Below, piece by piece: positions 1-64,000 of a stretch of 64,000 nt of DNA. The position numbers and the translations under genes were made by a program. The notes under the pieces were generated by a model. The model had not been told where the DNA came from. It ran no database searches and saw nothing but the letters and a program-made list of their open reading frames with translations. The stretch spans positions 1,116,001-1,180,000 of the forward strand of contig JAJGRE010000001.1 of the NCBI GenBank assembly GCA_021083345.1, read 5' to 3'. Source of the stretch: Calditrichales bacterium MX18-03. Lineage in GTDB: Bacteria; Bacillota; Clostridia; Lutisporales; Lutisporaceae. How positions within the stretch are numbered: the stretch's first letter is position 1; each line of letters starts with the position of its first letter.

Positions 1-732
1 CAGGGATCTGAACCGTTTATCCAGATGGATCCGGATGAATGCCCTCAGGATTTTATCTACTTCATTGAAAATAGTATTGTCAATTTTTTTAGTATTTACT
101 CTAGATATTTCTGTGTTTAATAAAAATTTAAAGGCTTCTACGGTACCCTGACTGATTTTGAAAGCATTCGGATTGAAAAGGGAAGACGTTTCACTGCAGT
201 CCCTGCAGATGACACCGCCAAGCTCGGCATCAAACTTCGGATAGAAATCCTTGTCGCCCCGGCAGCTTACGCAGCGTGACAGGTTGGGTCTGAAGCCGCT
301 GATTTCCATCAGCTTCAGCTGATAAGCCAAATGCAGCAGCCCTGTAGGTATTTCCCCCGTTGAAAGGTAGTAGAGGGTTTTGGCCAACAGCATAAATAGC
401 CGCTCACTGGGAATACCCTCTTCAGATACAGCATCTGCCAGTTCTACGAAGTAAGTCGCATAGGAGAGCCTCAGCAAATCCTTTCTCAGATTATAAAAGG
501 TCTCCCTTACCGTTGCTTGTGTTATATGATAAAAATTTGTGCCCCTATAGAGCACAAATTCACTGAAGACAAAAACCTCACTGGCAGATAGCAGGCTGCT
601 TTTGGGCTTCCTGCTGCCTTTAGCAATGGCCTTTATTTTTCCGTTGTTCCTTGTCAGGATGGTCAGAATCTTGTCGGCTTCACCCAGGTTGCTGTATTTC
701 AGGATGATGCCCTGTGTTTTGGCAATTGCCAT
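1..732 (-). CDS. recO: DNA repair protein RecO (3' end outside window)
   Basis: RecO loads RecA onto SSB-coated DNA in the RecFOR recombination pathway. The reading frame starts at an ATG at 732-730 and stays open for 244 codons to the window edge, so only the last few residues of a roughly 250-residue family member are missing. The N-terminal part (about 1-80) fits the RecO OB fold. A four-cysteine zinc site follows, C154-x2-C157 and C176-x2-C179, as in Gram-positive RecO. The start lies 4 bp after the era stop codon, so the two genes are probably co-transcribed, as is usual in Bacillota. Confidence 0.93.
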   Translation of the reverse strand, partial: MAIAKTQGIILKYSNLGEADKILTILTRNNGKIKAIAKGSRKPKSSLLSASEVFVFSEFVLYRGTNFYHITQATVRETFYNLRKDLLRLSYATYFVELADAVSEEGIPSERLFMLLAKTLYYLSTGEIPTGLLHLAYQLKLMEISGFRPNLSRCVSCRGDKDFYPKFDAELGGVICRDCSETSSLFNPNAFKISQGTVEAFKFLLNTEISRVNTKKIDNTIFNEVDKILRAFIRIHLDKRFRSL

Positions 733-736
733 GGTC

Positions 737-1636
737 TCACTCCCAATAGCCCAGGTTTTTAAGGGCGGCTTTGCTGTCCCGCCAATTGTTCCTGACTTTC
801 ACCCACAGCTGCAGGTTGATCTGGCAATCCAGGATGGTCTGTATATCCGCTCTGGATTTGCTTCCTATCTCTTTCAGCATTTTTCCCTGTTTCCCGATGA
901 TAATGCCTTTGTGGGATTCCTTCTCGCAGTATATGGTGGCTTCAATGTCCATGATGTCCTTGCTGTCCCGGTCCTTCATGGAGAGTATCTCCACGGCCGT
1001 GCCGTGAGGCACCTCTTCCGATGTCAGCTCCAGTATCTTCTCCCGGATGATCTCCGAAACAATGAACTTTTCCGGCACATCGGTATACATATCCGCTGGA
1101 AAGTACTGCGGTCCGGCCGGCAGAAACTTAACGATCTCTCCGATCAATTCATCAATGTTGTTTCCGGTATGGGCGGATATGGGGATGATACTGTCGAAAT
1201 AGCTTTCGTGGATGCTTAAGGAGGCAACGGTCTGCTCCAATTTGCTTTTGTTGATCTTGTCGATCTTGTTCAAGACCAGGATCACCGGTGACTGAATCTG
1301 CTTTGCCACCTCTATGATGTATAGATCTCCGGTACCGATTTCGGTGGAGCAGTCAAATACGACTACAACCACGTCAACACCCTTCAATGACTCGGTAGCC
1401 GATTTTACCATGTATTCGCCCAGCATGTGCTTGGGCTTATGAATGCCCGGTGTATCAATAAACACAATCTGAAATTCGTCCCTTGTATAGATGCAGCGAA
1501 TGGAATTACGCGTCGTCTGAGGCTTGCTGGAAATAATGGATACCCGCTCGCCGATCAGCTGATTGATGAGCGTTGACTTGCCTACATTCGGTCTGCCTAT
1601 GATTGATACAAAGCCTGATTTGAATTTTTTATCCAT
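737..1636 (-). CDS. era: GTPase Era, 16S rRNA-binding ribosome maturation factor
   Basis: Era is an essential GTPase that binds the 3' end of 16S rRNA and helps 30S subunit maturation. The 299-residue protein has the normal family length. The P-loop GRPNVGKS is at residues 14-21, the switch II DTPG at 61-64 and the G4 motif NKID at 123-126. The C-terminal third is the KH RNA-binding domain, with a GKQGKMLKEIG stretch matching the KH GxxG loop. It sits between cdd and recO, the canonical cdd-era-recO order. Confidence 0.97.
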   Translation of the reverse strand: MDKKFKSGFVSIIGRPNVGKSTLINQLIGERVSIISSKPQTTRNSIRCIYTRDEFQIVFIDTPGIHKPKHMLGEYMVKSATESLKGVDVVVVVFDCSTEIGTGDLYIIEVAKQIQSPVILVLNKIDKINKSKLEQTVASLSIHESYFDSIIPISAHTGNNIDELIGEIVKFLPAGPQYFPADMYTDVPEKFIVSEIIREKILELTSEEVPHGTAVEILSMKDRDSKDIMDIEATIYCEKESHKGIIIGKQGKMLKEIGSKSRADIQTILDCQINLQLWVKVRNNWRDSKAALKNLGYWE

Positions 1637-1750
1637 ATTGTCACCTCATCTGTTACCAAATACCTGCGTTTATTAACATTAATATTATCATGTGCAATGT
1701 GTCATCCTAGCATTGCGCAGGAGCCTTCTGTGGAAGAATGACAATGGTAT

Positions 1751-2131
1751 CTAATAAGTCGTGAATGCTTCAGGCAGCAGCTCTTTCAAAGTATGCACCC
1801 TCGTTCCTTCACCGTCTTCCAGAACAACCTGTATATCCAGCCCAAATTCTGCCATGAACTGTCTGCAGATTCCGCACGGATATGTTTGAAAACCGCCACT
1901 GCTTACTACGGCAATTGCTTCGAATTCCTTTTCACCTTCGGATATCGCCTTAGTATAGGCTACCCGCTCTGCGCATATGGTTGCACCGTACGAGGCGTTT
2001 TCGATATTGCAGCCGGTATAAATATTCCCTGATTTTGTCAGCAGCGCGGCACCTACTTTGAAATTTGAGTATTTGACATAGGCATTCGCCATCGCTTCCT
2101 TTGCCTTTTTTACTAGTATGTCATGATTCAT
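1751..2131 (-). CDS. cdd: Cytidine deaminase
   Basis: Cytidine deaminase converts cytidine and deoxycytidine to uridine and deoxyuridine in pyrimidine salvage. The 126-residue protein is the usual size of the tetrameric class. The zinc site is complete: C53-A-E55, with Glu55 as the catalytic proton shuttle, and P85-C86-x2-C89. The ATG at 2131 was chosen because translation upstream of it reads into the preceding lipoprotein gene and has no family similarity. It starts 5 bp after the stop of the DUF3048 gene and is probably in the same operon. Confidence 0.95.
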   Translation of the reverse strand: MNHDILVKKAKEAMANAYVKYSNFKVGAALLTKSGNIYTGCNIENASYGATICAERVAYTKAISEGEKEFEAIAVVSSGGFQTYPCGICRQFMAEFGLDIQVVLEDGEGTRVHTLKELLPEAFTTY

Positions 2132-2136
2132 GCTTT

Positions 2137-3195
2137 TCACTCTCCTATATCGACCCGGACCTCGCCAGGCACCACTTGGATCCATGTGGTTCCTTTGTTT
2201 AGCGTGATTTCGCTGCCTTTAAGATCCTTGTAGACGGTTTTTTCTTTCCTGCCGGACTTCTGCCATTCGATTTCGATCAGCTTGCCCCCGGTCAGCAGGT
2301 AGCCCCGGTCTTTTCCTATATTTTTCACTTCAAGGCGCCCCACTTTGTCCAGCACCTTCACGCTTGTTTTTTCTACAATGATATTGGCTGCGGTAACAGC
2401 CTTTCCGGACTCCTTATCCAGGTGCTTTTCTCCGTTTATGGTTCTATAGTATGTCTTTTCATTTGCATCATATACATAGCCCACTTTATAGCCTTTGCTG
2501 TAACTGAAAGCAATACTGCCCACTTTTTTTCCGTCCGGCTCTAGAAGCGCTTCACTGAATTTGAAGTACGCCGGAGCAGATTTGGTCTCCATCTTCTTGT
2601 CCGTCATGACTTCCCGCATCAGCCGTGTGCTGGTATACAGGTTATGCGGCATTTTTCGGTCCTTTGTCCGCCAGAAGCAGGGAGAGCCCTTTAAGTCGTT
2701 CAGGGTATCCACCTTCATGGCATTGAGGTCCTCCAGTGCCTGTGGGCTGCCGCCGCAGTGGACATAGACGGCATTATACTCCAGCGCCTTATCGATGAAA
2801 TAAGGGCGAGCACTGCGCACCGGTCCTATCTTATCGGATATATTATGATGGTAAATGGCCATATACCGGGTAATATTGCCTTCTACAGGAAACTCGTAGA
2901 CGATTTCCGCATCCAGCAGCCCTGACTGCGGCCGTGCATTATATTCATTATCCAGCATCACTGCGATGGGCCGCAGCTTGGCATCGGCTTCATCTTCAAT
3001 TTCTTGACCGTCCAGCGGACACTGAACTCCACTTTTGGCCTCGGGGGTCGGCTCAGCAGTAGGCTGCGGTATTTCCTGTACAGGTACCTGCGGCACTTCT
3101 GTATTTGCCGGAACGGCTTTACTTCCGCAGCCGGCTGAGAGAGCGGCAATTAATAATACGATCATGAGTGCGATGAGCCTTTTCTTGTTTTTCAT
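2137..3195 (-). CDS. DUF3048-type lipoprotein
   Basis: This is a secreted, membrane-anchored protein of the DUF3048 (YerB-like) family, whose biochemical role is not established. A basic N-terminus and hydrophobic stretch are followed by the lipobox L-S-A-G-C23, so Cys23 should be lipidated. A proline/glutamate-rich linker follows (about 30-65), then the conserved domain with the typical RPIAVMLDN and ARPQSGL segments and the VDTLNDLKGSPCFWR stretch. The start at 3195 has an AGAAGG ribosome site 7 nt upstream. It sits between dgkA and cdd in an otherwise strictly conserved cluster, so it looks like a clostridial addition. Confidence 0.85.
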   Translation of the reverse strand: MKNKKRLIALMIVLLIAALSAGCGSKAVPANTEVPQVPVQEIPQPTAEPTPEAKSGVQCPLDGQEIEDEADAKLRPIAVMLDNEYNARPQSGLLDAEIVYEFPVEGNITRYMAIYHHNISDKIGPVRSARPYFIDKALEYNAVYVHCGGSPQALEDLNAMKVDTLNDLKGSPCFWRTKDRKMPHNLYTSTRLMREVMTDKKMETKSAPAYFKFSEALLEPDGKKVGSIAFSYSKGYKVGYVYDANEKTYYRTINGEKHLDKESGKAVTAANIIVEKTSVKVLDKVGRLEVKNIGKDRGYLLTGGKLIEIEWQKSGRKEKTVYKDLKGSEITLNKGTTWIQVVPGEVRVDIGE

Positions 3196-3302
3196 ACACA
3201 ACCTTCTTTCCTTCATTTAGTGGTTCGTTACGTTGTGCCTGGAGCCTGTACGCCAGCCAGATGATTGTATTACGTCTGTTACTTGTCCAATTTTTTTCGA
3301 TT

Positions 3303-4010
3303 CTATCTGTTCAAAAAGCTGAAAATGACATAAGTCAATACAGTTCCCAATAATGCTCCCAGCAATACCTCCAGCAAACTGTGGATTTTTGTCTCCACTC
3401 GGCTTTGTAAAACGAGAACGCCCAAAATCAGTGCCATAAAGCTTACATACGCGCTGCCGCCGTACAGCCATATGACAGTTACCAGTGAAAAGGCAACAGC
3501 AGCGTGTCCGCTGGGCATGCCGCCTTGAAGGATGTTCTTTGAGTGGAATAAAAACTTGATGATGACCACTGCAGCCAAAACCGCCCCCAGATTGACAAAT
3601 GTCATATGGGAAAGCGATTGCCTGACCTGATCGATCACTCTTACTTCGGCAGCAGGCACCCGGCTGAAAAACACAAGATAGGCGATTGCGGCTGAACTCA
3701 TAGCAGAAACCAGAACGGCACCGGCAGCAACATCCTTGGCAATCTTGGCAATTGGATGAAACTCCATCGTGGCAATGTCCACGGTTTTCTCAATAGCCGT
3801 ATTGATCAGCTCGCATATGATGACCATGGCAATGGCCAGGATCAGCAGGATCAGCTCCACCCTTGTGATCCTGGCAAAAAGGCTGTACCCCAGTACCGCT
3901 GCTGCTGCAACCATATGGATGCGCATATTGCGCTGCGTCTTCAATGCATAAATGATTCCTTCCACTGCAAAGCTAAAGCTGTCCAGCAGTCTTCTTGCAC
4001 CCAAAGGCAA
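3303..4010 (-). CDS. dgkA: Fused undecaprenol/diacylglycerol kinase and PAP2-type phosphatase
   Basis: The N-terminal half (1-115) is a small membrane kinase of the DgkA/undecaprenol kinase family, with its signature ELINTAIEKTVD at 67-78 and AKDVAAGAV at 91-99. The C-terminal half is a PAP2/PgpB-like phosphatase, with MPSGHAA at 165-171 and SRVETKIHSLLEVLLG at 203-218 supplying the two histidines. In Bacillus DgkA is a separate protein, so this is a fusion that could both make and remove polyprenyl or lipid phosphates. The start is a TTG: the one at 4010 abuts a GAGGGG sequence, and a second TTG at 4004 has better spacing and may be the true start. It follows ybeY by 8 bp. Confidence 0.88.
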   Translation of the reverse strand: MPLGARRLLDSFSFAVEGIIYALKTQRNMRIHMVAAAAVLGYSLFARITRVELILLILAIAMVIICELINTAIEKTVDIATMEFHPIAKIAKDVAAGAVLVSAMSSAAIAYLVFFSRVPAAEVRVIDQVRQSLSHMTFVNLGAVLAAVVIIKFLFHSKNILQGGMPSGHAAVAFSLVTVIWLYGGSAYVSFMALILGVLVLQSRVETKIHSLLEVLLGALLGTVLTYVIFSFLNR

Positions 4011-4018
4011 CCCCTCGC

Positions 4019-4522
4019 TTACCGGTTTATCTCCATCCTGGATAAATATTCTTCCTGCTTCTCAAACATACCCTTCTCGGATTTTTCATCCTCATGGTCA
4101 TAGCCTAAAAGGTGAAGCATCCCGTGGGTCAGCAGAAAAGCCAGTTCCCGCTCAAAGCTATGGCCGTACTCCTCTGCCTGCTCCTTGGCTTTCTCCAGTG
4201 AAATAACGATATCTCCAAGGGCCAGCTCCTCATCGATGTATTCGGCATCCGGGTCTTCCTGCATTTCTTCGCTTAGAAGCTCCTCCTCCTCAAAATCCAT
4301 CATCGGAAAGGATAATACGTCAGTCGGTGCGTCAATCCCCCTGTACTCTTCGTTCAGGCTCCGGATCTCCTCATTGCCGACAAAAGAAATACTGACTTCA
4401 TACTCTTCTTCGCTGCCTTCATAGGCCAGCACCTTTTCCACCACCTGAACGGTGAAAGCTTCCAGGGCTTCATCCACAGCGATGAATTCCTGCCTGTTAT
4501 CAATCAATACCGACAATCCCAT
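4019..4522 (-). CDS. ybeY: Endoribonuclease YbeY
   Basis: YbeY is a zinc-dependent endoribonuclease needed for 16S rRNA 3'-end processing and 70S quality control. The 167-residue protein carries the family motif H133-x3-H137-x5-H143 (HGMLHLLGYDH), the three zinc ligands. An acidic insertion at about 77-101 lengthens the protein slightly compared with short family members. It lies between pgpH and dgkA in the standard phoH-pgpH-ybeY-dgkA order. Confidence 0.96.
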   Translation of the reverse strand: MGLSVLIDNRQEFIAVDEALEAFTVQVVEKVLAYEGSEEEYEVSISFVGNEEIRSLNEEYRGIDAPTDVLSFPMMDFEEEELLSEEMQEDPDAEYIDEELALGDIVISLEKAKEQAEEYGHSFERELAFLLTHGMLHLLGYDHEDEKSEKGMFEKQEEYLSRMEINR

Positions 4523-4626
4523 TACCTCCTTATAATTTATTCACATCCGTACAAAATTCTTCTGTCACTTGCCTAGCTCCTATTGCCAATGGTTTTATCA
4601 TTTAGTATCTGCCGTATTGCGGAAAT

Positions 4627-6708
4627 CTAAACCTGTGCCGCATTTATCATTGTACTATCCATATCGGGATATTCGATGCGGTCATGAAATATTCCTGCCA
4701 ATACCTTTATAAAAGCTTCGGCGATCTTGTCCAGATCCTTCAGTGTCAGCTCACACTGATCCAATTGTCCGTCCAAGAGCTTATCCCGGATGATTTTGCG
4801 GACACCCTGGTCCACCTGGCTCCGGCTGGGCTCCGGCAACGACCGGACATAGGCTTCCACCGAGTCCGCCAGCATGACGATGGCCGCTTCTCTTGACTGC
4901 GGCTTAGGAAAGGCATAACGGAACTTGCTTTCCTCGATGCCTTCACCGGCTTCCGAGTTCAGGGCTTTATGGTAAAAATATGCTACCAGCGTATTCCCAT
5001 GGTGCTCTTCAATAATTCGGCATACCGAGGAAGGTAGCTTGCTTTTCTTGGCATATTCTACACCGTCCTTTACATGGGAGGTGATGATCAGCGTGCTCAG
5101 GTTGGGTGTGATTTTATCATGGGGGTTATCCTGGGTGATCTGGTTTTCCTTGAAAAAGTACGGGCGCTTGAGCTTGCCAATATCATGGTAATAGGCGCCT
5201 ACCCTGCATAAGAGCGCATTGGCGCCTGCATCCTCGCCTGCCGCCTCGGCCAGGTTACCCACCAGTATGGAATGGTAATAAGTTCCCGGCGCCTCTATCA
5301 AAAGCCGCCGCAGTAGCGGCTGGTTTGGGTTGGAGAGCTCCAGCAGCTTGATGGGCGTGATGATATCAAAGGTGGTTTCGAAAAATGGCAGCGCGCCGAC
5401 AGTCAAAATGGCTGAAAGGATACCGCCTCCCACACTGTAAAGCATATCAAAAACAAGAGGCTGCATTTGGACCTGCGTCACGAAGCCCAGACTGAAAACA
5501 ATCAGGCCGCTGGCCAGACTGATGAAAAGGCCTGTCAGCACGATACTGCTTCGATGGTGGGTGCGGGATACCAGAACGGCACCCAGAATACCGCATACCA
5601 GCATGATGGTCATGATCCCCATGTCAAATCCGTTTATAATCGAAATAAAAATCGTATTGACGATATTGGCTACTACCGCAATCCTGGGGTTTACCAGCAG
5701 GGAAATCAGCATGGTGCCTGCCGGGAGCAGAATGAGATGAGTGGAAATGCTGCGCACGCCAACAGAAACAGCCAGGGTTGCAGTAAAAATCAAGCCCGTC
5801 AGAAACAGCGCGGCATTGTTGCCCCAAAGGGCTTTGTCAAAGCGGATCAGGTAGACAGCCAATACCGAAAAGCATACAAGGATCATGATGGTGTAACCGG
5901 CAAGCAGTCTTATGTCTAATCCGCCAATGGCTTTCTCATACAACAAGCCATAAGCCCTGAGAAGCTCGATCTGCTGCGCCGTCACCTCATGACCTTTGTT
6001 AATGATCTTGGTATCCTTCTTGATGATGACCTCGCTGACGCTTTCACGGGCCAGCTTCTTTTTTTCCAATGTGGTCTGCTGGTCGTAATACATATTGGGC
6101 CGCAGGAGCATCACTGCAATATCCGCACCGGCCTCATTCAGCTTTGTCTTCTTGGGCAGGTTCACGAAAAATTCCCGTATGGCATCCCGCTTGTCGTTCA
6201 GCTGGTCTTCGGTTATCCGCTCGCTTAATATCTGGTTGATGATATAATCCGTATTTTCCCGTAAAGCCTTCAGTTCGCTGTCCGGAGCAATCAGCAGTGC
6301 GCTGTACAGGTTGCTGTTCAAGCTGATGTTGGACTCCTGCTCCAGTGACTGCAGCTTTTGCACTTTAGCCAGCTCCTGATTGCTTCTGATCCCTTCCACC
6401 AGGCTATAGAAGCTGTCTATTCTTTTTTTTATATCGATCTGCACATTCAGATCAAGCTTGTACACCGGCTGCACAGCCTCTTCCGCTTGCTTCCTGTACA
6501 ACTCGGTTGCTGCCGTATCCGCAATATCGTAAGGAGCGTATATATCGTCTCCGGCCACATCCCCAACCTTCATGTCATATCGGAGCGGTGCAGCATTCAA
6601 CAGGAAAAAAGACAGGATCACAGCAAACAAGCCCAATGCCAGAATGGACTTGATGACGGCATTGCTCCTGAAAAGCCTTTTGAAATTGGAAATGGAGAGC
6701 TGTATCAT
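4627..6708 (-). CDS. pgpH: 7TM-HD family cyclic-di-AMP phosphodiesterase PgpH
   Basis: PgpH/YqfF proteins hydrolyse cyclic di-AMP, a second messenger controlling potassium and osmotic balance. The 693-residue protein has an N-terminal membrane helix (about 20-40), an extracytoplasmic 7TMR-HDED domain to about 270, seven membrane segments (about 270-450) and a C-terminal cytoplasmic HD domain. The HD signature is visible in YYHDIGKLKRP, with upstream YYHSILVGNLAEAAG. It is the expected length and lies directly downstream of phoH. Confidence 0.94.
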   Translation of the reverse strand: MIQLSISNFKRLFRSNAVIKSILALGLFAVILSFFLLNAAPLRYDMKVGDVAGDDIYAPYDIADTAATELYRKQAEEAVQPVYKLDLNVQIDIKKRIDSFYSLVEGIRSNQELAKVQKLQSLEQESNISLNSNLYSALLIAPDSELKALRENTDYIINQILSERITEDQLNDKRDAIREFFVNLPKKTKLNEAGADIAVMLLRPNMYYDQQTTLEKKKLARESVSEVIIKKDTKIINKGHEVTAQQIELLRAYGLLYEKAIGGLDIRLLAGYTIMILVCFSVLAVYLIRFDKALWGNNAALFLTGLIFTATLAVSVGVRSISTHLILLPAGTMLISLLVNPRIAVVANIVNTIFISIINGFDMGIMTIMLVCGILGAVLVSRTHHRSSIVLTGLFISLASGLIVFSLGFVTQVQMQPLVFDMLYSVGGGILSAILTVGALPFFETTFDIITPIKLLELSNPNQPLLRRLLIEAPGTYYHSILVGNLAEAAGEDAGANALLCRVGAYYHDIGKLKRPYFFKENQITQDNPHDKITPNLSTLIITSHVKDGVEYAKKSKLPSSVCRIIEEHHGNTLVAYFYHKALNSEAGEGIEESKFRYAFPKPQSREAAIVMLADSVEAYVRSLPEPSRSQVDQGVRKIIRDKLLDGQLDQCELTLKDLDKIAEAFIKVLAGIFHDRIEYPDMDSTMINAAQV

Positions 6709-6750
6709 TTCATAACCTCCATTCAGATGGTGCGTGCATCAGCCCAAGTC

Positions 6751-7749
6751 TTATTCGGCAGTCTGACCTGCTTCATCCTCCCTCTGCTTTTCAAAACGGT
6801 CATAGGCTTTGATGATTTCCCTCACCAGCTTATGCCTCACGACGTCTCTTTCATTAAAATAAATGAACTCAATGCCTTTGATCTGCTCAAGAATATCCAT
6901 CACCTGCTTGAGACCGGAATATTTGCCTCTGGGCAGGTCAATTTGGGTAATATCGCCTGTAATAATTGCCTTGGAGCCGAACCCCAGCCTTGTCAGAAAC
7001 ATTTTCATCTGTTCGGGAGAGGTGTTCTGGGCTTCATCCAATATGATATAACAATCGTCCAGCGTCCTGCCGCGCATGTAGGCAAGGGGGGCTACTTCTA
7101 TGACCCCTCTTTCAACGTGTTTCTGGTAGGTTTCTGCGCCCATGATATCGTATAGCGCGTCATACAGCGGCCTCAAATAAGGATCAACCTTGGTCTGCAG
7201 GTCACCGGGCAGAAAACCCAGCTTTTCACCGGCTTCCACTGCCGGCCTTGTCAGGATGATCCGGCTTACCTCCCTGTTTTTGAACGCCCTCACTGCCATC
7301 GCCATTGCAAGGTATGTCTTTCCCGTACCTGCCGGTCCGATTCCGAAGACAATCTCATTTTTCAGGATGGCGTCCACATATTTTCTTTGTCCCACCGTCT
7401 TGCAGCGGATGATCTTGCCCCGGGCTGTCGTGATCACCGCATCGTTTAATGCCTCCGTCTTTTTTTCTTCCCCATCACGGACAAGTTCTATGGCATAATG
7501 CACGGTATGTGCGGAAATGACTTCGCCCTCTCCCTGGGCTTTTAAAAGGGTGTCTATGGTCTTTCTGACCAGCAGCACCATCGCTTCCTCGCCTACGATC
7601 CGCACTTCTCCTTCTCTGACGATGATGTCGGCACCAAAGGCTTCTTCTATGATTTTCAGGTTCTGATCAAAATTGCCGAAAAGGCTCATGATCTTATCCA
7701 TCTCAAGTATCTCAATACTAGATTCTATTATGTTTCCGGACAATTCCAT
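6751..7749 (-). CDS. phoH: PhoH-like ATPase
   Basis: PhoH is a cytoplasmic P-loop ATPase, often linked with ybeY and proposed to act in RNA metabolism. The 332-residue protein has an N-terminal KH-like region (about 1-90) and the ATPase core, with Walker A GPAGTGKT at 138-145 and Walker B in YIILDEAQN. The C-terminus is acidic. It stands between yqfD and pgpH, as in other Bacillota, and should be co-transcribed with the sporulation genes yqfC and yqfD. Confidence 0.94.
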   Translation of the reverse strand: MELSGNIIESSIEILEMDKIMSLFGNFDQNLKIIEEAFGADIIVREGEVRIVGEEAMVLLVRKTIDTLLKAQGEGEVISAHTVHYAIELVRDGEEKKTEALNDAVITTARGKIIRCKTVGQRKYVDAILKNEIVFGIGPAGTGKTYLAMAMAVRAFKNREVSRIILTRPAVEAGEKLGFLPGDLQTKVDPYLRPLYDALYDIMGAETYQKHVERGVIEVAPLAYMRGRTLDDCYIILDEAQNTSPEQMKMFLTRLGFGSKAIITGDITQIDLPRGKYSGLKQVMDILEQIKGIEFIYFNERDVVRHKLVREIIKAYDRFEKQREDEAGQTAE

Positions 7750-7860
7750 GCCTCCTAAACCGTTATTTTACTTTTGTTGTGTAATAGCATTATATTAAAG
7801 GTCTACGACATCTTCAAGTTATTTTTGTTGACTTTGCCTTTTGTCAGACCGCCATCAAAG

Positions 7861-9084
7861 TCAGGGCGCCGGTTTCGCCGGGCTTGGCTCCGGGAGGGGC
7901 TCTTCCTGCTCGATCTTCCGTTTTGCAGCGATATCCTCCAGGATTTCAACGGCTATTTTAGCTTTTACTGTTTTCTGGTCTACGTAATAATCAATTTTTT
8001 TGTTGAGTACCACGGCATCCTCGGGTATTTGCAGCTTGATCCTGGCGCCAAGCCTTTCCGCGCATCTTGCTTTGGCTTCCTCCACCGTTATCTGCTTGAT
8101 CTCAGGCTCAAGCTCCATGTATTTGTATTCAATGAGTTTTACGGGAAAAATGTAGTCTCCAAAGCTCAGCAGATTTCGTTCACGGATGTACTCATTGAAC
8201 TCCTTGAATTTTGCTGTTCTTTTTCGCGAGAACTCCCGGTCCAGTATTTTCAGCTTGTACTGTCGGTCGGTTCTTCCGGTTTGTTTATATTCAACCTGCT
8301 GGAGGAGGATCTCTTCCGCATCCTCATGCCAGGTCCTGGCGTTGACCTGCGCCATGGCGTGGACATACCGGACATCAAGGCCCTGTCTTACGATTCGCCC
8401 TGTCACCAGTACCTGCCCTTTCCTAACCGTTTCGCCATCCTTTACCAGACTGTCTCCGTTCAACGCCAGCAGCTTCTGGATCACCCCATCCTTGGCAGCA
8501 ACGATGTCACATGCGTCATTCCTGCTGACAATGGGCGGCTCCTCTCTCTTTTCGACGACCTCCACCACCGCTTTTGTTCCTTTGATCTGGATACCAATCC
8601 AGGATAGCTCCGGCATATGGATGAGGATACGGTTCTCAATGACCCGCTTGTTGATTTTCCCTTTATAGACGCCTTCCCTTAAGCCTTCTGCATAAAGCTG
8701 CCTGATAATCTTCTCCTTTTCTACCTGTTTTACGCCTACGATTTCAATCATCCATATAAATGATGACATGACATAAATCAGAACTGCCAGCAAAAGCAGC
8801 GCCGAGTAAAATAGCTTTCTCCGCTTGACGCTTTTGATAAAGAAGGGTAGTCCCCTCTTCTCCAGCACATTGACCGTGCTGTCTGTCCGCTTGACGATTT
8901 CTCTTAAGCGGGAAAAATTTTCAAGGCCGATTTTGGCCTTGACGGTTGTATAATCAAGTTTTTGGATATCCCATATGTATATATTATTGACAACTGCCAG
9001 ATTGATAAACCTTTCAATCTTCAGTCCTTTAACAATAATAATAGCATATCCTCTCAGATAATTCCATATTCGCACCACAAACAT
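7861..9084 (-). CDS. yqfD: Sporulation protein YqfD
   Basis: YqfD is a sporulation membrane protein required for efficient sporulation in clostridia and bacilli. The protein has about 407 residues, one clear membrane helix near 95-115 (a run of L, A, V, I, Y and M residues after KRRKLFYS) and a large domain beyond it. The ATG at 9084 was preferred because a GGGAGG ribosome site lies 7 nt upstream. An alternative start five codons earlier overlaps that site. The C-terminus ends in a proline/glutamate-rich tail. Its partner yqfC is immediately upstream. Confidence 0.92.
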   Translation of the reverse strand: MFVVRIWNYLRGYAIIIVKGLKIERFINLAVVNNIYIWDIQKLDYTTVKAKIGLENFSRLREIVKRTDSTVNVLEKRGLPFFIKSVKRRKLFYSALLLLAVLIYVMSSFIWMIEIVGVKQVEKEKIIRQLYAEGLREGVYKGKINKRVIENRILIHMPELSWIGIQIKGTKAVVEVVEKREEPPIVSRNDACDIVAAKDGVIQKLLALNGDSLVKDGETVRKGQVLVTGRIVRQGLDVRYVHAMAQVNARTWHEDAEEILLQQVEYKQTGRTDRQYKLKILDREFSRKRTAKFKEFNEYIRERNLLSFGDYIFPVKLIEYKYMELEPEIKQITVEEAKARCAERLGARIKLQIPEDAVVLNKKIDYYVDQKTVKAKIAVEILEDIAAKRKIEQEEPLPEPSPAKPAP

Positions 9085-9131
9085 CCCGCAGCCTCCCAAA
9101 TCCTGTATTTAGAGTATAACGGCGAATCAGC

Positions 9132-9404
9132 TCAAAAACTGATTCCGCTTATTTCCCCCATGATGGTAATCTCCTCCTGCAGTATCGCTTTGATAGCAAG
9201 GTGTTTGCCGTCCAGTATGAGAATTCCGCTGCCGATATTGATCCGGATCTGGTTCTCGCCGTATTCGATAATACCTTTATGATTCTCGATGGTAACCTGA
9301 TTGGTTCCGATAATGGTGACCTTTGCTACATCCATGATGATGTCCTGAGGAAGTTCAAAAGCGTTGGAGATCTTTTCCCTGAGCTTACGGTTTCTTTTAT
9401 TCAT
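9132..9404 (-). CDS. yqfC: Sporulation protein YqfC (YabP/YqfC family)
   Basis: This is a 90-residue protein of the YabP/YqfC family, whose members are made in the mother cell and needed for spore cortex or coat formation. The sequence shows the family's repeated beta-strand pattern (VTIIGTNQVTIENHKGIIEYG, cut here to its ends, and LAIKAILQEEITIMGEISGI). The start MNKRNRKLREK was chosen because family members begin with a short basic helix. Translation further upstream is unrelated. It lies 47 bp upstream of yqfD. Confidence 0.92.
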   Translation of the reverse strand: MNKRNRKLREKISNAFELPQDIIMDVAKVTIIGTNQVTIENHKGIIEYGENQIRINIGSGILILDGKHLAIKAILQEEITIMGEISGISF

Positions 9405-9472
9405 AGCATCCACCTCTATATAAATGTATGCCTCTTTGCGGTATTGAAGAACAAATAAAAAAGGAGGGCCCC

Positions 9473-9847
9473 TTAGAGCCATCCCCGTTCCTTGTACAAT
9501 TCAAAGCCTGCGGCCAGTGCTTCCTTTATTTGTTCTTCCAGTCCCTCATCCAGTGCCTTTATATGGAAGCAGGACTTACCCTTCAACTGCCTCAGGAGCT
9601 CCGGCTTAAATACCTTCTTCAGGTCCTCACTGACGTAAACAGGCATATAATAGAACCCCACATAGCTTTTCTGTAAAATCAATCCGGCAAAAAAAATCTC
9701 TTTTTTCTTCCTGCCTTCAATGATGATATCTTTGGTGGAATACAGCTCATACCGGCTCTCTTGATCAAATTTTACCGTCAGCCCGGTTTCATACGCCTTC
9801 AAGGCAGCCTTCAACCGCTCGAAAATGACATCAAGATCCTTGCTCAT
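9473..9847 (-). CDS. DUF1801-like hypothetical protein
   Basis: The protein has about 124 residues with a helix-rich start (MSKDLDVIFERLKAAL) and a central hydrophobic segment, FFAGLILQKSYVGFYYMP, followed by a LKGKSCFHIK stretch. This pattern resembles small DUF1801/YdhG-like proteins, whose function is unknown, but I cannot confirm membership. The start at 9847 has an AAGGAG site about 11 nt upstream. A second ATG at 9874 is possible. It interrupts the usual floA-yqfC neighbourhood, so it is probably a lineage-specific insertion. Confidence 0.6.
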   Translation of the reverse strand: MSKDLDVIFERLKAALKAYETGLTVKFDQESRYELYSTKDIIIEGRKKKEIFFAGLILQKSYVGFYYMPVYVSEDLKKVFKPELLRQLKGKSCFHIKALDEGLEEQIKEALAAGFELYKERGWL

Positions 9848-9919
9848 CCTCTGTATCACTCCTTCCTTCTCCATTATAACCTGCCGGTATGAAAAGGAAA
9901 AGCCGGGCAAGTACCCGGC

Positions 9920-10420
9920 TTATCTGATATTCCTTTTTATTGATCTGGGATTACCGAGGATTTCCGTCATTACGATGCTGCGGAACATATCCTCTGCGGA
10001 AAAGGCCAGTAAATCGCCTATCTCCCGGCTGCCTCTATCCATAGCCGCGTCGCCGATCTCCGAGTCCTGCAGGTATCCGGCTTCATCCGGTCCTGTGGAC
10101 CTGCCTCCGGACCTGCCTTCGGTGCCGGTGTCCTGCTCGGCATAAGCCAAGCTGCCAGCCTGGTGCCTTTCTTCAAACTCAAAGCCCTCACCGTAAGTGT
10201 CTGCCATTCCGCTTCCAGCTGTCCTTCCCAAGGTCCGCACCTGGGGCTTCGGCTGGATCTGCTTGCCCTTATAGGCATTTGCCTGGGGGCGTTCCGGCCT
10301 GTAAGGCTTTTCCTCCCGCTTCGGCGTCCGCGCCTTCTCCCGCACGTCTTTACTAATCCGCCTGTTGATAAAACCGCCGATACTGATGACAATAAACAGC
10401 AGCGCCAGTAAATCTTCCAA
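9920..10420 (-). CDS. Hypothetical membrane-anchored protein with low-complexity linker
   Basis: I do not recognise this 166-residue protein. It starts with one hydrophobic helix (about 4-18), then a long charged, glycine- and proline-rich region (about 20-130), and ends in a short segment (AFSAEDMFRSIVMTEILGNPRS) that looks like the conserved part. Short proteins with this ending occur in clostridial genomes beside floA. The layout suggests a membrane-tethered adaptor. It lies 28 bp downstream of floA and is probably in its operon. Confidence 0.7.
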   Translation of the reverse strand: MEDLLALLFIVISIGGFINRRISKDVREKARTPKREEKPYRPERPQANAYKGKQIQPKPQVRTLGRTAGSGMADTYGEGFEFEERHQAGSLAYAEQDTGTEGRSGGRSTGPDEAGYLQDSEIGDAAMDRGSREIGDLLAFSAEDMFRSIVMTEILGNPRSIKRNIR

Positions 10421-10448
10421 TGAGATCCCTCCTTTTCAGGGGTTCATG

Positions 10449-11441
10449 CTATTTCTTGCCTTTATCGATGCTCTCATTTTTCTGAAGCTTGGAGATGGCA
10501 TCCCGCATATCGGTATCAGCCTGCAGATTCTGCAGGTGATAATAGTCCATGACGCCCAGCTTGCCCTGTCTTAATGCTTCCGCCATTGCCTTGGGCACTT
10601 CCGCCTCCGCTTCAACAACCTTGGCTCTCATTTCCTGGACGCTGGCCTTCATTTCCTGCTCCTTAGCCACCGCCATAGCACGTCTTTCTTCGGCTTTTGC
10701 CTGGGCAATCCGCTTATCTGCTTCTGCTTGATCCGTCTGAAGCTGAGCGCCTATATTCCTGCCGACATCTACGTCCGCAATATCTATTGAAAGGATTTCA
10801 AAGGCTGTACCTGAGTCAAGTCCTTTGGACAATACTGTCCTTGATATCAGGTCAGGGTTCTCCAATACCGCTTTGTGGCTCTCACTTGACCCTACTGTTG
10901 TTACGATACCTTCACCGACTCTGGCAATGATGGTCTCTTCACCGGCACCGCCGACCAGTCTCTCAATATTCGCCCTTACCGTAACCCGTGCTTTTGCTCT
11001 GACTTCAATACCATCCTTTGCCACTGCTGCAACAACTGGTGTCTCTATGACCTTCGGATTGACGCTCATCTGTACTGCCTGCAAAACGTCTCTTCCGGCC
11101 AAATCAATGGCTGCCGCTCTTTCAAAGCTCAGGTCTATTGCGGCTCTTTGTGCTGCAATCAGGGCATTGACGACCCTATCCACATTACCGCCTGCCAGAT
11201 AGTGGGCTTCCAGCTGGTTTACCGAGACACTCAGTCCGGCTTTTCTGGCTTTGATCAGAGGATTGACGATTCTAGAGGGTGTAACCCTTCTGAGCCGCAT
11301 ACCCACCAGCGTAAAAATACCTACATTGACACCTGCAGCCAGGGATGAAATCCACAAGCCCAAGGGAACAAAGCTCAGGAAAATGGTGATGCCCAGTATA
11401 ACCAGGAATATGGAAACAACCCCAAAAATAATACTATCCAT
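10449..11441 (-). CDS. floA: Flotillin-like protein FloA
   Basis: FloA (YqfA) organises functional membrane microdomains that host signalling and secretion complexes. The 330-residue protein has an N-terminal membrane hairpin (about 3-50), a SPFH/band-7-like core and a C-terminal alanine/glutamate-rich coiled coil ([20 protein letters not shown], about 230-250). Length and domain order match FloA. It lies just downstream of the NfeD-like gene, the typical nfeD-floA pair. Confidence 0.95.
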
Positions 11442-11488
11442 TCAGATTTCCTCCAATTTCATTTAATATCAGTTTCTTCACAATCATC

Positions 11489-11983
11489 TTATTGTCTCCT
11501 TCGAACGACCACACGATACCCTTCAACCTTGACAACTTCTATTTCCTCATTTTTCTCAATGAACTCGCTTTCAGAAACAGCATCGATTCTGACACCATCT
11601 ACCTGTACGGTTCCCGCAGATCTTAACGGTGTCACTACAACACCCCTCATACCGAGATATCGGCTGTAGTCCTGTCCGCCCGAATACCCTTCCTCATTCT
11701 TTTGCTCCGTATTTAAAACCAGTTTTCGGATATAGCCCCGACCATAACCCATTTTGTAAAGGCCGATTACGATAAGCGCCAATATCGCCGTCGTCATGAC
11801 AAGGATAAAAACCGCTTCCAGCGCACTGGACGAGATCATAAAAATGCTTGCCAGAACACAAACGATACCGCTTATTCCCGCGATCCCGAAGCCGGGTGCC
11901 AGCGCTTCTACCAGAAGCAGCATCAGACCCAGTACATACAAGAGCGCCGTAAGAAGACTCCAATCGCCAAACATATCATACAC
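11489..11983 (-). CDS. NfeD-like membrane protein, FloA partner
   Basis: This 164-residue protein has about four membrane helices (12-110 region: LLTALLYVLGLMLLLVEALA, GIVCVLASIFMI, AVFILVMTTAILALIVIGLY) and a C-terminal NfeD OB-fold domain carrying the YLGMRGVVVTPLRSAGTVQV pattern. It is the truncated NfeD class, lacking the serine-protease domain, that is coded beside flotillins. The ATG at 11974 (MFGDW) is an alternative start. Confidence 0.9.
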   Translation of the reverse strand: MYDMFGDWSLLTALLYVLGLMLLLVEALAPGFGIAGISGIVCVLASIFMISSSALEAVFILVMTTAILALIVIGLYKMGYGRGYIRKLVLNTEQKNEEGYSGGQDYSRYLGMRGVVVTPLRSAGTVQVDGVRIDAVSESEFIEKNEEIEVVKVEGYRVVVRRRQ

Positions 11984-12236
11984 CCCCTTGCCTCATAAAT
12001 AGATATTGCCCTTTCTTAATGATTTATAAATCATAGTATTATCATAACAGTTTTTGTAAGCTGCTACAACCGATTCGGAATGCACTGCAATGCGTCCCGG
12101 GGTTACCTTCTGCACCCCGGATACCCCGAACCAAATTACCTCCTTCCAGCTCATACAATCTAATTATTTCTCACCCATACTACGTTATTCATAAAAGACC
12201 TGCTCAAGCGCTGCAAAAGGACTAGCTGACATAATG

Positions 12237-12270
12237 AAAAAACTGAAACCCTTTCGGATTTCAGTTTTTT
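12237..12270 (-). terminator. Intrinsic terminator of the yqeY transcript
   Basis: A 12-bp A/T-flanked inverted repeat (AAAAAACTGAAA at 12237-12248 and TTTCAGTTTTTT at 12259-12270) with a short loop. Read on the minus strand it gives a stem followed by a U-run, and it overlaps the yqeY stop codon. The 250 bp between here and nfeD show no gene. Confidence 0.85.
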
Positions 12271-12712
12271 ATTGTAAATGCTGCCTTACAATTGTATTTA
12301 CCAGTTTACCATCAGCTCTGCCCTTTACCTTCGGCATCAGGGCATTCATGACTTTACCGATTTCCTTGGCGCTTTGGGCACCCACTTCAAAAACGGTATC
12401 GGCAATGATCTGCTGGAGTTCCTCTTCGCTAAGCTGCTGCGGGAGATAACCCATTAAAATATCAATTTCTTTTTTAATATTTTCAACAAGGTCGGGACGA
12501 TTGCCTTTCTCGAACTCTGGAATAGAATCTTTTCTCTGCTTTACACCCTTGGCAATGACCTCAATGACACCCTCTTCGTCAAGTTCAACCTTTTTATCTT
12601 TTTCTATCTGCAATATAGCAGCCTTCATCATCGTGATGACATTCTTCCTGATGGTATCCTTCTCTTTCATTGCAGATTTAAGGTCGCTCTGTAACACTTC
12701 TTTGAGGGACAT
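12269..12712 (-). CDS. yqeY: GatB/YqeY domain protein
   Basis: YqeY is a 147-residue helical protein homologous to the tRNA-interacting tail domain of GatB, the amidotransferase subunit. Its exact role as a free protein is unsettled. The sequence MSLKEVLQSDLKSAMKEKD and the C-terminal GKVMNALMPKVKGRADGK match the family over the full length. It follows rpsU by 14 bp, a conserved rpsU-yqeY operon. Confidence 0.95.
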   Translation of the reverse strand: MSLKEVLQSDLKSAMKEKDTIRKNVITMMKAAILQIEKDKKVELDEEGVIEVIAKGVKQRKDSIPEFEKGNRPDLVENIKKEIDILMGYLPQQLSEEELQQIIADTVFEVGAQSAKEIGKVMNALMPKVKGRADGKLVNTIVRQHLQ

Positions 12713-12726
12713 TCTATCAACCTTCT

Positions 12727-12903
12727 TTATCTCGTTTTTCTTTTTCTTGCAGCTTCAGACTTCTTTCTTCTCTTCACGCTTGGGCTTTCATAATGCTCTC
12801 TCTTTCTAACTTCAGCCAAAACCCCGGCCCTTGCGCATTTCTTCTTAAATCTTCTCAGTGCACTTTCCAGAGATTCATTTTCACCAACTCTGATTTCTGA
12901 CAT
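12727..12903 (-). CDS. rpsU: 30S ribosomal protein S21
   Basis: S21 is a small basic protein of the 30S platform that assists initiation. The 58-residue sequence starts [20 protein letters not shown], shows the family's [13 protein letters not shown] segment, and ends in an Arg/Lys-rich tail. The ATG at 12903 follows a GGAGGG ribosome site. Translation further upstream is not family-like. Confidence 0.97.
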
Positions 12904-13038
12904 CGTTTTCCCTCCCTCCGCTGGTAACAATGCTTACAGTATATAAAGTATCATACTGTGTTACTAAGTGGGACTATAATAGAACACTTAGTTAATTATA
13001 CATTACCTGATTGTTTAGTGTCAATAATAGGTTTCACA

Positions 13039-13383
13039 TTATCCTAAAGATGGTTCCAAATGCCTTCCTCCCAGAATATGAAAATGGAGGTGCTGAACGA
13101 TTTGACCGCCATCCTTTCCGATATTGGTTACGATCCGGAAGCCTTTTTCGGCTATGCCGGCTTCCTTCGCAATTTGCGGAATGACTTCAAACATATGTGC
13201 AATCACAGCCGAATTATGCGCATTGATATCCAGCGCAGACGCCAAGTGCTGCTTCGGAATGACCAGCAGATGAGTCGGAGCCAGCGGGTTGATGTCCTTG
13301 AAAGCCATAACGGCGTCATCCTGGTAAACCAGACTGCAGGGAATTTCCCCCTTTACGATTTTGCAAAATAAACAATCAGACAT
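13039..13383 (-). CDS. hinT: HIT family nucleotide hydrolase HinT
   Basis: HinT is a purine nucleoside phosphoramidase of the histidine-triad superfamily. The 114-residue protein starts CLFCKIVKGEIPCS, with the Cys/His zinc-type residues of this branch, and carries the triad HLHFH near residue 99, as expected for HinT (HxHxH). It sits between mtaB and rpsU. Confidence 0.95.
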   Translation of the reverse strand: MSDCLFCKIVKGEIPCSLVYQDDAVMAFKDINPLAPTHLLVIPKQHLASALDINAHNSAVIAHMFEVIPQIAKEAGIAEKGFRIVTNIGKDGGQIVQHLHFHILGGRHLEPSLG

Positions 13384-13469
13384 ATTAACTCACCTCCTTG
13401 GCACGCCCTGTTGACCATAGATGGATATTCAACATATTTTTTAAAATTCCTTCAAGCAAGGCAAATTTA

Positions 13470-14780
13470 TTATTCGACGCTGCCGTCCATTCCGTCTTCT
13501 CTGAGCGCTACCAACCGTGTATCGATAATTTTTCCCTTCAGATCGGACTGTGATTCCGAAACCACTCGGATGTAATTGTCTGTCAGCCCTTCAAAGGATG
13601 TTCCTTCCGCGTTATTGGCCTGCTCATACAATACCGGCATGATCTTCTGCAAAAAAACCATTTTGAACTGCGCTTCACTTTTTAACGAAATTTCCGTTAT
13701 CACCTTGCTGCGGGCATCCTTGACTTGGGGACTGACTTGGTTTTTATATTTTGCGGCCGGCGTGCCCTCTCTTGGCGAGAATTTGAAAATATGCATGCTG
13801 CTGAAGCTGATTTCTTCAACAAAAGCCCTGCTTTTGTCAAATTCAGCCTCTGTCTCTCCTGGAAAGCCTACAATAAGGTCGGTGGTAACGGCAACATCCG
13901 GGAAGGCTTCCCGCAGCTTATGTACTACGCGTCTATACTGTTCGGTGGTGTATTTCCGATTCATCCGCTTAAGGGTCTCATCACAGCCGCTTTGCAGCGA
14001 CAGGTGAAAATGCCTGCAGATCTTGGGTAGTCTTCTTAGACGGTCAATAAAATCATCTGTAAGCGTATTAGGCTCGACAGAGCTCATTCGTATCCGATGG
14101 ATGCCATCAACTTGATGCACTTGCTCAATGATGTCAATTAAGGACGTATTCCCCAAATCTCTGCCATAGGAAGCTACATGAATGCCCGTCAGCACCACTT
14201 CCTTGAAGCCGTTTTCGGAGAGCTGCCTTACTTCCTCCATTATGCTCTCCGGCTTTCTGCTCCGGATATGCCCTCTGGCATAGGGTATGATGCAGTAGGT
14301 GCAGTACTGGTCGCAGCCTTCCTGGATTTTAAGGAACGCCCTTGTTCTGCTCTTGTAGCTCTTTATGGACATTTCCTCAAACTCTCTGACCTCCATGATG
14401 TCATTGACCATATTGACCTTCTCTTCCCGTTCCCTGGCATATTCCACCAGCTCCAGGATCCGGCTCCGGTCATTGGTGCCTACCACCAGCTTCACCCCTG
14501 GAATCTCCATCACCTCATCGGGTGCAATCTGCGAATAGCAGCCCACCACGGCAACGAAGGCCTCCGGGTTGATGTCCAGGGCCCTGCGTATGATCTGGCG
14601 GCTCTTGCGGTCACCCATGTTGGTTACGGTACAGGTGTTGATGATATAGACATCTGCAAAGGCTTGGAAATCAACAACCGCATAACCGGCATTTTCAAAG
14701 CTTTCGATCATGGCTTCGGTTTCATACTGGTTCACTTTGCAGCCCAGGGTATAAAACGCCGCTTTTTTCAAATGGTACAC
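13470..14780 (-). CDS. mtaB: tRNA t6A37 methylthiotransferase MtaB
   Basis: MtaB converts t6A37 to ms2t6A37 in tRNAs that read ANN codons, a radical-SAM methylthio transfer. The 436-residue protein has the N-terminal UPF0004 domain with its first cluster cysteine in TLGCKVNQYE, the radical-SAM motif C-x3-C-x2-C (CDQYCTYC) and a C-terminal TRAM domain. The name MtaB rather than MiaB rests on the TLGCKVNQYE start and on the rsmE/prmA neighbourhood. Confidence 0.94.
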   Translation of the reverse strand: MYHLKKAAFYTLGCKVNQYETEAMIESFENAGYAVVDFQAFADVYIINTCTVTNMGDRKSRQIIRRALDINPEAFVAVVGCYSQIAPDEVMEIPGVKLVVGTNDRSRILELVEYAREREEKVNMVNDIMEVREFEEMSIKSYKSRTRAFLKIQEGCDQYCTYCIIPYARGHIRSRKPESIMEEVRQLSENGFKEVVLTGIHVASYGRDLGNTSLIDIIEQVHQVDGIHRIRMSSVEPNTLTDDFIDRLRRLPKICRHFHLSLQSGCDETLKRMNRKYTTEQYRRVVHKLREAFPDVAVTTDLIVGFPGETEAEFDKSRAFVEEISFSSMHIFKFSPREGTPAAKYKNQVSPQVKDARSKVITEISLKSEAQFKMVFLQKIMPVLYEQANNAEGTSFEGLTDNYIRVVSESQSDLKGKIIDTRLVALREDGMDGSVE

Positions 14781-14793
14781 TTCCTTATATCAC

Positions 14794-15534
14794 TTATTTC
14801 ATCTGGTCATACTCGTACATGATGCCGGTCAGTACGGCAAAGCCGGCCGTTTCTGTCCGCAGGATCCGCTTGCCCAAAGTCACGGGTACGACCCCTTCTT
14901 TTCTTGCTTTCGCTATCTCAGCAGCATCAAAGCCGCCTTCAGGACCCACAAAGTATCCGATGCCGGCAGCCTTCTTTTGCTTCAGTGCTTCCTTAAGCGG
15001 CATGGCATTTTCCAGCTCATAGGGTATAAGCCTGAGATCCAGTCCCGCAGCATCCTTCAATGCCTGTTCAAAGGTCATGGGCATGGCTACTTGGGGTATT
15101 ATGCCCCTTCCGCTCTGCTTTGCCGCCTCCTCGGCGATCTTTGACCACCGTTCCACTTTTTTGCGTTCATCATTCCCGGACTCCAGCTTGACGATGGTCC
15201 TCACCGTTGTAACCGGTACAATACGGCTGATCCCCATCTCGGTACATTTCTGGATGATCAGATCCATCTTTGCCGCTTTGGGAATCCCCTGATAAAGTAC
15301 TGTGTGGATAGAAGCTTCTCCTCTGGACGCTTCCTTATCCGTTATGACTGTCCTAACGGCATGCTTATCGATGCTCTCAATGGTCACATCATAATCGGTC
15401 CCTTCTCCGTCGCAGAGAATAAGCTTATCGCCTTCCTGCAGCCGCAATACCCGGGAAATGTGCTGGACGTCCTCTCCCACTAAGTTTATCCTATCGATAT
15501 GTATGTCTTCACGCTTTATAAAAAATCGGTGCAT
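14794..15534 (-). CDS. rsmE: 16S rRNA (uracil-1498-N3)-methyltransferase RsmE
   Basis: RsmE methylates U1498 of 16S rRNA using SAM. It is a SPOUT-fold enzyme with an N-terminal PUA-like domain. The 246-residue protein has the typical start (MHRFFIKRED) and the knotted SAM-binding end, with YFVGPEGGFDAAEI and LGKRILRTETAG. It begins 1 bp after the prmA stop and is surely co-transcribed with it. Confidence 0.96.
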   Translation of the reverse strand: MHRFFIKREDIHIDRINLVGEDVQHISRVLRLQEGDKLILCDGEGTDYDVTIESIDKHAVRTVITDKEASRGEASIHTVLYQGIPKAAKMDLIIQKCTEMGISRIVPVTTVRTIVKLESGNDERKKVERWSKIAEEAAKQSGRGIIPQVAMPMTFEQALKDAAGLDLRLIPYELENAMPLKEALKQKKAAGIGYFVGPEGGFDAAEIAKARKEGVVPVTLGKRILRTETAGFAVLTGIMYEYDQMK

Positions 15535-15535
15535 C

Positions 15536-16474
15536 CTATTTCCTTCCCGCTGCTACGGCACACCATTCGCCCTGTTCCAGGACCTCAAGAATGCCGAAGC
15601 CCGTCTCCTGTAGTTTTTTTATGACTTCATCCCGCCTGTCTTTGATGATGCCGGATGAAATGAAAACGCTTGCTTCTTTCATGAAACCGCCTACATCGTC
15701 TGTAAATGAAATGATGACATCCGCTATGATATTGGCAACGATCAGATCTGCCTTCTCCGATACCACGTCCAGGAGGTTCCCGCATCGTATGTCGATTTTA
15801 TCGTCTACCTGATTCAGCTGGGTATTTTCCCGTGATACTTTACAGGACACGGTGTCGATATCCACACACACCGTCCGGCCTGCCCCCAGCTTTGCAGCGG
15901 ATATGCCCAGGATGCCTGAACCGCAGCCTACATCGAAGACGGAGCTGCCCGGCTTCAAATACTTTTCTATCAGCCGGATGCACATTGAGGTTGTCTCATG
16001 GGTACCGGTTCCGAAAGCCATACCGGGGTCCAGCTCAATAACCACCTCGCCCGCTTCAGGGGTATAAGGCTCCCAGGTTGGCTTGATGACTACTTTTTCT
16101 CCAACTTTTGTTGGCTTGTAATACTGTTTCCAGGCGTTTGCCCAGTCTTCATCGTCCACTTCCGATGCCATAACGATTCCCTTGCCTTTGTCCAGTCCGC
16201 ACGCATCCAATTGGCTGACCCGTTCTTTAATTCTTTCCAAAATGCCTTGGTCGTAATCTAACTCCGAAAAATAGCCCTTAACCTGCACATCATCCCCAAG
16301 CTTTGCAATAAGCTCTTCCTCAATATAATCCCATCTTGTCTCGTCGCCGTTCTGAGCCTTCAGGTCGTTGGGATCCTCAATCACAACGCCTGCCGCACCT
16401 TCATCGGTCAGCATGTTGTAAACCGCATCCGAAGCTTCGGTTGTCGTCGTTATTTTTACCTCAATGTATTTCAT
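15536..16474 (-). CDS. prmA: Ribosomal protein L11 methyltransferase
   Basis: PrmA trimethylates ribosomal protein L11. The 312-residue protein has the N-terminal substrate-recognition domain and a Rossmann methyltransferase core with LDPGMAFGTGTHETT (the PrmA signature) and VFDVGCGSGILGI, the SAM-binding motif I. NLIVANI-type motif IV appears as LIVANIIADV. It sits between dnaJ and rsmE, the conserved order in Bacillota. Confidence 0.96.
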   Translation of the reverse strand: MKYIEVKITTTTEASDAVYNMLTDEGAAGVVIEDPNDLKAQNGDETRWDYIEEELIAKLGDDVQVKGYFSELDYDQGILERIKERVSQLDACGLDKGKGIVMASEVDDEDWANAWKQYYKPTKVGEKVVIKPTWEPYTPEAGEVVIELDPGMAFGTGTHETTSMCIRLIEKYLKPGSSVFDVGCGSGILGISAAKLGAGRTVCVDIDTVSCKVSRENTQLNQVDDKIDIRCGNLLDVVSEKADLIVANIIADVIISFTDDVGGFMKEASVFISSGIIKDRRDEVIKKLQETGFGILEVLEQGEWCAVAAGRK

Positions 16475-16681
16475 TTATATCATCCTTCCGTATATAACTC
16501 CAAAGCCAGTGGAGAACCAAACCCGTAAGTACTACCCATAATATTGGTTCTCCGGAACAACTTAGAAGCTCTTGACCCAAATAAAACCCCGACCTTAGAG
16601 ATTCTTAGTTGTCAAAGTCCCCTAATATTATATATAATAAAGTCTTTTTTTACAATATATGCATGTACTTTTTTAAATGTG

Positions 16682-16710
16682 AAAAAACAGCACCTTATTA
16701 AAAGTGCTGC
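16682..16710 (-). terminator. Intrinsic terminator after dnaJ
   Basis: On the minus strand an AGCAC/GTGCT stem (plus-strand arms near 16688-16693 and 16704-16709) is followed directly by six U residues. It separates the hrcA-grpE-dnaK-dnaJ unit from prmA. The rest of 16475-16739 shows no gene. Confidence 0.8.
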
Positions 16711-16739
16711 ATTTCTTTTTATTTTATTTAAAGGCGCTT

Positions 16740-17894
16740 TTATTTAAAAGCATCCTTCATCTTGCCGAAAAAGGACTTGCTGTGGGCACCTTCATGCTCT
16801 CCAACCGCTTGGGAGAACTTTCTCAACAGGTCCTTCTGCTGCTCAGTGAGCTTCTTCGGCACGTTGACCTTGACGGTGACATACAGATCTCCTCTGGATT
16901 TGCTCTTCAGGCTGGGTACCCCTTTATTCCTGATCTTGAAGGTAGTTCCCGTCTGTGTTCCTTCTGGAATCGCATATTCAACATCCCCGTCCAGCGTCTC
17001 TATCTGTATGTCATCCCCCAACGCTGCCTGAGCAAATGAAATGGGAATCTCACAATACAGGTTGATGCCTTCTCTCCTGAACTGGCTGTGGGGCTTCACA
17101 CGGATATAGATATACAGGTCGCCGTTGGGTCCGCCCTTTAAGCCGGGCTCGCCTTCTCCCCTGAGGGGCATAATGGAACCGGTATCCACACCGGCAGGAA
17201 TATCCAGTGTAATCTTCCTGGTTTTTCTCACTGTGCCTTTTCCAATGCACTGGCTGCAAGGCTCCTTAATGATCTTTCCTTCCCCATGGCACTCTTCGCA
17301 GGTCCTGACGTTGACCACCCGGCCGAAAACAGTGTTCTGGGTAAATTTCTGCTCGCCGCTGCCGCCGCAGGTCTTGCAGGTCTCCACCTTGCTGCCCGGC
17401 TTGGCGCCGCTTCCGTTGCACTCCTTGCAGGACTCATTCCGGGCAATCTGAATCTCCCGGGTTACGCCGAATACAGCCTCCTTAAAATCTATCTCAATTT
17501 CATACTTCAGGTCGGCTCCCCGCTGGGGACCGCTCTTCCTGCGTGAGGAAGCACCAAAGCCGCTGCCGCCGAAGAAGGCATCAAAAATATCGCCCACATC
17601 ACCAAAGGAGCCTTCAAAGCCGCCCCCAAAACCACCGAAGCCGCCGCCCCCTGCGAAGCCGTTGGGATCTACGCCGGCATGACCGAACTGGTCGTATTTT
17701 GCCCTTTTGTCCTTGTCACTCAGCACCTCATAAGCTTCATTGACTTCCTTGAATTTGCCTTCCGCTTCCTTGTCTCCCTGGTTCATATCCGGATGATATT
17801 TCTTTGCCAGCTGCCGGTAGGCTTTCTTTATCTCTTCCTCTACCGCGCTTTTGCCGACACCAAGCACTTCATAATAATCTCTTTTTACAGCCAT
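16740..17894 (-). CDS. dnaJ: Chaperone protein DnaJ
   Basis: DnaJ delivers unfolded substrates to DnaK and stimulates its ATPase. The 384-residue protein is a full type I DnaJ: a J domain with the HPD motif (YHPDMN, about 33-38), a Gly/Phe-rich linker, a zinc-finger domain with four C-x2-C-x-G-x-G repeats ([32 protein letters not shown]) and a C-terminal substrate domain. It is the last gene of the CIRCE-controlled heat-shock operon. Confidence 0.98.
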
Positions 17895-18020
17895 CCTCTC
17901 ACCACCTTATTACATATGTTGATGCCCTCAATATCAAAGTCACTTAACTTCTATGCTGTTCCGAAAAAAGCTGTAACAATATAGCTTCTTAAGGATGGAT
18001 TCGGGCACTGGGCATAGGTT

Positions 18021-18054
18021 AAGCGAGCCGAATACTTACCGATTCAGCCCGCTT
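18021..18054 (-). other. Hairpin between dnaK and dnaJ
   Basis: A 13-nt inverted repeat (18021-18033 and 18042-18054, two G-U-type mismatches) lies in the 173-bp gap between dnaK and dnaJ. It has no long U-run on the minus strand, so it may be a partial terminator or an mRNA-processing or stability element, as seen between these genes in other Bacillota. Confidence 0.6.
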
Positions 18055-18067
18055 CTGCCTTTTCACA

Positions 18068-19903
18068 TTATTTTTCGTCATCCACCTTGTAGTTGCCGTG
18101 AACGGTGTTGTCGTCACCGCCGAACCCTGCTTCGCCCTGCGGGCCGGCATCCTGAGGTCCCTGCTGTCCGCCGGCGGCTTGGTAGATCTTGGCGGATATG
18201 TCATAGAAGACCTTGGTCAATGCTTCCGTTGCCGCCTTGATGGTTTCGGTATCATTACCCTTTAGCGCTTCTTTCACGTGGTTGAGTTCTGCGTCAACCT
18301 TGGCCTTATCCTCGCTGTTCAGCTTGTCGTCAAGCTCCTTCATGGATTTCTCCGTCTGGTATACGAGACTGTCGGCGTGGTTTCTGACTTCCACTTCTTC
18401 TTTTCTCTTCTTGTCTTCAGCGGCGTACTTTTCCGCATCCTTTACCGCTTGGTTGATATCATTATCGGATAGGTTGGTGCTAGCCGTAATGGTGACCTTC
18501 TGCTCGTTTCCGGTACCCAGATCCTTGGCAGATACATGGGCGATACCGTTGGCATCGATATCGAAGGTGACCTCGACCTGAGGTACGCCTCTCGGTGCCG
18601 GCGGGATGCCTGTCAGCTGGAATCTGCCCAGCGTCTTATTATAAGCCGCCATTTCCCTTTCACCTTGCAGCACGTGGATTTCCACACTGGTCTGCCCGTC
18701 AGCCGCAGTGGAGAATATCTGACTCTTCTTTGTGGGAATGGTGGTGTTTCTTTCAATCAACTTGGTGAATACGCCTCCAAGCGTTTCTATTCCCAGGGAA
18801 AGCGGCGTCACATCCAGGAGCAGTACGTCCTTGACTTCTCCTGTCAGTACGGCTGCCTGTATGGCAGCGCCCACTGCAACGCATTCATCCGGATTGACAC
18901 CCTTGTAGGGTTCCTTGCCGGTCAGCTTCTTGACGGCATCCTGCACTGCGGGTATTCTGGTAGAACCGCCGACCAGGATGACTTTTTCAATTTTGTCCGC
19001 CGTCAGGCCTGCATCGGATAATGCTCTCCGGGTAGGCTCCATAGTCATTTCCACCAGGTCATGGGTCAGTTCGTCAAACTTCGCTCTTGTCATAGTAATG
19101 TCAAGATGCTTGGGGCCGCTGGCATCGGCTGTGATGAAGGGCAGGTTGATATTGGTGGTCAATACACCCGAAAGCTCGATTTTCGCTTTTTCTGCCGCTT
19201 CCTTCAACCTCTGCAGCGCCATTTTGTCGGTTTTCAGATCGATGCCGTTTTCTTTCTTGAATTCGCTAGCAAGGTACTCAATGACCCGCTGGTCGAAATC
19301 ATCTCCGCCCAAACGGTTGTTTCCGTTGGTTGCCAGTACCTCGAAGACGCCGTCTCCAAGCTCCAGGATGGAAACGTCGAAGGTACCGCCGCCCAAATCG
19401 AAAACAAGGATCTTCTGGTTCTGCTCCTTGTCAAGACCGTAAGCCAGTGCCGCAGCGGTAGGCTCGTTGATGATCCTCAGAACCTCCAGACCTGCTATTT
19501 TACCGGCATCCTTGGTAGCCTGCCTCTGGCTGTCGCTGAAATATGCCGGCACTGTAATGACGGCCTGTGTGATCTTCTCGCCCAGGTAGCTTTCCGAATC
19601 CTGCTTGATTTTTGTCAGAATCATTGCGGATATTTCCTGAGGTGTATAGCTTTTATCGTCAATATGCACCTTATGATTCGTTCCCATTTCTCTCTTGATG
19701 GAGATAACGGTTCTATCCGGGTTGGTGATGGCCTGCCTTTTAGCTACCTGGCCCACCAGTCTTTCCCCATTCTTTGCAAAACCCACAACGGACGGTGTCG
19801 TCCTGCCGCCTTCGGCATTGGCTATAACCACCGGCTCTCCGCCTTCCATAACTGCAACGCATGAATTGGTCGTACCCAAATCAATTCCTATTACTTTTGC
19901 CAT
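18068..19903 (-). CDS. dnaK: Molecular chaperone DnaK (Hsp70)
   Basis: DnaK is the ATP-dependent Hsp70 chaperone. The 611-residue protein begins [18 protein letters not shown], carries the three actin-fold phosphate motifs (for example [14 protein letters not shown]) and has the substrate-binding domain and helical lid. The C-terminus is Gly/Gln-rich and ends with acidic residues. The ATG at 19903 follows a GGAGGAAG ribosome site. The longer upstream reading has no family match. Confidence 0.98.
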
Positions 19904-19987
19904 TTTTTGTCTTCCTCCTTCATTACACAACTTGTATGCTTTGATATAATATACGTTTGTTTTATACAAAGTACTGATCTGACTGAT

Positions 19988-20620
19988 TTATTTTACAGCC
20001 ACCTTCACCAGGGAAGGCCGTATGACCCTGCAGCCCAGCTGGTAGCCTTTTTGCAGGACTTCCTTTACTTTGTTCTCGTCATCGCCGCAGCATTCCACCT
20101 GCATGACGGCGTGGTGGAGATTGGGATCGAATTCCTGCTCCAGGGCTTCTATTTCCTTCAGGCCGTTCTTGGTCAGGACATCCGTCAGCTGCTTGCCCAC
20201 CATCTCGACACCGTCGCTGTATTTGGGATCCAGTTGGTCGCATTTGAAAGCGGCCACAGCCCGTTCCAGGTTGTCAACAACGGGCAAAATCTGCTTCATA
20301 ATGGACTCCAGTGCAAACTGGTACATGTCGTCCCGTTCTTTTGCCACTCTCTTTTTATAATTCTCAAAATCCGCCTGCAGTCTTGCAAGCCGGTTGAAAT
20401 AGTCCTCGCACTGCTTTTTGAGACCTTCGATTTCTTTTGAGACGTCTCCGGCACCCTGATCTTCATTTGCTTCTGCACTGCCGGCATTCTGCTGTCCTTC
20501 CTGATTCTCCTTCAGTTCATCCACTTTGTTACCAACCTTCCCTTCCGTATCAGCGGATTCCATCACAACCGCTTCATCAAACTGCGGACTTTCTTTATCC
20601 TGTTGCTTTCTATGCTTCAT
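19988..20620 (-). CDS. grpE: Nucleotide exchange factor GrpE
   Basis: GrpE releases ADP from DnaK. The 210-residue protein has an acidic, variable N-terminus (about 1-70), a long coiled coil (about 70-125, with RLQADFENYKKRVAKE) and the C-terminal beta domain (EQEFDPNLHHAVMQVE and GYQLGCRVIRPSLVKV). It lies between hrcA and dnaK, the standard order. Confidence 0.97.
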   Translation of the reverse strand: MKHRKQQDKESPQFDEAVVMESADTEGKVGNKVDELKENQEGQQNAGSAEANEDQGAGDVSKEIEGLKKQCEDYFNRLARLQADFENYKKRVAKERDDMYQFALESIMKQILPVVDNLERAVAAFKCDQLDPKYSDGVEMVGKQLTDVLTKNGLKEIEALEQEFDPNLHHAVMQVECCGDDENKVKEVLQKGYQLGCRVIRPSLVKVAVK

Positions 20621-20665
20621 TTTCCGACCACCTCAGTATTATTTATGTAAAGGATGGGGCAGCTT

Positions 20666-21697
20666 TCACCCCTTCAGAATCTTTGTCAGGATCTCACTCA
20701 GATTCTGCGTCATGCAATCCACGACGGAAATAACCTTGGAGTACTCCATTCTCGTGGGACCGATAACGCCTACCGATCCGACCACCCGGCCATTGATCTT
20801 GTAAGTCGCTGTAATCAGGCTGCAATCCCTGAACTGCTCGATCTGATTCTCACTGCCGATGCTGATATTGATATCTTCTTTTGTTTCATTCAAAGCCTTA
20901 AAGAGGATGCTCTTTTCTTCAAGGGTATTCAGGAAGGTTCTGGCTTTGCTGATATCGTTGTACTCCGGAAGGTTAAGCAGATTGGCAAGTCCGTCGCGGT
21001 AGATCTCAGCGGTGTCCGAATAAACCAGTGTCTGCAGCAGCTCCGGAAATATCTGCTCGATGATTTCCACATAGCCCAATGCATGATTGAGCATATGCTC
21101 CAGATCAAAGCTTTCAATCTCCTCCATGTTGCACCCTGCCAGCTTGTCATTCAGCATATTGGTGATCCGCTGCAGCGCCTCCGGCGTTATGTCGTGAACC
21201 AGCCTGAGCACGCTGTTTTTGACCATGCCGGCATCCGTGATGATAACAGCCAAAACAGCTGCCTTCTCGATCCGGATCAGCTGTATGTGCTTCAAACCGC
21301 CCCGTCTGAGCTGCGGCGCCAATACGATGGATGTATAGTGGGTCAGCTGTGAAAGCAGTCTGGATGCATGTTTGACCAGCCTGTCGATCTCACCCAGGGT
21401 TTCATGGAATTCCTTTTTGATGATTTCCTGTTGTACGTCGTTTATTCTTTTCTGCTTCATAATGTCGTCTACATACAACCGATAGCCTTTGTCCGAAGGA
21501 ATCCTTCCTGCTGAGGTATGGGGCTGTTCAATATAGCCCAGATCCTCCAGGTCTGCCATTTCGTTTCTGATTGTAGCCGGACTGGTACCTGTCAGGTATT
21601 TCTTGGATATTGTTCTGGATCCTACCGGCTCCGCCGTATTGATATAGTCCTCTATGATGGCTTGCAATATCAGCCTTTTTCTGTCGCCCAGCTCCAT
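20666..21697 (-). CDS. hrcA: Heat-inducible transcription repressor HrcA
   Basis: HrcA binds the CIRCE operator and represses class I heat-shock genes. Its activity depends on GroEL. The 343-residue protein has the N-terminal winged helix (MELGDRKRLILQAIIEDYI and the RNEMADLEDLGY recognition region), the central GAF-like dimer domain and a C-terminal tail. It is the first gene of the operon, directly behind a perfect CIRCE element, so it is autoregulated. Confidence 0.97.
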   Translation of the reverse strand: MELGDRKRLILQAIIEDYINTAEPVGSRTISKKYLTGTSPATIRNEMADLEDLGYIEQPHTSAGRIPSDKGYRLYVDDIMKQKRINDVQQEIIKKEFHETLGEIDRLVKHASRLLSQLTHYTSIVLAPQLRRGGLKHIQLIRIEKAAVLAVIITDAGMVKNSVLRLVHDITPEALQRITNMLNDKLAGCNMEEIESFDLEHMLNHALGYVEIIEQIFPELLQTLVYSDTAEIYRDGLANLLNLPEYNDISKARTFLNTLEEKSILFKALNETKEDINISIGSENQIEQFRDCSLITATYKINGRVVGSVGVIGPTRMEYSKVISVVDCMTQNLSEILTKILKG

Positions 21698-21714
21698 TCA
21701 CTTCACCACCTTTG

Positions 21715-21741
21715 TTAGCACTCTACGTTATCGAGTGCTAA
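21715..21741. promoter_or_regulatory. CIRCE operator for HrcA
   Basis: A perfect CIRCE element: TTAGCACTC, nine bases, GAGTGCTAA. It starts 18 bp upstream of the hrcA start codon and lies just downstream of the promoter -10, so HrcA binding would block the hrcA-grpE-dnaK-dnaJ operon. Confidence 0.98.
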
Positions 21742-21751
21742 TTCTGTCTTT

Positions 21752-21780
21752 AAAATATCACTGACGCCTGTTTTTGTCAA
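21752..21780 (-). promoter_or_regulatory. Sigma-A promoter of the heat-shock operon
   Basis: On the minus strand a perfect -35 TTGACA (plus 21775-21780) is separated by 17 bp from a -10-like TATTTT (plus 21752-21757). Transcription would begin at or just before the CIRCE element. Confidence 0.8.
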
Positions 21781-21832
21781 TAGGTTTTTAAGAAAAAAAG
21801 ACTGTCTACGGGCTCTTTTTTCCATACGGATG

Positions 21833-22957
21833 TTACATCAGTTCGACAAAAACCAGGTTGGACAAATCCCTGCCTTTAGCTGTCAGCCGGACAAAGCCGT
21901 TTTTCTTTTCCAACAGACCGCACACTTTCAATTTATTGATTTTTGCACCGTAAATGCAGTCCACACTTGCCTGATACCTTTCCTCGAAATCCGCCTCAGA
22001 TAAGCCTTCATTCAGCCTTAAGGCAAGAAATGCCGTTTCCCACATGTCTTCTGCACGGCTGATGCTTTCTCCGTCTTCTACCGGATAGCTCCCCGCTTCC
22101 ACGCAGCCTGCATACCGCTCCGGTTCCCTGTAATTCCAGAAGCGCCTGCCGTCCAGCTTAGAATGGCTGCCTGCACCCAACCCCAGGTATTCTTCATTGT
22201 GCCAGTAAACCAGGTTGTGCAGGCACGCCCGGCCTTCTCTGGCATAATTTGAGATTTCATATTGATGGTACCCATAACCCGCCAGTATTTCTGCCGTACT
22301 GTGGTACATTCTTCTGTCTTCCTCTTCATCCGGAAGCGTCAAGCTGCCTTGCTGATGCATGGCGTGGAGTCTTGTCCCCTCTTCCAGCTTCAGGCTGTAG
22401 CAGGAAAGGTGCTCCGGGCCCAGCTCCGCAACGGCGCGCAGTGTTTCTTCCCACATCCCTTGCGTTTGTCCCGGCAGCGCAAACATCAAATCTACATTAA
22501 TATTATCGAAGCCTGCTTTTCTTGCCATCCCAAAGCTTTTCACGAAGGTCCCTGCATCATGTATCCTGCCGATATCCCGGAGCAGCTGCTGCTGCCAAGC
22601 CTGAAGCCCGATGCTCAGCCGGTTGATTCCCATACGCCGGTATGCATTCAGGCTTTCTTCCGTGACGGTTCCCGGATTGCATTCCATGCTGACCTCCGCT
22701 CCCGGCAGCAAATCAGGCTGCAACCGCTCCATGACCACCCTGATCAGGGCATAATGAATAACGGTGGGCGTTCCCCCACCGATATACACTGTCCGGTATT
22801 TTAAATTGTGCTTGTTCCGGTACAATTCCAGTTCCTTCAGCATGGCTGCAATGTAGCGTGCCGCTTCCTGCTCCCTGCCTTCATATGAATTGAAGTCACA
22901 GTAAAGGCACTTGTGCCTGCAAAAAGGTATATGCAGGTAAAGACCGATTTCCTTCAT
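21833..22957 (-). CDS. hemW: HemW, heme chaperone-like radical SAM protein
   Basis: HemW resembles coproporphyrinogen dehydrogenase HemN but lacks its activity. It binds heme and is thought to insert it into proteins. The 374-residue protein starts MKEIGLYLHIPFC and has the radical-SAM cluster motif C-x3-C-x2-C (CRHKCLYC). An aromatic residue follows the second cysteine, as in HemW. It lies between lepA and hrcA as in Bacillus. Confidence 0.94.
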   Translation of the reverse strand: MKEIGLYLHIPFCRHKCLYCDFNSYEGREQEAARYIAAMLKELELYRNKHNLKYRTVYIGGGTPTVIHYALIRVVMERLQPDLLPGAEVSMECNPGTVTEESLNAYRRMGINRLSIGLQAWQQQLLRDIGRIHDAGTFVKSFGMARKAGFDNINVDLMFALPGQTQGMWEETLRAVAELGPEHLSCYSLKLEEGTRLHAMHQQGSLTLPDEEEDRRMYHSTAEILAGYGYHQYEISNYAREGRACLHNLVYWHNEEYLGLGAGSHSKLDGRRFWNYREPERYAGCVEAGSYPVEDGESISRAEDMWETAFLALRLNEGLSEADFEERYQASVDCIYGAKINKLKVCGLLEKKNGFVRLTAKGRDLSNLVFVELM

Positions 22958-22979
22958 CCTGCTTCTCTCCTTGGCCTTA

Positions 22980-24788
22980 TCAATCATTCAGCTTCAGTAC
23001 CGACATAAAGGCTTCCTGCGGCAGCTCCACGCTTCCCACCTGGCGCATCCGCTTCTTGCCTTCCTTTTGCTTTTCCAGAAGCTTTTTCTTTCGTGTTATA
23101 TCGCCGCCGTAGCATTTCGCCAGTACATCCTTACGGAGTGCCCTGACAGTCTCCCTGGCTATTATTTTCTGTCCTACCGCCGCTTGTATGGGTATTTCAA
23201 ACATCTGTCTCGGGATAACATCCTTCAGTTTCTCGGCTATTGCTCTGCCTCTGGCATAGGCTTTATCCTTGTGAACGATAAAGGAAAGCGCGTCCACCGT
23301 TTCTCCGTTCAGCATGATGTCAAGCTTGACCAGCTCGGATTTTTCATAGCCCATCAACTCATAATCGAAAGAGGCATAGCCTTTTGTCCTGGATTTCAAC
23401 GCATCAAAGAAATCATAAATGATTTCGTTGAGAGGCAGTTCATAGTTCAGTATTGCCCTTTTTTCTTCCATATACTGCATATCCTTGAATATGCCTCTGC
23501 GGTTCTGGCACAGGTCCATGATCGCTCCCACATATTCAGTTGGCGTCATGATCGTCGCCTTAACGATAGGCTCCTCCATAAAGTCAATTTCCTGAGGTGC
23601 CGGCATGTTGGTGGGGTTGGACACCTCCAGTTTTTCCCCGTTGGTTTTGATAACATGATAGATAACGCTGGGCGCTGTCGTCACCAGATTCAGATCGAAC
23701 TCCCGCTCCAGCCTTTCCTGAATGATTTCCATATGCAAAAGCCCTAAAAAACCGCTGCGGAATCCAAATCCCAAGGCTACTGAGGTTTCAGGCTCAAAGA
23801 GCAGTGCCGCGTCATTCAGCTGCAGCTTTTCCAATGCATCCCGTAGATTGTCGTAGTCAGCCCCATCTGCAGGGTAAATGCCGCAGTATACCATTGAGGT
23901 AACCTTCCTATAACCCGGCAGCGCTTCGGTGCACGGATTCTCCGCATCGGTTATGGTATCTCCGACATGAATATCCTTTACATTCTTAATACTGGCCGTA
24001 ACGTAGCCGACTTCACCGGCCATCAGGATGTTGCCCGGAAACATGTTGGGCCGGAAGGTGCCGACCTCTACCACATCATATTCTTTGCCATTCTGCATCA
24101 TACGCATTCTCATGCCGGGCTTCAAGATGCCGTCAATCACTCGGATATAAGCAATAACACCTTTGTAGCTATCATAGAGAGAGTCAAAAATCAGCGCCTT
24201 CAGCGGCTTTTCTTCATCCCCTTTAGGGCACGGTATATATTGAACAACACCCTCCAGCACTTCCTCAATATTGATTCCGTCCTTAGCCGAAATAAGCGCG
24301 GCATTGGCAGAATCCAATCCGATGACATCTTCGATTTCCTTCTTTACAAATTCCGGATCGGCACTGGGTAAGTCTATTTTGTTTATAACCGGGTAAAGCT
24401 CCAGATTATTATCCAATGCCAGATAGACGTTTGCCAGGGTCTGTGCTTCGATACCCTGTGTCGCGTCTACGACCACGATGGCGCCTTCACAGGCCGCCAA
24501 ACTTCTGGAAACCTCATAAGTAAAATCCACGTGGCCCGGTGTATCGATCAGGTTGAACATATACTCCTGCCCGTCCTTGGCTTTGTAGCTCAGCCTGACG
24601 GATTGCAGCTTTATTGTGATGCCCCGCTCCCTTTCCAGGTCCATATTGTCCAGAACCTGCTCCTGCATTTCCCTTTCGGAAATAACACCGGTTTTTTCGA
24701 TCAGACGGTCTGCCAGGGTTGACTTTCCATGGTCGATATGGGCGATGATGCAGAAATTGCGGATGTGTTTTTGTCTATCGCTTGCCAT
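22980..24788 (-). CDS. lepA: Elongation factor 4 (LepA)
   Basis: LepA is a ribosomal GTPase linked to back-translocation and to translation initiation or 30S assembly. The 602-residue protein has the family length. Motifs are G1 AHIDHGKS near residue 16, [16 protein letters not shown] and the C-terminal LepA-specific domain ([18 protein letters not shown]). It is followed by hemW with a 22-bp gap. Confidence 0.98.
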
Positions 24789-24877
24789 TAAGGCCTTCCT
24801 CCTTTGAAACCTTTCGATTCTACGCTTTCTTCGATAAATTATAGCATAAACCTTTTTAACAATCTATAAATAAATAA

Positions 24878-24897
24878 ATGCGCCGCAACGACGCATA
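24878..24897 (-). terminator. Hairpin upstream of lepA
   Basis: An ATGCGCCGC/GACGCAT-type stem lies in the 119-bp gap between the yqxA-position gene and lepA. It is followed on the minus strand by an A/T-rich stretch. It may partly end the spoIIP transcript. Confidence 0.5.
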
Positions 24898-24907
24898 TTA
24901 TTTTATC

Positions 24908-25237
24908 CTATTCCAGCTGACTCTTCACATACTCCGACAGCTGCCGGCCGTATTCTTTTGTCTGGGACAGAGCTTCATCCTTCAGCCTGACGACCGGGCT
25001 GATGTCAAAGCGGAAGCTTTCACCGACGATGTCCACTCTCAGCAGGTCATCTTCCAGTATGCTCATGCCTATGGCATACCTGTCATCCTTGCTCATCATC
25101 ATTCTCCGAGTGGACAAGTCGGTCATGCGGATCAGACTGACCATAAACGCCAGACAAAGGACAATCGCAGCGGTTTGCTTCAATCTATGCTGAAAGCGCT
25201 GCTTTCTGATTTTTTTCATTTCACTGCGCTTCTCCAT
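24908..25237 (-). CDS. Single-pass membrane protein in the yqxA position
   Basis: A 109-residue protein with a basic N-terminus (RSEMKKIRKQRFQHRLKQ) and one membrane helix (about 26-42: AAIVLCLAFMVSLI). The rest should face outward. I recognise no catalytic motif. In Bacillus subtilis a DUF3679 gene, yqxA, sits between spoIIP and lepA. This gene has the same place, size and topology, so a sporulation-linked role is plausible but inferred from position only. It starts 1 bp after the spoIIP stop. Confidence 0.75.
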   Translation of the reverse strand: MEKRSEMKKIRKQRFQHRLKQTAAIVLCLAFMVSLIRMTDLSTRRMMMSKDDRYAIGMSILEDDLLRVDIVGESFRFDISPVVRLKDEALSQTKEYGRQLSEYVKSQLE

Positions 25238-25238
25238 G

Positions 25239-26507
25239 CTATCTTGCCTCCAGGTCTTTCAGTACCTCCCCGATTACCTTGCCCAAAAGTTCACCGGAGT
25301 ACTGCGCTTCCTCATTGGTATTCAGCATGCATCCTACTTCTATCAACATGGAATGGTTGCTGAAGTATTGGTTGTACTTGCTCTTTTCCTTTTCCTCAAT
25401 ACGCAGGAACAACCCGGGATATAGTTTATCCATTTTTTTCTTTATATATACTGCAAACTTTTCCAGCTCTTTATAGTTGGGATTGCCTTTCCCCACCACC
25501 AGCATGATTCTGGCTGCTTTCCTGCCATTTATGACAGCGGTATATTCGTTCTTCTTGGCCTGATTGTTGGCACTTCCGCTTACGGCAAAAGCATCCCGAT
25601 GGACATCCAGAATGACCTTCAGACTTTTGTACCGCGTCACGTTCCGCTTGATAGTCAGCAGGGAATTGCTGTAGGAGTATGCATAGGAGTCCTTATCGTG
25701 ATAGGTCTTGTCATGGATGACCCGGTACTTGTATTTGTCCTGCAAATACTTGGCCAGCTTAGTGCCTACCGAAACAACACTGTAGTTTTCATTCAGGGTG
25801 TGATAGTTAAGCGCTGTATTAGGCATATAGCTCTCGGTTGCATGAGTATGGTAGATCAGAACCTGCGGTGCTTTTGAATCGATTGCAATCCGCCCCGGTT
25901 CACCGACATTTTCATCAACGGTGGGCCGGCTGGGCGGATTTGCCGCCGGAACCGGTTCGTCCGGTGTCGCCTGTCCGCTGCCTGACGTTTCCGTATATTC
26001 GTCCGCTTCATTAAAGTAAATAGCCCCTTCCGGTGCATCTTCAAAGCTGGTGATGCTTGGAAGGTCTATACCCGGCGTACTGCCGCCGGCAGCTGCAAAG
26101 TAGGAGGAATTGTACTGGCTGAAAGCGGTATAGACAAAGTTGAAAAAAGTGACGGGATTGTCGAAGCTGGTATGAAGGCCGTCCGTCATCCGGCTGAAGA
26201 CAGACGCCAGAAGCCCCGGCATGGGATACCCGTACCGGCTCTCGTGGCTTACCTTGGCGGGTACGATGGTGCTGCTCAGAACCTGGATGCAGAAATTATC
26301 GGCATAGGCTTCCATCTGCAGCCTCTTTTCAATATCGGCATTGAAAGCTTCTACTGCAGCAGCGCCCATATCATATTCCGGCGCATAAAGCCACCTGAAA
26401 AAGAAAAACAGCGCGGCAAAAATAAATAATGCCAGCACCAGCATGACAGTATTCCGATAGTTCCATATAATCTTTTGTTGATTCAAGCATGCCACCTCTT
26501 TCGCCAA
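25239..26507 (-). CDS. spoIIP: Stage II sporulation protein P, peptidoglycan hydrolase
   Basis: SpoIIP is an amidase and endopeptidase that thins septal peptidoglycan during engulfment, with SpoIID and SpoIIM. The 422-residue protein has an N-terminal membrane helix (about 20-41), a linker rich in Pro/Thr/Glu and the C-terminal catalytic domain. Visible conserved elements are HTHATESY (zinc ligands and Glu), DVHRDA and LIEVGCMLNTNEEA. It lies downstream of gpr as in Bacillus, but 420 bp of repeat DNA separate them here. Confidence 0.95.
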   Translation of the reverse strand: MAKEVACLNQQKIIWNYRNTVMLVLALFIFAALFFFFRWLYAPEYDMGAAAVEAFNADIEKRLQMEAYADNFCIQVLSSTIVPAKVSHESRYGYPMPGLLASVFSRMTDGLHTSFDNPVTFFNFVYTAFSQYNSSYFAAAGGSTPGIDLPSITSFEDAPEGAIYFNEADEYTETSGSGQATPDEPVPAANPPSRPTVDENVGEPGRIAIDSKAPQVLIYHTHATESYMPNTALNYHTLNENYSVVSVGTKLAKYLQDKYKYRVIHDKTYHDKDSYAYSYSNSLLTIKRNVTRYKSLKVILDVHRDAFAVSGSANNQAKKNEYTAVINGRKAARIMLVVGKGNPNYKELEKFAVYIKKKMDKLYPGLFLRIEEKEKSKYNQYFSNHSMLIEVGCMLNTNEEAQYSGELLGKVIGEVLKDLEAR

Positions 26508-26619
26508 TTACCCTGATCCTACTAATATTTAGAACAAAGGCGGCCTTGAGCCGCATTTGAAGCCCATGCGCCATTTCCGAGTTCATGAGGAAATACTGGT
26601 GCGGGCAGTTAAATCAAAT

Positions 26620-26660
26620 TTTTATTGTATAAGAAAGTCATACTTTCTTATACAATAAAA
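26620..26660. repeat. Perfect 19-bp inverted repeat with 3-nt loop
   Basis: The arms 26620-26638 and 26642-26660 are exactly complementary around the loop CAT. The stem is AT-rich with A/T runs at both ends, so it could serve as a terminator in either direction. It lies in the gpr-spoIIP gap. Confidence 0.85.
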
Positions 26661-26702
26661 CAATATGCCGGGCATGCCTTATATATGAATGAGGAACTGC
26701 AA

Positions 26703-26883
26703 AATAATAAAACCCAGTTTTGAAGCTGCTCTTTTCCGCCAATACTGCGTTGGAAATGCGTTGCCAACATACAGAAATACAGTTGGCAGCCATTTGGCCT
26801 CAGACGCAATAACATCATTATTGCTCCTTCCTCCGCCTAGTCTTGACGAAAACTATCTCGCTTGAAAACCGGGTTTTATTATT
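26703..26883. repeat. MITE-like intergenic repeat, copy 1
   Basis: A 181-bp segment bounded by 19-bp inverted terminal repeats (26703-26721 and 26865-26883, one mismatch; AATAATAAAACCC at the left end). It codes for nothing. Its right half (about 26815-26856) shares a CTCC-n-TCCTCCGCCT core and following bases with the reverse complement of the 34071-34235 repeat, so the two belong to one non-autonomous repeat family. Confidence 0.7.
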
Positions 26884-26927
26884 CCGCTGTTCCTATCAGC
26901 CGGGTCACCCGGCCGATTTAGTGCCTT

Positions 26928-27932
26928 TTAGTTAATGAACCGCCCCACATCATCCATTTCGATGCTGGGGTGCAGCGCGATGTTCAGACCGTCCGCAATC
27001 ACCACAGATATGTCTTCTATCAGCCGGTCTATTTCCTTGGGTGTAACCATCAGGTTGCCGATATAAGGCGCCAGCACTTCATTGATCAGCCTTTGCTTCT
27101 CATCCCTGTTCATGTTCTTCAGCATATTGTAGAACTCGCCTTCTTTTCTTGATTGGCTGACCAGAGAATCCACAAGCATATCAATGGTATCATTAGCCAT
27201 GGTCGCTGCATCCACCACCGTGGGTACGCCTATAGCAATCACCGGAACACCCATGCTTTCCTCGCTCAGTTCCTTGCGGTTGTTTCCCACGCCGGAGCCG
27301 GGGTTGATGCCTGTGTCGGCCAGCTGGATGGTGGTACTGATGCGCTCCATTTTCCTTGATGCCAAAGCATCGATTGCGATGACCAGATCCGGCTTGACCT
27401 TCTCCACGATCCCTCTGATGATCTCACTGGTTTCGATGCCGGTTATACCCAGTACGCCCGGGGCAATAGCACAAACAGACCGCACCCCTTCGTCCACTTG
27501 GTCCGGTACATATTCAATGATATGCCGTGTTACCAGCAAATGCTCTACAACTCTCGGCCCCAAGGCATCCGGTGTAACATTCCAGTTTCCGAGGCCTACC
27601 ACCAGTATGACGGAGTCATCTTTCAGACTGACGAGACGGATAATCTCCTCGGCAAGAGATCTTGTCACGTTCTCCTGCAGATCCTTATCATTGTCCCGCA
27701 GCTTCGGAACCTCGATGGTGATGTAATTTCCCTTGGGCTTACCAATGATTCTGGCTCCTACATCCTCCACAACCTTTACACGGGTTACGGTAATATCCTC
27801 CTGTTTCAGGATGTCCACTTCAACACCAGGTATATCGTTCCGGTTTTCCTGCCTGCTGTAAAATTCTCTGGCTTCTATGGCAAGGTCTGTTCTGACATGT
27901 CCTGCATGATATGCTGTTTCTTGCTGCGCCAT
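26928..27932 (-). CDS. gpr: GPR endopeptidase (spore protease)
   Basis: GPR is the A25-family protease that degrades small acid-soluble spore proteins at germination. The 334-residue precursor has the short propeptide and the VRTDLAIEA processing-site region (about 14-22). The catalytic-domain stretches VVGLGNWNVTPDALGPRV and DALASRKMERISTTIQ follow. A likely substrate, an alpha/beta-type SASP with an EFGI cleavage site, is coded at 40,553-40,822. Confidence 0.96.
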   Translation of the reverse strand: MAQQETAYHAGHVRTDLAIEAREFYSRQENRNDIPGVEVDILKQEDITVTRVKVVEDVGARIIGKPKGNYITIEVPKLRDNDKDLQENVTRSLAEEIIRLVSLKDDSVILVVGLGNWNVTPDALGPRVVEHLLVTRHIIEYVPDQVDEGVRSVCAIAPGVLGITGIETSEIIRGIVEKVKPDLVIAIDALASRKMERISTTIQLADTGINPGSGVGNNRKELSEESMGVPVIAIGVPTVVDAATMANDTIDMLVDSLVSQSRKEGEFYNMLKNMNRDEKQRLINEVLAPYIGNLMVTPKEIDRLIEDISVVIADGLNIALHPSIEMDDVGRFIN

Positions 27933-28160
27933 GCTGTCCCCTCCTCATTTCTATTAAAGTCCATCAATGAAAGTTTTTGTCCAATGCATCTTTTTTATTC
28001 GTTGAGGGACAGTAAAATAATAACACCCCAATAGGGATATATTATTTTTAAGCCTGTGCCGCCGGACAACTTTTACAGTTTGAACACAATATGCTTGCAA
28101 TTTTAAAACCGATGTGATAGAATACCTTTTGTCAATTGAATTTTGAAGGAGGTGAAGATT

Positions 28161-28424
28161 TTGGCAAATATCAAATCCGCTCTTAAGAGAATTAAAGTAA
28201 CAAGATTCAAGACAAGAAAGAATAAGATGATCATTTCCTCCTTGAAAACTTCTATAAGAAGGTTTGAAGATTCAGTAAAGGCCGGAAAATTCGATGAAGC
28301 AAAGGCTTTGTACGAAAGAGTGACAAGTCTTATTGATAAAGCAGCAGCAAAGGGTACCATCCACAAGAACACAGCTGCAAGAAAGAAATCCAGATTATCA
28401 AAGAAGCTTAAGGCTGCTATCTAG
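28161..28424 (+). CDS. rpsT: 30S ribosomal protein S20
   Basis: S20 is a basic helical protein bound to 16S rRNA. The product of 87 residues starts (L)ANIKSALKRIKVTRFK and ends KKSRLSKKLKAAI, matching the family along its length. A TTG at 28161 is chosen as start because AAGGAGGTGA lies just upstream and family members begin with MANIKSA. It is divergent from gpr, as in Bacillus subtilis. Confidence 0.97.
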   Translation: MANIKSALKRIKVTRFKTRKNKMIISSLKTSIRRFEDSVKAGKFDEAKALYERVTSLIDKAAAKGTIHKNTAARKKSRLSKKLKAAI

Positions 28425-28481
28425 TTTATAACGCCCTGACCCGTTCAGGGTTTTATACTTTTTTGAGGTAAAGCGGGTGCG

Positions 28482-28548
28482 AGGTAAATAGGGGACGGTT
28501 CTTGAATTGAATGTTCCATTCAATTCAAGAACCGTCCCCTATTTACCT
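28482..28548. terminator. Long perfect hairpin between rpsT and holA, copy 1
   Basis: Two 32-bp arms (28482-28513 and 28517-28548) are exactly complementary around a 3-nt loop. It ends at the base next to the holA stop and lies between convergent rpsT and holA, so it fits a bidirectional terminator. The core GGGACGGTTCTTGAATTG recurs at 35,951-36,013, which makes this a dispersed repeat rather than a one-off terminator. Confidence 0.9.
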
Positions 28549-29595
28549 TTATTCAAACAATGAAACCAACAGCAGCTCCATAGCAAGCCTGTCTCCCATT
28601 TTACCGGACTTTATCCCCAACTCGGCATCCAGGCATTTGTTAAATGCCGATTGAAGCACCGGCTTGCTGATTGTGGCGCTGTACTTCAGGCAGAGCTTGA
28701 CGGTGTATTCGTGAAGCTTGAGCTTTCCGGCGATGCTCCTTGCATCCATTCTTTGCTCATGCAGGGATGCTGTCATCATCATATTCTTGATCTGCCGCGA
28801 AATCAGTGCAAGGATGCCCAGGGAGGATTCCCCTTCCAGGAGCAAATCGCCATAAACCCGCAGGCTCTCGGCAACCTTCTTTTCGGAGCAGGCATTAATC
28901 AATTTGAATATATCGTGCTCCGGATTCCGGGGCATGACGGCTTCCATGTGCTGCATCGCAACGGTTCCGCCTTCTCCTACATAGCCGGTCAGCTTGGAGA
29001 GCAGGTTCTCCATATCGTACAGCGTTTTGCTTCCGCTCTTGTCCAGGTATCCGGACAGGTTAATGAAGGTGTCCAGCTCTCTGGATGCAATTTTGACACC
29101 GCTTCTGGATAAGGTATTGCGTATCCAGGTTCCCAGATCGTCCCGTTCAACCCGGTCAAATTCATAAACACTGCCGGTTTTCTTGATCTCGTTAAAAATC
29201 CTTCTTCGCTTGTCAACGCCGCCATAGCTGACAAACAACAGGCAAGTGGTATCCGGCAGATTGGCAATGATGTCTATGAAGGCCTGCGCGTCCTTGCTGC
29301 TGCCCTGTTCCGCATCCCCCTCCGTCTTGCCGGCCTTAAGAAGCCTGAAATCCCTGACGGCAACCAGCCTTTTTTCACATCCGAAGGGAAAGGTATCGCA
29401 GGCCGCTGACAACGGCTCGGCTTCCAGATGTTCACCCTCCAGCTGGGTATAGTTCATTTCAGGAAAAGCCGTTACAACCGTGCCCATCAGGTGCTCCCAG
29501 CCTTTATCCACCAGATAGGTCTCACAGCCGGTCATCAGATAGCAGCGGCCCACACCCTTTTCCTTTATTTCATTAATAAATTGTCGATAGCTCAT
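28549..29595 (-). CDS. holA: DNA polymerase III subunit delta
   Basis: HolA (YqeN) is the delta subunit of the clamp loader; it opens the sliding clamp. The 348-residue protein has the AAA-like N-terminal domain with the YLMTGCETYLVDKGW segment, the clamp-binding region and the C-terminal helical domain (IKNMMMTASL, FNKCLDAELGIKSG). The ATG at 29595 follows an AGGAGAAGGA ribosome site. It is downstream of comEC as in Bacillus. Confidence 0.92.
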   Translation of the reverse strand: MSYRQFINEIKEKGVGRCYLMTGCETYLVDKGWEHLMGTVVTAFPEMNYTQLEGEHLEAEPLSAACDTFPFGCEKRLVAVRDFRLLKAGKTEGDAEQGSSKDAQAFIDIIANLPDTTCLLFVSYGGVDKRRRIFNEIKKTGSVYEFDRVERDDLGTWIRNTLSRSGVKIASRELDTFINLSGYLDKSGSKTLYDMENLLSKLTGYVGEGGTVAMQHMEAVMPRNPEHDIFKLINACSEKKVAESLRVYGDLLLEGESSLGILALISRQIKNMMMTASLHEQRMDARSIAGKLKLHEYTVKLCLKYSATISKPVLQSAFNKCLDAELGIKSGKMGDRLAMELLLVSLFE

Positions 29596-29662
29596 ATTCC
29601 TTCTCCTGTGCATGCTGATATGTCCATTATATACTACTCAGAGGCGCCATCACAACAGCAAC

Positions 29663-32023
29663 CTACCTCATTGTCGTGATCTGCATCCTTTCTCCGTCCG
29701 TCACCACAGTCACCGCACCGTTTTCATCGGTCCGGCAAACCTTGCAGCCTGCTTGCCGCATGCGTTCCAATACCTTGGGCGACGGGTGACCGTAGTTGTT
29801 CCTGCCTACCGAGATGACACTCAGCTTCGGCGACACCCTTTCCAGAAAAGCTTCCGTTGTGGAATAGCCGCTGCCGTGATGCGCCGCTTTCAGTATATCG
29901 GCTTCCAGTCTGCTGCCTGCCAGATCTTCTTCCTTCCCGCCGTCAATATCTCCGGTGAACAAAGCTTCAAAATGCTTATAGGCAATACGGATAACCAGTG
30001 ACCGGTTGTTTTCGCTGCTGCTGACTGCGTCAGCCTCCGGAGACAAAACCGTCAGCACGACCTGCTCCCCATATCGGATTTCATCGCCCTTTTGCAGGAA
30101 AAGCACCTGAATGCCCCTTTCCCTGCAGCGGTTTAGCAGTTCTTCGTAGCTGCCTGAATAATCCACACCCGGTTTCCCCGCAGGGAAAACCATCCTGTCC
30201 GGCTTGTATACCGTCAGTACCTGCAGCAGCCCTTCGATGTGATCATCGTGGAGGTGGGATGCAATAACGGTGTCCAGATGCCAAACCCCTTGGCGCAGCA
30301 CAGCAGGCAAAGTCACCTTGCCTCCTACATCGTAATAGTAGTCGTTTCCTTTGGAACTGCCTCCGCCGTCAATAAGAACAGCCTTTCTGCCCGGTGTAAT
30401 GATGCAGGCGCTGTCACCCTGCCCCACGTCGAAATATACCAGTTTCATACTGCTTCCCGGCATGAGGTATATCAGCACGGCCAGAAGGCAGCCCAAGCCG
30501 GCCCAGGCCGCCGCCCTCTGCCTGTATACCCGCAAGAGGTTCAAGTTAAAGCAGTTCGTCAAAATGACTACCATCAGGAAGTACAGCATATGCACATATA
30601 TCGGCAAAGCGGGCAGATAAAAGCCTGCCAGGTTCAAGCCGGCGGACTTCTGCGTCAGCAGATTCAGAAGCCGGATCAGGTAATAGGCTGTGGAAAGCAC
30701 ATAAAGCGCTGCACCGGGAAGGACTGCCCCTAGGAGAGCCCTGATGAACCCCGCCAATGTAATGAGGAAAGCAATGGGTACTGCAAGCAGGTTGATGAAA
30801 ACGCTGATCAGGGATATATAATTGAAATAGACGGCCAATATCGGTGTAATTCCGATCCACACCGCCAGCGAGAGGGCAAAGGTATCCCGTATCAAAAAAG
30901 GCAGGCATTTCAAGCATTGATAAATGGGCTGCTGCAGCAGGGTAATGGCATACATGGTTCCAAAGGAAATAACAAAGCCGGGGTCATGCACGGCCATGGG
31001 CTTGAAAACGAGAACCGTGAGGGCTGCAAAGGATACCGAGAGAAGCAGGTCATACTGCCTGCCCGTCATTTTCCCTGCTAGCAGCACCAACAGCATGATA
31101 AAAGCCCTGACCGCCGGCAGCGGTGCTCCGATCATCAGAATATAGCATAGTATGACCAGAAGGATAACGCCGCCCTCCTGATGAATGCCCAGCTTCAAAG
31201 GATGAAGCAGGAAACGGATCAGCAGCATCAGGAATCCAATATGCAGCCCCGAAACAGACAGGATATGGGATAAGCCGGTCCGGGCGTATGCTTCCCGCAG
31301 ATCCTCTTCCAGCTCTCCCTTGTCCCCGGTCAGAATACCATACAGCACGGCTGCTTCCGTTTCCGGGAGTGCTTGAAAAATGATATGCTTTATTCTGGTC
31401 TTCACCCCATGCAGGAAGGCTGCCAAGGCATTTTGCCGGTTGTGCTCCAGCAGCGCTGCACCCTCAGCATTGACAATGCCATATATGTTCTTGCTCCAAT
31501 AATACCGTTGGAAGTCAAAATCTCCCGGATTCCTTTTACCATCTATGGCTTGTATGACCCCTTCCACTTGCAGCAGGTCGCCATACCGAAAACCAGCTTT
31601 TCCCCTAATTCGGAGAAAAAAATCAGCGCTCTTTCCATATTGTCTTCCTTCTGATGACAGCTTCCTGCAGAACACCACATACTGCGTATAGCGGTCCCGG
31701 TATACCGGATCTCCTACGACGATGCATTCTATCTCAGCACGGCTGCCCACACCGGCTGCCGTTATTCCGTTCCTATGTGCGGCAAAGCCGTAATCCAGCA
31801 GTCCTAAAAGGAATGCTGCTGCCAAACATCCATAAAGGAGCCGCCGCAGATGGCGTTGGTTCAAAAAAATAAAAAGTGCCGCTAAGCCCACCCCGCCTGA
31901 CGTTACCATCCAATAAGGGGTATAAATGCTTCCCAGCAGAATCCCGGACCCAAAGGCCGCCGTAATAAAAACCAGCCTGTATTTGTGCAGGCCGGTCGAT
32001 ATATCGATATTGAAGTCTTCCAT
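29663..32023 (-). CDS. comEC: ComEC/Rec2 family DNA uptake channel
   Basis: ComEC forms the inner-membrane channel for transforming DNA. The 786-residue protein has an N-terminal OB-like DUF4131 region with membrane helices, the polytopic Competence domain (about 210-500, with YGILTGDKGELEEDLREAY and the LSVSGLHIGFL signature) and a C-terminal metallo-beta-lactamase domain. The latter shows VGQGDSACIITPG and the metal motif HLHDDH. No comEA or comEB gene is nearby. Confidence 0.93.
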   Translation of the reverse strand: MEDFNIDISTGLHKYRLVFITAAFGSGILLGSIYTPYWMVTSGGVGLAALFIFLNQRHLRRLLYGCLAAAFLLGLLDYGFAAHRNGITAAGVGSRAEIECIVVGDPVYRDRYTQYVVFCRKLSSEGRQYGKSADFFLRIRGKAGFRYGDLLQVEGVIQAIDGKRNPGDFDFQRYYWSKNIYGIVNAEGAALLEHNRQNALAAFLHGVKTRIKHIIFQALPETEAAVLYGILTGDKGELEEDLREAYARTGLSHILSVSGLHIGFLMLLIRFLLHPLKLGIHQEGGVILLVILCYILMIGAPLPAVRAFIMLLVLLAGKMTGRQYDLLLSVSFAALTVLVFKPMAVHDPGFVISFGTMYAITLLQQPIYQCLKCLPFLIRDTFALSLAVWIGITPILAVYFNYISLISVFINLLAVPIAFLITLAGFIRALLGAVLPGAALYVLSTAYYLIRLLNLLTQKSAGLNLAGFYLPALPIYVHMLYFLMVVILTNCFNLNLLRVYRQRAAAWAGLGCLLAVLIYLMPGSSMKLVYFDVGQGDSACIITPGRKAVLIDGGGSSKGNDYYYDVGGKVTLPAVLRQGVWHLDTVIASHLHDDHIEGLLQVLTVYKPDRMVFPAGKPGVDYSGSYEELLNRCRERGIQVLFLQKGDEIRYGEQVVLTVLSPEADAVSSSENNRSLVIRIAYKHFEALFTGDIDGGKEEDLAGSRLEADILKAAHHGSGYSTTEAFLERVSPKLSVISVGRNNYGHPSPKVLERMRQAGCKVCRTDENGAVTVVTDGERMQITTMR

Positions 32024-32135
32024 TCCTATCACCCCATATATGCAAAACAATCCGTGCATATATTAGGTTCTCCATAAAAACCGGAAATCCTTCCATTATT
32101 TTACATTTTATTGTCCTATTTTCAGTCTTTACCCG

Positions 32136-32873
32136 CTAAATAAAATAGCTTCTGTTTTCTCCTGCAATTTCCATAATGCCGTTATAGACCTGTGCTACCT
32201 CGTTCATGTAATACTCCAGCTTGACCTCCGGCAGAAAATGTGTCAGCAGCAGCCGCTTTGCACCTGCCCGGGCTGCAATGTCTCCTGCTTCCTTTGCTGT
32301 CAGGTGCATGGCCCGGATTTCCTTCTCGTCCCTTTCCAGCAAGCCCGCTTCACAGACAAACAAGTCGGCATTTTTTGCAAAAGCCACCAACGCGTCGTTG
32401 GGGCTGGTATCCCCTGAATAGACCAGACGCTTGCCACCTTTAGCAATGGATATGGCAAAGTTCTGATAGCCGTGCACCATTTCCTGAAAGCTGACTTTCA
32501 AATCACCCAATTCCAAAGTGGAATCCGGTGTGATGGGAATAACGTCCAAGGCGTTTTTGTAATGCAAACGCTCAAACTCTGACTTGGGTTCTGCCGGTGC
32601 GTAGACCTTGACAGCTTGCTTCAGCGCTCCCTTCATCATCTTGATATCTGCCGCATACCTGAGGATCATGATATCGCTCATGTGGTCTGCGTGGAGATGG
32701 GACAGTATGACAGCTGAAATATCCTCAACATCGGCATGTTGCTGTAGCCTGCTTAATACCCCGTTTCCAAAATCCAATACGACTTTAGCCTTGCCGCTGT
32801 CTATCAAAAAACCGGAGCATGCGCCTCCCGGCTTCGGATACGGTCCATAATTGCCCAGTACTGTTAATTTCAT
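32136..32873 (-). CDS. MBL-fold metal-dependent hydrolase, RNase Z-like
   Basis: A 245-residue cytoplasmic metallo-beta-lactamase fold protein. It starts MKLTVLGNYGPYPKPGGACSG and has the metal motif HLHADH near residue 66, then SGDTSPN and a C-terminal LLTHFLPEV. This is the pattern of small RNase Z/YhfI-like hydrolases, but the substrate cannot be told. Start chosen at the ATG with the family-like MKLTVLG sequence. Confidence 0.87.
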   Translation of the reverse strand: MKLTVLGNYGPYPKPGGACSGFLIDSGKAKVVLDFGNGVLSRLQQHADVEDISAVILSHLHADHMSDIMILRYAADIKMMKGALKQAVKVYAPAEPKSEFERLHYKNALDVIPITPDSTLELGDLKVSFQEMVHGYQNFAISIAKGGKRLVYSGDTSPNDALVAFAKNADLFVCEAGLLERDEKEIRAMHLTAKEAGDIAARAGAKRLLLTHFLPEVKLEYYMNEVAQVYNGIMEIAGENRSYFI

Positions 32874-32998
32874 CGTACACCCCTCCGGCAAGCTATATCT
32901 TGCATATGCTGCATCTTACTGTAAATTATCATCCAAACCCCTGAGAAAGTCAATCCAATTTATACCTGAAATGTAGAATAGCTGCACAAGCAGCTATT

Positions 32999-33388
32999 CT
33001 ACATGACCCGAGTAGGTAAAATGGCATCTATCATTCCGATGACCAGCGCACCAATCACTGCACCCAGTATTGTAACCTCCATACCTGGCACAAAGTACTG
33101 TGCGAGATAAATAATGATTGCAGATACCACAAAACCCTTGATACCCCGCCCGAAAGGCGCGGCGTCCATTTTAAAAAGCTTTTCAACCAGGTAATCGGCA
33201 GCAGAAATGACCAATGCTGCAACAAGCGCCGACATGAATCCTCTCAGCTTGAACGCCGGTACAAAAACAGCCGTCACCATGAGGACCACTGTGGCTACGC
33301 CAAAACGGATGACAAAGCCGATCAAACCTGTTCCCGTCGATCGTTTCGGCTGGTCATGCTTCATCGTTGTATTACCCAAGGATTCCAC
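32999..33388 (-). CDS. Phage-holin-family (YvlD-like) membrane protein
   Basis: A 129-residue protein with a basic N-terminal tail (1-20) and about four membrane helices (GLIGFVIRFGVATVVLMVTA, FMSALVAALVISAADYL, FVVSAIIIYLAQYF, TILGAVIGALVIGMIDAI, each about 18-20 residues). Clostridial proteins of this type are annotated as phage holin family 4 TM (PF04020-like), but most are ordinary chromosomal membrane proteins. There is no endolysin nearby, so it is not part of a lysis cassette. Confidence 0.8.
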   Translation of the reverse strand: MESLGNTTMKHDQPKRSTGTGLIGFVIRFGVATVVLMVTAVFVPAFKLRGFMSALVAALVISAADYLVEKLFKMDAAPFGRGIKGFVVSAIIIYLAQYFVPGMEVTILGAVIGALVIGMIDAILPTRVM

Positions 33389-33430
33389 CTCCTGGGACTA
33401 ATTTTCCCTCATACAGGTATAATATTCAGG

Positions 33431-34030
33431 TTAATCCGGATATTTGCTGCCGGCAGGCTTGCGCTTCAATTTCACAATCAGCCTCCTCCCGGCTTTGTAT
33501 AGAAGCGGAGCTGCTGCAAAAACACCTACAATGGCTGCGGACAGGATAATTTTTCTATATGAAGCGGCATATAAGGAATTACCGAAATAGTTGTAAACAA
33601 ATACGCCAGGAATGGAGCCTAATAAGGTTGCAGCCAGAAAATCCGCCGGTTTGACACGGACAAGGCCTCCGATGCAGGACACGGCATCAAAAGGCAGGAT
33701 CGGGACGGCCCGCATCATGAAAACGCTGTAAAAGCCGTTTTTCATTATAAATCCCTGGGCCCTCTGCAGCTGCTTGGCAAAATGCCTTTCTGCCCAGGCC
33801 CTGCCCATGGTCCTGGACATATAATAAGGAAAAGCCGATGAGGCCGTAAAACCGGCCACCGTGACAGCCGTTCCAACAGCCGGCCCAAAAAGCATCCCGC
33901 CCAGCACCGAAAAAATGCCGCATGGCAAAAACACCAGGCTTCTTAAGGCGCAGACGGCAAAAAAAACAAGGCAGGAAAACTCTCCCCAGCCTGAAACGAA
34001 AGCCCTCACTGCCTCTAAACCACCGTTCAT
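33431..34030 (-). CDS. TVP38/TMEM64 (VTT domain) membrane protein
   Basis: A 199-residue member of the DedA/VTT superfamily, possibly involved in lipid scrambling or membrane homeostasis. Visible features are the re-entrant GGMLFGPAVGTAVTVAGFT segment, MRAVPILPFDAVSCIGGLV, and several membrane helices with a basic C-terminus. The ATG at 34030 (MNGGLEAV) was preferred as start over one five codons upstream. It is not obviously linked to its neighbours. Confidence 0.88.
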   Translation of the reverse strand: MNGGLEAVRAFVSGWGEFSCLVFFAVCALRSLVFLPCGIFSVLGGMLFGPAVGTAVTVAGFTASSAFPYYMSRTMGRAWAERHFAKQLQRAQGFIMKNGFYSVFMMRAVPILPFDAVSCIGGLVRVKPADFLAATLLGSIPGVFVYNYFGNSLYAASYRKIILSAAIVGVFAAAPLLYKAGRRLIVKLKRKPAGSKYPD

Positions 34031-34070
34031 GTTACACTCCTTCATACGTTAGCTTCCATGAATTCCATCC

Positions 34071-34235
34071 CTAGTACACTGTCAACTCTAAACTTCGTGT
34101 TACTCGACGAGGAAAATTTTCGTAGGACAAGGCGGAGGAGTGAGTAATACTGCATGTATTGCGAGGGACGACAACGCAGTACTACGGAAATTTACCCGGT
34201 GATAACATGAAGAATTTGGGTTGACAGTGTACTAG
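34071..34235. repeat. MITE-like intergenic repeat, copy 2
   Basis: A 165-bp noncoding segment with perfect 16-bp inverted ends (CTAGTACACTGTCAAC at 34071-34086 and its complement at 34220-34235). The complementarity continues inward with interruptions. Its internal core, read on the minus strand, matches the core of the 26703-26883 repeat, although the termini differ. Confidence 0.75.
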
Positions 34236-34250
34236 CATTATTCCCCTGCT

Positions 34251-34544
34251 TTAGGTCCGTTTATGCATGGAACCACGCTTAACCTCAGCCGCTCTTTTGT
34301 GCTGAAGCTTGATCTCTTCCACCGTATTTTTCGTTCCTGAGTAAAGTCCCGCTGCCATCAAGCCATAGACGGCTCCCTTGAACAGACCTTGCTTCAGATC
34401 TCCCGGCGCTACATAAAACACTCCGATGAGAATTCCGGTCACAACGCCAAAAAGTGCGGAGAATTTCTTGGGAAGCCCAATGCCCTTAACCAGCTCGACG
34501 ATGGAGATGATAATCGGAACGATGATGGTCTCGTTGAACTCCAT
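34251..34544 (-). CDS. Small holin-like membrane protein
   Basis: A 97-residue protein starting MEFNETIIVPIIISIVEL. It has two or three membrane helices (about 5-25, 30-47, 58-75) and a strongly basic tail (HKRAAEVKRGSMHKR). The layout of a first helix, a GLPKKFSALFGVVTGI segment and a charged end resembles small clostridial holins, but there is no phage context. Function unknown. Confidence 0.65.
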   Translation of the reverse strand: MEFNETIIVPIIISIVELVKGIGLPKKFSALFGVVTGILIGVFYVAPGDLKQGLFKGAVYGLMAAGLYSGTKNTVEEIKLQHKRAAEVKRGSMHKRT

Positions 34545-34748
34545 AACATCCACTCCCTTCAATCATTTCACCTGCCGTCAGCAGGCTTCTTCCGCATCAA
34601 AATGCCGGATTTATTACATCATATGTTTCAGCACAAGAGAGTTCATCCATTGTGAAAAAGTATTCAAGGAACCAGGGGTTTCAATTGAACTGCGCCATAA
34701 GGCGTGGTAAACTATCAGTAAAAAAGAGCGAAAGTGGGAGAACGGCAC

Positions 34749-35945
34749 ATGCAAACAGCGCGTTTATATTATGATGACCCGTATCTGATAAACTTTACGG
34801 CCCGCATCATCCAGACCCTGCCCATCGGTGAAAAATACGGCCTTGTACTTGATCGGACTGCCTTTTACCCGGAGAGCGGTGGACAGCCCTCAGATACCGG
34901 GCATATCGGCGGCATTCCTGTTCTTCATGTCACGGAGGAGAACGGGCAGATCCGGCATATGGTGGAAAGGCTTCCTTGCGGTACGGCCGTAGAGTGCAGC
35001 ATCGACTGGCAGCGCCGGTTGGACCATATGCAGCAGCACACGGGACAGCATATCGTTTCTGCCTGCTTTGCCTCGCTGTACAACGGCGACACCGACAGCT
35101 TCCACCTTGGGAGGGACAGCGTCAGCATCGAAATTAACCTGGACCGGTTTGATGTAGATATGGCTGTGCGTGTGGAGACCATGGCAAATGAAATAGCTGT
35201 AAAAAACCTTCCGGTTACTGCGGAGATTGTAGATGATATGCGGCTTCAAATCATGCCGCTCCGCAAGCGCCCTTCGGTTGCGGATAACATCCGCGTGGTT
35301 CAGATCCAGGGCTTTGACTATTCCCCCTGCGGCGGCACCCACGTAGGCCATACCGGCGAGGTGGGCCTGATCCGCTTGAAAAAATGGGAGAAATGCAAAG
35401 GGGGCTACCGCTTCCAATTTGTCTGCGGCAGCCGGGCTCTGGCGGATTACCGGCTGCAGGATTCCATCACCAGGCTATTGTGCGATCAGCTGTCCGTGCG
35501 GGATTTTGAAATCAAAGCAGCCATGGAAAAGCTGATGACGGATTATAAAGCGGCACAAAAGGAGCTTGCTGCCGTCAAGCAGGAGCTGCTGGCCTATGAG
35601 GCAGACCGGCTGCTGAAGGAAAGCCGCACGGTCAACGGCATCCGTGTGGTCAGCAAAGCCTTCGACGGTCGGAATATCAACGATCTCAAGCTGCTGGCAC
35701 AGAGCATTATCCAGCAGCCAGGCCATGCCGCATTGCTGGTCTGCCGGAATGACGCTGTGCAGGTCATTTTCTCGCGGTCGGAGGATGTGGACCTGGATAT
35801 GAGCAGGCTGATCAAGGCTGTCTTTCCCATCATCAACGGCAAAGGCGGCGGAAGTCCCAAAGCAGCACAGGGCGGCGGCAGCAACACGGCTGCCGTAGAA
35901 GACTTCCTGTCAGCAGCCCTTCTGGAAATCGAAAAAGGCTTGTAA
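34749..35945 (+). CDS. AlaX-type alanyl-tRNA editing protein with DHHA1 domain
   Basis: AlaX proteins hydrolyse Ser- or Gly-tRNA(Ala) made in error by AlaRS. The 398-residue protein has the AlaRS second-domain fold with zinc ligands H-x3-H in QQHTGQHIVSACF and C-x3-H in CGGTHVGH. A coiled coil (about 255-285) and a DHHA1-like C-terminus containing a GKGGGSPKAAQGGG glycine motif follow, so it is the long AlaX-L class. The ATG at 34749 was chosen because GGAG lies 8 nt upstream. It is a single-gene unit. Confidence 0.9.
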   Translation: MQTARLYYDDPYLINFTARIIQTLPIGEKYGLVLDRTAFYPESGGQPSDTGHIGGIPVLHVTEENGQIRHMVERLPCGTAVECSIDWQRRLDHMQQHTGQHIVSACFASLYNGDTDSFHLGRDSVSIEINLDRFDVDMAVRVETMANEIAVKNLPVTAEIVDDMRLQIMPLRKRPSVADNIRVVQIQGFDYSPCGGTHVGHTGEVGLIRLKKWEKCKGGYRFQFVCGSRALADYRLQDSITRLLCDQLSVRDFEIKAAMEKLMTDYKAAQKELAAVKQELLAYEADRLLKESRTVNGIRVVSKAFDGRNINDLKLLAQSIIQQPGHAALLVCRNDAVQVIFSRSEDVDLDMSRLIKAVFPIINGKGGGSPKAAQGGGSNTAAVEDFLSAALLEIEKGL

Positions 35946-35950
35946 AGACG

Positions 35951-36013
35951 GTAAAAGAGGGACGGTTCTTGAATTGAATGCTCCATTCAATTCAAGAACC
36001 GTCCCTCTTTTAC
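35951..36013. terminator. Long perfect hairpin between alaX and VOC gene, copy 2
   Basis: Two 30-bp arms (35951-35980 and 35984-36013) are exactly complementary with a 3-nt loop. The inner 22 bases of each arm are identical to the 28,482 hairpin; only the outer flanks and one loop base differ. Here too it lies between convergent genes, immediately after one stop codon and before the other. Confidence 0.9.
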
Positions 36014-36014
36014 T

Positions 36015-36464
36015 CTATGAAGCCAGGTTTTCCAGCTTCCTTTTGATCATATTTCTGACTGCCTTTATCCTGTCCCTTTCAACCAGCCGGATACGGATAT
36101 TCTCCGGTCCGCCTACTACCGCCTTACGGATACCGTCCAGCGGCTCATAGCTGTCCTCCAGCACTTCATAACCCAGATCCTGCGCCTTCTTAAGCACCTC
36201 TCGCAAGCGCCTCACCGGCACTTCGATCCCTATTCCGGATTCATCGGCTGCTTCCTGGGGCCAGGACTTGATCCCTGCCCGTTCCCCATTTTCCCACACT
36301 TCGATCCGCGCCTTTCCGGCCTCCAATATGATAACCCGCAAATCATCATACTGAAATCTGAAATTGATCTTGAACCCTAAAGCCTGGTTGAAAAAGCGGA
36401 GCCCTTCATCCAAGTCCTTCATCTGCAAGGAAATCGGGCTCATTATGACGGCTTCCTTCTGCAT
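36015..36464 (-). CDS. VOC-fold (glyoxalase/bleomycin-resistance type) protein
   Basis: A 149-residue vicinal-oxygen-chelate fold protein: LQMKDLDEGLRFFNQALGF is the typical first beta-alpha unit and a repeat of it follows (IEVPVRRLREVLKKAQDLGY). A basic helix ends the protein. Substrate unknown. AAGGAGGG precedes the start by 8 nt. It is 18 bp downstream of the padR gene in the same direction, so it is a likely target of that regulator. Confidence 0.85.
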   Translation of the reverse strand: MQKEAVIMSPISLQMKDLDEGLRFFNQALGFKINFRFQYDDLRVIILEAGKARIEVWENGERAGIKSWPQEAADESGIGIEVPVRRLREVLKKAQDLGYEVLEDSYEPLDGIRKAVVGGPENIRIRLVERDRIKAVRNMIKRKLENLAS

Positions 36465-36482
36465 CTGCGGTACCCTCCTTCG

Positions 36483-37037
36483 TTATGATGGTATTCGTGA
36501 ACCCTTTGCCACCAGCCGGTCAATGGTATCCGACAGCCAACTGACCTCAGCCAGATAATGGTGGCGGTAGTGAGAAAAAACAACCTCCGTCATTTCACGG
36601 GACTGCATATCCGGCACAGCAGCGCCTTCCTCCCTGTCGTCATCCAGTTGGGCCAATACAGCTTCCAGCCGCTCCCGGTACCGGTTCAGCGTTGTCACCA
36701 GTACGTCCTTGCTGATGGAGTCAATAAAGAAAAATACAGCATCCGCTTCAAACTTCGGCCTGTAATCAAACTGCAGTGCCTCTGCCAGCATATCTTGAAG
36801 CGCTTTTCTTCCTGTCTCAGTAATGCTGTAAACCGAACGTTCAGGCCGTTTCCCTTCCTGACTCTTGCTGCCCGTGACATGTCCTTGCAGCTGAAGCTTA
36901 TCCAGGTGGTAATATACTGTCGGCAGCTTTATGTCAGCTGCATCGGCAGTCATTTCCGCAATCAAGCGTTTTAGACGGTAACCGTGCTGGGGTCCGCAGC
37001 GGGATAAAAAACCTAAAAGGTACAATGGTATGTTCAC
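36483..37037 (-). CDS. PadR family transcriptional regulator
   Basis: A 184-residue PadR-type repressor. The N-terminal winged helix (LYLLGFLSRCGPQHGYRLKR, then PTVYYHLDKLQLQGHV) matches PadR, and a long C-terminal helical dimer domain (about 90-184) of the Vir_act_alpha_C type follows. The start is a GTG at 37037 behind an AAGGGGGA ribosome site. A long palindrome covers its promoter, so it is probably autoregulated. Confidence 0.9.
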   Translation of the reverse strand: MNIPLYLLGFLSRCGPQHGYRLKRLIAEMTADAADIKLPTVYYHLDKLQLQGHVTGSKSQEGKRPERSVYSITETGRKALQDMLAEALQFDYRPKFEADAVFFFIDSISKDVLVTTLNRYRERLEAVLAQLDDDREEGAAVPDMQSREMTEVVFSHYRHHYLAEVSWLSDTIDRLVAKGSRIPS

Positions 37038-37056
37038 AGCTTCCCCCTTCTATTCC

Positions 37057-37120
37057 AATATAGTCAGTACTGATTAATCAGCACTGACTATATTATACGA
37101 TTTCATTTCTGGGAATTCAA
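37057..37120 (-). promoter_or_regulatory. padR promoter with overlapping palindromic operator
   Basis: On the minus strand TTGAAT (plus 37115-37120) and TATAAT (plus 37092-37097) are 17 bp apart. A 38-bp palindrome with one mismatch pair (37057-37094; half-site TATAGTCAGT) begins at the -10 and runs over the start point, ending 19 bp before the padR start codon. This is the expected place for an autorepressor site. Confidence 0.8.
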
Positions 37121-37310
37121 GAAAAAATATCTTTTTTTGCTGATTTTCGCCTTTTTTATTTCAAATCAAGCAAAAAACGACGACGGCATCCGCATATTTA
37201 TCATAAGATCCTTTCCATGATGGAAGGATATTGGTAAACTGTGTCGTAATAATAATATACGGCATGCAGCAGAAATGGGCTGCCATAATTACAATGGAGG
37301 TGTTTCGAGA

Positions 37311-37793
37311 ATGAGTAACCGCTATAATGTTGCAGAAATCACGCAAATGGCAATAAACATGGAAGAAAAGGGGCTGGCATATTACCGGCGTGCAGCTGAA
37401 TCAGCTGCCAGCGATAAAACCAAGGGGATCTTTTTGATATTGGCGGAGCAGGAGCAGAAGCATATAGAGCTGTTCACCGGTTTGCACCATATGATGTCGG
37501 AAATACAGCAGTCAGACACCAACTATCTACTGGACGAACAGGTATCTGCGTATCTGAAATCAATTACAGATGCTGCGGTCTTTACGGATGCTGCATTGAA
37601 TGACTTGAAGCATGTCGTATCCGTCAAGGCGGCCATTCTGGAAGGCATTCAGGCTGAAAAAAACGCCGTACTGTTTTACACCGAGCTATTGAAACATGCA
37701 GGCAGCGGATCTGCTGCCAATACCCTTCGGCTGATTATTGAAGAGGAAAAGATGCATCTGGCTGACTTGAATCAGCTATTGAGCAGCCTATAG
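37311..37793 (+). CDS. Ferritin-like diiron protein (rubrerythrin-type domain)
   Basis: A 160-residue four-helix-bundle protein with diiron ligands: E in MEEKGLAYYRRA, E-x2-H in EQEQKHIEL, E in IQAEKNAVLFY and E-x2-H in EEEKMHL. It lacks the C-terminal rubredoxin domain of classical rubrerythrins. A peroxide-scavenging role with reducing power from the next gene is the likely function. The ATG at 37311 has GGAGGTG 9 nt upstream. The flavoprotein gene starts 14 bp downstream. Confidence 0.88.
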   Translation: MSNRYNVAEITQMAINMEEKGLAYYRRAAESAASDKTKGIFLILAEQEQKHIELFTGLHHMMSEIQQSDTNYLLDEQVSAYLKSITDAAVFTDAALNDLKHVVSVKAAILEGIQAEKNAVLFYTELLKHAGSGSAANTLRLIIEEEKMHLADLNQLLSSL

Positions 37794-37807
37794 AACGGAG
37801 AGAACAG

Positions 37808-39004
37808 ATGAATAAGAGAATTGTGATTGCCGGTGCAGGCATTGCCGGTCTGAGCGCTGCCAAAGCAGCCAGGGAACAGGATCCGGACAGCAGTATCCTG
37901 CTGCTGGAGGCAGGCGGCCAGAACACTTATACGAGAACAAGGCTTCCCGAGTACATATCCGGCGATGCATCCCTTAAGGAGCTGTTCCCTTATGATGATG
38001 CCTGGTATGAAAAGAACAGGATCTCCTTTTTCAAGAATACGGTGGTAACCGGTATCGATACCGAAGTGCAGACAGTCTCAACAACCAACGGCATTGTTGA
38101 ATATGATGCACTGGTTATAGCATCCGGCAGCAGCGGCAACATCCCCCCTATTCCCGGTGTGGATAAAGGGAATGTGTTTCCGGTCCGTACCATTGCGGAT
38201 GCAGACCGCATCAGAAGTCTGGCCGGCATTGGAAGCAGCTGCACCATTATCGGCGGCGGGCTGCTGGGCCTAGAGATGGCTTGGGCTATACGCCAACTGG
38301 GCTGCGAGGTCAATGTCATCGACCACAACTCCCGGCTTTTGTCCAAGCAGATTGATGAGCAGGGTGCCGCGCTGCTGAGCCGTGCCATTTCTCAGAAAGG
38401 GATCAAGGTTTACCTGAACGCCCAGACAAGAGAAATTACCGGTAAAGGCAAAGCGGAGTCGGTCATACTCAATAACGGAACAGCGATCTCGACGGACTTT
38501 GTCATCCTTTCAACGGGCGTTAAAGCCAATACACAGCCCTTTGCCGCTTCAGGAATCGCCATAGGCCGTTCCATACAGGTCAACAACCGCATGGAAACCA
38601 GTGTTAAAGGCATCTATGCCGCAGGGGATGTTGCAGAATACGAGGGCAAGAACTTCAGCATATGGCCTATCGCTTTGGCACATGGAAAGATTGCCGGTCA
38701 CAATGCGGCAGGCGGTGAAATGTGCTACACCGAAATCCAGCCCTTCACCAATCTGAAAATCAAAGGCATTACCATGTTCTCCATCGGCGATATCTCATGC
38801 AAGGACTGCGTCGCCATCAGTGAGTTGAGTCTTGAGCATAGCCGTTATATCAAGTTCTTCCTTCGTAACGGTGTAATCATCGGTTCCATCGTGTTTGGCG
38901 AAGCAAGCCTTCCGCTTAGAATAAAAAAAGCCGTGGAACAAAAGAAAATAGTGGCTGAAAAATGGGAAAGCATCGGAATCAACGATATTCTGGCAAACCT
39001 GTAG
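37808..39004 (+). CDS. FAD/NAD(P)-dependent oxidoreductase, rubredoxin-reductase type
   Basis: A 398-residue pyridine-nucleotide disulfide oxidoreductase-fold protein. FAD binding is at GAGIAGLSAAKAA (8-20), NAD(P)H binding at IGGGLLGLEMAW (about 154-165), and the second FAD motif at GIYAAGDVAEYEG (about 271-283). There is no redox CxxxxC, which fits NADH:rubredoxin or nitrite-reductase-like reductases rather than disulfide reductases. It is co-transcribed with the ferritin-like gene, suggesting an electron-transfer pair for peroxide or oxygen defence. Confidence 0.88.
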   Translation: MNKRIVIAGAGIAGLSAAKAAREQDPDSSILLLEAGGQNTYTRTRLPEYISGDASLKELFPYDDAWYEKNRISFFKNTVVTGIDTEVQTVSTTNGIVEYDALVIASGSSGNIPPIPGVDKGNVFPVRTIADADRIRSLAGIGSSCTIIGGGLLGLEMAWAIRQLGCEVNVIDHNSRLLSKQIDEQGAALLSRAISQKGIKVYLNAQTREITGKGKAESVILNNGTAISTDFVILSTGVKANTQPFAASGIAIGRSIQVNNRMETSVKGIYAAGDVAEYEGKNFSIWPIALAHGKIAGHNAAGGEMCYTEIQPFTNLKIKGITMFSIGDISCKDCVAISELSLEHSRYIKFFLRNGVIIGSIVFGEASLPLRIKKAVEQKKIVAEKWESIGINDILANL

Positions 39005-39049
39005 ACAAAAATGATGATTGGGCAGATGCCTAATCATCATTTTTGTCTA
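39002..39049. terminator. Bidirectional hairpin spanning two stop codons
   Basis: Arms of 18 bp (39002-39019 and 39032-39049) are exactly complementary, with a further GGC/GCC inside. The left arm contains part of the oxidoreductase stop codon and the right arm the last codons of the convergent gene, so the terminator is built into both coding ends. Confidence 0.88.
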
Positions 39050-39407
39050 ATATAACACCTTTCACCACATTTTGAAGCTCCCACTCCGTTTTTTCACATA
39101 GTAGCGCTTCCAGCTCATCCTTTAGCACCACGTCGGCTTTGTAATCAACGCCCTTCAGATAAATGCGCAGTACTTTTTTCAGCCGCTCCTGCACATCATC
39201 AATGATGTGGCCCAATTCATCCGCTCTGTCAATGGCATTCTCCACATCCTTGCGGTGGACTAAAGCAACCTTGTTGAACTCGTCGGCTGCACCGACCATC
39301 AGCCTGTAGGAGCTGGCCAGCGGCGTCAGCATCTCAGTCAGAACCTTGATATCCTTGCAAAGCCGCTCATCGAAGTAAGCCATTCTGTCAGAGTCGTTCC
39401 TGCTCAT
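39030..39407 (-). CDS. Hypothetical helical protein
   Basis: A 125-residue soluble, almost wholly helical protein with heptad-like spacing (VLTEMLTPLASSYRLMVGAA; VENAIDRADELGHIIDDVQE). I recognise no motif and do not assign a function. It is convergent with the oxidoreductase and divergent from the AEC transporter gene 129 bp away. Confidence 0.7.
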   Translation of the reverse strand: MSRNDSDRMAYFDERLCKDIKVLTEMLTPLASSYRLMVGAADEFNKVALVHRKDVENAIDRADELGHIIDDVQERLKKVLRIYLKGVDYKADVVLKDELEALLCEKTEWELQNVVKGVILDKNDD

Positions 39408-39536
39408 TTTTCATCACCATCAGCCTTATACTTATTGAATCTGCCTTCCTATACTTCTAAATAAATATATGATATAGTAAATAGGAGCATTCATCTAAAT
39501 GCTTGGAAGTATTGATTTTAAAAGAGGTACACGTCC

Positions 39537-40460
39537 ATGAGCTTTCAAACTGCCATCAACCAGATACTGATACTTTTCATCATGATGTTTATCGGTGTCG
39601 CAGCAAAAAGAACAAAAACCATCGACGATAATGCCCATAAAGCGATTTCCGCACTCCTGATCAGGGTGTCCTTACCCGCCTTGGTGCTTTCCTCAACCAA
39701 TTTTGAAAGGACGCCCGAAGTGATTCCCAATATGCTGCAGATAGCTGGCATTACAGCCATTTATTATCTAGCGGTCATACTGGGCTGCATTTTGATTACA
39801 CGTTTATTCAAATTCGACAGCAAGACTTCCTCGGTGTTCATTTCACTGATTGTTTTTGCCAATGTGGGATTTATGGGATATCCGGTGGTTCGCGCTTTTT
39901 TTGAGGAAATCGGCGTTTTTTATGCCAGCATCGTCAACATGTTCTTCAACATCCTTTTATGGACCTATGGTATCCTGCTTTTTAACAAGGAAAACGGCAT
40001 TGACTACAAAAAACTCATCAATATAGGAACGCTATCTTCCATTACAGCAGTCTTCATCTTCCTTTTCCAGATAAAGCTCCCATATGTGCTTTTCTCTGCG
40101 CTGGACATTACTGGCAGGATGACGGCGCCGCTCTCCATGATCCTGATCGGCGCATCCATTGCGGAAGTCAATTTTTCCAGCCTTTTCACCAATAGGAAAG
40201 TATTTGCGGTAGCCATCATCCGCTTGCTGGCGATCCCGCTGTCGACAGCGTTCATACTGAAGTCCCTGGGCTTCAACAGCATGGTTATCTCCATTTGCAC
40301 CATTATGGCAGCCATGCCCGCCGGCGCCACCAACGCCATTTTTTCAAAAGAATTTGATGTCGAACCACTTTTTGCCTCAATCGGTGTTTTTATATCAACC
40401 TTGCTCAGCATCATCACGCTTCCTGTCATTATCTATGTTTTGACTGTCTTTGTGCTATAG
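39537..40460 (+). CDS. AEC family transporter
   Basis: A 307-residue membrane protein with ten predicted helices, the size and topology of the auxin-efflux-carrier family (bile/arsenite/riboflavin superfamily). The start INQILILFIMMFIGVAAKR and the C-terminal IMAAMPAGATNAIFSKEF segment are typical. Bacterial members move malate, malonate or other organic acids; the substrate here is unknown. Confidence 0.9.
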   Translation: MSFQTAINQILILFIMMFIGVAAKRTKTIDDNAHKAISALLIRVSLPALVLSSTNFERTPEVIPNMLQIAGITAIYYLAVILGCILITRLFKFDSKTSSVFISLIVFANVGFMGYPVVRAFFEEIGVFYASIVNMFFNILLWTYGILLFNKENGIDYKKLINIGTLSSITAVFIFLFQIKLPYVLFSALDITGRMTAPLSMILIGASIAEVNFSSLFTNRKVFAVAIIRLLAIPLSTAFILKSLGFNSMVISICTIMAAMPAGATNAIFSKEFDVEPLFASIGVFISTLLSIITLPVIIYVLTVFVL

Positions 40461-40552
40461 CTGCTTAACATAATTTAATAGCACCGCCTTAAATTTCAAC
40501 TTATGTATTCACGGTGTCCATAGAATACTATAAATGAAAGGTGGTGTTTATA

Positions 40553-40822
40553 GTGCCAAGAAACACTGAAACAACATATAAAACGCTTCAAGGCCGGAGA
40601 ACCGGAAAGCGCAGCTCCAAAATCCTCGTTCCGGAAGCTGAAGGCGCCCTCAACAGTATGAAGCGGTCCATCGCCTCGGAATTCGGCATCAATTTTGATG
40701 TGGACGATAAAGGCAGCTACACCGCAAAGCAGTGTGGGCAAGTGGGCGGTGAAATGGTGAGACGGATCATCGAGCAAATGAAGCTGGAGATGGTCCAGTC
40801 AGGCAGAAACAGGTTTCAATAA
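40553..40822 (+). CDS. Alpha/beta-type small acid-soluble spore protein
   Basis: SASPs coat spore DNA and protect it from UV and heat, and are cut by GPR at germination. The 89-residue product starts at a GTG (40553) behind GAAAGGTGG. It has the family's EFGI protease site and a GQVGGEMVRRIIEQM segment, close to the conserved GGxMVKxMI motif. The N-terminal 40 residues are longer and more basic than in classical SspA-D, so this is a divergent member. Its protease gene gpr is in the same window. Confidence 0.9.
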   Translation: MPRNTETTYKTLQGRRTGKRSSKILVPEAEGALNSMKRSIASEFGINFDVDDKGSYTAKQCGQVGGEMVRRIIEQMKLEMVQSGRNRFQ

Positions 40823-40838
40823 AATGCTGATATTCAAG

Positions 40839-40902
40839 CCGAAATTGCGGTATCCTTGGGAATGGTGAGGGATCATGCCGGTGCAATTTCGGTTTTTATT
40901 TT
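40839..40902 (+). terminator. Terminator after the SASP gene
   Basis: CCGAAATTGC at 40839-40848 pairs with GCAATTTCGG at 40883-40892 and is followed by a T-run (40893-40897). It separates the spore-protein gene from selC. Confidence 0.85.
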
Positions 40903-40955
40903 GCTGCATTGATTTTTGCGCAGATTTATGTTATCTTAATGATTGAATCATACAT

Positions 40956-41052
40956 GGGGGTAGATGGGTGCTGGTGTATCCTCCGGTCTTCAAAACCGGC
41001 ATGCGGGGTTGGTAGCCTCGTGGGTGGGTTCGATTCCCACATACTCCCGCCA
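40956..41052 (+). tRNA. selC: tRNA-Sec (anticodon TCA)
   Basis: This tRNA inserts selenocysteine at UGA codons after charging by SerRS and conversion by SelA. The 97-nt gene has all class-specific features: a long acceptor arm (seven pairs plus a G-A at position eight), a six-pair D stem (40966-40971 with 40976-40981), an anticodon stem CCGGT/ACCGG with loop CTTCAAA giving TCA at 40990-40992, a long variable arm (CGGGG/CCTCG), T arm GTGGG/CCCAC and an encoded CCA. The 3' half from 40987 is the attachment site of the prophage, which leaves the tRNA intact. selA and selB are not in the window. Confidence 0.95.
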
Positions 41053-41060
41053 ATTGAAAA
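40987..41060 (+). repeat. attL core: 74-bp direct repeat with attR
   Basis: Bases 40987-41060 are identical to 52439-52512. The repeat begins in the anticodon stem of tRNA-Sec, runs through the anticodon loop and 3' half, and extends 8 bp beyond CCA. This is the classical arrangement left by a tyrosine integrase acting in a tRNA gene. Confidence 0.97.
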
Positions 41061-41082
41061 GACTTGATTCTATGAAATAATG

Positions 41083-41115
41083 AAGGACTTTCATCATTGC
41101 GATGAGAGTCCTTTT
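41083..41115. terminator. Terminator at the left end of the prophage
   Basis: AAGGACTTTCATC and GATGAGAGTCCTTTT form a 13-bp stem with one wobble and a 5-nt loop. It can stop transcription leaving selC on the plus strand, and prophage transcription leaving on the minus strand. Confidence 0.85.
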
Positions 41116-41125
41116 CTGTGCGGTC

Positions 41126-41145
41126 TCTAACATTTTTCTAACATG
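41126..41145. repeat. Left 20-bp integrase arm-type repeat
   Basis: TCTAACATTTTTCTAACATG occurs here and again at 52305-52324, same orientation, near the other end. Each copy holds two TCTAACAT units separated by 3 bp. Paired direct repeats inside both ends of an element with an AP2-type integrase are typical arm-binding sites. Confidence 0.75.
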
Positions 41146-41149
41146 CGGA

Positions 41150-41452
41150 TTAATTTGATTTTACTTTACTACCAAAGATAAAACCAACCATAGTAGTAAT
41201 TATTGGCGATACTATCTCCCAATATTTAACGGTGGGAAGTGTTTTCAAATTGTCTGGCAAAAATGTATAAACAAGTCCTGACATTGATAGTATTATTGCT
41301 ATGAAACCAACAATATAAAGTGAAGTATTCTCATTACATCCAAAAAACTTTCCTAAAACACCAGCTTTCAAATCCAATTCCTTCTGTTTTGTTGTGCTAT
41401 TAAAGTATGCTTTTGCTAGTGTCGGGTCTTGAGGCAGCAATAATTTACTCAT
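41150..41452 (-). CDS. Cargo protein with two membrane helices
   Basis: A 100-residue protein with a soluble N-terminal segment (1-42, LLLPQDPTLAKAYFNSTTKQ) and two membrane helices (about 44-65 and 80-95). No family recognised. It begins directly where the stop codon of the preceding gene ends and is read with it, as a two-gene unit between the integrase and attL. This is a common place for accessory genes, so it is more likely cargo than phage structure. Confidence 0.7.
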   Translation of the reverse strand: MSKLLLPQDPTLAKAYFNSTTKQKELDLKAGVLGKFFGCNENTSLYIVGFIAIILSMSGLVYTFLPDNLKTLPTVKYWEIVSPIITTMVGFIFGSKVKSN

Positions 41453-41845
41453 TTATACTACCTCCCCTTCATACCAAGTATAATGTAATAATCTACTTTT
41501 ATTCCCACCCAAATCTTGAACCGAGAAAGCTAAATACAATCTTCTCTTCTCCAATTCTCCTATTTCAATTGGTTTTTTTGTTCCAAATCCTGTTACACTC
41601 TTAAAATTCACCAATGTTAATTCTGCTTCTTTTTCATTTACCAAGTTATAGTTAAAAGATACGCTATCCATTTTATCATCATCATTAACAAACTTTATTC
41701 TAACTAGCACTTCCCCCTCTTCGTCAGTTATACTAAACACTATCGGTTCATCTTCGTACTGTATAACTGAACCTGTTTCAATAATCTTATGATTTTGACT
41801 GTGCACTTTTATTTGGGCCAACAGTAGTCCTCCTCTCATATTCAT
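41453..41845 (-). CDS. Cargo protein, beta-rich, possibly DUF6864-like
   Basis: A 130-residue soluble protein with strand-rich pattern (IQYEDEPIVFSITDEEGEVL; VRIKFVNDD). It may belong to the DUF6864 group, but I cannot confirm that. It pairs with the downstream two-helix protein, suggesting a soluble sensor plus a membrane effector. It starts 60 bp after the integrase stop and may share the phage transcript or have its own promoter. Confidence 0.65.
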   Translation of the reverse strand: MNMRGGLLLAQIKVHSQNHKIIETGSVIQYEDEPIVFSITDEEGEVLVRIKFVNDDDKMDSVSFNYNLVNEKEAELTLVNFKSVTGFGTKKPIEIGELEKRRLYLAFSVQDLGGNKSRLLHYTWYEGEVV

Positions 41846-41905
41846 TTATTCTACATTTTTCTTATAATTATAGCATAATTTTACATTAGTGGTAATTACA
41901 ATAAT

Positions 41906-43048
41906 CTATTTCTTCTTGAAAATTGCATCATCAATCTTACTAGCAGCATCCTGCTGCATCTCTTTAAGCACGTGGCTATATAGATCAAGCGTAATACCTA
42001 TGGTCGAATGGCCAAGCCGTTCCGAAGCTACTTTTGCCGGCACGTTATGCTTTAACATCAAAGTTGCATTGGTATGCCGTAGATCATGGAAGCGTATCAA
42101 CTGCAGCTTATTTCTTTTCAGTACATTCATGAACAAGGTACTGAATGTGCCTGGGTTGAAAGGATGGCCGTCATCGTAACAAGATACAAGTTCATTCTCC
42201 TGGTAGGCTTCCCCCATCACCGCCTTTGTTTCTTCCTGCTTTTCCTTGTGAGCCTTTAAAGCTTCTATAATTGTTCCCGGTGAAATGATTACCCTTTTGC
42301 TTGTCTCAGTCTTAGGATCATGGAAGATAACGCCTTTGTTTGTTTTCAGCAATGTATTATTAATTGTAATCGCACAGTTTTCAAAGTCTATATCACTCCA
42401 TCTGAGCCCCAGGGCTTCTCCCCTTCTCAATCCTAATCCTACAGCGAGCAGTACCGGTATATAAAGATTTGTCGGTTCAAATGCCTCCAGCATTCTCTGG
42501 ACCTGTTCCTCGTCAATAACAGATGCACGATACTTCTTTTGTTTCGGCAGTTCCACGAACTCCGTAACATTCCTATTAATAATCTGCATTTTCATTGCAT
42601 GGTTCAATGCTCTTTTCATGATTCTATGTATGTTCAAAATTGACTTAGGAGATAGACCGCCTTTTCCGTCAATACGGCCTTTCTCCAGCTTTTCTTTATA
42701 AAAAGTCTGTATTTGTATCGGCTGAAGCTTCTGGATCAGTACGTCACCTAATGCCGGGATTATGTGAATATCGACAATGTACTTATATCCATCTTTTGTT
42801 GTCTCTGTCAGGTTCGGCTCTACGATATCATCAAACCATCTTTTCAGAAACTCTCTCAGGGTTATCTTTTCAGGATTAACAAAAGTGCCATTCTCAATCT
42901 GATTCAATATTTTTGTAAGCTCTTTTTCTGCTTCCTTTTTTGTCCTGAATCCGTTATACCATTTCTGCTTACGTTTGCCGTCCTTATCCCTGCCAATATC
43001 TACAATAATGGAATAGGTATTGCCTTTCTTTGTAATACTCCCTCTCAT
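41906..43048 (-). CDS. int: Tyrosine recombinase, prophage integrase
   Basis: Site-specific recombinase that inserts and excises the element at selC. The 380-residue protein has an AP2-like arm-binding domain (1-55, with the KQKWYNGFRTKKEAE pattern), a SAM-like core-binding domain (about 60-160) and the catalytic domain. Catalytic residues visible are R in GLGLRRGEALGLRW, H-x2-R in FHDLRHTNA, H in ERLGHSTIGI and the nucleophile Y in DLYSHV. Its start overlaps the excisionase stop (ATGA). Confidence 0.96.
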   Translation of the reverse strand: MRGSITKKGNTYSIIVDIGRDKDGKRKQKWYNGFRTKKEAEKELTKILNQIENGTFVNPEKITLREFLKRWFDDIVEPNLTETTKDGYKYIVDIHIIPALGDVLIQKLQPIQIQTFYKEKLEKGRIDGKGGLSPKSILNIHRIMKRALNHAMKMQIINRNVTEFVELPKQKKYRASVIDEEQVQRMLEAFEPTNLYIPVLLAVGLGLRRGEALGLRWSDIDFENCAITINNTLLKTNKGVIFHDPKTETSKRVIISPGTIIEALKAHKEKQEETKAVMGEAYQENELVSCYDDGHPFNPGTFSTLFMNVLKRNKLQLIRFHDLRHTNATLMLKHNVPAKVASERLGHSTIGITLDLYSHVLKEMQQDAASKIDDAIFKKK

Positions 43049-43221
43049 TCTGCACCAGCCGCCTTTTCTAACCAGTTTTCAAGGGCACGCTTTGGTATAA
43101 GGTATCGCCTTCCGACCCGAACATGGGGAATCTGCTTCTGTATCAGCAACTCGTATACTTTGTTCAATCCGATATTCAATATCTCCGCAACTTCAAAAGA
43201 TGTATAAACCAATTTCTCCAT
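43045..43221 (-). CDS. xis: Excisionase, helix-turn-helix protein
   Basis: A 58-residue MerR/excisionase-type winged helix: EVAEILNIGLNKVYELL is the helix-turn-helix and IPHVRVGRRYLIPKRALENW is the wing region. Such proteins bend DNA and direct the integrase toward excision. ATG at 43221. Its stop overlaps the integrase start by 4 nt, so the two are translationally coupled. Confidence 0.92.
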   Translation of the reverse strand: MEKLVYTSFEVAEILNIGLNKVYELLIQKQIPHVRVGRRYLIPKRALENWLEKAAGAE

Positions 43222-43234
43222 ATCCTCTACCCCC

Positions 43235-44323
43235 TTATTGTAAAAGTGATTTTTTCCATTCTACAACCTCCTGGAAGTTTGTTTCCCTCCGGTGAAGGTA
43301 AGTGCTTCCCTGGGATTTAATCATTCTCATGACTTCATCGATATCATTCAAATCTGCCCTGGCAGCGTATGAAGTAATGTTTCCGATTGTGCCGGGGATA
43401 AGGGCAAAGGCCGACGAATCAAGCTGCTTTTCCCGCTGTATCAATGGTCTTGACAAAAAGCCGTCAAAGGCCTCCTGAATGCTCTGCCATGCCGAGTCTG
43501 TGGTGCAGTTCTCTATCCTTGTATGGTCGAGCTGCTTCTTGGTAAGCCATGACCGGGTGCAATATTTCCAGAGGGATTTCAAACTCTCCAGGGTATCCTC
43601 CACGCTTTCCAGCTTGACTTCCTTCAAATAGTCCCGGTTCAGCTGAAATTCAACGTTCCAGACTTTTTCCGGATTCAGTCCAGCCTTTTCCCACACTTCA
43701 TAGAACCACAGCTTTTGCCGTTTCTGCTTCACTTCCAGGGACTTGTCATAAATACGACACATGACCTTGCCTGTGGCTCCGGAGCCGAAGTATACGCTGG
43801 CAATGCGACGATTGTTCCTGTAGATGGTATCGAGGCAGTAACGGCCTTCAAAGGTCTCGATATCGTCAGCCATCAGCTCCATTTCATCAGTATGGCAGCA
43901 CAAGTCTATACGGCTTATCTTGTTCGACTTGATATCGCCGATATTGGTGGTTATCCATTCTTTGATGGTATCCCAGGCTTTTTCCACGCCCATGCTCCAG
44001 AGGCATTCCGACTTTAATCGGATGAAGATGGGGTAGAAGCTTTCTTTGTTTGAGCGGTGTTGGGCTATTTTGATTTCATAGGCATCATTGTGCAGGATGT
44101 ATGCATATCCCCTGGAACCATTGGATAGGATTTCAAAGGATTGATTTCCTACCTGTATGATATGGTTATTACTCATGCTGTGCTGTTGGGCTTCTTTTGC
44201 CTTGCACTTTTCCAGCTCCAGTCTTATGAGTATGTCTGCCGAAGCTTGTTTCTCCATATCGGCAAAGCCGTAGTTGTGAATGTCCAATGTTGCGCATAGG
44301 GTGTCTATGTTGGGTATTTTCAT
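43235..44323 (-). CDS. Rep_trans-type replication initiation protein
   Basis: Rolling-circle initiator related to RstA of CTX phage and to plasmid and Tn916 replication proteins (PF02486). The 362-residue protein has the family's ISRIDLCCHTDEM segment (about 145), YFGSGATGKVMCRIYDKSLEV and NVEFQLNRDYL, with a catalytic tyrosine expected in the YDK region. It would nick the plus-strand origin to make the single-stranded phage genome. It lies just upstream of xis-int. Confidence 0.88.
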   Translation of the reverse strand: MKIPNIDTLCATLDIHNYGFADMEKQASADILIRLELEKCKAKEAQQHSMSNNHIIQVGNQSFEILSNGSRGYAYILHNDAYEIKIAQHRSNKESFYPIFIRLKSECLWSMGVEKAWDTIKEWITTNIGDIKSNKISRIDLCCHTDEMELMADDIETFEGRYCLDTIYRNNRRIASVYFGSGATGKVMCRIYDKSLEVKQKRQKLWFYEVWEKAGLNPEKVWNVEFQLNRDYLKEVKLESVEDTLESLKSLWKYCTRSWLTKKQLDHTRIENCTTDSAWQSIQEAFDGFLSRPLIQREKQLDSSAFALIPGTIGNITSYAARADLNDIDEVMRMIKSQGSTYLHRRETNFQEVVEWKKSLLQ

Positions 44324-44360
44324 GGGTTTTGACCTCCTGTTTTTTATTAACCTGTGTTTG

Positions 44361-44389
44361 GACCCCCTCTGTTAGTAAGGACGGGGGTC
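44361..44389 (-). promoter_or_regulatory. GC-rich hairpin in the rep leader
   Basis: GACCCCC at 44361-44367 and GGGGGTC at 44383-44389 form a stem 38 nt upstream of the rep start codon on the minus strand. It has no U-run, so it may regulate rep translation or attenuate transcription rather than terminate it. Confidence 0.5.
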
Positions 44390-44603
44390 AAGGTTTTTCC
44401 GAGCAATTACGGCAGCACTTGACCTTATACCAATAGTTGTAGGTCATATGTGAGACAAATTCCCATAATAGCGCAATGAGTACCGGGATAATGAAATTGA
44501 AGTTGCCATAGTAGATATACATCTCATTCATCACATACAGCAATATAGCTAAAATGGTACATTCAAGAACTTGAAGGGAGTAGAAGACGGTTTTCTTTCT
44601 CAT
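44388..44603 (-). CDS. Small two-helix membrane protein
   Basis: A 71-residue protein with two membrane helices (about 5-25, 35-52) and a C-terminal cytoplasmic tail with a C-C-x2-C cluster (KVKCCRNCSEKP). Function unknown. It lies between the hairpin-rich region and rep in the phage operon. Confidence 0.65.
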   Translation of the reverse strand: MRKKTVFYSLQVLECTILAILLYVMNEMYIYYGNFNFIIPVLIALLWEFVSHMTYNYWYKVKCCRNCSEKP

Positions 44604-44897
44604 GAATATCCTCCTAGCTTTGTGGTTTATGGCTTACAACGGTATCAAGAACTTTCGCGGCATAAGCCTCTGGAGCCGGGCCCTGTGGTCATTTATTCCA
44701 CGGTTTCTTGACACCGTTATATTTTTCGTGCCGTGATGTTCTTGCGATGGCGATGGGATGGGGAAGCAGCAGTTTCCTTCGAGCCATCACTTTCAGAAGT
44801 GTAGCACGAAAAACCGCTTAGTCTGTGCTTTATCCGCTCAAGCTCCGAACAAAGAAGCAGCCAATTGCGATCATTGTTACCATGCCTGTATCCGGTG
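44604..44897. other. Noncoding hairpin-rich region, candidate origin or packaging signal
   Basis: This is the longest gap in the minus-strand operon. It has nested inverted repeats: 44638-44651 with 44705-44718 (14 bp, one mismatch) enclosing CTGTGG/CCACGG; TTTTTCGTGC at 44722-44731 with its exact complement at 44804-44813, enclosing GTGATG/CATCAC (44733-44738, 44785-44790); and AGCCAATT at 44859-44866 with 44900-44907. Filamentous phages keep double- and single-strand origins and the packaging hairpin in such a region, beside rep. Which hairpin does what cannot be read here. Confidence 0.65.
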
Positions 44898-45173
44898 TTA
44901 ATTGGCTTTCCTCTCTCTTATTCTCCATTCATAAAAGCAGAGGTTTTTGCAGTATGTATGCCGCATCCATTCATAGCTAATCCGATACTTTTCATCCAGC
45001 CAGAACAGCAGCAGCGACACCGGGATGGAAGCCAGGAACACTATTATGAAAATCGGCCTTTGTTCTTCGATATATCCCCATATTGAGATGACAACCGTTA
45101 TTGACAACAGGTGCAGCAAGCCCATAAACCAGAATCGCAGGCACTTAACAGCATATTCCTTCACTTTTTTCAT
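44898..45173 (-). CDS. Small two-helix membrane protein
   Basis: A 91-residue protein with two membrane helices (about 15-34 and 41-58) and a strongly basic C-terminus (YEWRIRERKAN). AAAGGAG lies 12 nt before the start. It follows the Zot gene, the position of minor assembly or superinfection-exclusion proteins in inoviruses; its role is unknown. Confidence 0.65.
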   Translation of the reverse strand: MKKVKEYAVKCLRFWFMGLLHLLSITVVISIWGYIEEQRPIFIIVFLASIPVSLLLFWLDEKYRISYEWMRHTYCKNLCFYEWRIRERKAN

Positions 45174-45291
45174 TTACTCTGTATATCTCCTTTCTTAGAA
45201 GCTTATGTACTTCTTTTTCTGCCATTTTTTTAGGCTAACCAATAGGATAATATTTCCATATTGCAGTTGCATTCAGCCTTTCATATTTGCC

Positions 45292-46068
45292 CTACAACAA
45301 ACTTTTACGCTTCTTCTTGTCCAATCCAATGACGATATCACCGGGACCGGCTCCCTGCTTTTCCAGAATGTCCTTGTCAGTTAAAAACTGTTCCTTCTTC
45401 ATGTTGTCAATCAGTTCCCAGGTATCATAAAGCTTCCTTGTTTCATCGGTCTGCAGGAAGTCATGGCGCCAGATGGGAAGGGCGGGTTTCATCATGTTGG
45501 CATTCTCATAATCATAGCCATCATAAGCCGTCTGGAAGGTCCACCGTTTGAATTTAGTTCCACATTCGATGACGGTGAAGGTGATATCCCGAATGAGCTT
45601 GTCAACATGACCGAACCGCTGAGCTGTAGCCAGGAGCATTTTCTTCTGCTTACGGACCTGTAGCAGCTGCCCAAGGAGGGAAGGAGGGACACCTTCTTTA
45701 TCCCATCGCCGGGAATTGAGGATGGTGGATATCTCGTCAATCAGGATCAGCGTATCACCGGGACTTTCAATGATCTGGCTGTAGTTCTTCAGTTCAATGA
45801 TTTCGGTATGTTCAGGAAAGCCCACCAACTTCATATTGGTGAGTATTCTGACCTGGGGATATGCTTTTGCCACTCGATATGCTTTCTCTACCATGGAGAT
45901 TGTTTTCCCGCTGCCGAACATGCCCACATAGATATGCAGGCCGAAGCCGTCAAAGTTTTTCCATTCCTGATTTTTGATGTACCAATAGAGGTCAATCACT
46001 TTCAGGTATAGGAATTTTGGCAGTTTGGGTATATATGAAAAGAAGATTCGATATAGTAAATCAAACAT
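45292..46068 (-). CDS. Zot/gpI-type filamentous phage assembly ATPase
   Basis: Zonular-occludens-toxin-domain ATPase that drives extrusion of the virion through the membrane, the marker gene of inoviruses. The 258-residue protein has Walker A GMFGSGKT at 49-56, Walker B DTLILIDEIS (about 105-114), and the conserved LLQVRKQKKMLLATAQR arginine region (about 136-152). Hydrophobic stretches near the N-terminus (FFSYIPKLPKFLYLKVI) may dock it on the membrane; no C-terminal anchor is present, unlike CTX Zot. SD is AGGAGGT. Confidence 0.92.
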   Translation of the reverse strand: MFDLLYRIFFSYIPKLPKFLYLKVIDLYWYIKNQEWKNFDGFGLHIYVGMFGSGKTISMVEKAYRVAKAYPQVRILTNMKLVGFPEHTEIIELKNYSQIIESPGDTLILIDEISTILNSRRWDKEGVPPSLLGQLLQVRKQKKMLLATAQRFGHVDKLIRDITFTVIECGTKFKRWTFQTAYDGYDYENANMMKPALPIWRHDFLQTDETRKLYDTWELIDNMKKEQFLTDKDILEKQGAGPGDIVIGLDKKKRKSLL

Positions 46069-46089
46069 GTTGTACCTCCTATGTGCATG

Positions 46090-46134
46090 GGAAAGGGGGC
46101 TGCCGGGCCAAGTGTCCTCGGCGAGCCCCCTTCC
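46090..46134 (-). terminator. Strong hairpin between coat gene and zot
   Basis: AAGGGGGCT with AGCCCCCTT, plus GCCG/CGGC inside, lies directly after the last coat-like gene (stop at 46147) and before zot. There is no long U-run. Filamentous phage M13 has a terminator right after its major coat gene, which lowers expression of assembly genes; this hairpin is in the same place. Confidence 0.7.
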
Positions 46135-46146
46135 TTTTCTCCTGTC

Positions 46147-46296
46147 CTACTGTGCTGTCTTCTTTGCCTGTCTTGCCTGCTTCCACATGATGCCTGCGAT
46201 TCCGCCAATGATGTAAACGTTGAAAGGAAATTCGCCGAACAGGCTTATGAGCGACTTTAAGCCGTTCACTATCTCGGTTATGATGGTTGCATCAAT
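46147..46296 (-). CDS. Candidate major coat protein (pVIII-like), non-canonical start
   Basis: The product is about 49 residues: acidic, amphipathic N-terminal half (DATIITEIVNGLKSLISLF), a membrane helix (FNVYIIGGIAGIMW) and a basic tail (KQARQAKKTAQ) that could bind DNA. Size, charge order and helix match filamentous major coat proteins. No ATG, GTG or TTG lies at a good distance from the strong GGGGGAGGTGAG site, which overlaps the end of the previous gene. The start given is an ATT 15 nt after that site; a GTG 9 codons later (46269) is a weaker choice. It is the last coat-like gene, before the hairpin. Confidence 0.65.
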   Translation of the reverse strand: MDATIITEIVNGLKSLISLFGEFPFNVYIIGGIAGIMWKQARQAKKTAQ

Positions 46297-46309
46297 TACT
46301 GTTGTCTTC

Positions 46310-46462
46310 TCACCTCCCCCAGCTTCTTAATTCTATTGTCCAAGCAGCGAACATATCAAATACCCCTGCTATGCACACGATCACGATGATAAACCGGAAT
46401 GTGTATTGTAGAACCTCGTACCCGATTGGGCATTCTCCGAGCCATTGGAAGATTACATCCAT
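46310..46462 (-). CDS. Coat-like single-helix protein
   Basis: A 50-residue protein: short N-terminal part, one membrane helix (FIIVIVCIAGVFDMFAAW) and a basic C-terminus (ELRSWGR). The ATG at 46462 has AGGAGG 7 nt upstream. It is too short for a signal peptide plus helix, so, like the neighbours, it would insert without cleavage. Candidate minor or major coat protein. Confidence 0.75.
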   Translation of the reverse strand: MDVIFQWLGECPIGYEVLQYTFRFIIVIVCIAGVFDMFAAWTIELRSWGR

Positions 46463-46635
46463 TTGGTTCGCCTCCTTTTGAACCAGAAGACCATGACGGT
46501 CGCCACGATGACAAGGGATAAAAGAATATTGTTTTGCTCTTGGAGCTTCATTTGGTTCAGTATCATAGTATCATTCTGGCCGATGATGGTGGTTTGATTG
46601 TCTATCATGATTTGCAGCAGTTCCTCCGTTGTCAT
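46453..46635 (-). CDS. Coat-like single-helix protein
   Basis: A 60-residue protein with a polar, Gln/Asn-rich N-terminal half (QNDTMILNQMKLQEQNN), one membrane helix (LLSLVIVATVMVFWF) and the strongly basic end KRRRTKWM. Its start overlaps the previous stop (ATGA) and its end overlaps the next gene by 10 bp, as expected of a compact coat cassette. Confidence 0.78.
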   Translation of the reverse strand: MTTEELLQIMIDNQTTIIGQNDTMILNQMKLQEQNNILLSLVIVATVMVFWFKRRRTKWM

Positions 46636-46808
46636 GCGTCATTCCCCCTAGCGCCTAATCCGTACATGAATTGCAGTGCCTTGTACACGATGAAGGCGAA
46701 TATCAGGACATTCCAGAAGGTGACGGTATACTGCCCTACAGGTATTTCAAGGCTCAATATGCCATTAATCAAGGTCCAAAGGCTTGTAAATGCGCTTTCT
46801 ATCGTCAT
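46632..46808 (-). CDS. Coat-like single-helix protein
   Basis: A 58-residue protein (ATG at 46808) with amphipathic N-terminal part (SAFTSLWTLINGILSLE) and a membrane helix (FWNVLIFAFIVYKALQFM), ending GLGARGNDA. It begins 4 bp after the pIII-like stop and overlaps the next coat-like gene by 4 nt. Candidate tip or minor coat protein. Confidence 0.75.
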   Translation of the reverse strand: MTIESAFTSLWTLINGILSLEIPVGQYTVTFWNVLIFAFIVYKALQFMYGLGARGNDA

Positions 46809-46812
46809 ACCG

Positions 46813-48102
46813 TCACCTTCCTAGTATTTTAAGCACCACGCTGGTGATGACTCCGAGTATCAGAACACCCACCAGCTCCGGAGGAAGCCAGGCAACGGCG
46901 CTTTTCATGACGTTGTTCATCTGCCCGACGTTGTTCATCAGAGACTGCATGTACACCACAAACCGCTGTGACAGGTAGTTCAATGCGATAAAGGGATAAC
47001 CCACCCAATAGAGGATACAGTCCAAACTGTAATTCATGCTGCCCCATACGCTGTTTTCATAGTTGGCCTTGTTGGGTGCCTGGGGCATTTTGACTTCCTC
47101 AATAGGTTGTGTCGGTAACGTGGTTCCCGGTGTGCTGTCCCCTTGGTTCTCCAGTGAGGACATGATAACGAATAAGCCAATGTCCTTTTCATACCGGATG
47201 CTGAAGCCTCCATCAATGGGGTTTAACAGCTCATAAACGACGGTTTCGCCGGGTTCCAGCTCGATATGCTCCCCGATGGTTGTCAGGTTGCTGGTGGTGA
47301 TGCTGTTCACCGTTCCGCTGCTATCCGTCCAAGTCTCTTTCAGGTTGGCTTTGTCTGCCCAAGTGGTGAAGAGGATGCTTTCAGCGGTGGTGTTCTTGAA
47401 GGAAGCTGCTATAGTTTTACCCGGCATACCGATCAGCTCGTAAATGGGGCTGCATTGCTCTTGGAACTTACTCTGAAAGGCATTGATGCTGTCATAGGGC
47501 TTTGCAGCGTACAAAGCTTGATTGATTCTCGATTGTCTGCCGATGGTATACCGGGTATAGTTGTTATCAAAGTCACTGGTAATTCCGAAATAGCTTTTCT
47601 GTCCCATCCAGTAGGAGGTAAATTCGCTTTCGTTTGCCTTGCTGTTTAATACCTCCAAGGGTGATAGTTCAGGGTAGAACTGTGATCCGTTGGTCTCATT
47701 CATGATGGTTGTTTGATTGGTCCAGATGATATCCGAAGGACTGCCGACAGCCTCGGTCCATGCTCCATTATTGCCCACCCAGGCGCTGCCGTTCCATTCC
47801 TTAATCTGAATAAGCCCTGCTGTCCAAGTGCCATTGTATAGCTGGTAGATGGTCTGACCCTGCCAGGGTGAACCAGTTAATTCGGACTGAGGAACAAGGT
47901 TTGCATCAAAGGGCACCTGGCAATACATGTAGTGGGCACCTTCACTGCCGAAAGCATCATAGAGGACGGCGTATGGATAGAGGTTTTCGTCATATACAGG
48001 CTTTGGCTGATATTGCGACGGATAAGGCGCTGCTGCGGATACGGTCACTATATTTAAAAGCAGTATGACTGCAATGAGTAAAAGCTTTTTTGTCTGTTTC
48101 AC
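46813..48102 (-). CDS. pIII-like adsorption protein
   Basis: A 429-residue secreted protein with a signal peptide (KKLLLIAVILLLNIVTVSA, cleavage after about residue 24), a large outer domain rich in Trp, Tyr, Asn and Gly, a Pro/Thr linker near 320-345 and a C-terminal membrane anchor (LVGVLILGVITSVVLKILGR). This is the architecture of filamentous phage receptor-binding proteins, which anchor in the membrane until assembly. No sequence family recognised. The GTG start lies only 17 nt after the 3' end of the tRNA-like gene, and the AGAAGG upstream is very close to it. Confidence 0.78.
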   Translation of the reverse strand: MKQTKKLLLIAVILLLNIVTVSAAAPYPSQYQPKPVYDENLYPYAVLYDAFGSEGAHYMYCQVPFDANLVPQSELTGSPWQGQTIYQLYNGTWTAGLIQIKEWNGSAWVGNNGAWTEAVGSPSDIIWTNQTTIMNETNGSQFYPELSPLEVLNSKANESEFTSYWMGQKSYFGITSDFDNNYTRYTIGRQSRINQALYAAKPYDSINAFQSKFQEQCSPIYELIGMPGKTIAASFKNTTAESILFTTWADKANLKETWTDSSGTVNSITTSNLTTIGEHIELEPGETVVYELLNPIDGGFSIRYEKDIGLFVIMSSLENQGDSTPGTTLPTQPIEEVKMPQAPNKANYENSVWGSMNYSLDCILYWVGYPFIALNYLSQRFVVYMQSLMNNVGQMNNVMKSAVAWLPPELVGVLILGVITSVVLKILGR

Positions 48103-48119
48103 CCCTTCTGGGTTTTATT

Positions 48120-48193
48120 TGGGTGCGGAGCAGGGATTCGAACCCCAATCTATAGAAGACAAATCTATTATCCTGCCATTAGACGACCCCGCC
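48120..48193 (-). tRNA. Prophage tRNA-like gene (anticodon loop reads TGT)
   Basis: A 74-nt cloverleaf with acceptor arm of six pairs (G1-A72 unpaired), D stem GTCT/GGAT, anticodon stem ATAGA/TCTAT with loop TTTGTCT, T arm TGGGG-TTCGAAT-CCCTG and encoded CCA. Position 34-36 reads TGT (Thr), but C at position 37 and C at the discriminator are unusual, and shifting the frame by one would give GTC (Asp) with a broken stem. So identity is uncertain. It lies in the phage operon between the ssDNA-binding candidate and the pIII-like gene, on the same strand. Confidence 0.7.
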
Positions 48194-48210
48194 ATGAATT
48201 AGGCCGGAGC

Positions 48211-48462
48211 CTAATTGATAATCTGGACTGCCTGCAGATAAAGCTCATCCTTGTAGGTGTGGACATTGACTTTGATGCGGATGGGCTTCCGGTTCGGGTA
48301 TTCTTCCAGGGTTTTCATGAGTCCTGAATCCTTGATATTGAGCTTTAAGGACTCGAACCCATTCAGGATATGGAGATTGACCACCATTTTCTGGTCCCGT
48401 CCTGCGAACTTTTCAAGGCCGATTTTTTCGCCTTCGACGATGACGCCTTCAACTTTCTTCAC
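48211..48462 (-). CDS. Candidate ssDNA-binding protein
   Basis: An 83-residue basic protein with beta-rich pattern (KKVEGVIVEGEKIGLEKF, MVVNLHILNGFESLKLN, PIRIKVNVHTYKDELYL), consistent with a small OB fold like the gene V ssDNA-binding proteins of filamentous phages. I do not recognise the family by sequence. The GTG start has GGAGGT upstream. Position in the early/replication part of the operon supports the role. Confidence 0.6.
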   Translation of the reverse strand: MKKVEGVIVEGEKIGLEKFAGRDQKMVVNLHILNGFESLKLNIKDSGLMKTLEEYPNRKPIRIKVNVHTYKDELYLQAVQIIN

Positions 48463-48483
48463 TGCTTGTACCTCCTTTGATTA

Positions 48484-48663
48484 TCAGATTTTATCGTAGC
48501 TCATGACCTGCTGAACGATTTCGATTTCCCGGATAGCGCCGATATATTGATTCTTTAATGCCTCGCTGAAGGTGATATCCTTGATGGCGCTTTCCAGCTC
48601 ATTCCTGCGGTATTCGAGAAAATTCTTGAAGCTTTCAATTCGGTCCTTTTGAGACTTCGGCAT
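48484..48663 (-). CDS. Small helical phage protein
   Basis: A 59-residue protein (ATG at 48663): MPKSQKDRIESFKNFLEY, then mostly helix, ending VMSYDKI. No family recognised. It is an early-operon gene 21 bp upstream of the ssDNA-binding candidate. Confidence 0.65.
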   Translation of the reverse strand: MPKSQKDRIESFKNFLEYRRNELESAIKDITFSEALKNQYIGAIREIEIVQQVMSYDKI

Positions 48664-48715
48664 GACTGCTATCCCCTTCTTTCTCCTACTCTTGGCAGTA
48701 TTAAATTTTTTATGG

Positions 48716-48871
48716 CTAAAAAGCGACTTTGCCTACCACATCAAATTCAACTTCATTTTCTTTAAAGCCATGCCTTTTACAAAAACTTTGAAATACGCTA
48801 TAAGCTTGCGGGTTAACTGATTCAACATACCAAACCTCACCATTATGAGTGAATTTGTATCTCCGCATCAT
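48716..48871 (-). CDS. Small phage protein, unknown
   Basis: A 51-residue protein starting MMRRYKFTHNGEVWYVESV and ending EVEFDVVGKVAF. The start overlaps the end of the previous gene by 29 bp in another frame, with AGAAGGG about 8 nt upstream. Function unknown. Confidence 0.6.
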   Translation of the reverse strand: MMRRYKFTHNGEVWYVESVNPQAYSVFQSFCKRHGFKENEVEFDVVGKVAF

Positions 48872-49034
48872 GCATATACCCTTCTTTCTCTTGCTCTTTG
48901 CAGTATTTCTGAAATTGGTTATAGCCTGTAAGGCAGTTACGGCCGGAGCCGTCACACTTGAAGCATTTATGGTTGTAATTCCGTGTCAGTCTGCCTTCAT
49001 AGGCTAATTTGTGGAAGCTGCATTCAAACTTCAT
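48843..49034 (-). CDS. Small cysteine-rich phage protein
   Basis: A 63-residue protein (ATG at 49034, behind AGGAAGTGAC) with a CFKCDGSGRNC cluster and an earlier Cys, a likely zinc knuckle. It is the first gene of the leftward operon. Function unknown; a small regulatory or nucleic-acid-binding role is possible. Confidence 0.65.
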   Translation of the reverse strand: MKFECSFHKLAYEGRLTRNYNHKCFKCDGSGRNCLTGYNQFQKYCKEQEKEGYMHDAEIQIHS

Positions 49035-49069
49035 AGTGTCACTTCCTAACAAATTGCTAGTATGATTAA

Positions 49070-49098
49070 ATTATAAATTAGCATATTGATAATGTCAA
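49070..49098 (-). promoter_or_regulatory. Leftward phage promoter, perfect consensus
   Basis: On the minus strand TTGACA (plus 49093-49098) and TATAAT (plus 49070-49075) are exactly 17 bp apart. It faces the whole structural and replication operon, and lies beside the divergent repressor gene, so it is the main promoter that the repressor must shut. Confidence 0.88.
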
Positions 49099-49125
49099 TA
49101 CATAATACTAACATTTTGATAGTAT
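49078..49125. promoter_or_regulatory. Candidate repressor operators
   Basis: Two similar sites lie in the divergent control region: TTAGCATATTGATAATG at 49079-49095 and CTAACATTTTGATAGTAT at 49108-49125. The second sits within an ATACTA-n9-TAGTAT inverted repeat (49105-49125). They overlap the leftward -35/spacer and lie just before the repressor promoter, as expected for a switch operator. Confidence 0.7.
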
Positions 49126-49127
49126 TT

Positions 49128-49156
49128 TTTACAACTATTGACACTTATGCTATAAT
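49128..49156 (+). promoter_or_regulatory. Repressor promoter
   Basis: TTTACA at 49128-49133 and TATAAT at 49151-49156 with a 17-bp spacer, 29 bp upstream of the XRE start codon. A TTGACA at 49138 is too close to the -10 to be its partner. Confidence 0.75.
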
Positions 49157-49184
49157 GAAAGAAAACTCATTATGTAGGTGTGTT

Positions 49185-49574
49185 ATGTTTAAAGGTGATA
49201 GATTAAAGCTTCTCAGAGAAGAAAAGAAAATAACACAGATGGAACTAGGCAAATTCTTTGGAATTAGCGATGCTGCTATTAACTATTATGAAAAGAATAA
49301 ACGGCAGCCAGATACAGAGCTAATAGCCAAAATTGCCGAATATTTCAATGTTTCCACTGATTATCTGCTCGGATTGACAGACTACCGGACCCCGGTAGAT
49401 AAAATCTCTGAGGCGCTCGGTACGGATCAGGAATTGTTGAAGTTCTGGGAAGAGACAAAAGACAGGGAAAACGTTCAGTTGCTTTTTAAGCAAATCCGGC
49501 ACTTGTCAGATAAAGATATTAACCAGGTTATACGAATAATCAAGGCAATCGAAGACGAAGAGGCTAACGAGTAG
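49185..49574 (+). CDS. XRE-family phage repressor
   Basis: A 129-residue Cro/CI-type regulator. The N-terminal helix-turn-helix is LKLLREEKKITQMELGKFFG and following residues to about 60, with STDYLLGLTDYRTP after it. The C-terminal part is helical and has no peptidase dyad, so it is not a self-cleaving LexA-type repressor. Divergent from the phage operon, with its own promoter and AGGTG ribosome site. It likely holds the lysogenic state. Confidence 0.9.
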   Translation: MFKGDRLKLLREEKKITQMELGKFFGISDAAINYYEKNKRQPDTELIAKIAEYFNVSTDYLLGLTDYRTPVDKISEALGTDQELLKFWEETKDRENVQLLFKQIRHLSDKDINQVIRIIKAIEDEEANE

Positions 49575-49736
49575 CGTATGCAGTTCATATAATATAGGCT
49601 ACAATTCATACGGAAGCCATGGATAATTACCATTATTTTCATTATGATTTTATCTAAACATTATTGATATATTGCCGTGGCTTTATTTCATGTAAAATTG
49701 GACAATCTCGGTAGATACTTGACTAAGGAGGCGCTG

Positions 49737-50060
49737 ATGCTAGCATTTTTTGAATCTCCGCTTGTAAAATCATTGCTCTCTGAGTATATTTCATTTTACG
49801 AAGTAATGAACACTTTTGATATCAAAACATCTATAGCGTTCAATCTAAGCAGCAGCATTTACGGCTTTGTTTATACAAGTAGGAAAGGTAATTATAATAT
49901 AATCCTAAATGGGAATCTGAGTTATGAAATCCAATGCAGAACCTTTGTACATGAAATTAAGCATATCATTGCAGATTTGCCAATTTTAGGATATGTCATA
50001 GGTATGGACATGCAGCATCAAGTTTTTGAGGTTGATTCTGATATAATTATCCAAGTTTAG
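49737..50060 (+). CDS. ImmA/IrrE-like zinc metallopeptidase
   Basis: A 107-residue protein with the metallopeptidase motif HExxH (HEIKH) in RTFVHEIKHIIADLP, plus downstream VFEVDSD, fitting ImmA. In ICEBs1-type elements ImmA cuts the XRE repressor ImmR and induces the element; here it follows the XRE gene. The ATG at 49737 was chosen because AAGGAGG lies 6 nt upstream. It is shorter than typical ImmA and lacks some N-terminal part, so activity is uncertain. Confidence 0.75.
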   Translation: MLAFFESPLVKSLLSEYISFYEVMNTFDIKTSIAFNLSSSIYGFVYTSRKGNYNIILNGNLSYEIQCRTFVHEIKHIIADLPILGYVIGMDMQHQVFEVDSDIIIQV

Positions 50061-50114
50061 TACAAAAAGTATAGATTATGTATGAAACGGCCATATTCAG
50101 GTATATGATATCCG

Positions 50115-50151
50115 AAAAAAAAGCACTACCCTTTAGGTATGTGCTTTTTTT
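50115..50151. terminator. Bidirectional terminator after immA and the cargo operon
   Basis: A-run plus GCAC (50115-50126) pairs with GTGC plus T-run (50141-50151), with a further ACC/GGT step inside. It lies between the plus-strand immA-like gene and the end of the minus-strand cargo operon. Confidence 0.88.
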
Positions 50152-50156
50152 ATATA

Positions 50157-50552
50157 CTATTGATTTTGACATAAGTATCTAATTGTACACCTTATCAATT
50201 TTGCTGGCATTTCTGATGATAAAGATAACCCTAATGCTACTATAGAAAAAACGTCACTTAGTTTTGGTTCAATGAACTTAAATCTATATTCTAATAACAT
50301 TAAAGCACCAAAAATAAGAAAATTAAGAAAATAGAGCAGTTTGATAGCATTACTTTCGTTGCATTCACCTTCAAATTTTTCTTGCGCAATAGAAATAACC
50401 ACTGTAGTAGCTATCATGCATGAAGCTATATTCACGTAATTTATCATATTGCTGTCATCAAAGAAATATCGAAAGCTTGCAATCACGCACATAATTGGAA
50501 ATAACATGAACCTAAAGATTGTAAACGCATCTTTCATTTTATTCACTTTCAA
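50157..50552 (-). CDS. Cargo operon, four-helix membrane protein
   Basis: A 131-residue protein with four predicted membrane helices (about 15-30, 38-57, 70-88, 101-118) and short loops. No family recognised. It is the last of four AT-rich genes; its start overlaps the previous gene by 14 bp. A membrane effector role in an unknown accessory system is a possible reading. Confidence 0.65.
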   Translation of the reverse strand: MKVNKMKDAFTIFRFMLFPIMCVIASFRYFFDDSNMINYVNIASCMIATTVVISIAQEKFEGECNESNAIKLLYFLNFLIFGALMLLEYRFKFIEPKLSDVFSIVALGLSLSSEMPAKLIRCTIRYLCQNQ

Positions 50553-51009
50553 TACTTTCTATTTCTTCTCGTAAAGTTCCAATAGCTAAACCTATCATTT
50601 TAATGTAGTTTGGAATCTTATTAATTTCAAAAGCTTGTCCACTTTTATTAATAGTTAAGACTTCGTTAAAATTAAATTGAACAAATTTGCTTTTGGATGG
50701 GATACCGAACGCTCCTATCCAAGTGGTTGTATTAAAATCAAGTACATAATTTTTTATTTTTTCTCTCTTTCCTCTTCTTATCTCTTTTACTCTTGGTATA
50801 TATATTGTCACCATCTTTTTTTTCGTTAATTCAACAATCCACATACCAGCTGTAACCGTCCCTCTAACCTCTTCAGCATCTGTATCAGTAATCACTGGTA
50901 TATCTATACTTAATACCTCAAATTTTTTATCCTTATCATTTTCATTCAGCATTCTTACATTATACTTTATATTATTTCGATCTAATATTTTCTTTATTTG
51001 TTCTACCAT
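50539..51009 (-). CDS. Cargo operon, unknown soluble protein
   Basis: A 156-residue mixed alpha/beta protein with alternating strands (MWIVELTKKKMVTIYIPRV; FVQFNFNEVLTINKSG) and a C-terminal helix (IGLAIGTLREEIESIESE). No motif recognised. Coupled to the membrane gene by a 14-bp overlap. Confidence 0.6.
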   Translation of the reverse strand: MVEQIKKILDRNNIKYNVRMLNENDKDKKFEVLSIDIPVITDTDAEEVRGTVTAGMWIVELTKKKMVTIYIPRVKEIRRGKREKIKNYVLDFNTTTWIGAFGIPSKSKFVQFNFNEVLTINKSGQAFEINKIPNYIKMIGLAIGTLREEIESIESE

Positions 51010-51021
51010 AATATCCCCTCA

Positions 51022-51360
51022 CTAATTTAATGAAACTAAATGTACTTTATTAATATTATGTAAGTCAAACTTCTTTTCCCCATGGAATTTTACTCCAATT
51101 ATCTCATCTTCAAAAGTGGTATCTAAGAATCTAGATATGTTGTTCAAATTCTCATCAATTGACGTTTCCTTTTCATGATATAAAATAAACTTCATGCTCT
51201 GTTGGCTAATTTTAATGATATAGCTGTAATCTGCATTCACTATTGTTGCTACATTTCTATTCATCCTTAACTTTTCAATACCAAAATACTCTTCTGAAAT
51301 TCTTACTAATTCATCTATTTCGTTATGTTTACAAAATACAACTGAAAATGATACATTCAT
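51022..51360 (-). CDS. Cargo operon, unknown small protein
   Basis: A 112-residue protein, strand-helix pattern (VSFSVVFCKHNEIDELVRI; KFILYHEKETSIDENLNNI). It overlaps the preceding gene by 4 nt and lies 12 bp from the next. Function unknown. Confidence 0.6.
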   Translation of the reverse strand: MNVSFSVVFCKHNEIDELVRISEEYFGIEKLRMNRNVATIVNADYSYIIKISQQSMKFILYHEKETSIDENLNNISRFLDTTFEDEIIGVKFHGEKKFDLHNINKVHLVSLN

Positions 51361-51815
51361 TTATCTTTACCTCCGAAAAACTCTTCGTTAAAGAAATGAA
51401 GAAAGCCTTTCTTGTTTTTTAGTTTTGTTTCTCTTATTATCATATGCCCATGTTCAAGAAATATTTCATATTCCTCAAAAGATACATCTCCACGCTCAAT
51501 CTTCTTATCAAGGCTGTCTAATTTATCAATTACATATCTAGGAGCTTTCTTTTCTACATAAAGTTGCTTTATACTTTCCCTCAAATCACCATTAAGGAGT
51601 ATTCCTGCTTTTGTTATTTTTTCAGCATTGTGCTGTTCAGCCTTGATTTGGTTGTCGCTTATCTTCTTATGTATCTGTTTTGCCATTTCTTGGTGGTATG
51701 ATAGTTCCTTCAACAATGAAAAATCCTCTTGGGCAATGATTTCATCTGTTTTAGTCATATCATCAAACTTCTCCGAACATTCGTTAATCGTCTTAACTAA
51801 AGTCCTTAAGTCCAT
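51357..51815 (-). CDS. Cargo operon, unknown helical protein
   Basis: A 152-residue, largely helical protein with charged heptads (NECSEKFDDMTKTDEIIAQE; LSYHQEMAKQIHKKISDNQ) and a C-terminal FLHFFNEEFFGGKDK. No family recognised. First gene of the four-gene operon; no strong promoter is obvious upstream, but the AbrB-type gene lies 130 bp before it in the same direction. Confidence 0.6.
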   Translation of the reverse strand: MDLRTLVKTINECSEKFDDMTKTDEIIAQEDFSLLKELSYHQEMAKQIHKKISDNQIKAEQHNAEKITKAGILLNGDLRESIKQLYVEKKAPRYVIDKLDSLDKKIERGDVSFEEYEIFLEHGHMIIRETKLKNKKGFLHFFNEEFFGGKDK

Positions 51816-51944
51816 TATATTACCTCTTTACATACTTCTTAGTTTTATCCTTATTTACAACTATTATTCGACAATCAATATGTTTTTCCTTCTAAAATTT
51901 AACATTTTTTATTTTGCAAAAACAGTATTATTACTTGTTATTAG

Positions 51945-52187
51945 TTATCCCTTTGCTTCACCTTTGCATCTATGACATATGGTTTTGCCCTTGAAAGTAC
52001 TTATGCCATCAGAGTCACCGCAGAAGACACACCCTGACCAATACTTTTTTAAAATGATACTACCCCCATATGTATAGATTTCTAGTGGGTCTCCTACCTC
52101 AATTTCCATTGTTCTTCTTATTTCTATAGGTATAACAACCCTACCTAACTCATCGAGTTTTCTCACAATTCCTATAGCTTTCATCAT
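51945..52187 (-). CDS. AbrB/SpoVT-type regulator with C-terminal zinc ribbon
   Basis: An 80-residue protein. The N-terminal swapped-hairpin domain is typical (MMKAIGIVRKLDELGRVVIP, then RRTMEIEVGDPLEIY). A C-terminal treble with C-x2-C and C-x2-C (CVFCGDS, CHRCKG) is a zinc ribbon found in some clostridial AbrB proteins. The ATG at 52187 has GGAGGT 5 nt upstream. It could control the cargo operon or act as host AbrB mimic. Confidence 0.85.
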   Translation of the reverse strand: MMKAIGIVRKLDELGRVVIPIEIRRTMEIEVGDPLEIYTYGGSIILKKYWSGCVFCGDSDGISTFKGKTICHRCKGEAKG

Positions 52188-52304
52188 GTTAACCTCCAAC
52201 AATTTATTTGGTATATTATAACATATTTGGATTTATTATGGTATGTTGTGCACAGCAATAGCTACCTATTGCCTCTACAATGTTATATAAAACATCCCCT
52301 GCAT

Positions 52305-52324
52305 TCTAACATTTTTCTAACATG
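52305..52324. repeat. Right 20-bp integrase arm-type repeat
   Basis: Exact copy of the 20-mer at 41126-41145, same orientation, 114 bp inside attR (the left copy is 65 bp inside attL). The 52188-52438 stretch shows no gene. Confidence 0.75.
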
Positions 52325-52438
52325 ATACCAAATTTCTATTAAAAATAGCCGTCGACTGATAAAGTTGACAGCTATAATAATCTAGATATTTCAACACACA
52401 CAGGTTTATCGCTTTTTACAAAATGTTCCACTTACGCA

Positions 52439-52512
52439 TCTTCAAAACCGGCATGCGGGGTTGGTAGCCTCGTGGGTGGGTTCGATTCCCACATACTCCC
52501 GCCAATTGAAAA
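52439..52512 (+). repeat. attR core: 74-bp copy of the tRNA-Sec 3' half
   Basis: Identical to 40987-41060. It has no 5' half, so it is not a working tRNA gene. The uninfected chromosome would continue from tRNA-Sec into the sequence after this repeat. Confidence 0.97.
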
Positions 52513-52530
52513 CACAAATGACTTAATATA

Positions 52531-52556
52531 AAAACCTTGATTTCTCAAGGTTTTTT
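52531..52556. terminator. Terminator right of the prophage
   Basis: AAAACCTTGA with TCAAGGTTTT around a 4-nt loop, then T residues. Before integration it would have ended selC transcription; it also ends the minus-strand gene at 52560. Confidence 0.88.
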
Positions 52557-52559
52557 GCT

Positions 52560-53330
52560 TTAATACGAATACGTATATCCACCACTCTCATTGGCCTTAT
52601 AGTCATATTTGAAGTCATCGAAGATATCCAGCATCAGCCCATTTCCCTTTTCCTGCAGTTCCATGATTCTGCTCCTCAGCCTTTCATGCTCTGCCTGATA
52701 TTTGTTATCCTTTGTTCTATAAAGCACGACAGCGTTTTGCATGATCTCATATTGCAGCTTGAATTTCTCCAGCTGCACATCATAATATGTCAAGACATTG
52801 GTGTTATCCGTCGGAATCTCCACATCGCCAAGCTTCAGAAATATTTCTTCTGCTCTGTGCTCTACCTGTTGAAGGTTTTCTATCAAGCCTTTTTCAGTCA
52901 ACAGTCCATTATCAAAATCCGATGTCGCTTTATTGTATGACTCGATCACTTCATTCACCGAAAGGTTTAACTCATTGATCTGGTTCAAGTATTGACTAAC
53001 CGCTGTTTGCTGTTTCCGAAAAGCAGCATCCTCAGATGAATCCTTTATGCTTATACGCTGCGCATTGGTGCCCAGCCTCATATCCCCCACGGGCACCACA
53101 CCATTGGGAACCATGTGTCCATACATTGAATAAACAATATAAAGCAAGAACATGATAAAAGGGACTGATACAAACGGTTTTTTATAAAACCGCTTGCTCT
53201 TCTGGGTATAATAGCTTGATATCATATCCTTCTCAATATAGCTGTATACTTGTTCCCTGCTATTGCTGTCGGCGTCCTTCTTATAGGCGTCCATTTGCTT
53301 TCTGAAATTCTTTTGTGTCTTGGACAGCAT
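52560..53330 (-). CDS. Single-pass membrane protein with outer coiled coil
   Basis: A 256-residue protein: cytoplasmic basic N-terminus (about 1-45), one membrane helix (VSVPFIMFLLYIVYSMYG, about 48-66) and a long helical outer part (about 95-245) ending GGYTYSY. No family recognised. The ATG at 53330 follows GAGGGG by 7 nt. It starts 28 bp after the histidine kinase stop, so it is probably a partner of that sensor. Confidence 0.7.
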   Translation of the reverse strand: MLSKTQKNFRKQMDAYKKDADSNSREQVYSYIEKDMISSYYTQKSKRFYKKPFVSVPFIMFLLYIVYSMYGHMVPNGVVPVGDMRLGTNAQRISIKDSSEDAAFRKQQTAVSQYLNQINELNLSVNEVIESYNKATSDFDNGLLTEKGLIENLQQVEHRAEEIFLKLGDVEIPTDNTNVLTYYDVQLEKFKLQYEIMQNAVVLYRTKDNKYQAEHERLRSRIMELQEKGNGLMLDIFDDFKYDYKANESGGYTYSY

Positions 53331-53358
53331 TTCATTACCCCTCTTCATGGCAATAAAC

Positions 53359-55209
53359 TCAATCTGAATAAATATCCGAAAACTCCACGTCGATTTTCTG
53401 GACCCTGTCCATATTGTCGGACCGCACTTCACTTATTGGCACTGCTTCTGCATCGACATCCAGCACCGGCAGTATGACGATAAATTCTGCGCCTTTATCC
53501 GGCTCGCTTTTCACTTCAATAGTGCCGTGATGGGCTTCCACCAATCCCTTAACCAGAGACAGTCCTATCCCACTGCCTTCATTCGCTCTATGCAAGGAGG
53601 TGTCTACTTGCCTGAAGCGCTCGAATATCAACCCGGCTTTGTCCTTGGGAATGCCTATGCCGGTGTCTTTGACTGAAATTGTAATGCTTTCCGGCCCGTC
53701 CTGGATACTGACCCAAATGGTTCCACCCTGCCCTGTAAATTTCATAGCATTTGAAAGCAGGTTCAAAATGATCCGCTCAATTTTGTCAGGATCGCACAGC
53801 AGGACCTTTTCTTCCACATCGGTATCGAATATGATACAGATTCCCTTAGCCTCAGCATATCTCACTACTGATTGGGTAATATCCTCTATGAATGCAACAA
53901 TATTAACGACAGTTAAATGATTCTTCATAAAGCCGGCATCCATTCTGGTCAAGTCGATGAGATTGTTCATCAGTCTCAAAAGCCTGTAGCAGTTCTGCTG
54001 CATCATCCTGAAGTAATTTTTCAACTTGTTGTAAATACTGCAGTTTATCCCATTCAGATGCATACTGTCAACCAGTTGAAGCGATGTCAGGATTATATTC
54101 AGCGGTGTCTTGAATTCATGGGAGAGATTTGCAAAAAACTGTGTTTTCAGGCGGTCATACTCTTCTATGGAGGTTACCATATGGTCAAATGCTTTTCCTG
54201 CTGCAGCCAGTTCATCGTTGCCCTCAATATGCGTGCGGATGGTGAAATCACCTGCGGAAATTATATTTGCCGCCTCCTCCAGCCGTCGTGCGGGGTTAAT
54301 GATTTGACTGCTTATCTGAATGGCGAGATATAAGGAGGCTACGGTTAATGCCAGTAATAGCACTATATCACGCCGTAGATTTGCCATAGCCGCAGAGACA
54401 AATTCATCATAGTTGGTTGTTGCGAAAACCACCCAATTAATAGCCCCTATGGGCTGATAGACACCCATATAATTGTGCCCGCATGCTGAGGTTCTATGTT
54501 TTCGGATGATCTGCCTTTCACCTTTTAGCGCCTTATAGCTTGGCGATTCCTCTGACGCCTTTATCATCCGGCTTGCCACATCATAGATTCCCTGCTTATA
54601 TACAAATGTGCCGTTACAATCGATCAATCCAAAGGCATGCCGATCGGATATCCTGTTTTCCGGAAGCACTTGATTGAGCTTTTCGGTAATGACAGTTGCT
54701 GCGATTATCCCCACCAGCTTGTTCTCTTTCCTGATTGCCCTGGCAATGACAAATGTGGGAACTGACAGCTTGCGGTCGATAATAAGCTCCGATATGACCC
54801 TTTCTTCTCCATTAAGTATCCTTTGTATGTATTGACGGTCCTTTATATTGAGTCCTTCAATGGTCTTATCCGAACATATTTCAATGATGCCATCCGTACT
54901 TACCCAGCCTATTGCCTGAATTGTCGGCAACACGGCCTTGACCTCTCTCAGATATTTCCTGTTAAATGCCTTGTCCTTCGGATTCTCTGAAATGGTTAGC
55001 CCTGACGCCCATTCCACCGCCCATATTTGCCGGATATAATTCTGAAACAGCTCTGCCAGAACCTCTGCAAAATCCTGATCCGATCGCAATTCCATTTCAA
55101 TCCCGTGCTGGAAATTATCGAAAATGCTGAACAGCTGCACAATTAACAAAGGTATCATAACAACAGCAATAATGATGTACAGCTTCATCTTGATACTGGT
55201 ATTTTTCAA
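53359..55209 (-). CDS. Cache-HAMP sensor histidine kinase
   Basis: A 616-residue membrane sensor: helix 1 (about 9-30), an outer double-Cache-like domain (about 40-275), helix 2 (283-303), HAMP (about 300-352), HisKA with phospho-acceptor H364 in FFANLSHEFKTPL, and an HATPase domain with N box NLLSNAMKFT, G1 VKDTGIGIP and G2 GSGIGLSLVKGLVEAHHG. A 35-residue acidic tail follows. No response regulator is in the window, so it is an orphan or signals elsewhere. Confidence 0.92.
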   Translation of the reverse strand: MKNTSIKMKLYIIIAVVMIPLLIVQLFSIFDNFQHGIEMELRSDQDFAEVLAELFQNYIRQIWAVEWASGLTISENPKDKAFNRKYLREVKAVLPTIQAIGWVSTDGIIEICSDKTIEGLNIKDRQYIQRILNGEERVISELIIDRKLSVPTFVIARAIRKENKLVGIIAATVITEKLNQVLPENRISDRHAFGLIDCNGTFVYKQGIYDVASRMIKASEESPSYKALKGERQIIRKHRTSACGHNYMGVYQPIGAINWVVFATTNYDEFVSAAMANLRRDIVLLLALTVASLYLAIQISSQIINPARRLEEAANIISAGDFTIRTHIEGNDELAAAGKAFDHMVTSIEEYDRLKTQFFANLSHEFKTPLNIILTSLQLVDSMHLNGINCSIYNKLKNYFRMMQQNCYRLLRLMNNLIDLTRMDAGFMKNHLTVVNIVAFIEDITQSVVRYAEAKGICIIFDTDVEEKVLLCDPDKIERIILNLLSNAMKFTGQGGTIWVSIQDGPESITISVKDTGIGIPKDKAGLIFERFRQVDTSLHRANEGSGIGLSLVKGLVEAHHGTIEVKSEPDKGAEFIVILPVLDVDAEAVPISEVRSDNMDRVQKIDVEFSDIYSD

Positions 55210-55414
55210 ATAATCATCTCCATTATGGCATTTTCATTATTGTTATGGTTTTTGACTACCTTCTTCAAAAACCTGTAAAACCCTCTATTTTTTAGCCGCA
55301 AGTTACGACAGATTTCGACCATTCGAAACCATCATTGACACTACCATTGTGGGGCCTTTAGCAGTATAATTTAATCAGTCCGAAAACAGATTATTGTAGA
55401 ATTGAGGGGAGATC

Positions 55415-55777
55415 ATGAACAAACCATTCTTTGACAGGCGGCGGGGGTCCGATATTCTGGTGAAATGGGTGCATTGGTCCGGCATCGTTTCCTGGTGCCT
55501 GGTGGCCGTTACACTGGGTGTAGCCCTAAGCGCAAAGCCTCAGCAGGAGAATTTTTTTCATCGGTTTTTCAAGATAGACGTGACACAGACTTGGGACTAT
55601 CAGCTGTTGCGTTTCGCTTTCATTATTCTGGTGGTGCTCTTTGTTTTCTGCCTGGTTTCGATATTCTTCAATGCACTGAGAAGAAGAAGGCGCACCGACC
55701 GGTACAACAAGACCATCCTGTTTCACTTGATCACATCGTTGATCGGAATCATTCTGTTTTCACTTTATATGATGTAA
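55415..55777 (+). CDS. Conserved three-helix membrane protein
   Basis: A 120-residue protein with a basic start (FFDRRRGSDILVKW), three membrane helices (about 20-42, 65-88, 100-118) and a basic loop RRRRRTDRYNK between the last two. No family recognised. Single gene, ended by a strong terminator. Confidence 0.75.
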   Translation: MNKPFFDRRRGSDILVKWVHWSGIVSWCLVAVTLGVALSAKPQQENFFHRFFKIDVTQTWDYQLLRFAFIILVVLFVFCLVSIFFNALRRRRRTDRYNKTILFHLITSLIGIILFSLYMM

Positions 55778-55792
55778 TAGGGACAAAAAATG

Positions 55793-55823
55793 AAAAGACC
55801 GTTGAGTAACTCAACGGTCTTTT
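55793..55823. terminator. Bidirectional terminator
   Basis: AAAAGACCGTTGAG and its exact complement (55793-55806, 55810-55823) around a 3-nt loop, between convergent genes. T- and A-runs allow function both ways. Confidence 0.92.
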
Positions 55824-55829
55824 GATAGC

Positions 55830-55997
55830 TTAGTATCTGTCTCTGCTGCGGTTGTTCTGAGCTTTTCTTGCTCTTCTGCAATCCGGGCATCTCTGCGGCT
55901 CGTTCTCGAAGCCCTTCTCTTTGTAGAAAGCCTGTTCGCCTTCTGTAAATACGAAAGTAGCACCGCAATCTTTGCAAGTCAAATTCTTATCTGCCAT
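55830..55997 (-). CDS. Small zinc-ribbon protein
   Basis: A 55-residue protein with two CxxC knuckles (LTCKDCGATF and QRCPDCRRAR) and a basic, Arg-rich end. It matches the small clostridial zinc-ribbon family (probable zinc-binding domain, PF13451-like); exact role unknown. The ATG at 55997 has AGGAGG upstream. Confidence 0.88.
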   Translation of the reverse strand: MADKNLTCKDCGATFVFTEGEQAFYKEKGFENEPQRCPDCRRARKAQNNRSRDRY

Positions 55998-56171
55998 TTT
56001 TCATTCCTCCTATTTTTTATTAAGGATTTAATTGATTGCTAACATACTATCCTAATAAAATATAGGAGCAGTTTTTAACATATTAAATCTCTTCAGCTCT
56101 TTAATATTAACACCATCAACCATAATTGTCAACACAATTATTTCCGTTTTCTATTAAGATACCCACATACC

Positions 56172-56567
56172 CTACTGTATGGTAAAATTCAGTGCCCAGG
56201 TGATGCCATATGCATCCGTCACGATAGCATGAAGTGCACCCCAGAAGGTCTTCTGAAGAGCAAACCTGACGGTTCCGTTCCTGCTCAGCTCGGTATATAA
56301 TCGGTTGATCTCTTCTTCGCTGTCCATCTGAAGGAGCAAGTCCATATTGCTGCCGTTCACTTTCTCTCCGAAGATGTCGTGCATATAGAAAATGCAATCT
56401 CCATTTACGTGGAGCTCCGCATGCATAAGCTTCCCTTCATGCCCTTTAAACATGGGGTTGCCGTCAGCCACCTGGACATTCATGACCTCTCCCCCGAATA
56501 AATCCTTATAGTACTCCAACGCTTCTTTACAATTCTCCAAATGCAGATCCGGTATAATCTTCTTCAT
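56172..56567 (-). CDS. PhnB-like VOC protein
   Basis: A 131-residue vicinal-oxygen-chelate protein: MKKIIPDLHLENCKEALEYY and FKGHEGKLMHAELHVNGDCI are typical of the PhnB/3-demethylubiquinone-like group. Substrate unknown. The ATG at 56567 follows AAAGGAGA. It lies 38 bp after the ArsR gene, probably the same operon. Confidence 0.9.
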   Translation of the reverse strand: MKKIIPDLHLENCKEALEYYKDLFGGEVMNVQVADGNPMFKGHEGKLMHAELHVNGDCIFYMHDIFGEKVNGSNMDLLLQMDSEEEINRLYTELSRNGTVRFALQKTFWGALHAIVTDAYGITWALNFTIQ

Positions 56568-56605
56568 TCTCTTGTCTCCTTTATTCCTTATCTTTATATT
56601 GTGCA

Positions 56606-56941
56606 TTACTTGTCTTGTGTTTCACCCGATTCAACAAAGCTTCTGAGTGCTGCGAGCTTTTTGTCCCAGAAACGTTCATAATAGGAAAGCCACTGCTTCA
56701 GTTCCAGCAAGGCCTCCGGCTGCAGCTTGTAGCGTGTTTCCCGTCCTGCTTTGCGCTCTGTCACCAGCCCTGCTTCCGATAAAATGTGAAGATGCTTGGA
56801 AACGGCGGTCCTGCTTATTGGAAATTGCGCACTGATAGCTGTAACAGGCATCTCCTGTTCTGCCAACATGCTCAGAAGCTCGCGGCGCGTAGGATCGGCA
56901 ATTGCCTGGAATATGTCGTGCCTAGCATAAGTACCGGTCAT
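56606..56941 (-). CDS. ArsR-family transcriptional regulator
   Basis: A 111-residue winged-helix repressor: HDIFQAIADPTRRELLSML, the recognition helix ISRTAVSKHLHILSEAGLV and the beta-wing KAGRETRYKL. No Cys metal site is visible, so it is the metal-independent type usual beside AHSA1/SRPBCC genes. Its start overlaps the SRPBCC stop by 20 bp. Confidence 0.92.
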   Translation of the reverse strand: MTGTYARHDIFQAIADPTRRELLSMLAEQEMPVTAISAQFPISRTAVSKHLHILSEAGLVTERKAGRETRYKLQPEALLELKQWLSYYERFWDKKLAALRSFVESGETQDK

Positions 56942-57362
56942 TTTCCTCACCCATTCTTTTGCGCAGCCCCTCGGTAATATAGCCCCAGCCGTCGTACATG
57001 ACCTCCCGCAGCTCGGCATGCTCTGCCGACCAACCGGAATGAACAAGTGTAAACTCAGTCTTGCCGTCAAGGGGCTTCAGTTCGAAGGATACATATTGAT
57101 TCATATTATTTCCGCACCAGCTGAATCCGATTCGCAAGGGCGGATCCAACTCCATGACCTTGCAGTGCACGATGCCGTCCCATCCACGTTTTGGCTCTGA
57201 TTTGAAGGTAAATTCATGCCCCATCACCGGCTGAAAGTTATTTGGCATAAGCCAAACTGCCAAGCCCTCGGATGTAGCAACCGCATTCCACACTTTATGA
57301 ACGGGCGCATCCATGATCACTGTGCGCTTTATATTCGGAAGCGTACCCTGTACGTTTTCCAT
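56922..57362 (-). CDS. SRPBCC (AHSA1-like) protein
   Basis: A 146-residue START-fold protein (activator of Hsp90 ATPase homologue-like group): NIKRTVIMDAPVHKVWNAVA and GLAVWLMPNNFQPVMGHEF are characteristic. It binds an unknown hydrophobic ligand. First gene of an SRPBCC-ArsR-VOC operon. The ATG at 57362 has AGGAGG upstream. Confidence 0.9.
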   Translation of the reverse strand: MENVQGTLPNIKRTVIMDAPVHKVWNAVATSEGLAVWLMPNNFQPVMGHEFTFKSEPKRGWDGIVHCKVMELDPPLRIGFSWCGNNMNQYVSFELKPLDGKTEFTLVHSGWSAEHAELREVMYDGWGYITEGLRKRMGEENDRYLC

Positions 57363-57388
57363 TATTGACACCTCCTTACGAGAAAATG

Positions 57389-57441
57389 TGAAACCTTTTG
57401 GTTTCATATTAATTATATGATACCTTTTGGTTTCATGTCAA
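57389..57441 (-). promoter_or_regulatory. Promoter with tandem ArsR operators
   Basis: On the minus strand TTGACA (plus 57436-57441) and TATAAT (plus 57412-57417) flank an 18-bp spacer that is itself a palindrome (TGAAACC-4-GGTATCA type, 57418-57435). An exact palindrome TGAAACC-TTTT-GGTTTCA follows at 57389-57406, 29 bp centre to centre, just downstream of the -10. Both are candidate sites for the ArsR protein of this operon. Confidence 0.85.
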
Positions 57442-57621
57442 GCACAAACCGCCTTCTATAAACAAATTAAAGCGTAGGCAGCCGTGTTTATGCAATATTT
57501 GGTCCCGCCTTGATCTTGTTTGAAATATTCCGAACTCTACGTTATACTACAATTAGACACAAAGCATCAGCAAAATGGTGCGGTGGTCGAAAACCCCACT
57601 GCCGCGAATAGGAGCGATAAA

Positions 57622-59346
57622 ATGCTTAAGGAGAATTATTTCCTGCTGGAAAGCAGCAGCCACGGCTATCATGCCTTTTATACCCTGTTGAAGGAAAACT
57701 TCAGTGGGCTCCAGGCCATCCAATATACCGACGAGCTGATGGATGCAGTCTGCGCCCTGACAGGCAGCCGCAGCTTCTGGAACAATCATGTTTTTGTAAT
57801 TTTCGTAGAATATCCACAAGTGAGCGTCGTTTCGTCGCTGCTGCACGACTTGTTGGACCCCTTCAGCTACATTCTGGTTACCTATTACAAGGAGCCCCAT
57901 CAGATTCTCATGCCTGTTTCCGGTAACCTGTTTGAACATATTTTCACTGACTTTTCGCTTTTTCATTCAGATTACTATTTCGCAAAGCTCCGCTGTGAGC
58001 TGGAAAAGCTTCGCCGTATTTTTTTCCTAAAATCGGAAATGCGTAGTTTTTATGATATCGGTAAGGCATTGGCGTCAGAAAAAGACAGCATCCGTTTATT
58101 TGAGAAAATCATCGACAGCAGCATGGACATGACCGCCTCAGATGCAGGCACCCTGTATCTTATCGTTGATCAGGAGACCGGCAGCTGGTCCTCCATCAAA
58201 AATAGCGACTGCAGCCGCAAGTTTTTTAAGTTTGCCATTTCCAGGACCCTCAGCGTACAGTCTGCCCTGGAAACGTCAACTATGCCCATTACACGGGAGA
58301 GCATCGCCGGTTATACTGCCATTACCGGACGGACTCAGAATATTGAGGATGCTTACAGAATCGATGACCATGTGGAATATCACCACAACAGCAGCTTTGA
58401 TCGGCGTACCGGTTTTATCACCAAATCCATCCTTTCCATCCCCATGAAGGATCATCAGGACAATATCCTGGGTGTCATTCAATTGATCAACAAGAAAAAG
58501 GATAAAACAGAGCTTATCGATTATTCCGATCCGGAGCGTATCAGCCATGTACTGACCTATGACACCGCAGACGTGATGGTCATGGAATCCATGGCCGGAC
58601 TGGCAGCTGTGGCACTGGAAAACAATTTGCTTTATCGGGATATGGAAGCGCTCTTAAAAAGCTATGAGGAACAAAACAGGAGCCTGACGCTGCTGAGCCG
58701 GAAAATACTGAAGGCTCATGAGGAAGAGCGAAAGAGAATTGCCAGAGAGATCCACGACGGCGCGGCTCAATCTGCCGCGAACCTGGCCATCAAGCTGGAA
58801 ATCTGCAAGAAGATCCTGGAGCGGGGCGAAAAAGCAGACGTGATGAAGGAACTGGATACACTGGGCAATAATGTCCGGAATACCGTCAATGAAATCCGCG
58901 GCATCATTTACGACCTGAAGCCGTCCTATCTGGAAAACGGCCTCATCATGGCCTTAAAGAACCATATTGAAAGCTTCACTGAGAATACCGGCATCAAGGT
59001 AATGTTTACAGCCAATGGTGACGATAATAAAATTGAATACTATTTGGTCTCTACCTTATTCAGAATTGCACAGGAAGCCCTGTCCAACATATACAAACAT
59101 GCCCGGGCGGACTTAGTCAAGGTTGACTTGGAAATAGGCAACGGCTGCCTATCCCTGATCCTGTCCGATAATGGCGTGGGCTTTGAAACGGCCGGTCTGA
59201 CACAGAAACGGCATAAATCCATTGAGAGCGGGTTTGGTCTGGAAGGGATTATGGAGAGAGTTGAACTGATAAAGGGAAGCATCTCCATTACGTCCCAAAG
59301 CGGCAGCGGAACGGTCTTAAGCATCAAGGTACCCCTGGCAAGCTAG
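57622..59346 (+). CDS. GAF-domain NarL-type histidine kinase
   Basis: A 574-residue soluble sensor. Residues 1-150 form an unknown input domain; a GAF domain follows (about 165-340, SMDMTASDAGTLYLIV to ESMAGLAAVALEN), then HisKA_3 with phospho-acceptor H378 in RIAREIHDGAAQ, and an HATPase with FRIAQEALSNIYKHA and LSDNGVGFE. The ATG at 57622 has GGAG upstream. Ends 46 bp before the cyclase gene, same strand. No LuxR-type response regulator is present. Confidence 0.9.
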   Translation: MLKENYFLLESSSHGYHAFYTLLKENFSGLQAIQYTDELMDAVCALTGSRSFWNNHVFVIFVEYPQVSVVSSLLHDLLDPFSYILVTYYKEPHQILMPVSGNLFEHIFTDFSLFHSDYYFAKLRCELEKLRRIFFLKSEMRSFYDIGKALASEKDSIRLFEKIIDSSMDMTASDAGTLYLIVDQETGSWSSIKNSDCSRKFFKFAISRTLSVQSALETSTMPITRESIAGYTAITGRTQNIEDAYRIDDHVEYHHNSSFDRRTGFITKSILSIPMKDHQDNILGVIQLINKKKDKTELIDYSDPERISHVLTYDTADVMVMESMAGLAAVALENNLLYRDMEALLKSYEEQNRSLTLLSRKILKAHEEERKRIAREIHDGAAQSAANLAIKLEICKKILERGEKADVMKELDTLGNNVRNTVNEIRGIIYDLKPSYLENGLIMALKNHIESFTENTGIKVMFTANGDDNKIEYYLVSTLFRIAQEALSNIYKHARADLVKVDLEIGNGCLSLILSDNGVGFETAGLTQKRHKSIESGFGLEGIMERVELIKGSISITSQSGSGTVLSIKVPLAS

Positions 59347-59392
59347 TCCGCATGCGTGCACAGACCATGTCTCAACAAACGGAGGAATTCCT

Positions 59393-62300
59393 ATGATCTG
59401 CTACCACTGCGGTTTCAGCATCAATCAAATCCAGTCCATGGAATGCAGCTTCTGCGGAACAAAATTCGGCAAACACTGCACGGCCTGCGGTTCACCAAAC
59501 CCGGCCATGGCCAGTTACTGCTTTTATTGCGGCAAGGCTGCGGATACAGGAAGAGTCGTCGCATTTCAGAAAAACAATAACGCCCTGTCGGAGGCCCGCA
59601 AGAATGTTGCGGTCATATTTGCCGATATTTCTGGTTTCACAAGGCTTTCGGAACGATTTGACCCGGAATTGGTCCGGGAAATCATCAATGATTGTTTTGC
59701 CTATATCGTCCGACCGGTTTATGAATACGGCGGTTCAATTGACAAGTATATCGGCGACTGCGTCATGATTTTATTTGGTGCCCGTGAAAGCCACGTAGAC
59801 GATGCTAAAAGGGCCGTTCTCTGCAGCATCAAAATGCAGCAGCTCCTGAAGGAGTTTTCAGAGCTTAGAGCCAAACCCATGGGTTTTGACCTGGAGATGT
59901 CTGTGGGCATCCATTACGGACTTGTAGTTACAGGACGGGTCGGCAGCTTTTATGATGCCGACTATACTGTTATGGGCGATACGGTCAACACCGCGCAGCG
60001 CATCCAGTCACAGGCTCCCAAATCAACCGTCTATGTTTCCGAAGCGGTTTACCGGGAAACCTCTGAGGATTTTCATTATGAGGGACCCGTCACCTTCAGC
60101 GTAAAAAACAAGGAACAGCCCATAACCTGCTACATCCCAACTGCCAGTATGCACACTGCCTCCTTGCTGCGCCAGAAGTACGCCTTTTTCGGGCGTGAAG
60201 CGGAGCTGTTGCTTTTAAAAGAGCAGTTTGACAAAGCCTGCCGGACAGCCGGGCAGGTTGTTGCTGTTTCAGGCCCCCCCGGCATCGGAAAAACCAGGCT
60301 GGTTCAGGAATTCCTTCAATCCATAGGTGACGACTACAAGAAGATCTCTGTCGAATGCTTTGCTGCCCAAGCTGCAAAGCCTTATGGTGCCATAGGAAGC
60401 CTGCTGCTCTCCATCATGAACATCAATCCGGAAGACCCTGAAATTGTCAAGCAGAGCAGGATCATCTCCTACATCAGCTTTATACTGGGAGAGCTTGATG
60501 AGGAGGGCATCAAGCGGAATTACCGCTTCCTGAGTCTCCTGATGGGCATGGAGCCGGATAATGAGTTGAAAAGCATTATCCGTTCAATGGACATGAACCA
60601 TCTTCAGTCGGAGCTGTTCAACCAGTTCCAGCTTTTTTTCGAGGGATATGTCAAACGGTTCAAGCCGGTTATCGTCCTGGAGAATCTCCATTGGAGCGAT
60701 TCCAAGTCGCTGACGCTGCTCAACGACTTATACGGCAAATTATCCGGCAAGAGAATCAAAGGCATTTTGCTGATCTACACAGCCCGGGAGGAACTGCGCA
60801 ACCGGAAAGAAAACAGAAGGAAGGACTCCTTTACCGCTATCCATTTGAGACCCCTCAGCAGGGAACAGGTGGAGGAAGCGGCCAAACATCAGCTTCACTG
60901 TCAGGAACTGGACAGCCGCTTTTCGGACAGTCTGCAGACCGCCAGCAACGGAAACCCCTTGTATTTGCTGGAGTATATAAAATACCTGAAAAGGTTGAAC
61001 CGCTGCCGCATGGAAGAGGGCCGAGCCTACCTCCGCGAAAGCACCAATGAACTGCCTAACAGCTTGCAGGGGCTTATTCTTTCTAAGCTGAACGAGATGG
61101 ATGAGAGTACTGTGGAATTCATTCAGACTGCTTCAGCCATCGGCAAGGAATTCCATGCCTCCTTCATCAGCTTTATCCTGAAAAGAAATATTGAGGCTGA
61201 CGGCTTGCTGGGGCTGCCCTTGCAGCTTGAGATCCTGCAGGTGAAAACCACCTATGCCACCTCAGGCCGCAGTGAAAAAGTATTCAGCTTTCACCACGAA
61301 GTTGAAAGAGAAGTCTATTACAACAGCCTGCTCCTGAAGCAGAAGAAGCTGCTGCACAAGAGAATCGGCGAGGCTATGGAGCAGCTCTTTGAAAAGTCCA
61401 TTGACAGCTATTACGATATCATTGCCGAACATTTTGAGAAGGCGGAGGACAAGCTCAAAGCAGCCGATTACTATTACCTCTCCGCAGTAAGGCACAAAAC
61501 ACTCTTCAGCTATTCCAGCGCAATGGAGCATTATCTGAAAGTATTGGCGCTGGCACAGCAGATCAAAGGCTACGCCAATGAACGGCTGCTGGACATCCAT
61601 CAGGAGCTGTGCAATATTTATTCCATCATGTCAAAGCATGAAAGCGCATTGCAGCATCTGAGTCTTGCACTTGAACTTGCACAAGATGAGACCGTCAATC
61701 TCTCGCTTAGATTGGTTGCTGCGCGGATCTACAAGGATCAAGGCCGTTATGCAGAGGCTGTCAATCTGATTGCTGAGATCGAGCCGCTATTGGATATCAA
61801 GAGTGCCCTTTACGGCAATCTGCTCTATCTGAAATGCAATATCCTCAGGGTTCTTGGCCGGCTGGAAGAAGCCCTGGAAGCAGCAAAAAAAGCCGAAAAG
61901 CTTCTGAAAAAGCATAAGGATTATGAAAATTTGGCCAAGGCACTCAATGCTGCCGGCATCCTCTACTATTCCACCGGCAAGCCTGACATGGCTCTGAACT
62001 GCTATATCAAGGCATATGAGTCCGCTGAACGGTCAAGGGATCTGCAAACCCTGATGAAGACTTCAACGAATATTGCCGTCATTTACCATTCCCAGGGCAA
62101 AATCACCCAGGCCATGACGTATTACAATATAGCCAAGGAATTATCCGGAAAGCTTTCACACCATCAAGGCTACGTTACCAGCATCACAAACCTGGGCGTG
62201 CTGTATATGGATAGGGGGCATTTCAACAAAGCCAGAGCGCTTTTCAACGAAGCATTGCCTGCAGCCATGGAAGCGTCTATGCGGATTGTGGAGTCTTCGC

Positions 62301-62926
62301 TTCATTCCAACCTTGCCGATGCCGAGTATTATCTGGGCAACTATGATGCGGCAGCAGAGCATATACGGGCAGCGCTATCCATCTCCCAAGAGATCGACGA
62401 TCAGGAAGGCAAGGGAATTAACCTGATTGCCCTTGGGAAGATTGAAATAGAGCTGGATAATACCAAGCAGGCACGGCAGCACCTTGAAGATGCTTTAGCC
62501 ATTATGGCGCAGTTAGAAAACTGCGATGGGATTTATGATTACCATTATTATTCGGCATGCTGCGACCTGTCGGAAGGCCTGCTCTCCCAAGCTGCCGTCC
62601 ATGCAGAAGAGGCCTGGGGGTATGCCGTGCAGCTTGGAAGCGAGAAGAAAAAGGCAAAGCTGCAGCAGCTCAAAGGCCTCATCCGGCAGCAGCGGCACGA
62701 TTGGGCCGGCTCAATATCATTATTTACGTCTGCTGCTTCCGCATTCGAGAAAGAAGCTGCCTTCCTTGATGCCGCACTGTCGCACAGCTACAGAGCCAGG
62801 AGCCGTAAAGCGCTTGGGCTTGATGCCGAAGCCCGGCAGGATCAGGAGAAGGCCCGGCAGCTCATCGCGCAGATTGACAGCTGCAAGCTTACTGAAATGA
62901 TTGTAAAGGAGTATGGCATCACTTGA
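59393..62926 (+). CDS. Zinc-ribbon, class III adenylate cyclase, AAA ATPase and TPR protein
   Basis: A 1177-residue cytoplasmic signalling protein. A double zinc ribbon (1-50: CYHCG, CSFCG, CTACG, CFYCG) precedes a class III cyclase domain (about 70-245) with metal Asp residues D78 (VIFADISGFTR) and D122 (DKYIGDCVM), Lys118 and a GDTVNTAQR segment carrying the Asn/Arg pair, which predicts cAMP formation. An AAA ATPase follows (P-loop GPPGIGKT 294-301), then about 500 residues of TPR helices (LYYSTGKPDMALNCYIKAY and repeats). It lies 46 bp after the histidine kinase. Confidence 0.92.
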   Translation: MICYHCGFSINQIQSMECSFCGTKFGKHCTACGSPNPAMASYCFYCGKAADTGRVVAFQKNNNALSEARKNVAVIFADISGFTRLSERFDPELVREIINDCFAYIVRPVYEYGGSIDKYIGDCVMILFGARESHVDDAKRAVLCSIKMQQLLKEFSELRAKPMGFDLEMSVGIHYGLVVTGRVGSFYDADYTVMGDTVNTAQRIQSQAPKSTVYVSEAVYRETSEDFHYEGPVTFSVKNKEQPITCYIPTASMHTASLLRQKYAFFGREAELLLLKEQFDKACRTAGQVVAVSGPPGIGKTRLVQEFLQSIGDDYKKISVECFAAQAAKPYGAIGSLLLSIMNINPEDPEIVKQSRIISYISFILGELDEEGIKRNYRFLSLLMGMEPDNELKSIIRSMDMNHLQSELFNQFQLFFEGYVKRFKPVIVLENLHWSDSKSLTLLNDLYGKLSGKRIKGILLIYTAREELRNRKENRRKDSFTAIHLRPLSREQVEEAAKHQLHCQELDSRFSDSLQTASNGNPLYLLEYIKYLKRLNRCRMEEGRAYLRESTNELPNSLQGLILSKLNEMDESTVEFIQTASAIGKEFHASFISFILKRNIEADGLLGLPLQLEILQVKTTYATSGRSEKVFSFHHEVEREVYYNSLLLKQKKLLHKRIGEAMEQLFEKSIDSYYDIIAEHFEKAEDKLKAADYYYLSAVRHKTLFSYSSAMEHYLKVLALAQQIKGYANERLLDIHQELCNIYSIMSKHESALQHLSLALELAQDETVNLSLRLVAARIYKDQGRYAEAVNLIAEIEPLLDIKSALYGNLLYLKCNILRVLGRLEEALEAAKKAEKLLKKHKDYENLAKALNAAGILYYSTGKPDMALNCYIKAYESAERSRDLQTLMKTSTNIAVIYHSQGKITQAMTYYNIAKELSGKLSHHQGYVTSITNLGVLYMDRGHFNKARALFNEALPAAMEASMRIVESSLHSNLADAEYYLGNYDAAAEHIRAALSISQEIDDQEGKGINLIALGKIEIELDNTKQARQHLEDALAIMAQLENCDGIYDYHYYSACCDLSEGLLSQAAVHAEEAWGYAVQLGSEKKKAKLQQLKGLIRQQRHDWAGSISLFTSAASAFEKEAAFLDAALSHSYRARSRKALGLDAEARQDQEKARQLIAQIDSCKLTEMIVKEYGIT

Positions 62927-62939
62927 TCCCATACTCCTT
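62906..62939. terminator. Hairpin spanning two convergent stop codons
   Basis: AAGGAGTATGG (62906-62916) pairs exactly with CCATACTCCTT (62929-62939). The cyclase stop and the activator stop both lie inside, and the two reading frames overlap by 8 bp. Confidence 0.75.
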
Positions 62940-63866
62940 CAGCTTTTTGTAAATGAAAGGCACGGACATGCCGATGAGTCCGGCCATCCTCTCCGCCGCG
63001 CCGCCGGCCTTCTTATAAGCAGCCTCCAGAAGCTCCCGTTCCTTGTTCCGCATATGCGCTTTGTATTGAAAGGTGAATCCTTCCTCCAGCCTGGCAGGCA
63101 CATTGGCTTTCAGCCTACCGAGGTCGATACGGTCCTCTGCGGCGAATACCATGCATTTCTCTATGAAATTCTTCAACTCCCGCACATTGCCCGGCCACGG
63201 GTAGGCTGTCAGTTCCTTGGCTTGTTTTTTTCCAATAGGCATAACGTTCTTGTTGAATTTGGCATTGTATTTTTCAATATAATAGTTGGTGATTTCCAGG
63301 ATATCGTCTCCCCGCTCCTGCAGTGCGGGCAGGTTGATTTCCAATACCGCCAGCCTGTAATAGAGGTCGGTGCGGAAGCTCCCTTCCATAACCAGTTTCT
63401 GCAGGTCCACGTTTGTTGCAATGATGAACCGGGCATCCGTTCTGGTGTACTCAGTGCCGCCTACTTTCCTGTATACCTTGTCCTCCAAGACCTGAAGCAG
63501 CTTGCTTTGAATAGCCGGTGATGCATTTTCGATCTCATCGATAAAAACCGTCCCAGCCTCTGCAACCTCAATCAAGCCTTTTTTGGAGGAAATGGCCCCG
63601 GTAAAAGCACCCTTCTCATAACCGAATACCTCGCTCTCAAATATGTTCTCACCGATATTGGGTATGGTGATTTTTACAAAGGGCCTGTCTTTCCTGACAT
63701 TATCCCTGAAATGGACCCAGCGGGCAACCAACTCTTTCCCTGTACCGGTTTCCCCGGTAATCAATACGGTGGAATCAAGGGCCAGAAGTTTGGCATGGTC
63801 TTCCATATAGGCATTCATGTTCTTTCCAACAATTTCAAAGTCCTGAAACAGCACATTCTGCTCCAT
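62919..63866 (-). CDS. Sigma-54-dependent activator lacking a sensor domain
   Basis: A 315-residue enhancer-binding ATPase. The AAA+ core shows Walker A GETGTGKE (about 38-45), the GAFTGA loop that contacts sigma-54, and the VFIDEIENA Walker B. A C-terminal Fis-type helix-turn-helix (MAGLIGMSVPFIYKKLKEYG) binds upstream sites. There is no receiver, PAS or GAF domain, so it is PspF-like and must be controlled by partner proteins or expression. It is tail-to-tail with the cyclase gene. Confidence 0.93.
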   Translation of the reverse strand: MEQNVLFQDFEIVGKNMNAYMEDHAKLLALDSTVLITGETGTGKELVARWVHFRDNVRKDRPFVKITIPNIGENIFESEVFGYEKGAFTGAISSKKGLIEVAEAGTVFIDEIENASPAIQSKLLQVLEDKVYRKVGGTEYTRTDARFIIATNVDLQKLVMEGSFRTDLYYRLAVLEINLPALQERGDDILEITNYYIEKYNAKFNKNVMPIGKKQAKELTAYPWPGNVRELKNFIEKCMVFAAEDRIDLGRLKANVPARLEEGFTFQYKAHMRNKERELLEAAYKKAGGAAERMAGLIGMSVPFIYKKLKEYGIK

Positions 63867-64000
63867 CGACGGCTCCCTTCTATACGATTGTATAAATTTA
63901 TATGCTTATATAAATACAACATGATTATAGCACATTCAGGTATGGAAGGAAAGCCTGTCATTTTCCTGTTATCCCGGTCACGCTAGTGCTTAGGAACTAT

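Follow-up and report, generated by a model that had tools for sequence, protein, structure and literature searches.

Sigma-54 activators that lack an N-terminal input domain have been recorded among the enhancer-binding proteins (EBPs) of Clostridiales, where 11 out of 490 were of this kind (PMC6615313). In architecture and class those proteins are like the activator that we describe here from MX18-03, and the text of the survey mentions neither adenylate cyclases nor TPR proteins nor secreted targets. PspF of E. coli, which works with PspA, also has no N-terminal input domain, is controlled in trans and has a divergently placed target, and TIGR02974 matches the MX18-03 activator. The neighbours differ: PspF stands beside PspA, whereas the MX18-03 activator stands beside a cyclase-AAA-TPR protein, and none of the ORFs in the cassette was PspA-like, as judged from their sequences. 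Membership of the PspF family itself was rejected (233.6 bits against a cut-off of 443.55).

The class IIIb cyclases CyaC, CyaB and sAC (ADCY10) have the catalytic K/T pair, the Asn and the Arg in common with the cyclase of MX18-03, which differs from them by its single catalytic domain and its N-terminal double zinc ribbon. ADCY10 also carries a P-loop domain, and its C-terminal part is long. Another class III cyclase with TPRs, XC_0250 of Xanthomonas campestris, feeds the diguanylate cyclase XC_0249, a cNMP-GGDEF protein, and this pair resembles the locus of one genus of our study, g180 (PMC3770947). XC_0250 makes cGMP and the receptor is a cNMP domain, whereas the K and T residues of the cassette cyclase predict ATP as substrate, and a GAF domain is the candidate for the receptor. 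ZU5 domains are found in ankyrin, ZO-1 and UNC5b, with autoproteolytic relatives in PIDD, CARD8 and NLRP1, and the same fold is predicted for a cassette protein that differs from the ZU5 domains of ankyrin, ZO-1 and UNC5b in being a stand-alone, secreted, bacterial domain. Finally, c-di-GMP-I riboswitches (RF01051, RF03167) had clear matches in related loci without the activator and none in the MX18-03 cassette. Every part is of a known kind (input-less EBPs, cyclase-AAA-TPR fusions, class IIIb cyclases and c-di-GMP riboswitches); a literature search, with most subscription journals outside its reach, returned no description of their combination in a cassette or of an exchange of output devices.

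The four genes of the cassette

We examined a 64,000-nt window (positions 1,116,001-1,180,000) of contig JAJGRE010000001.1 of MX18-03. The initial annotation had placed a histidine kinase (HK), a zinc-ribbon cyclase-AAA-TPR protein and a sensorless sigma-54 activator in one locus at 57622-63866, and the ORFs and domains were confirmed with Pfam. A fourth gene, which encodes a small secreted protein of predicted ZU5 fold, was found beyond the window edge by reading the DNA past it (Table 1). The activator gene is convergent with the cyclase gene, tail-to-tail as had been described, with frames that overlap by 8 bp (62919-62926) here and a like arrangement in most relatives; the ZU5 gene and the activator gene are transcribed away from each other. 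The HK and cyclase genes look co-transcribed, and the TTGAAA...TATACT sequence 5' of HK was kept in five relatives in the alignment.

Table 1. Coordinates of the cassette features in MX18-03 (window numbering unless a locus is named) and of the riboswitches in related loci.
Feature	Coordinates	Strand or orientation	Basis or remark
Sigma-A-like promoter (TTGAAA-17 bp-TATACT) of the HK-cyclase pair	57520..57548	+	Read from sequence
Cytosolic sensor HK: receiver-like N-terminal domain, GAF, HisKA_3, HATPase_c	57622..59346	+	Pfam, orthologues, N-terminal fold
Double zinc ribbon, class III cyclase (K/T type), AAA_16/STAND-like, TPR protein, 1177 aa	59393..62926	+	Pfam
Double zinc ribbon	59399..59533	+	Eight Cys invariant from MX18-03 through genus g180
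Cyclase catalytic domain	59591..60133	+	Guanylate_cyc, 1.6e-27
AAA_16 (STAND-like) ATPase domain	60185..60745	+	Pfam
TPR region, limits approximate	61469..62842	+	Pfam
Sigma-54 activator without input domain, Fis-type HTH	62919..63866	-	Pfam; orthologues 57-66% identical
Intergenic region shared by activator and ZU5 genes, part in window	63867..64000	.	Rest beyond window
Putative activator palindrome TAGTGCTTAGGAACTA	63984..63999	.	Centre about -89 from predicted ZU5 gene start site; paired in relatives
-24/-12 element TGGCAGCATTCCTGCA	L003:8055-8070 (window 64055-64070)	Upstream of ZU5 gene	
Secreted ZU5-fold gene	L003:8113-8517 (about window 64113-64517)	Divergent from activator	Predicted fold, orthologues
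c-di-GMP-I or c-di-GMP-I-GGC riboswitch before ZU5 gene	L092:1602-1690, L093:8808-8904, L094:8547-8637, L095:8879-8967		Rfam

Pfam placed the GAF, HisKA_3 and HATPase_c domains of the HK at residues 191-366, 403-470 and 512-607, respectively, in the numbering of the 608-aa ORF; translation begins at the ATG at 57622, as the N-termini of the relatives show. In the 574-aa numbering, H378 of the H-box is invariant in the orthologues, and so is the N-box. The N-terminal part was modelled with AlphaFold (pLDDT 83.5) and gave weak matches to CheY and FleQ domains, none at E 0.001 or better. Strand 3 of this receiver-like domain ends with an invariant Glu (E63 in the 574-aa numbering; window 57808-57810), approximately where the phospho-acceptor Asp of a receiver would be, and the domain may be a locked pseudo-receiver.

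The cyclase protein comprises, according to Pfam, a double zinc ribbon (residues 3-47), a Guanylate_cyc domain (67-247) and an AAA_16 domain (265-451), followed by the TPRs. The solved structures closest to its cyclase domain were those of bacterial adenylate cyclases (2w01; 3r5g, CyaB; 1wc0). The class III residues, namely the metal-binding Asp pair D78/D122 and the transition-state residues N199 and R203, are present and invariant in the alignment of relatives, as are the ATP-selecting K118 and T192 of class IIIb, the Thr corresponding to that of 3r5g and 1wc0. The protein is predicted from these residues to be a K/T (class IIIb) adenylate cyclase that uses ATP and has all catalytic residues in place. 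This invariance holds although the aligned proteins are just 25-28% identical. Two members of g180 (L094 and L095) have a degenerate Walker A and keep every catalytic residue, which argues that selection falls on catalysis. A TOMM kinase/cyclase fusion (TIGR03903) was considered and rejected (176.8 bits against a cut-off of 705.75). The genome of MX18-03 encodes two class III cyclases, the second one in a different setting: it is about 420 aa long, apparently membrane-bound (L062:6276-7538), and lies about 2 kb from a gene of the CRP family (L062:3765-4409).

The activator is a protein of 315 aa in which the AAA+ match begins at residue 15 (Pfam, 5.7e-56), with an intact Walker A (GETGTGKE), GAFTGA at 86 and no input domain; it must therefore be controlled in trans or through its own amount. 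It has what is expected of a sigma-54 EBP, since its AAA+ domain, in which Walker A and GAFTGA are both present, is accompanied by rpoN in the genome (Sigma54_DBD at C8:19103-19576, 3.8e-61), a check that the initial annotation had proposed, and by a -24/-12 target promoter. Approximately 26 strong EBP matches were found in the genome.

The ZU5 gene product is about 134 aa long and starts with a hydrophobic segment of the kind seen in signal peptides. Its model (pLDDT 82.8) had 16 top Foldseek matches, all of them ZU5-containing (best E 3e-3, prob 1.00), and VIA-align against the ZU5 domain of ZO-1 gave a Z of 7.7, which being below 8 is not decisive alone, with an rmsd of 3.1 over 91 residues. 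The Pfam search with the ZU5 alignment returned nothing convincing and no match to Pfam ZU5. His-Phe-Ser-Arg near the C-terminus was invariant in 10 out of 10 sequences, and His-Phe-Ser was found in three more. Some ZU5-type proteins cleave themselves at a His-Phe-Ser motif, which lies near their last strand, as it does in the cassette protein; judging by this motif, self-cleavage at HF|S is only a possibility. In two families, genes similar to N-acetylmuramoyl-L-alanine amidases were observed in the vicinity of the ZU5 gene (L048:2562-3299, L050:3587-4294, L051:2881-3588 and L052:3531-4238; L106:2477-3193 and L107:13745-14467), with sequence starts that, as read from the sequence, differ between the families. 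They may hint at a role of the ZU5 protein in the cell wall.

Promoter and paired palindromes of the ZU5 gene

The -24/-12 promoter that had been suggested as a check was found upstream of the ZU5 gene in all nine loci that carry the activator, which belong to two families, with 9-11 out of the 11 consensus positions matched. The match was weakest in MX18-03 (9/11). At the corresponding position, five other loci of the first family had TTGGCAAGA and after it [CT]TTGC or TTTGC, and the three of the second family matched 10-11 out of 11 positions. In dinucleotide shuffles, an element as good was found in 0-1 out of 300 for eight loci and in 12 out of 300 for MX18-03. A scan of the whole window and L003 with the sigma-54 consensus gave no more matches than shuffled sequence, and the promoter argument therefore rests on conserved position.

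We also found two 16-bp palindromes of the type TAGKRCYNNRGYMCTA, 31-34 bp apart, at about -56/-88 in the first family and about -66/-100 in the second. The distal palindrome is clear in MX18-03 and the proximal one is degenerate. The pair arose in 0 out of 300 dinucleotide shuffles for seven loci and in 4 and 2 out of 300 for the other two, figures that are partly circular in the first six loci, because the consensus was written from those six. Other palindrome matches in the MX18-03 genome were considered as a wider regulon and rejected: none had a good -24/-12 element near it (best 8/11), which suggests a local regulon. Directly 5' of the activator gene (window 63867-63930), most of the nine loci have AT-rich dyads (for example TTATATAATTATATAA or TATATATCGGTATAAA), possibly the promoter or an operator of this gene.

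Distribution of the cassette and loci without the activator

Among 61 genomes (MX18-03 and 60 relatives), the activator orthologue (64-66% identical, where other EBPs reach about 40%) occurred together with the cyclase and the ZU5 gene. HK preceded the cyclase in every family locus long enough to cover that region, and the order HK, cyclase, activator, ZU5 gene was the same in three of the relatives (G007, G011 and G017); in a fourth (G001) the genes are spread across contigs. This co-occurrence and synteny bear out the earlier proposal that the three genes of the window form one functional locus. A search at the class level added three genomes of a second family. The complete set of four was present in two of them (G501 and G584), where HK and the cyclase gene point away from each other; the third, G726, has the activator and the ZU5 gene, and no cyclase or HK was found within the approximately 7-9 kb around them at this locus.

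At the phylum level (398 genomes, 267 genera; cyclase profile cut-off E <= 1e-60), the cyclase and ZU5 profiles matched the identical nine genomes, i.e. 9 out of 398 genomes and 3 out of 267 genera. These are not nine independent events, since seven of the nine belong to one genus. A profile search of genome contigs with the cyclase alignment recovered only relatives already found, and the ZU5 search in the class of G118 found one genome out of 22, G118 itself. Eight of the nine (G118 and seven near-complete genomes, of 2.4-2.9 Mb, of genus g180) have no activator between the cyclase and the ZU5 gene, which are divergent there and separated by 0.3-0.6 kb, and neither GAFTGA nor GETGTGKE is encoded anywhere in the four fully read loci L092-L095. 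We take g180 to be Caldicellulosiruptor, from its SLH proteins and glycosidases; our literature search, in the journals within its reach, found no paper that joins this genus with c-di-GMP and a riboswitch.

In all eight activator-less loci the leader of the ZU5 gene contained a riboswitch according to Rfam (72-84 bits): c-di-GMP-I (RF01051) in G118, with 84.4 bits, and c-di-GMP-I-GGC (RF03167) in the seven g180 genomes, with 72-75 bits. Between the aptamer and the ZU5 start codon lies a G+C-rich terminator-like hairpin with a T run. No c-di-GMP riboswitch was detected in the scanned activator loci (all but L049). A GAF-GGDEF protein is encoded beside the cyclase-ZU5 pair in L093 and L094, possibly the source of c-di-GMP for the riboswitch; in L095 the active GAF-GGDEF gene is not beside the ZU5 gene. 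All three examined g180 loci also encode a GAF protein with a C-terminal region that can be aligned to GGDEF and lacks the motif. In L093 this gene (L093:5058-6206) and the GAF-GGDEF gene (L093:6984-8189) flank an MBL-fold-like gene, and the same was seen in L094. The GAF regions of the HK align to the GAFs of the GAF-GGDEF proteins at 26-34% identity, both with an NK...[FY]x3D[EV]-like stretch.

Candidate routes of control

We favour the reading, to which we give a probability of about 0.7, of a dedicated signalling cassette with one output, in which the sigma-54 activator drives the ZU5 gene and the cyclase protein is the most likely controller, because its gene and the ZU5 gene are the pair that stays constant from lineage to lineage. 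What comparison of sequences shows is the cassette and its conservation, the ZU5 gene with its promoter and paired sites, the intact cyclase and the alternative riboswitch. The HK and the cyclase protein would be made together from the housekeeping-type promoter; the activator would bind the palindrome pair and, with sigma-54, switch on the divergent ZU5 gene, under the control of the cyclase-AAA-TPR protein. Where the activator is missing, the riboswitch and its hairpin would replace it before the same gene. More robust than the idea of the TPR/AAA protein as input of the activator is the reading in which the cyclase acts on the ZU5 gene by way of interchangeable output devices. Against the cassette reading stand the degenerate second palindrome of MX18-03, its 9/11 sigma-54 element, which was reached in 12/300 shuffles, and the locus of G726, where activator and ZU5 gene have no cyclase or HK beside them. 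A sensorless sigma-54 activator in Clostridia would hereby gain an identified target, a promoter and a candidate controller; the groups, with one gene pair wired to sigma-54 or to a c-di-GMP riboswitch, offer a natural experiment in regulatory replacement, and the small exported protein would appear important enough for tight control by two unrelated devices.

We rate two routes from the cyclase protein to the activator about equal, each possible and somewhat short of even odds. By direct contact, the AAA/TPR part would hold the activator off or on according to its nucleotide state, much as PspA does with PspF, and cAMP would be secondary. The initial annotation had offered this part as the missing input of the activator, a role that it may have. 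It would fit an activator without input domain, the conservation together of the convergent, overlapping genes, the trans control of sensorless PspF and the known assembly of TPR-STAND proteins on partners (PMC6468293); yet the cyclase-ZU5 pair is conserved in eight genomes where no activator exists, G726 has its activator without a neighbouring cyclase, and Walker A decays in L094 and L095 while the catalytic residues are all invariant. The last observation would suit a relay in which cAMP made by the cyclase is sensed by GAF domains, of the HK here and of the neighbouring GAF-GGDEF protein in g180, with kinase signalling as the output in the former and c-di-GMP acting on the riboswitch in the latter. 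The GAF-GGDEF genes of L093 and L094 and the resemblance of the HK GAFs to those of g180 point the same way, XC_0250/XC_0249 is a precedent, and the GAF domains of CyaB2 are reported to bind cAMP (PMC4411481). However, such a relay would leave the HK without an evident partner, as the activator has no receiver for it to phosphorylate and no response regulator was found beside the cassette, and L095 is without an active GAF-GGDEF gene at the ZU5 gene. The NK...DE stretch, moreover, is common among GAF domains generally, which weakens the resemblance.

Sensorless activators can also be active on their own. The activator might then be constitutive, the ZU5 gene being set by its amount alone and the cyclase and HK acting elsewhere, as the locus of G726 would allow. 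We regard this as unlikely, given that the cyclase and ZU5 genome sets are identical, activator-less genomes included; chance neighbourhood is hard to uphold for the same reason. Classical action of cAMP through a CRP-family regulator elsewhere in the genome appears highly improbable. Three CRP-family proteins are encoded in MX18-03, but none shows by eye the usual cAMP-binding Arg-Ser/Thr in its phosphate-binding cassette (atypical binders being possible), one has an FNR-like Cys cluster, and no such gene lies inside the cassette, so the cAMP receptor of CRP type that had been looked for was not evident.

On a wider and rather doubtful scenario, the ZU5 protein and the cyclase-AAA-TPR protein would form an ancient pair, of which the final switch has been exchanged between lineages. 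Some would use the sensorless sigma-54 activator and its paired enhancers, and others the c-di-GMP riboswitch, supplied by a linked GAF-diguanylate cyclase. The common step would be cAMP sensed by related GAF domains, and a self-cut at HF|S may expose a short C-terminal peptide.

Finally, the surroundings of the cassette were scanned. Rfam returned only tRNA-Sec (window 40956-41052) and tRNA within the window, and selB-, selA- and selD-like genes lie directly beyond the ZU5 gene (L003:8568-12785); selA/selB-like genes border the cassette in relatives too. Cobalamin riboswitches (L048:10520-10698, L050:11468-11647 and L051:10813-10995) precede the cobalamin genes that adjoin HK in relatives.
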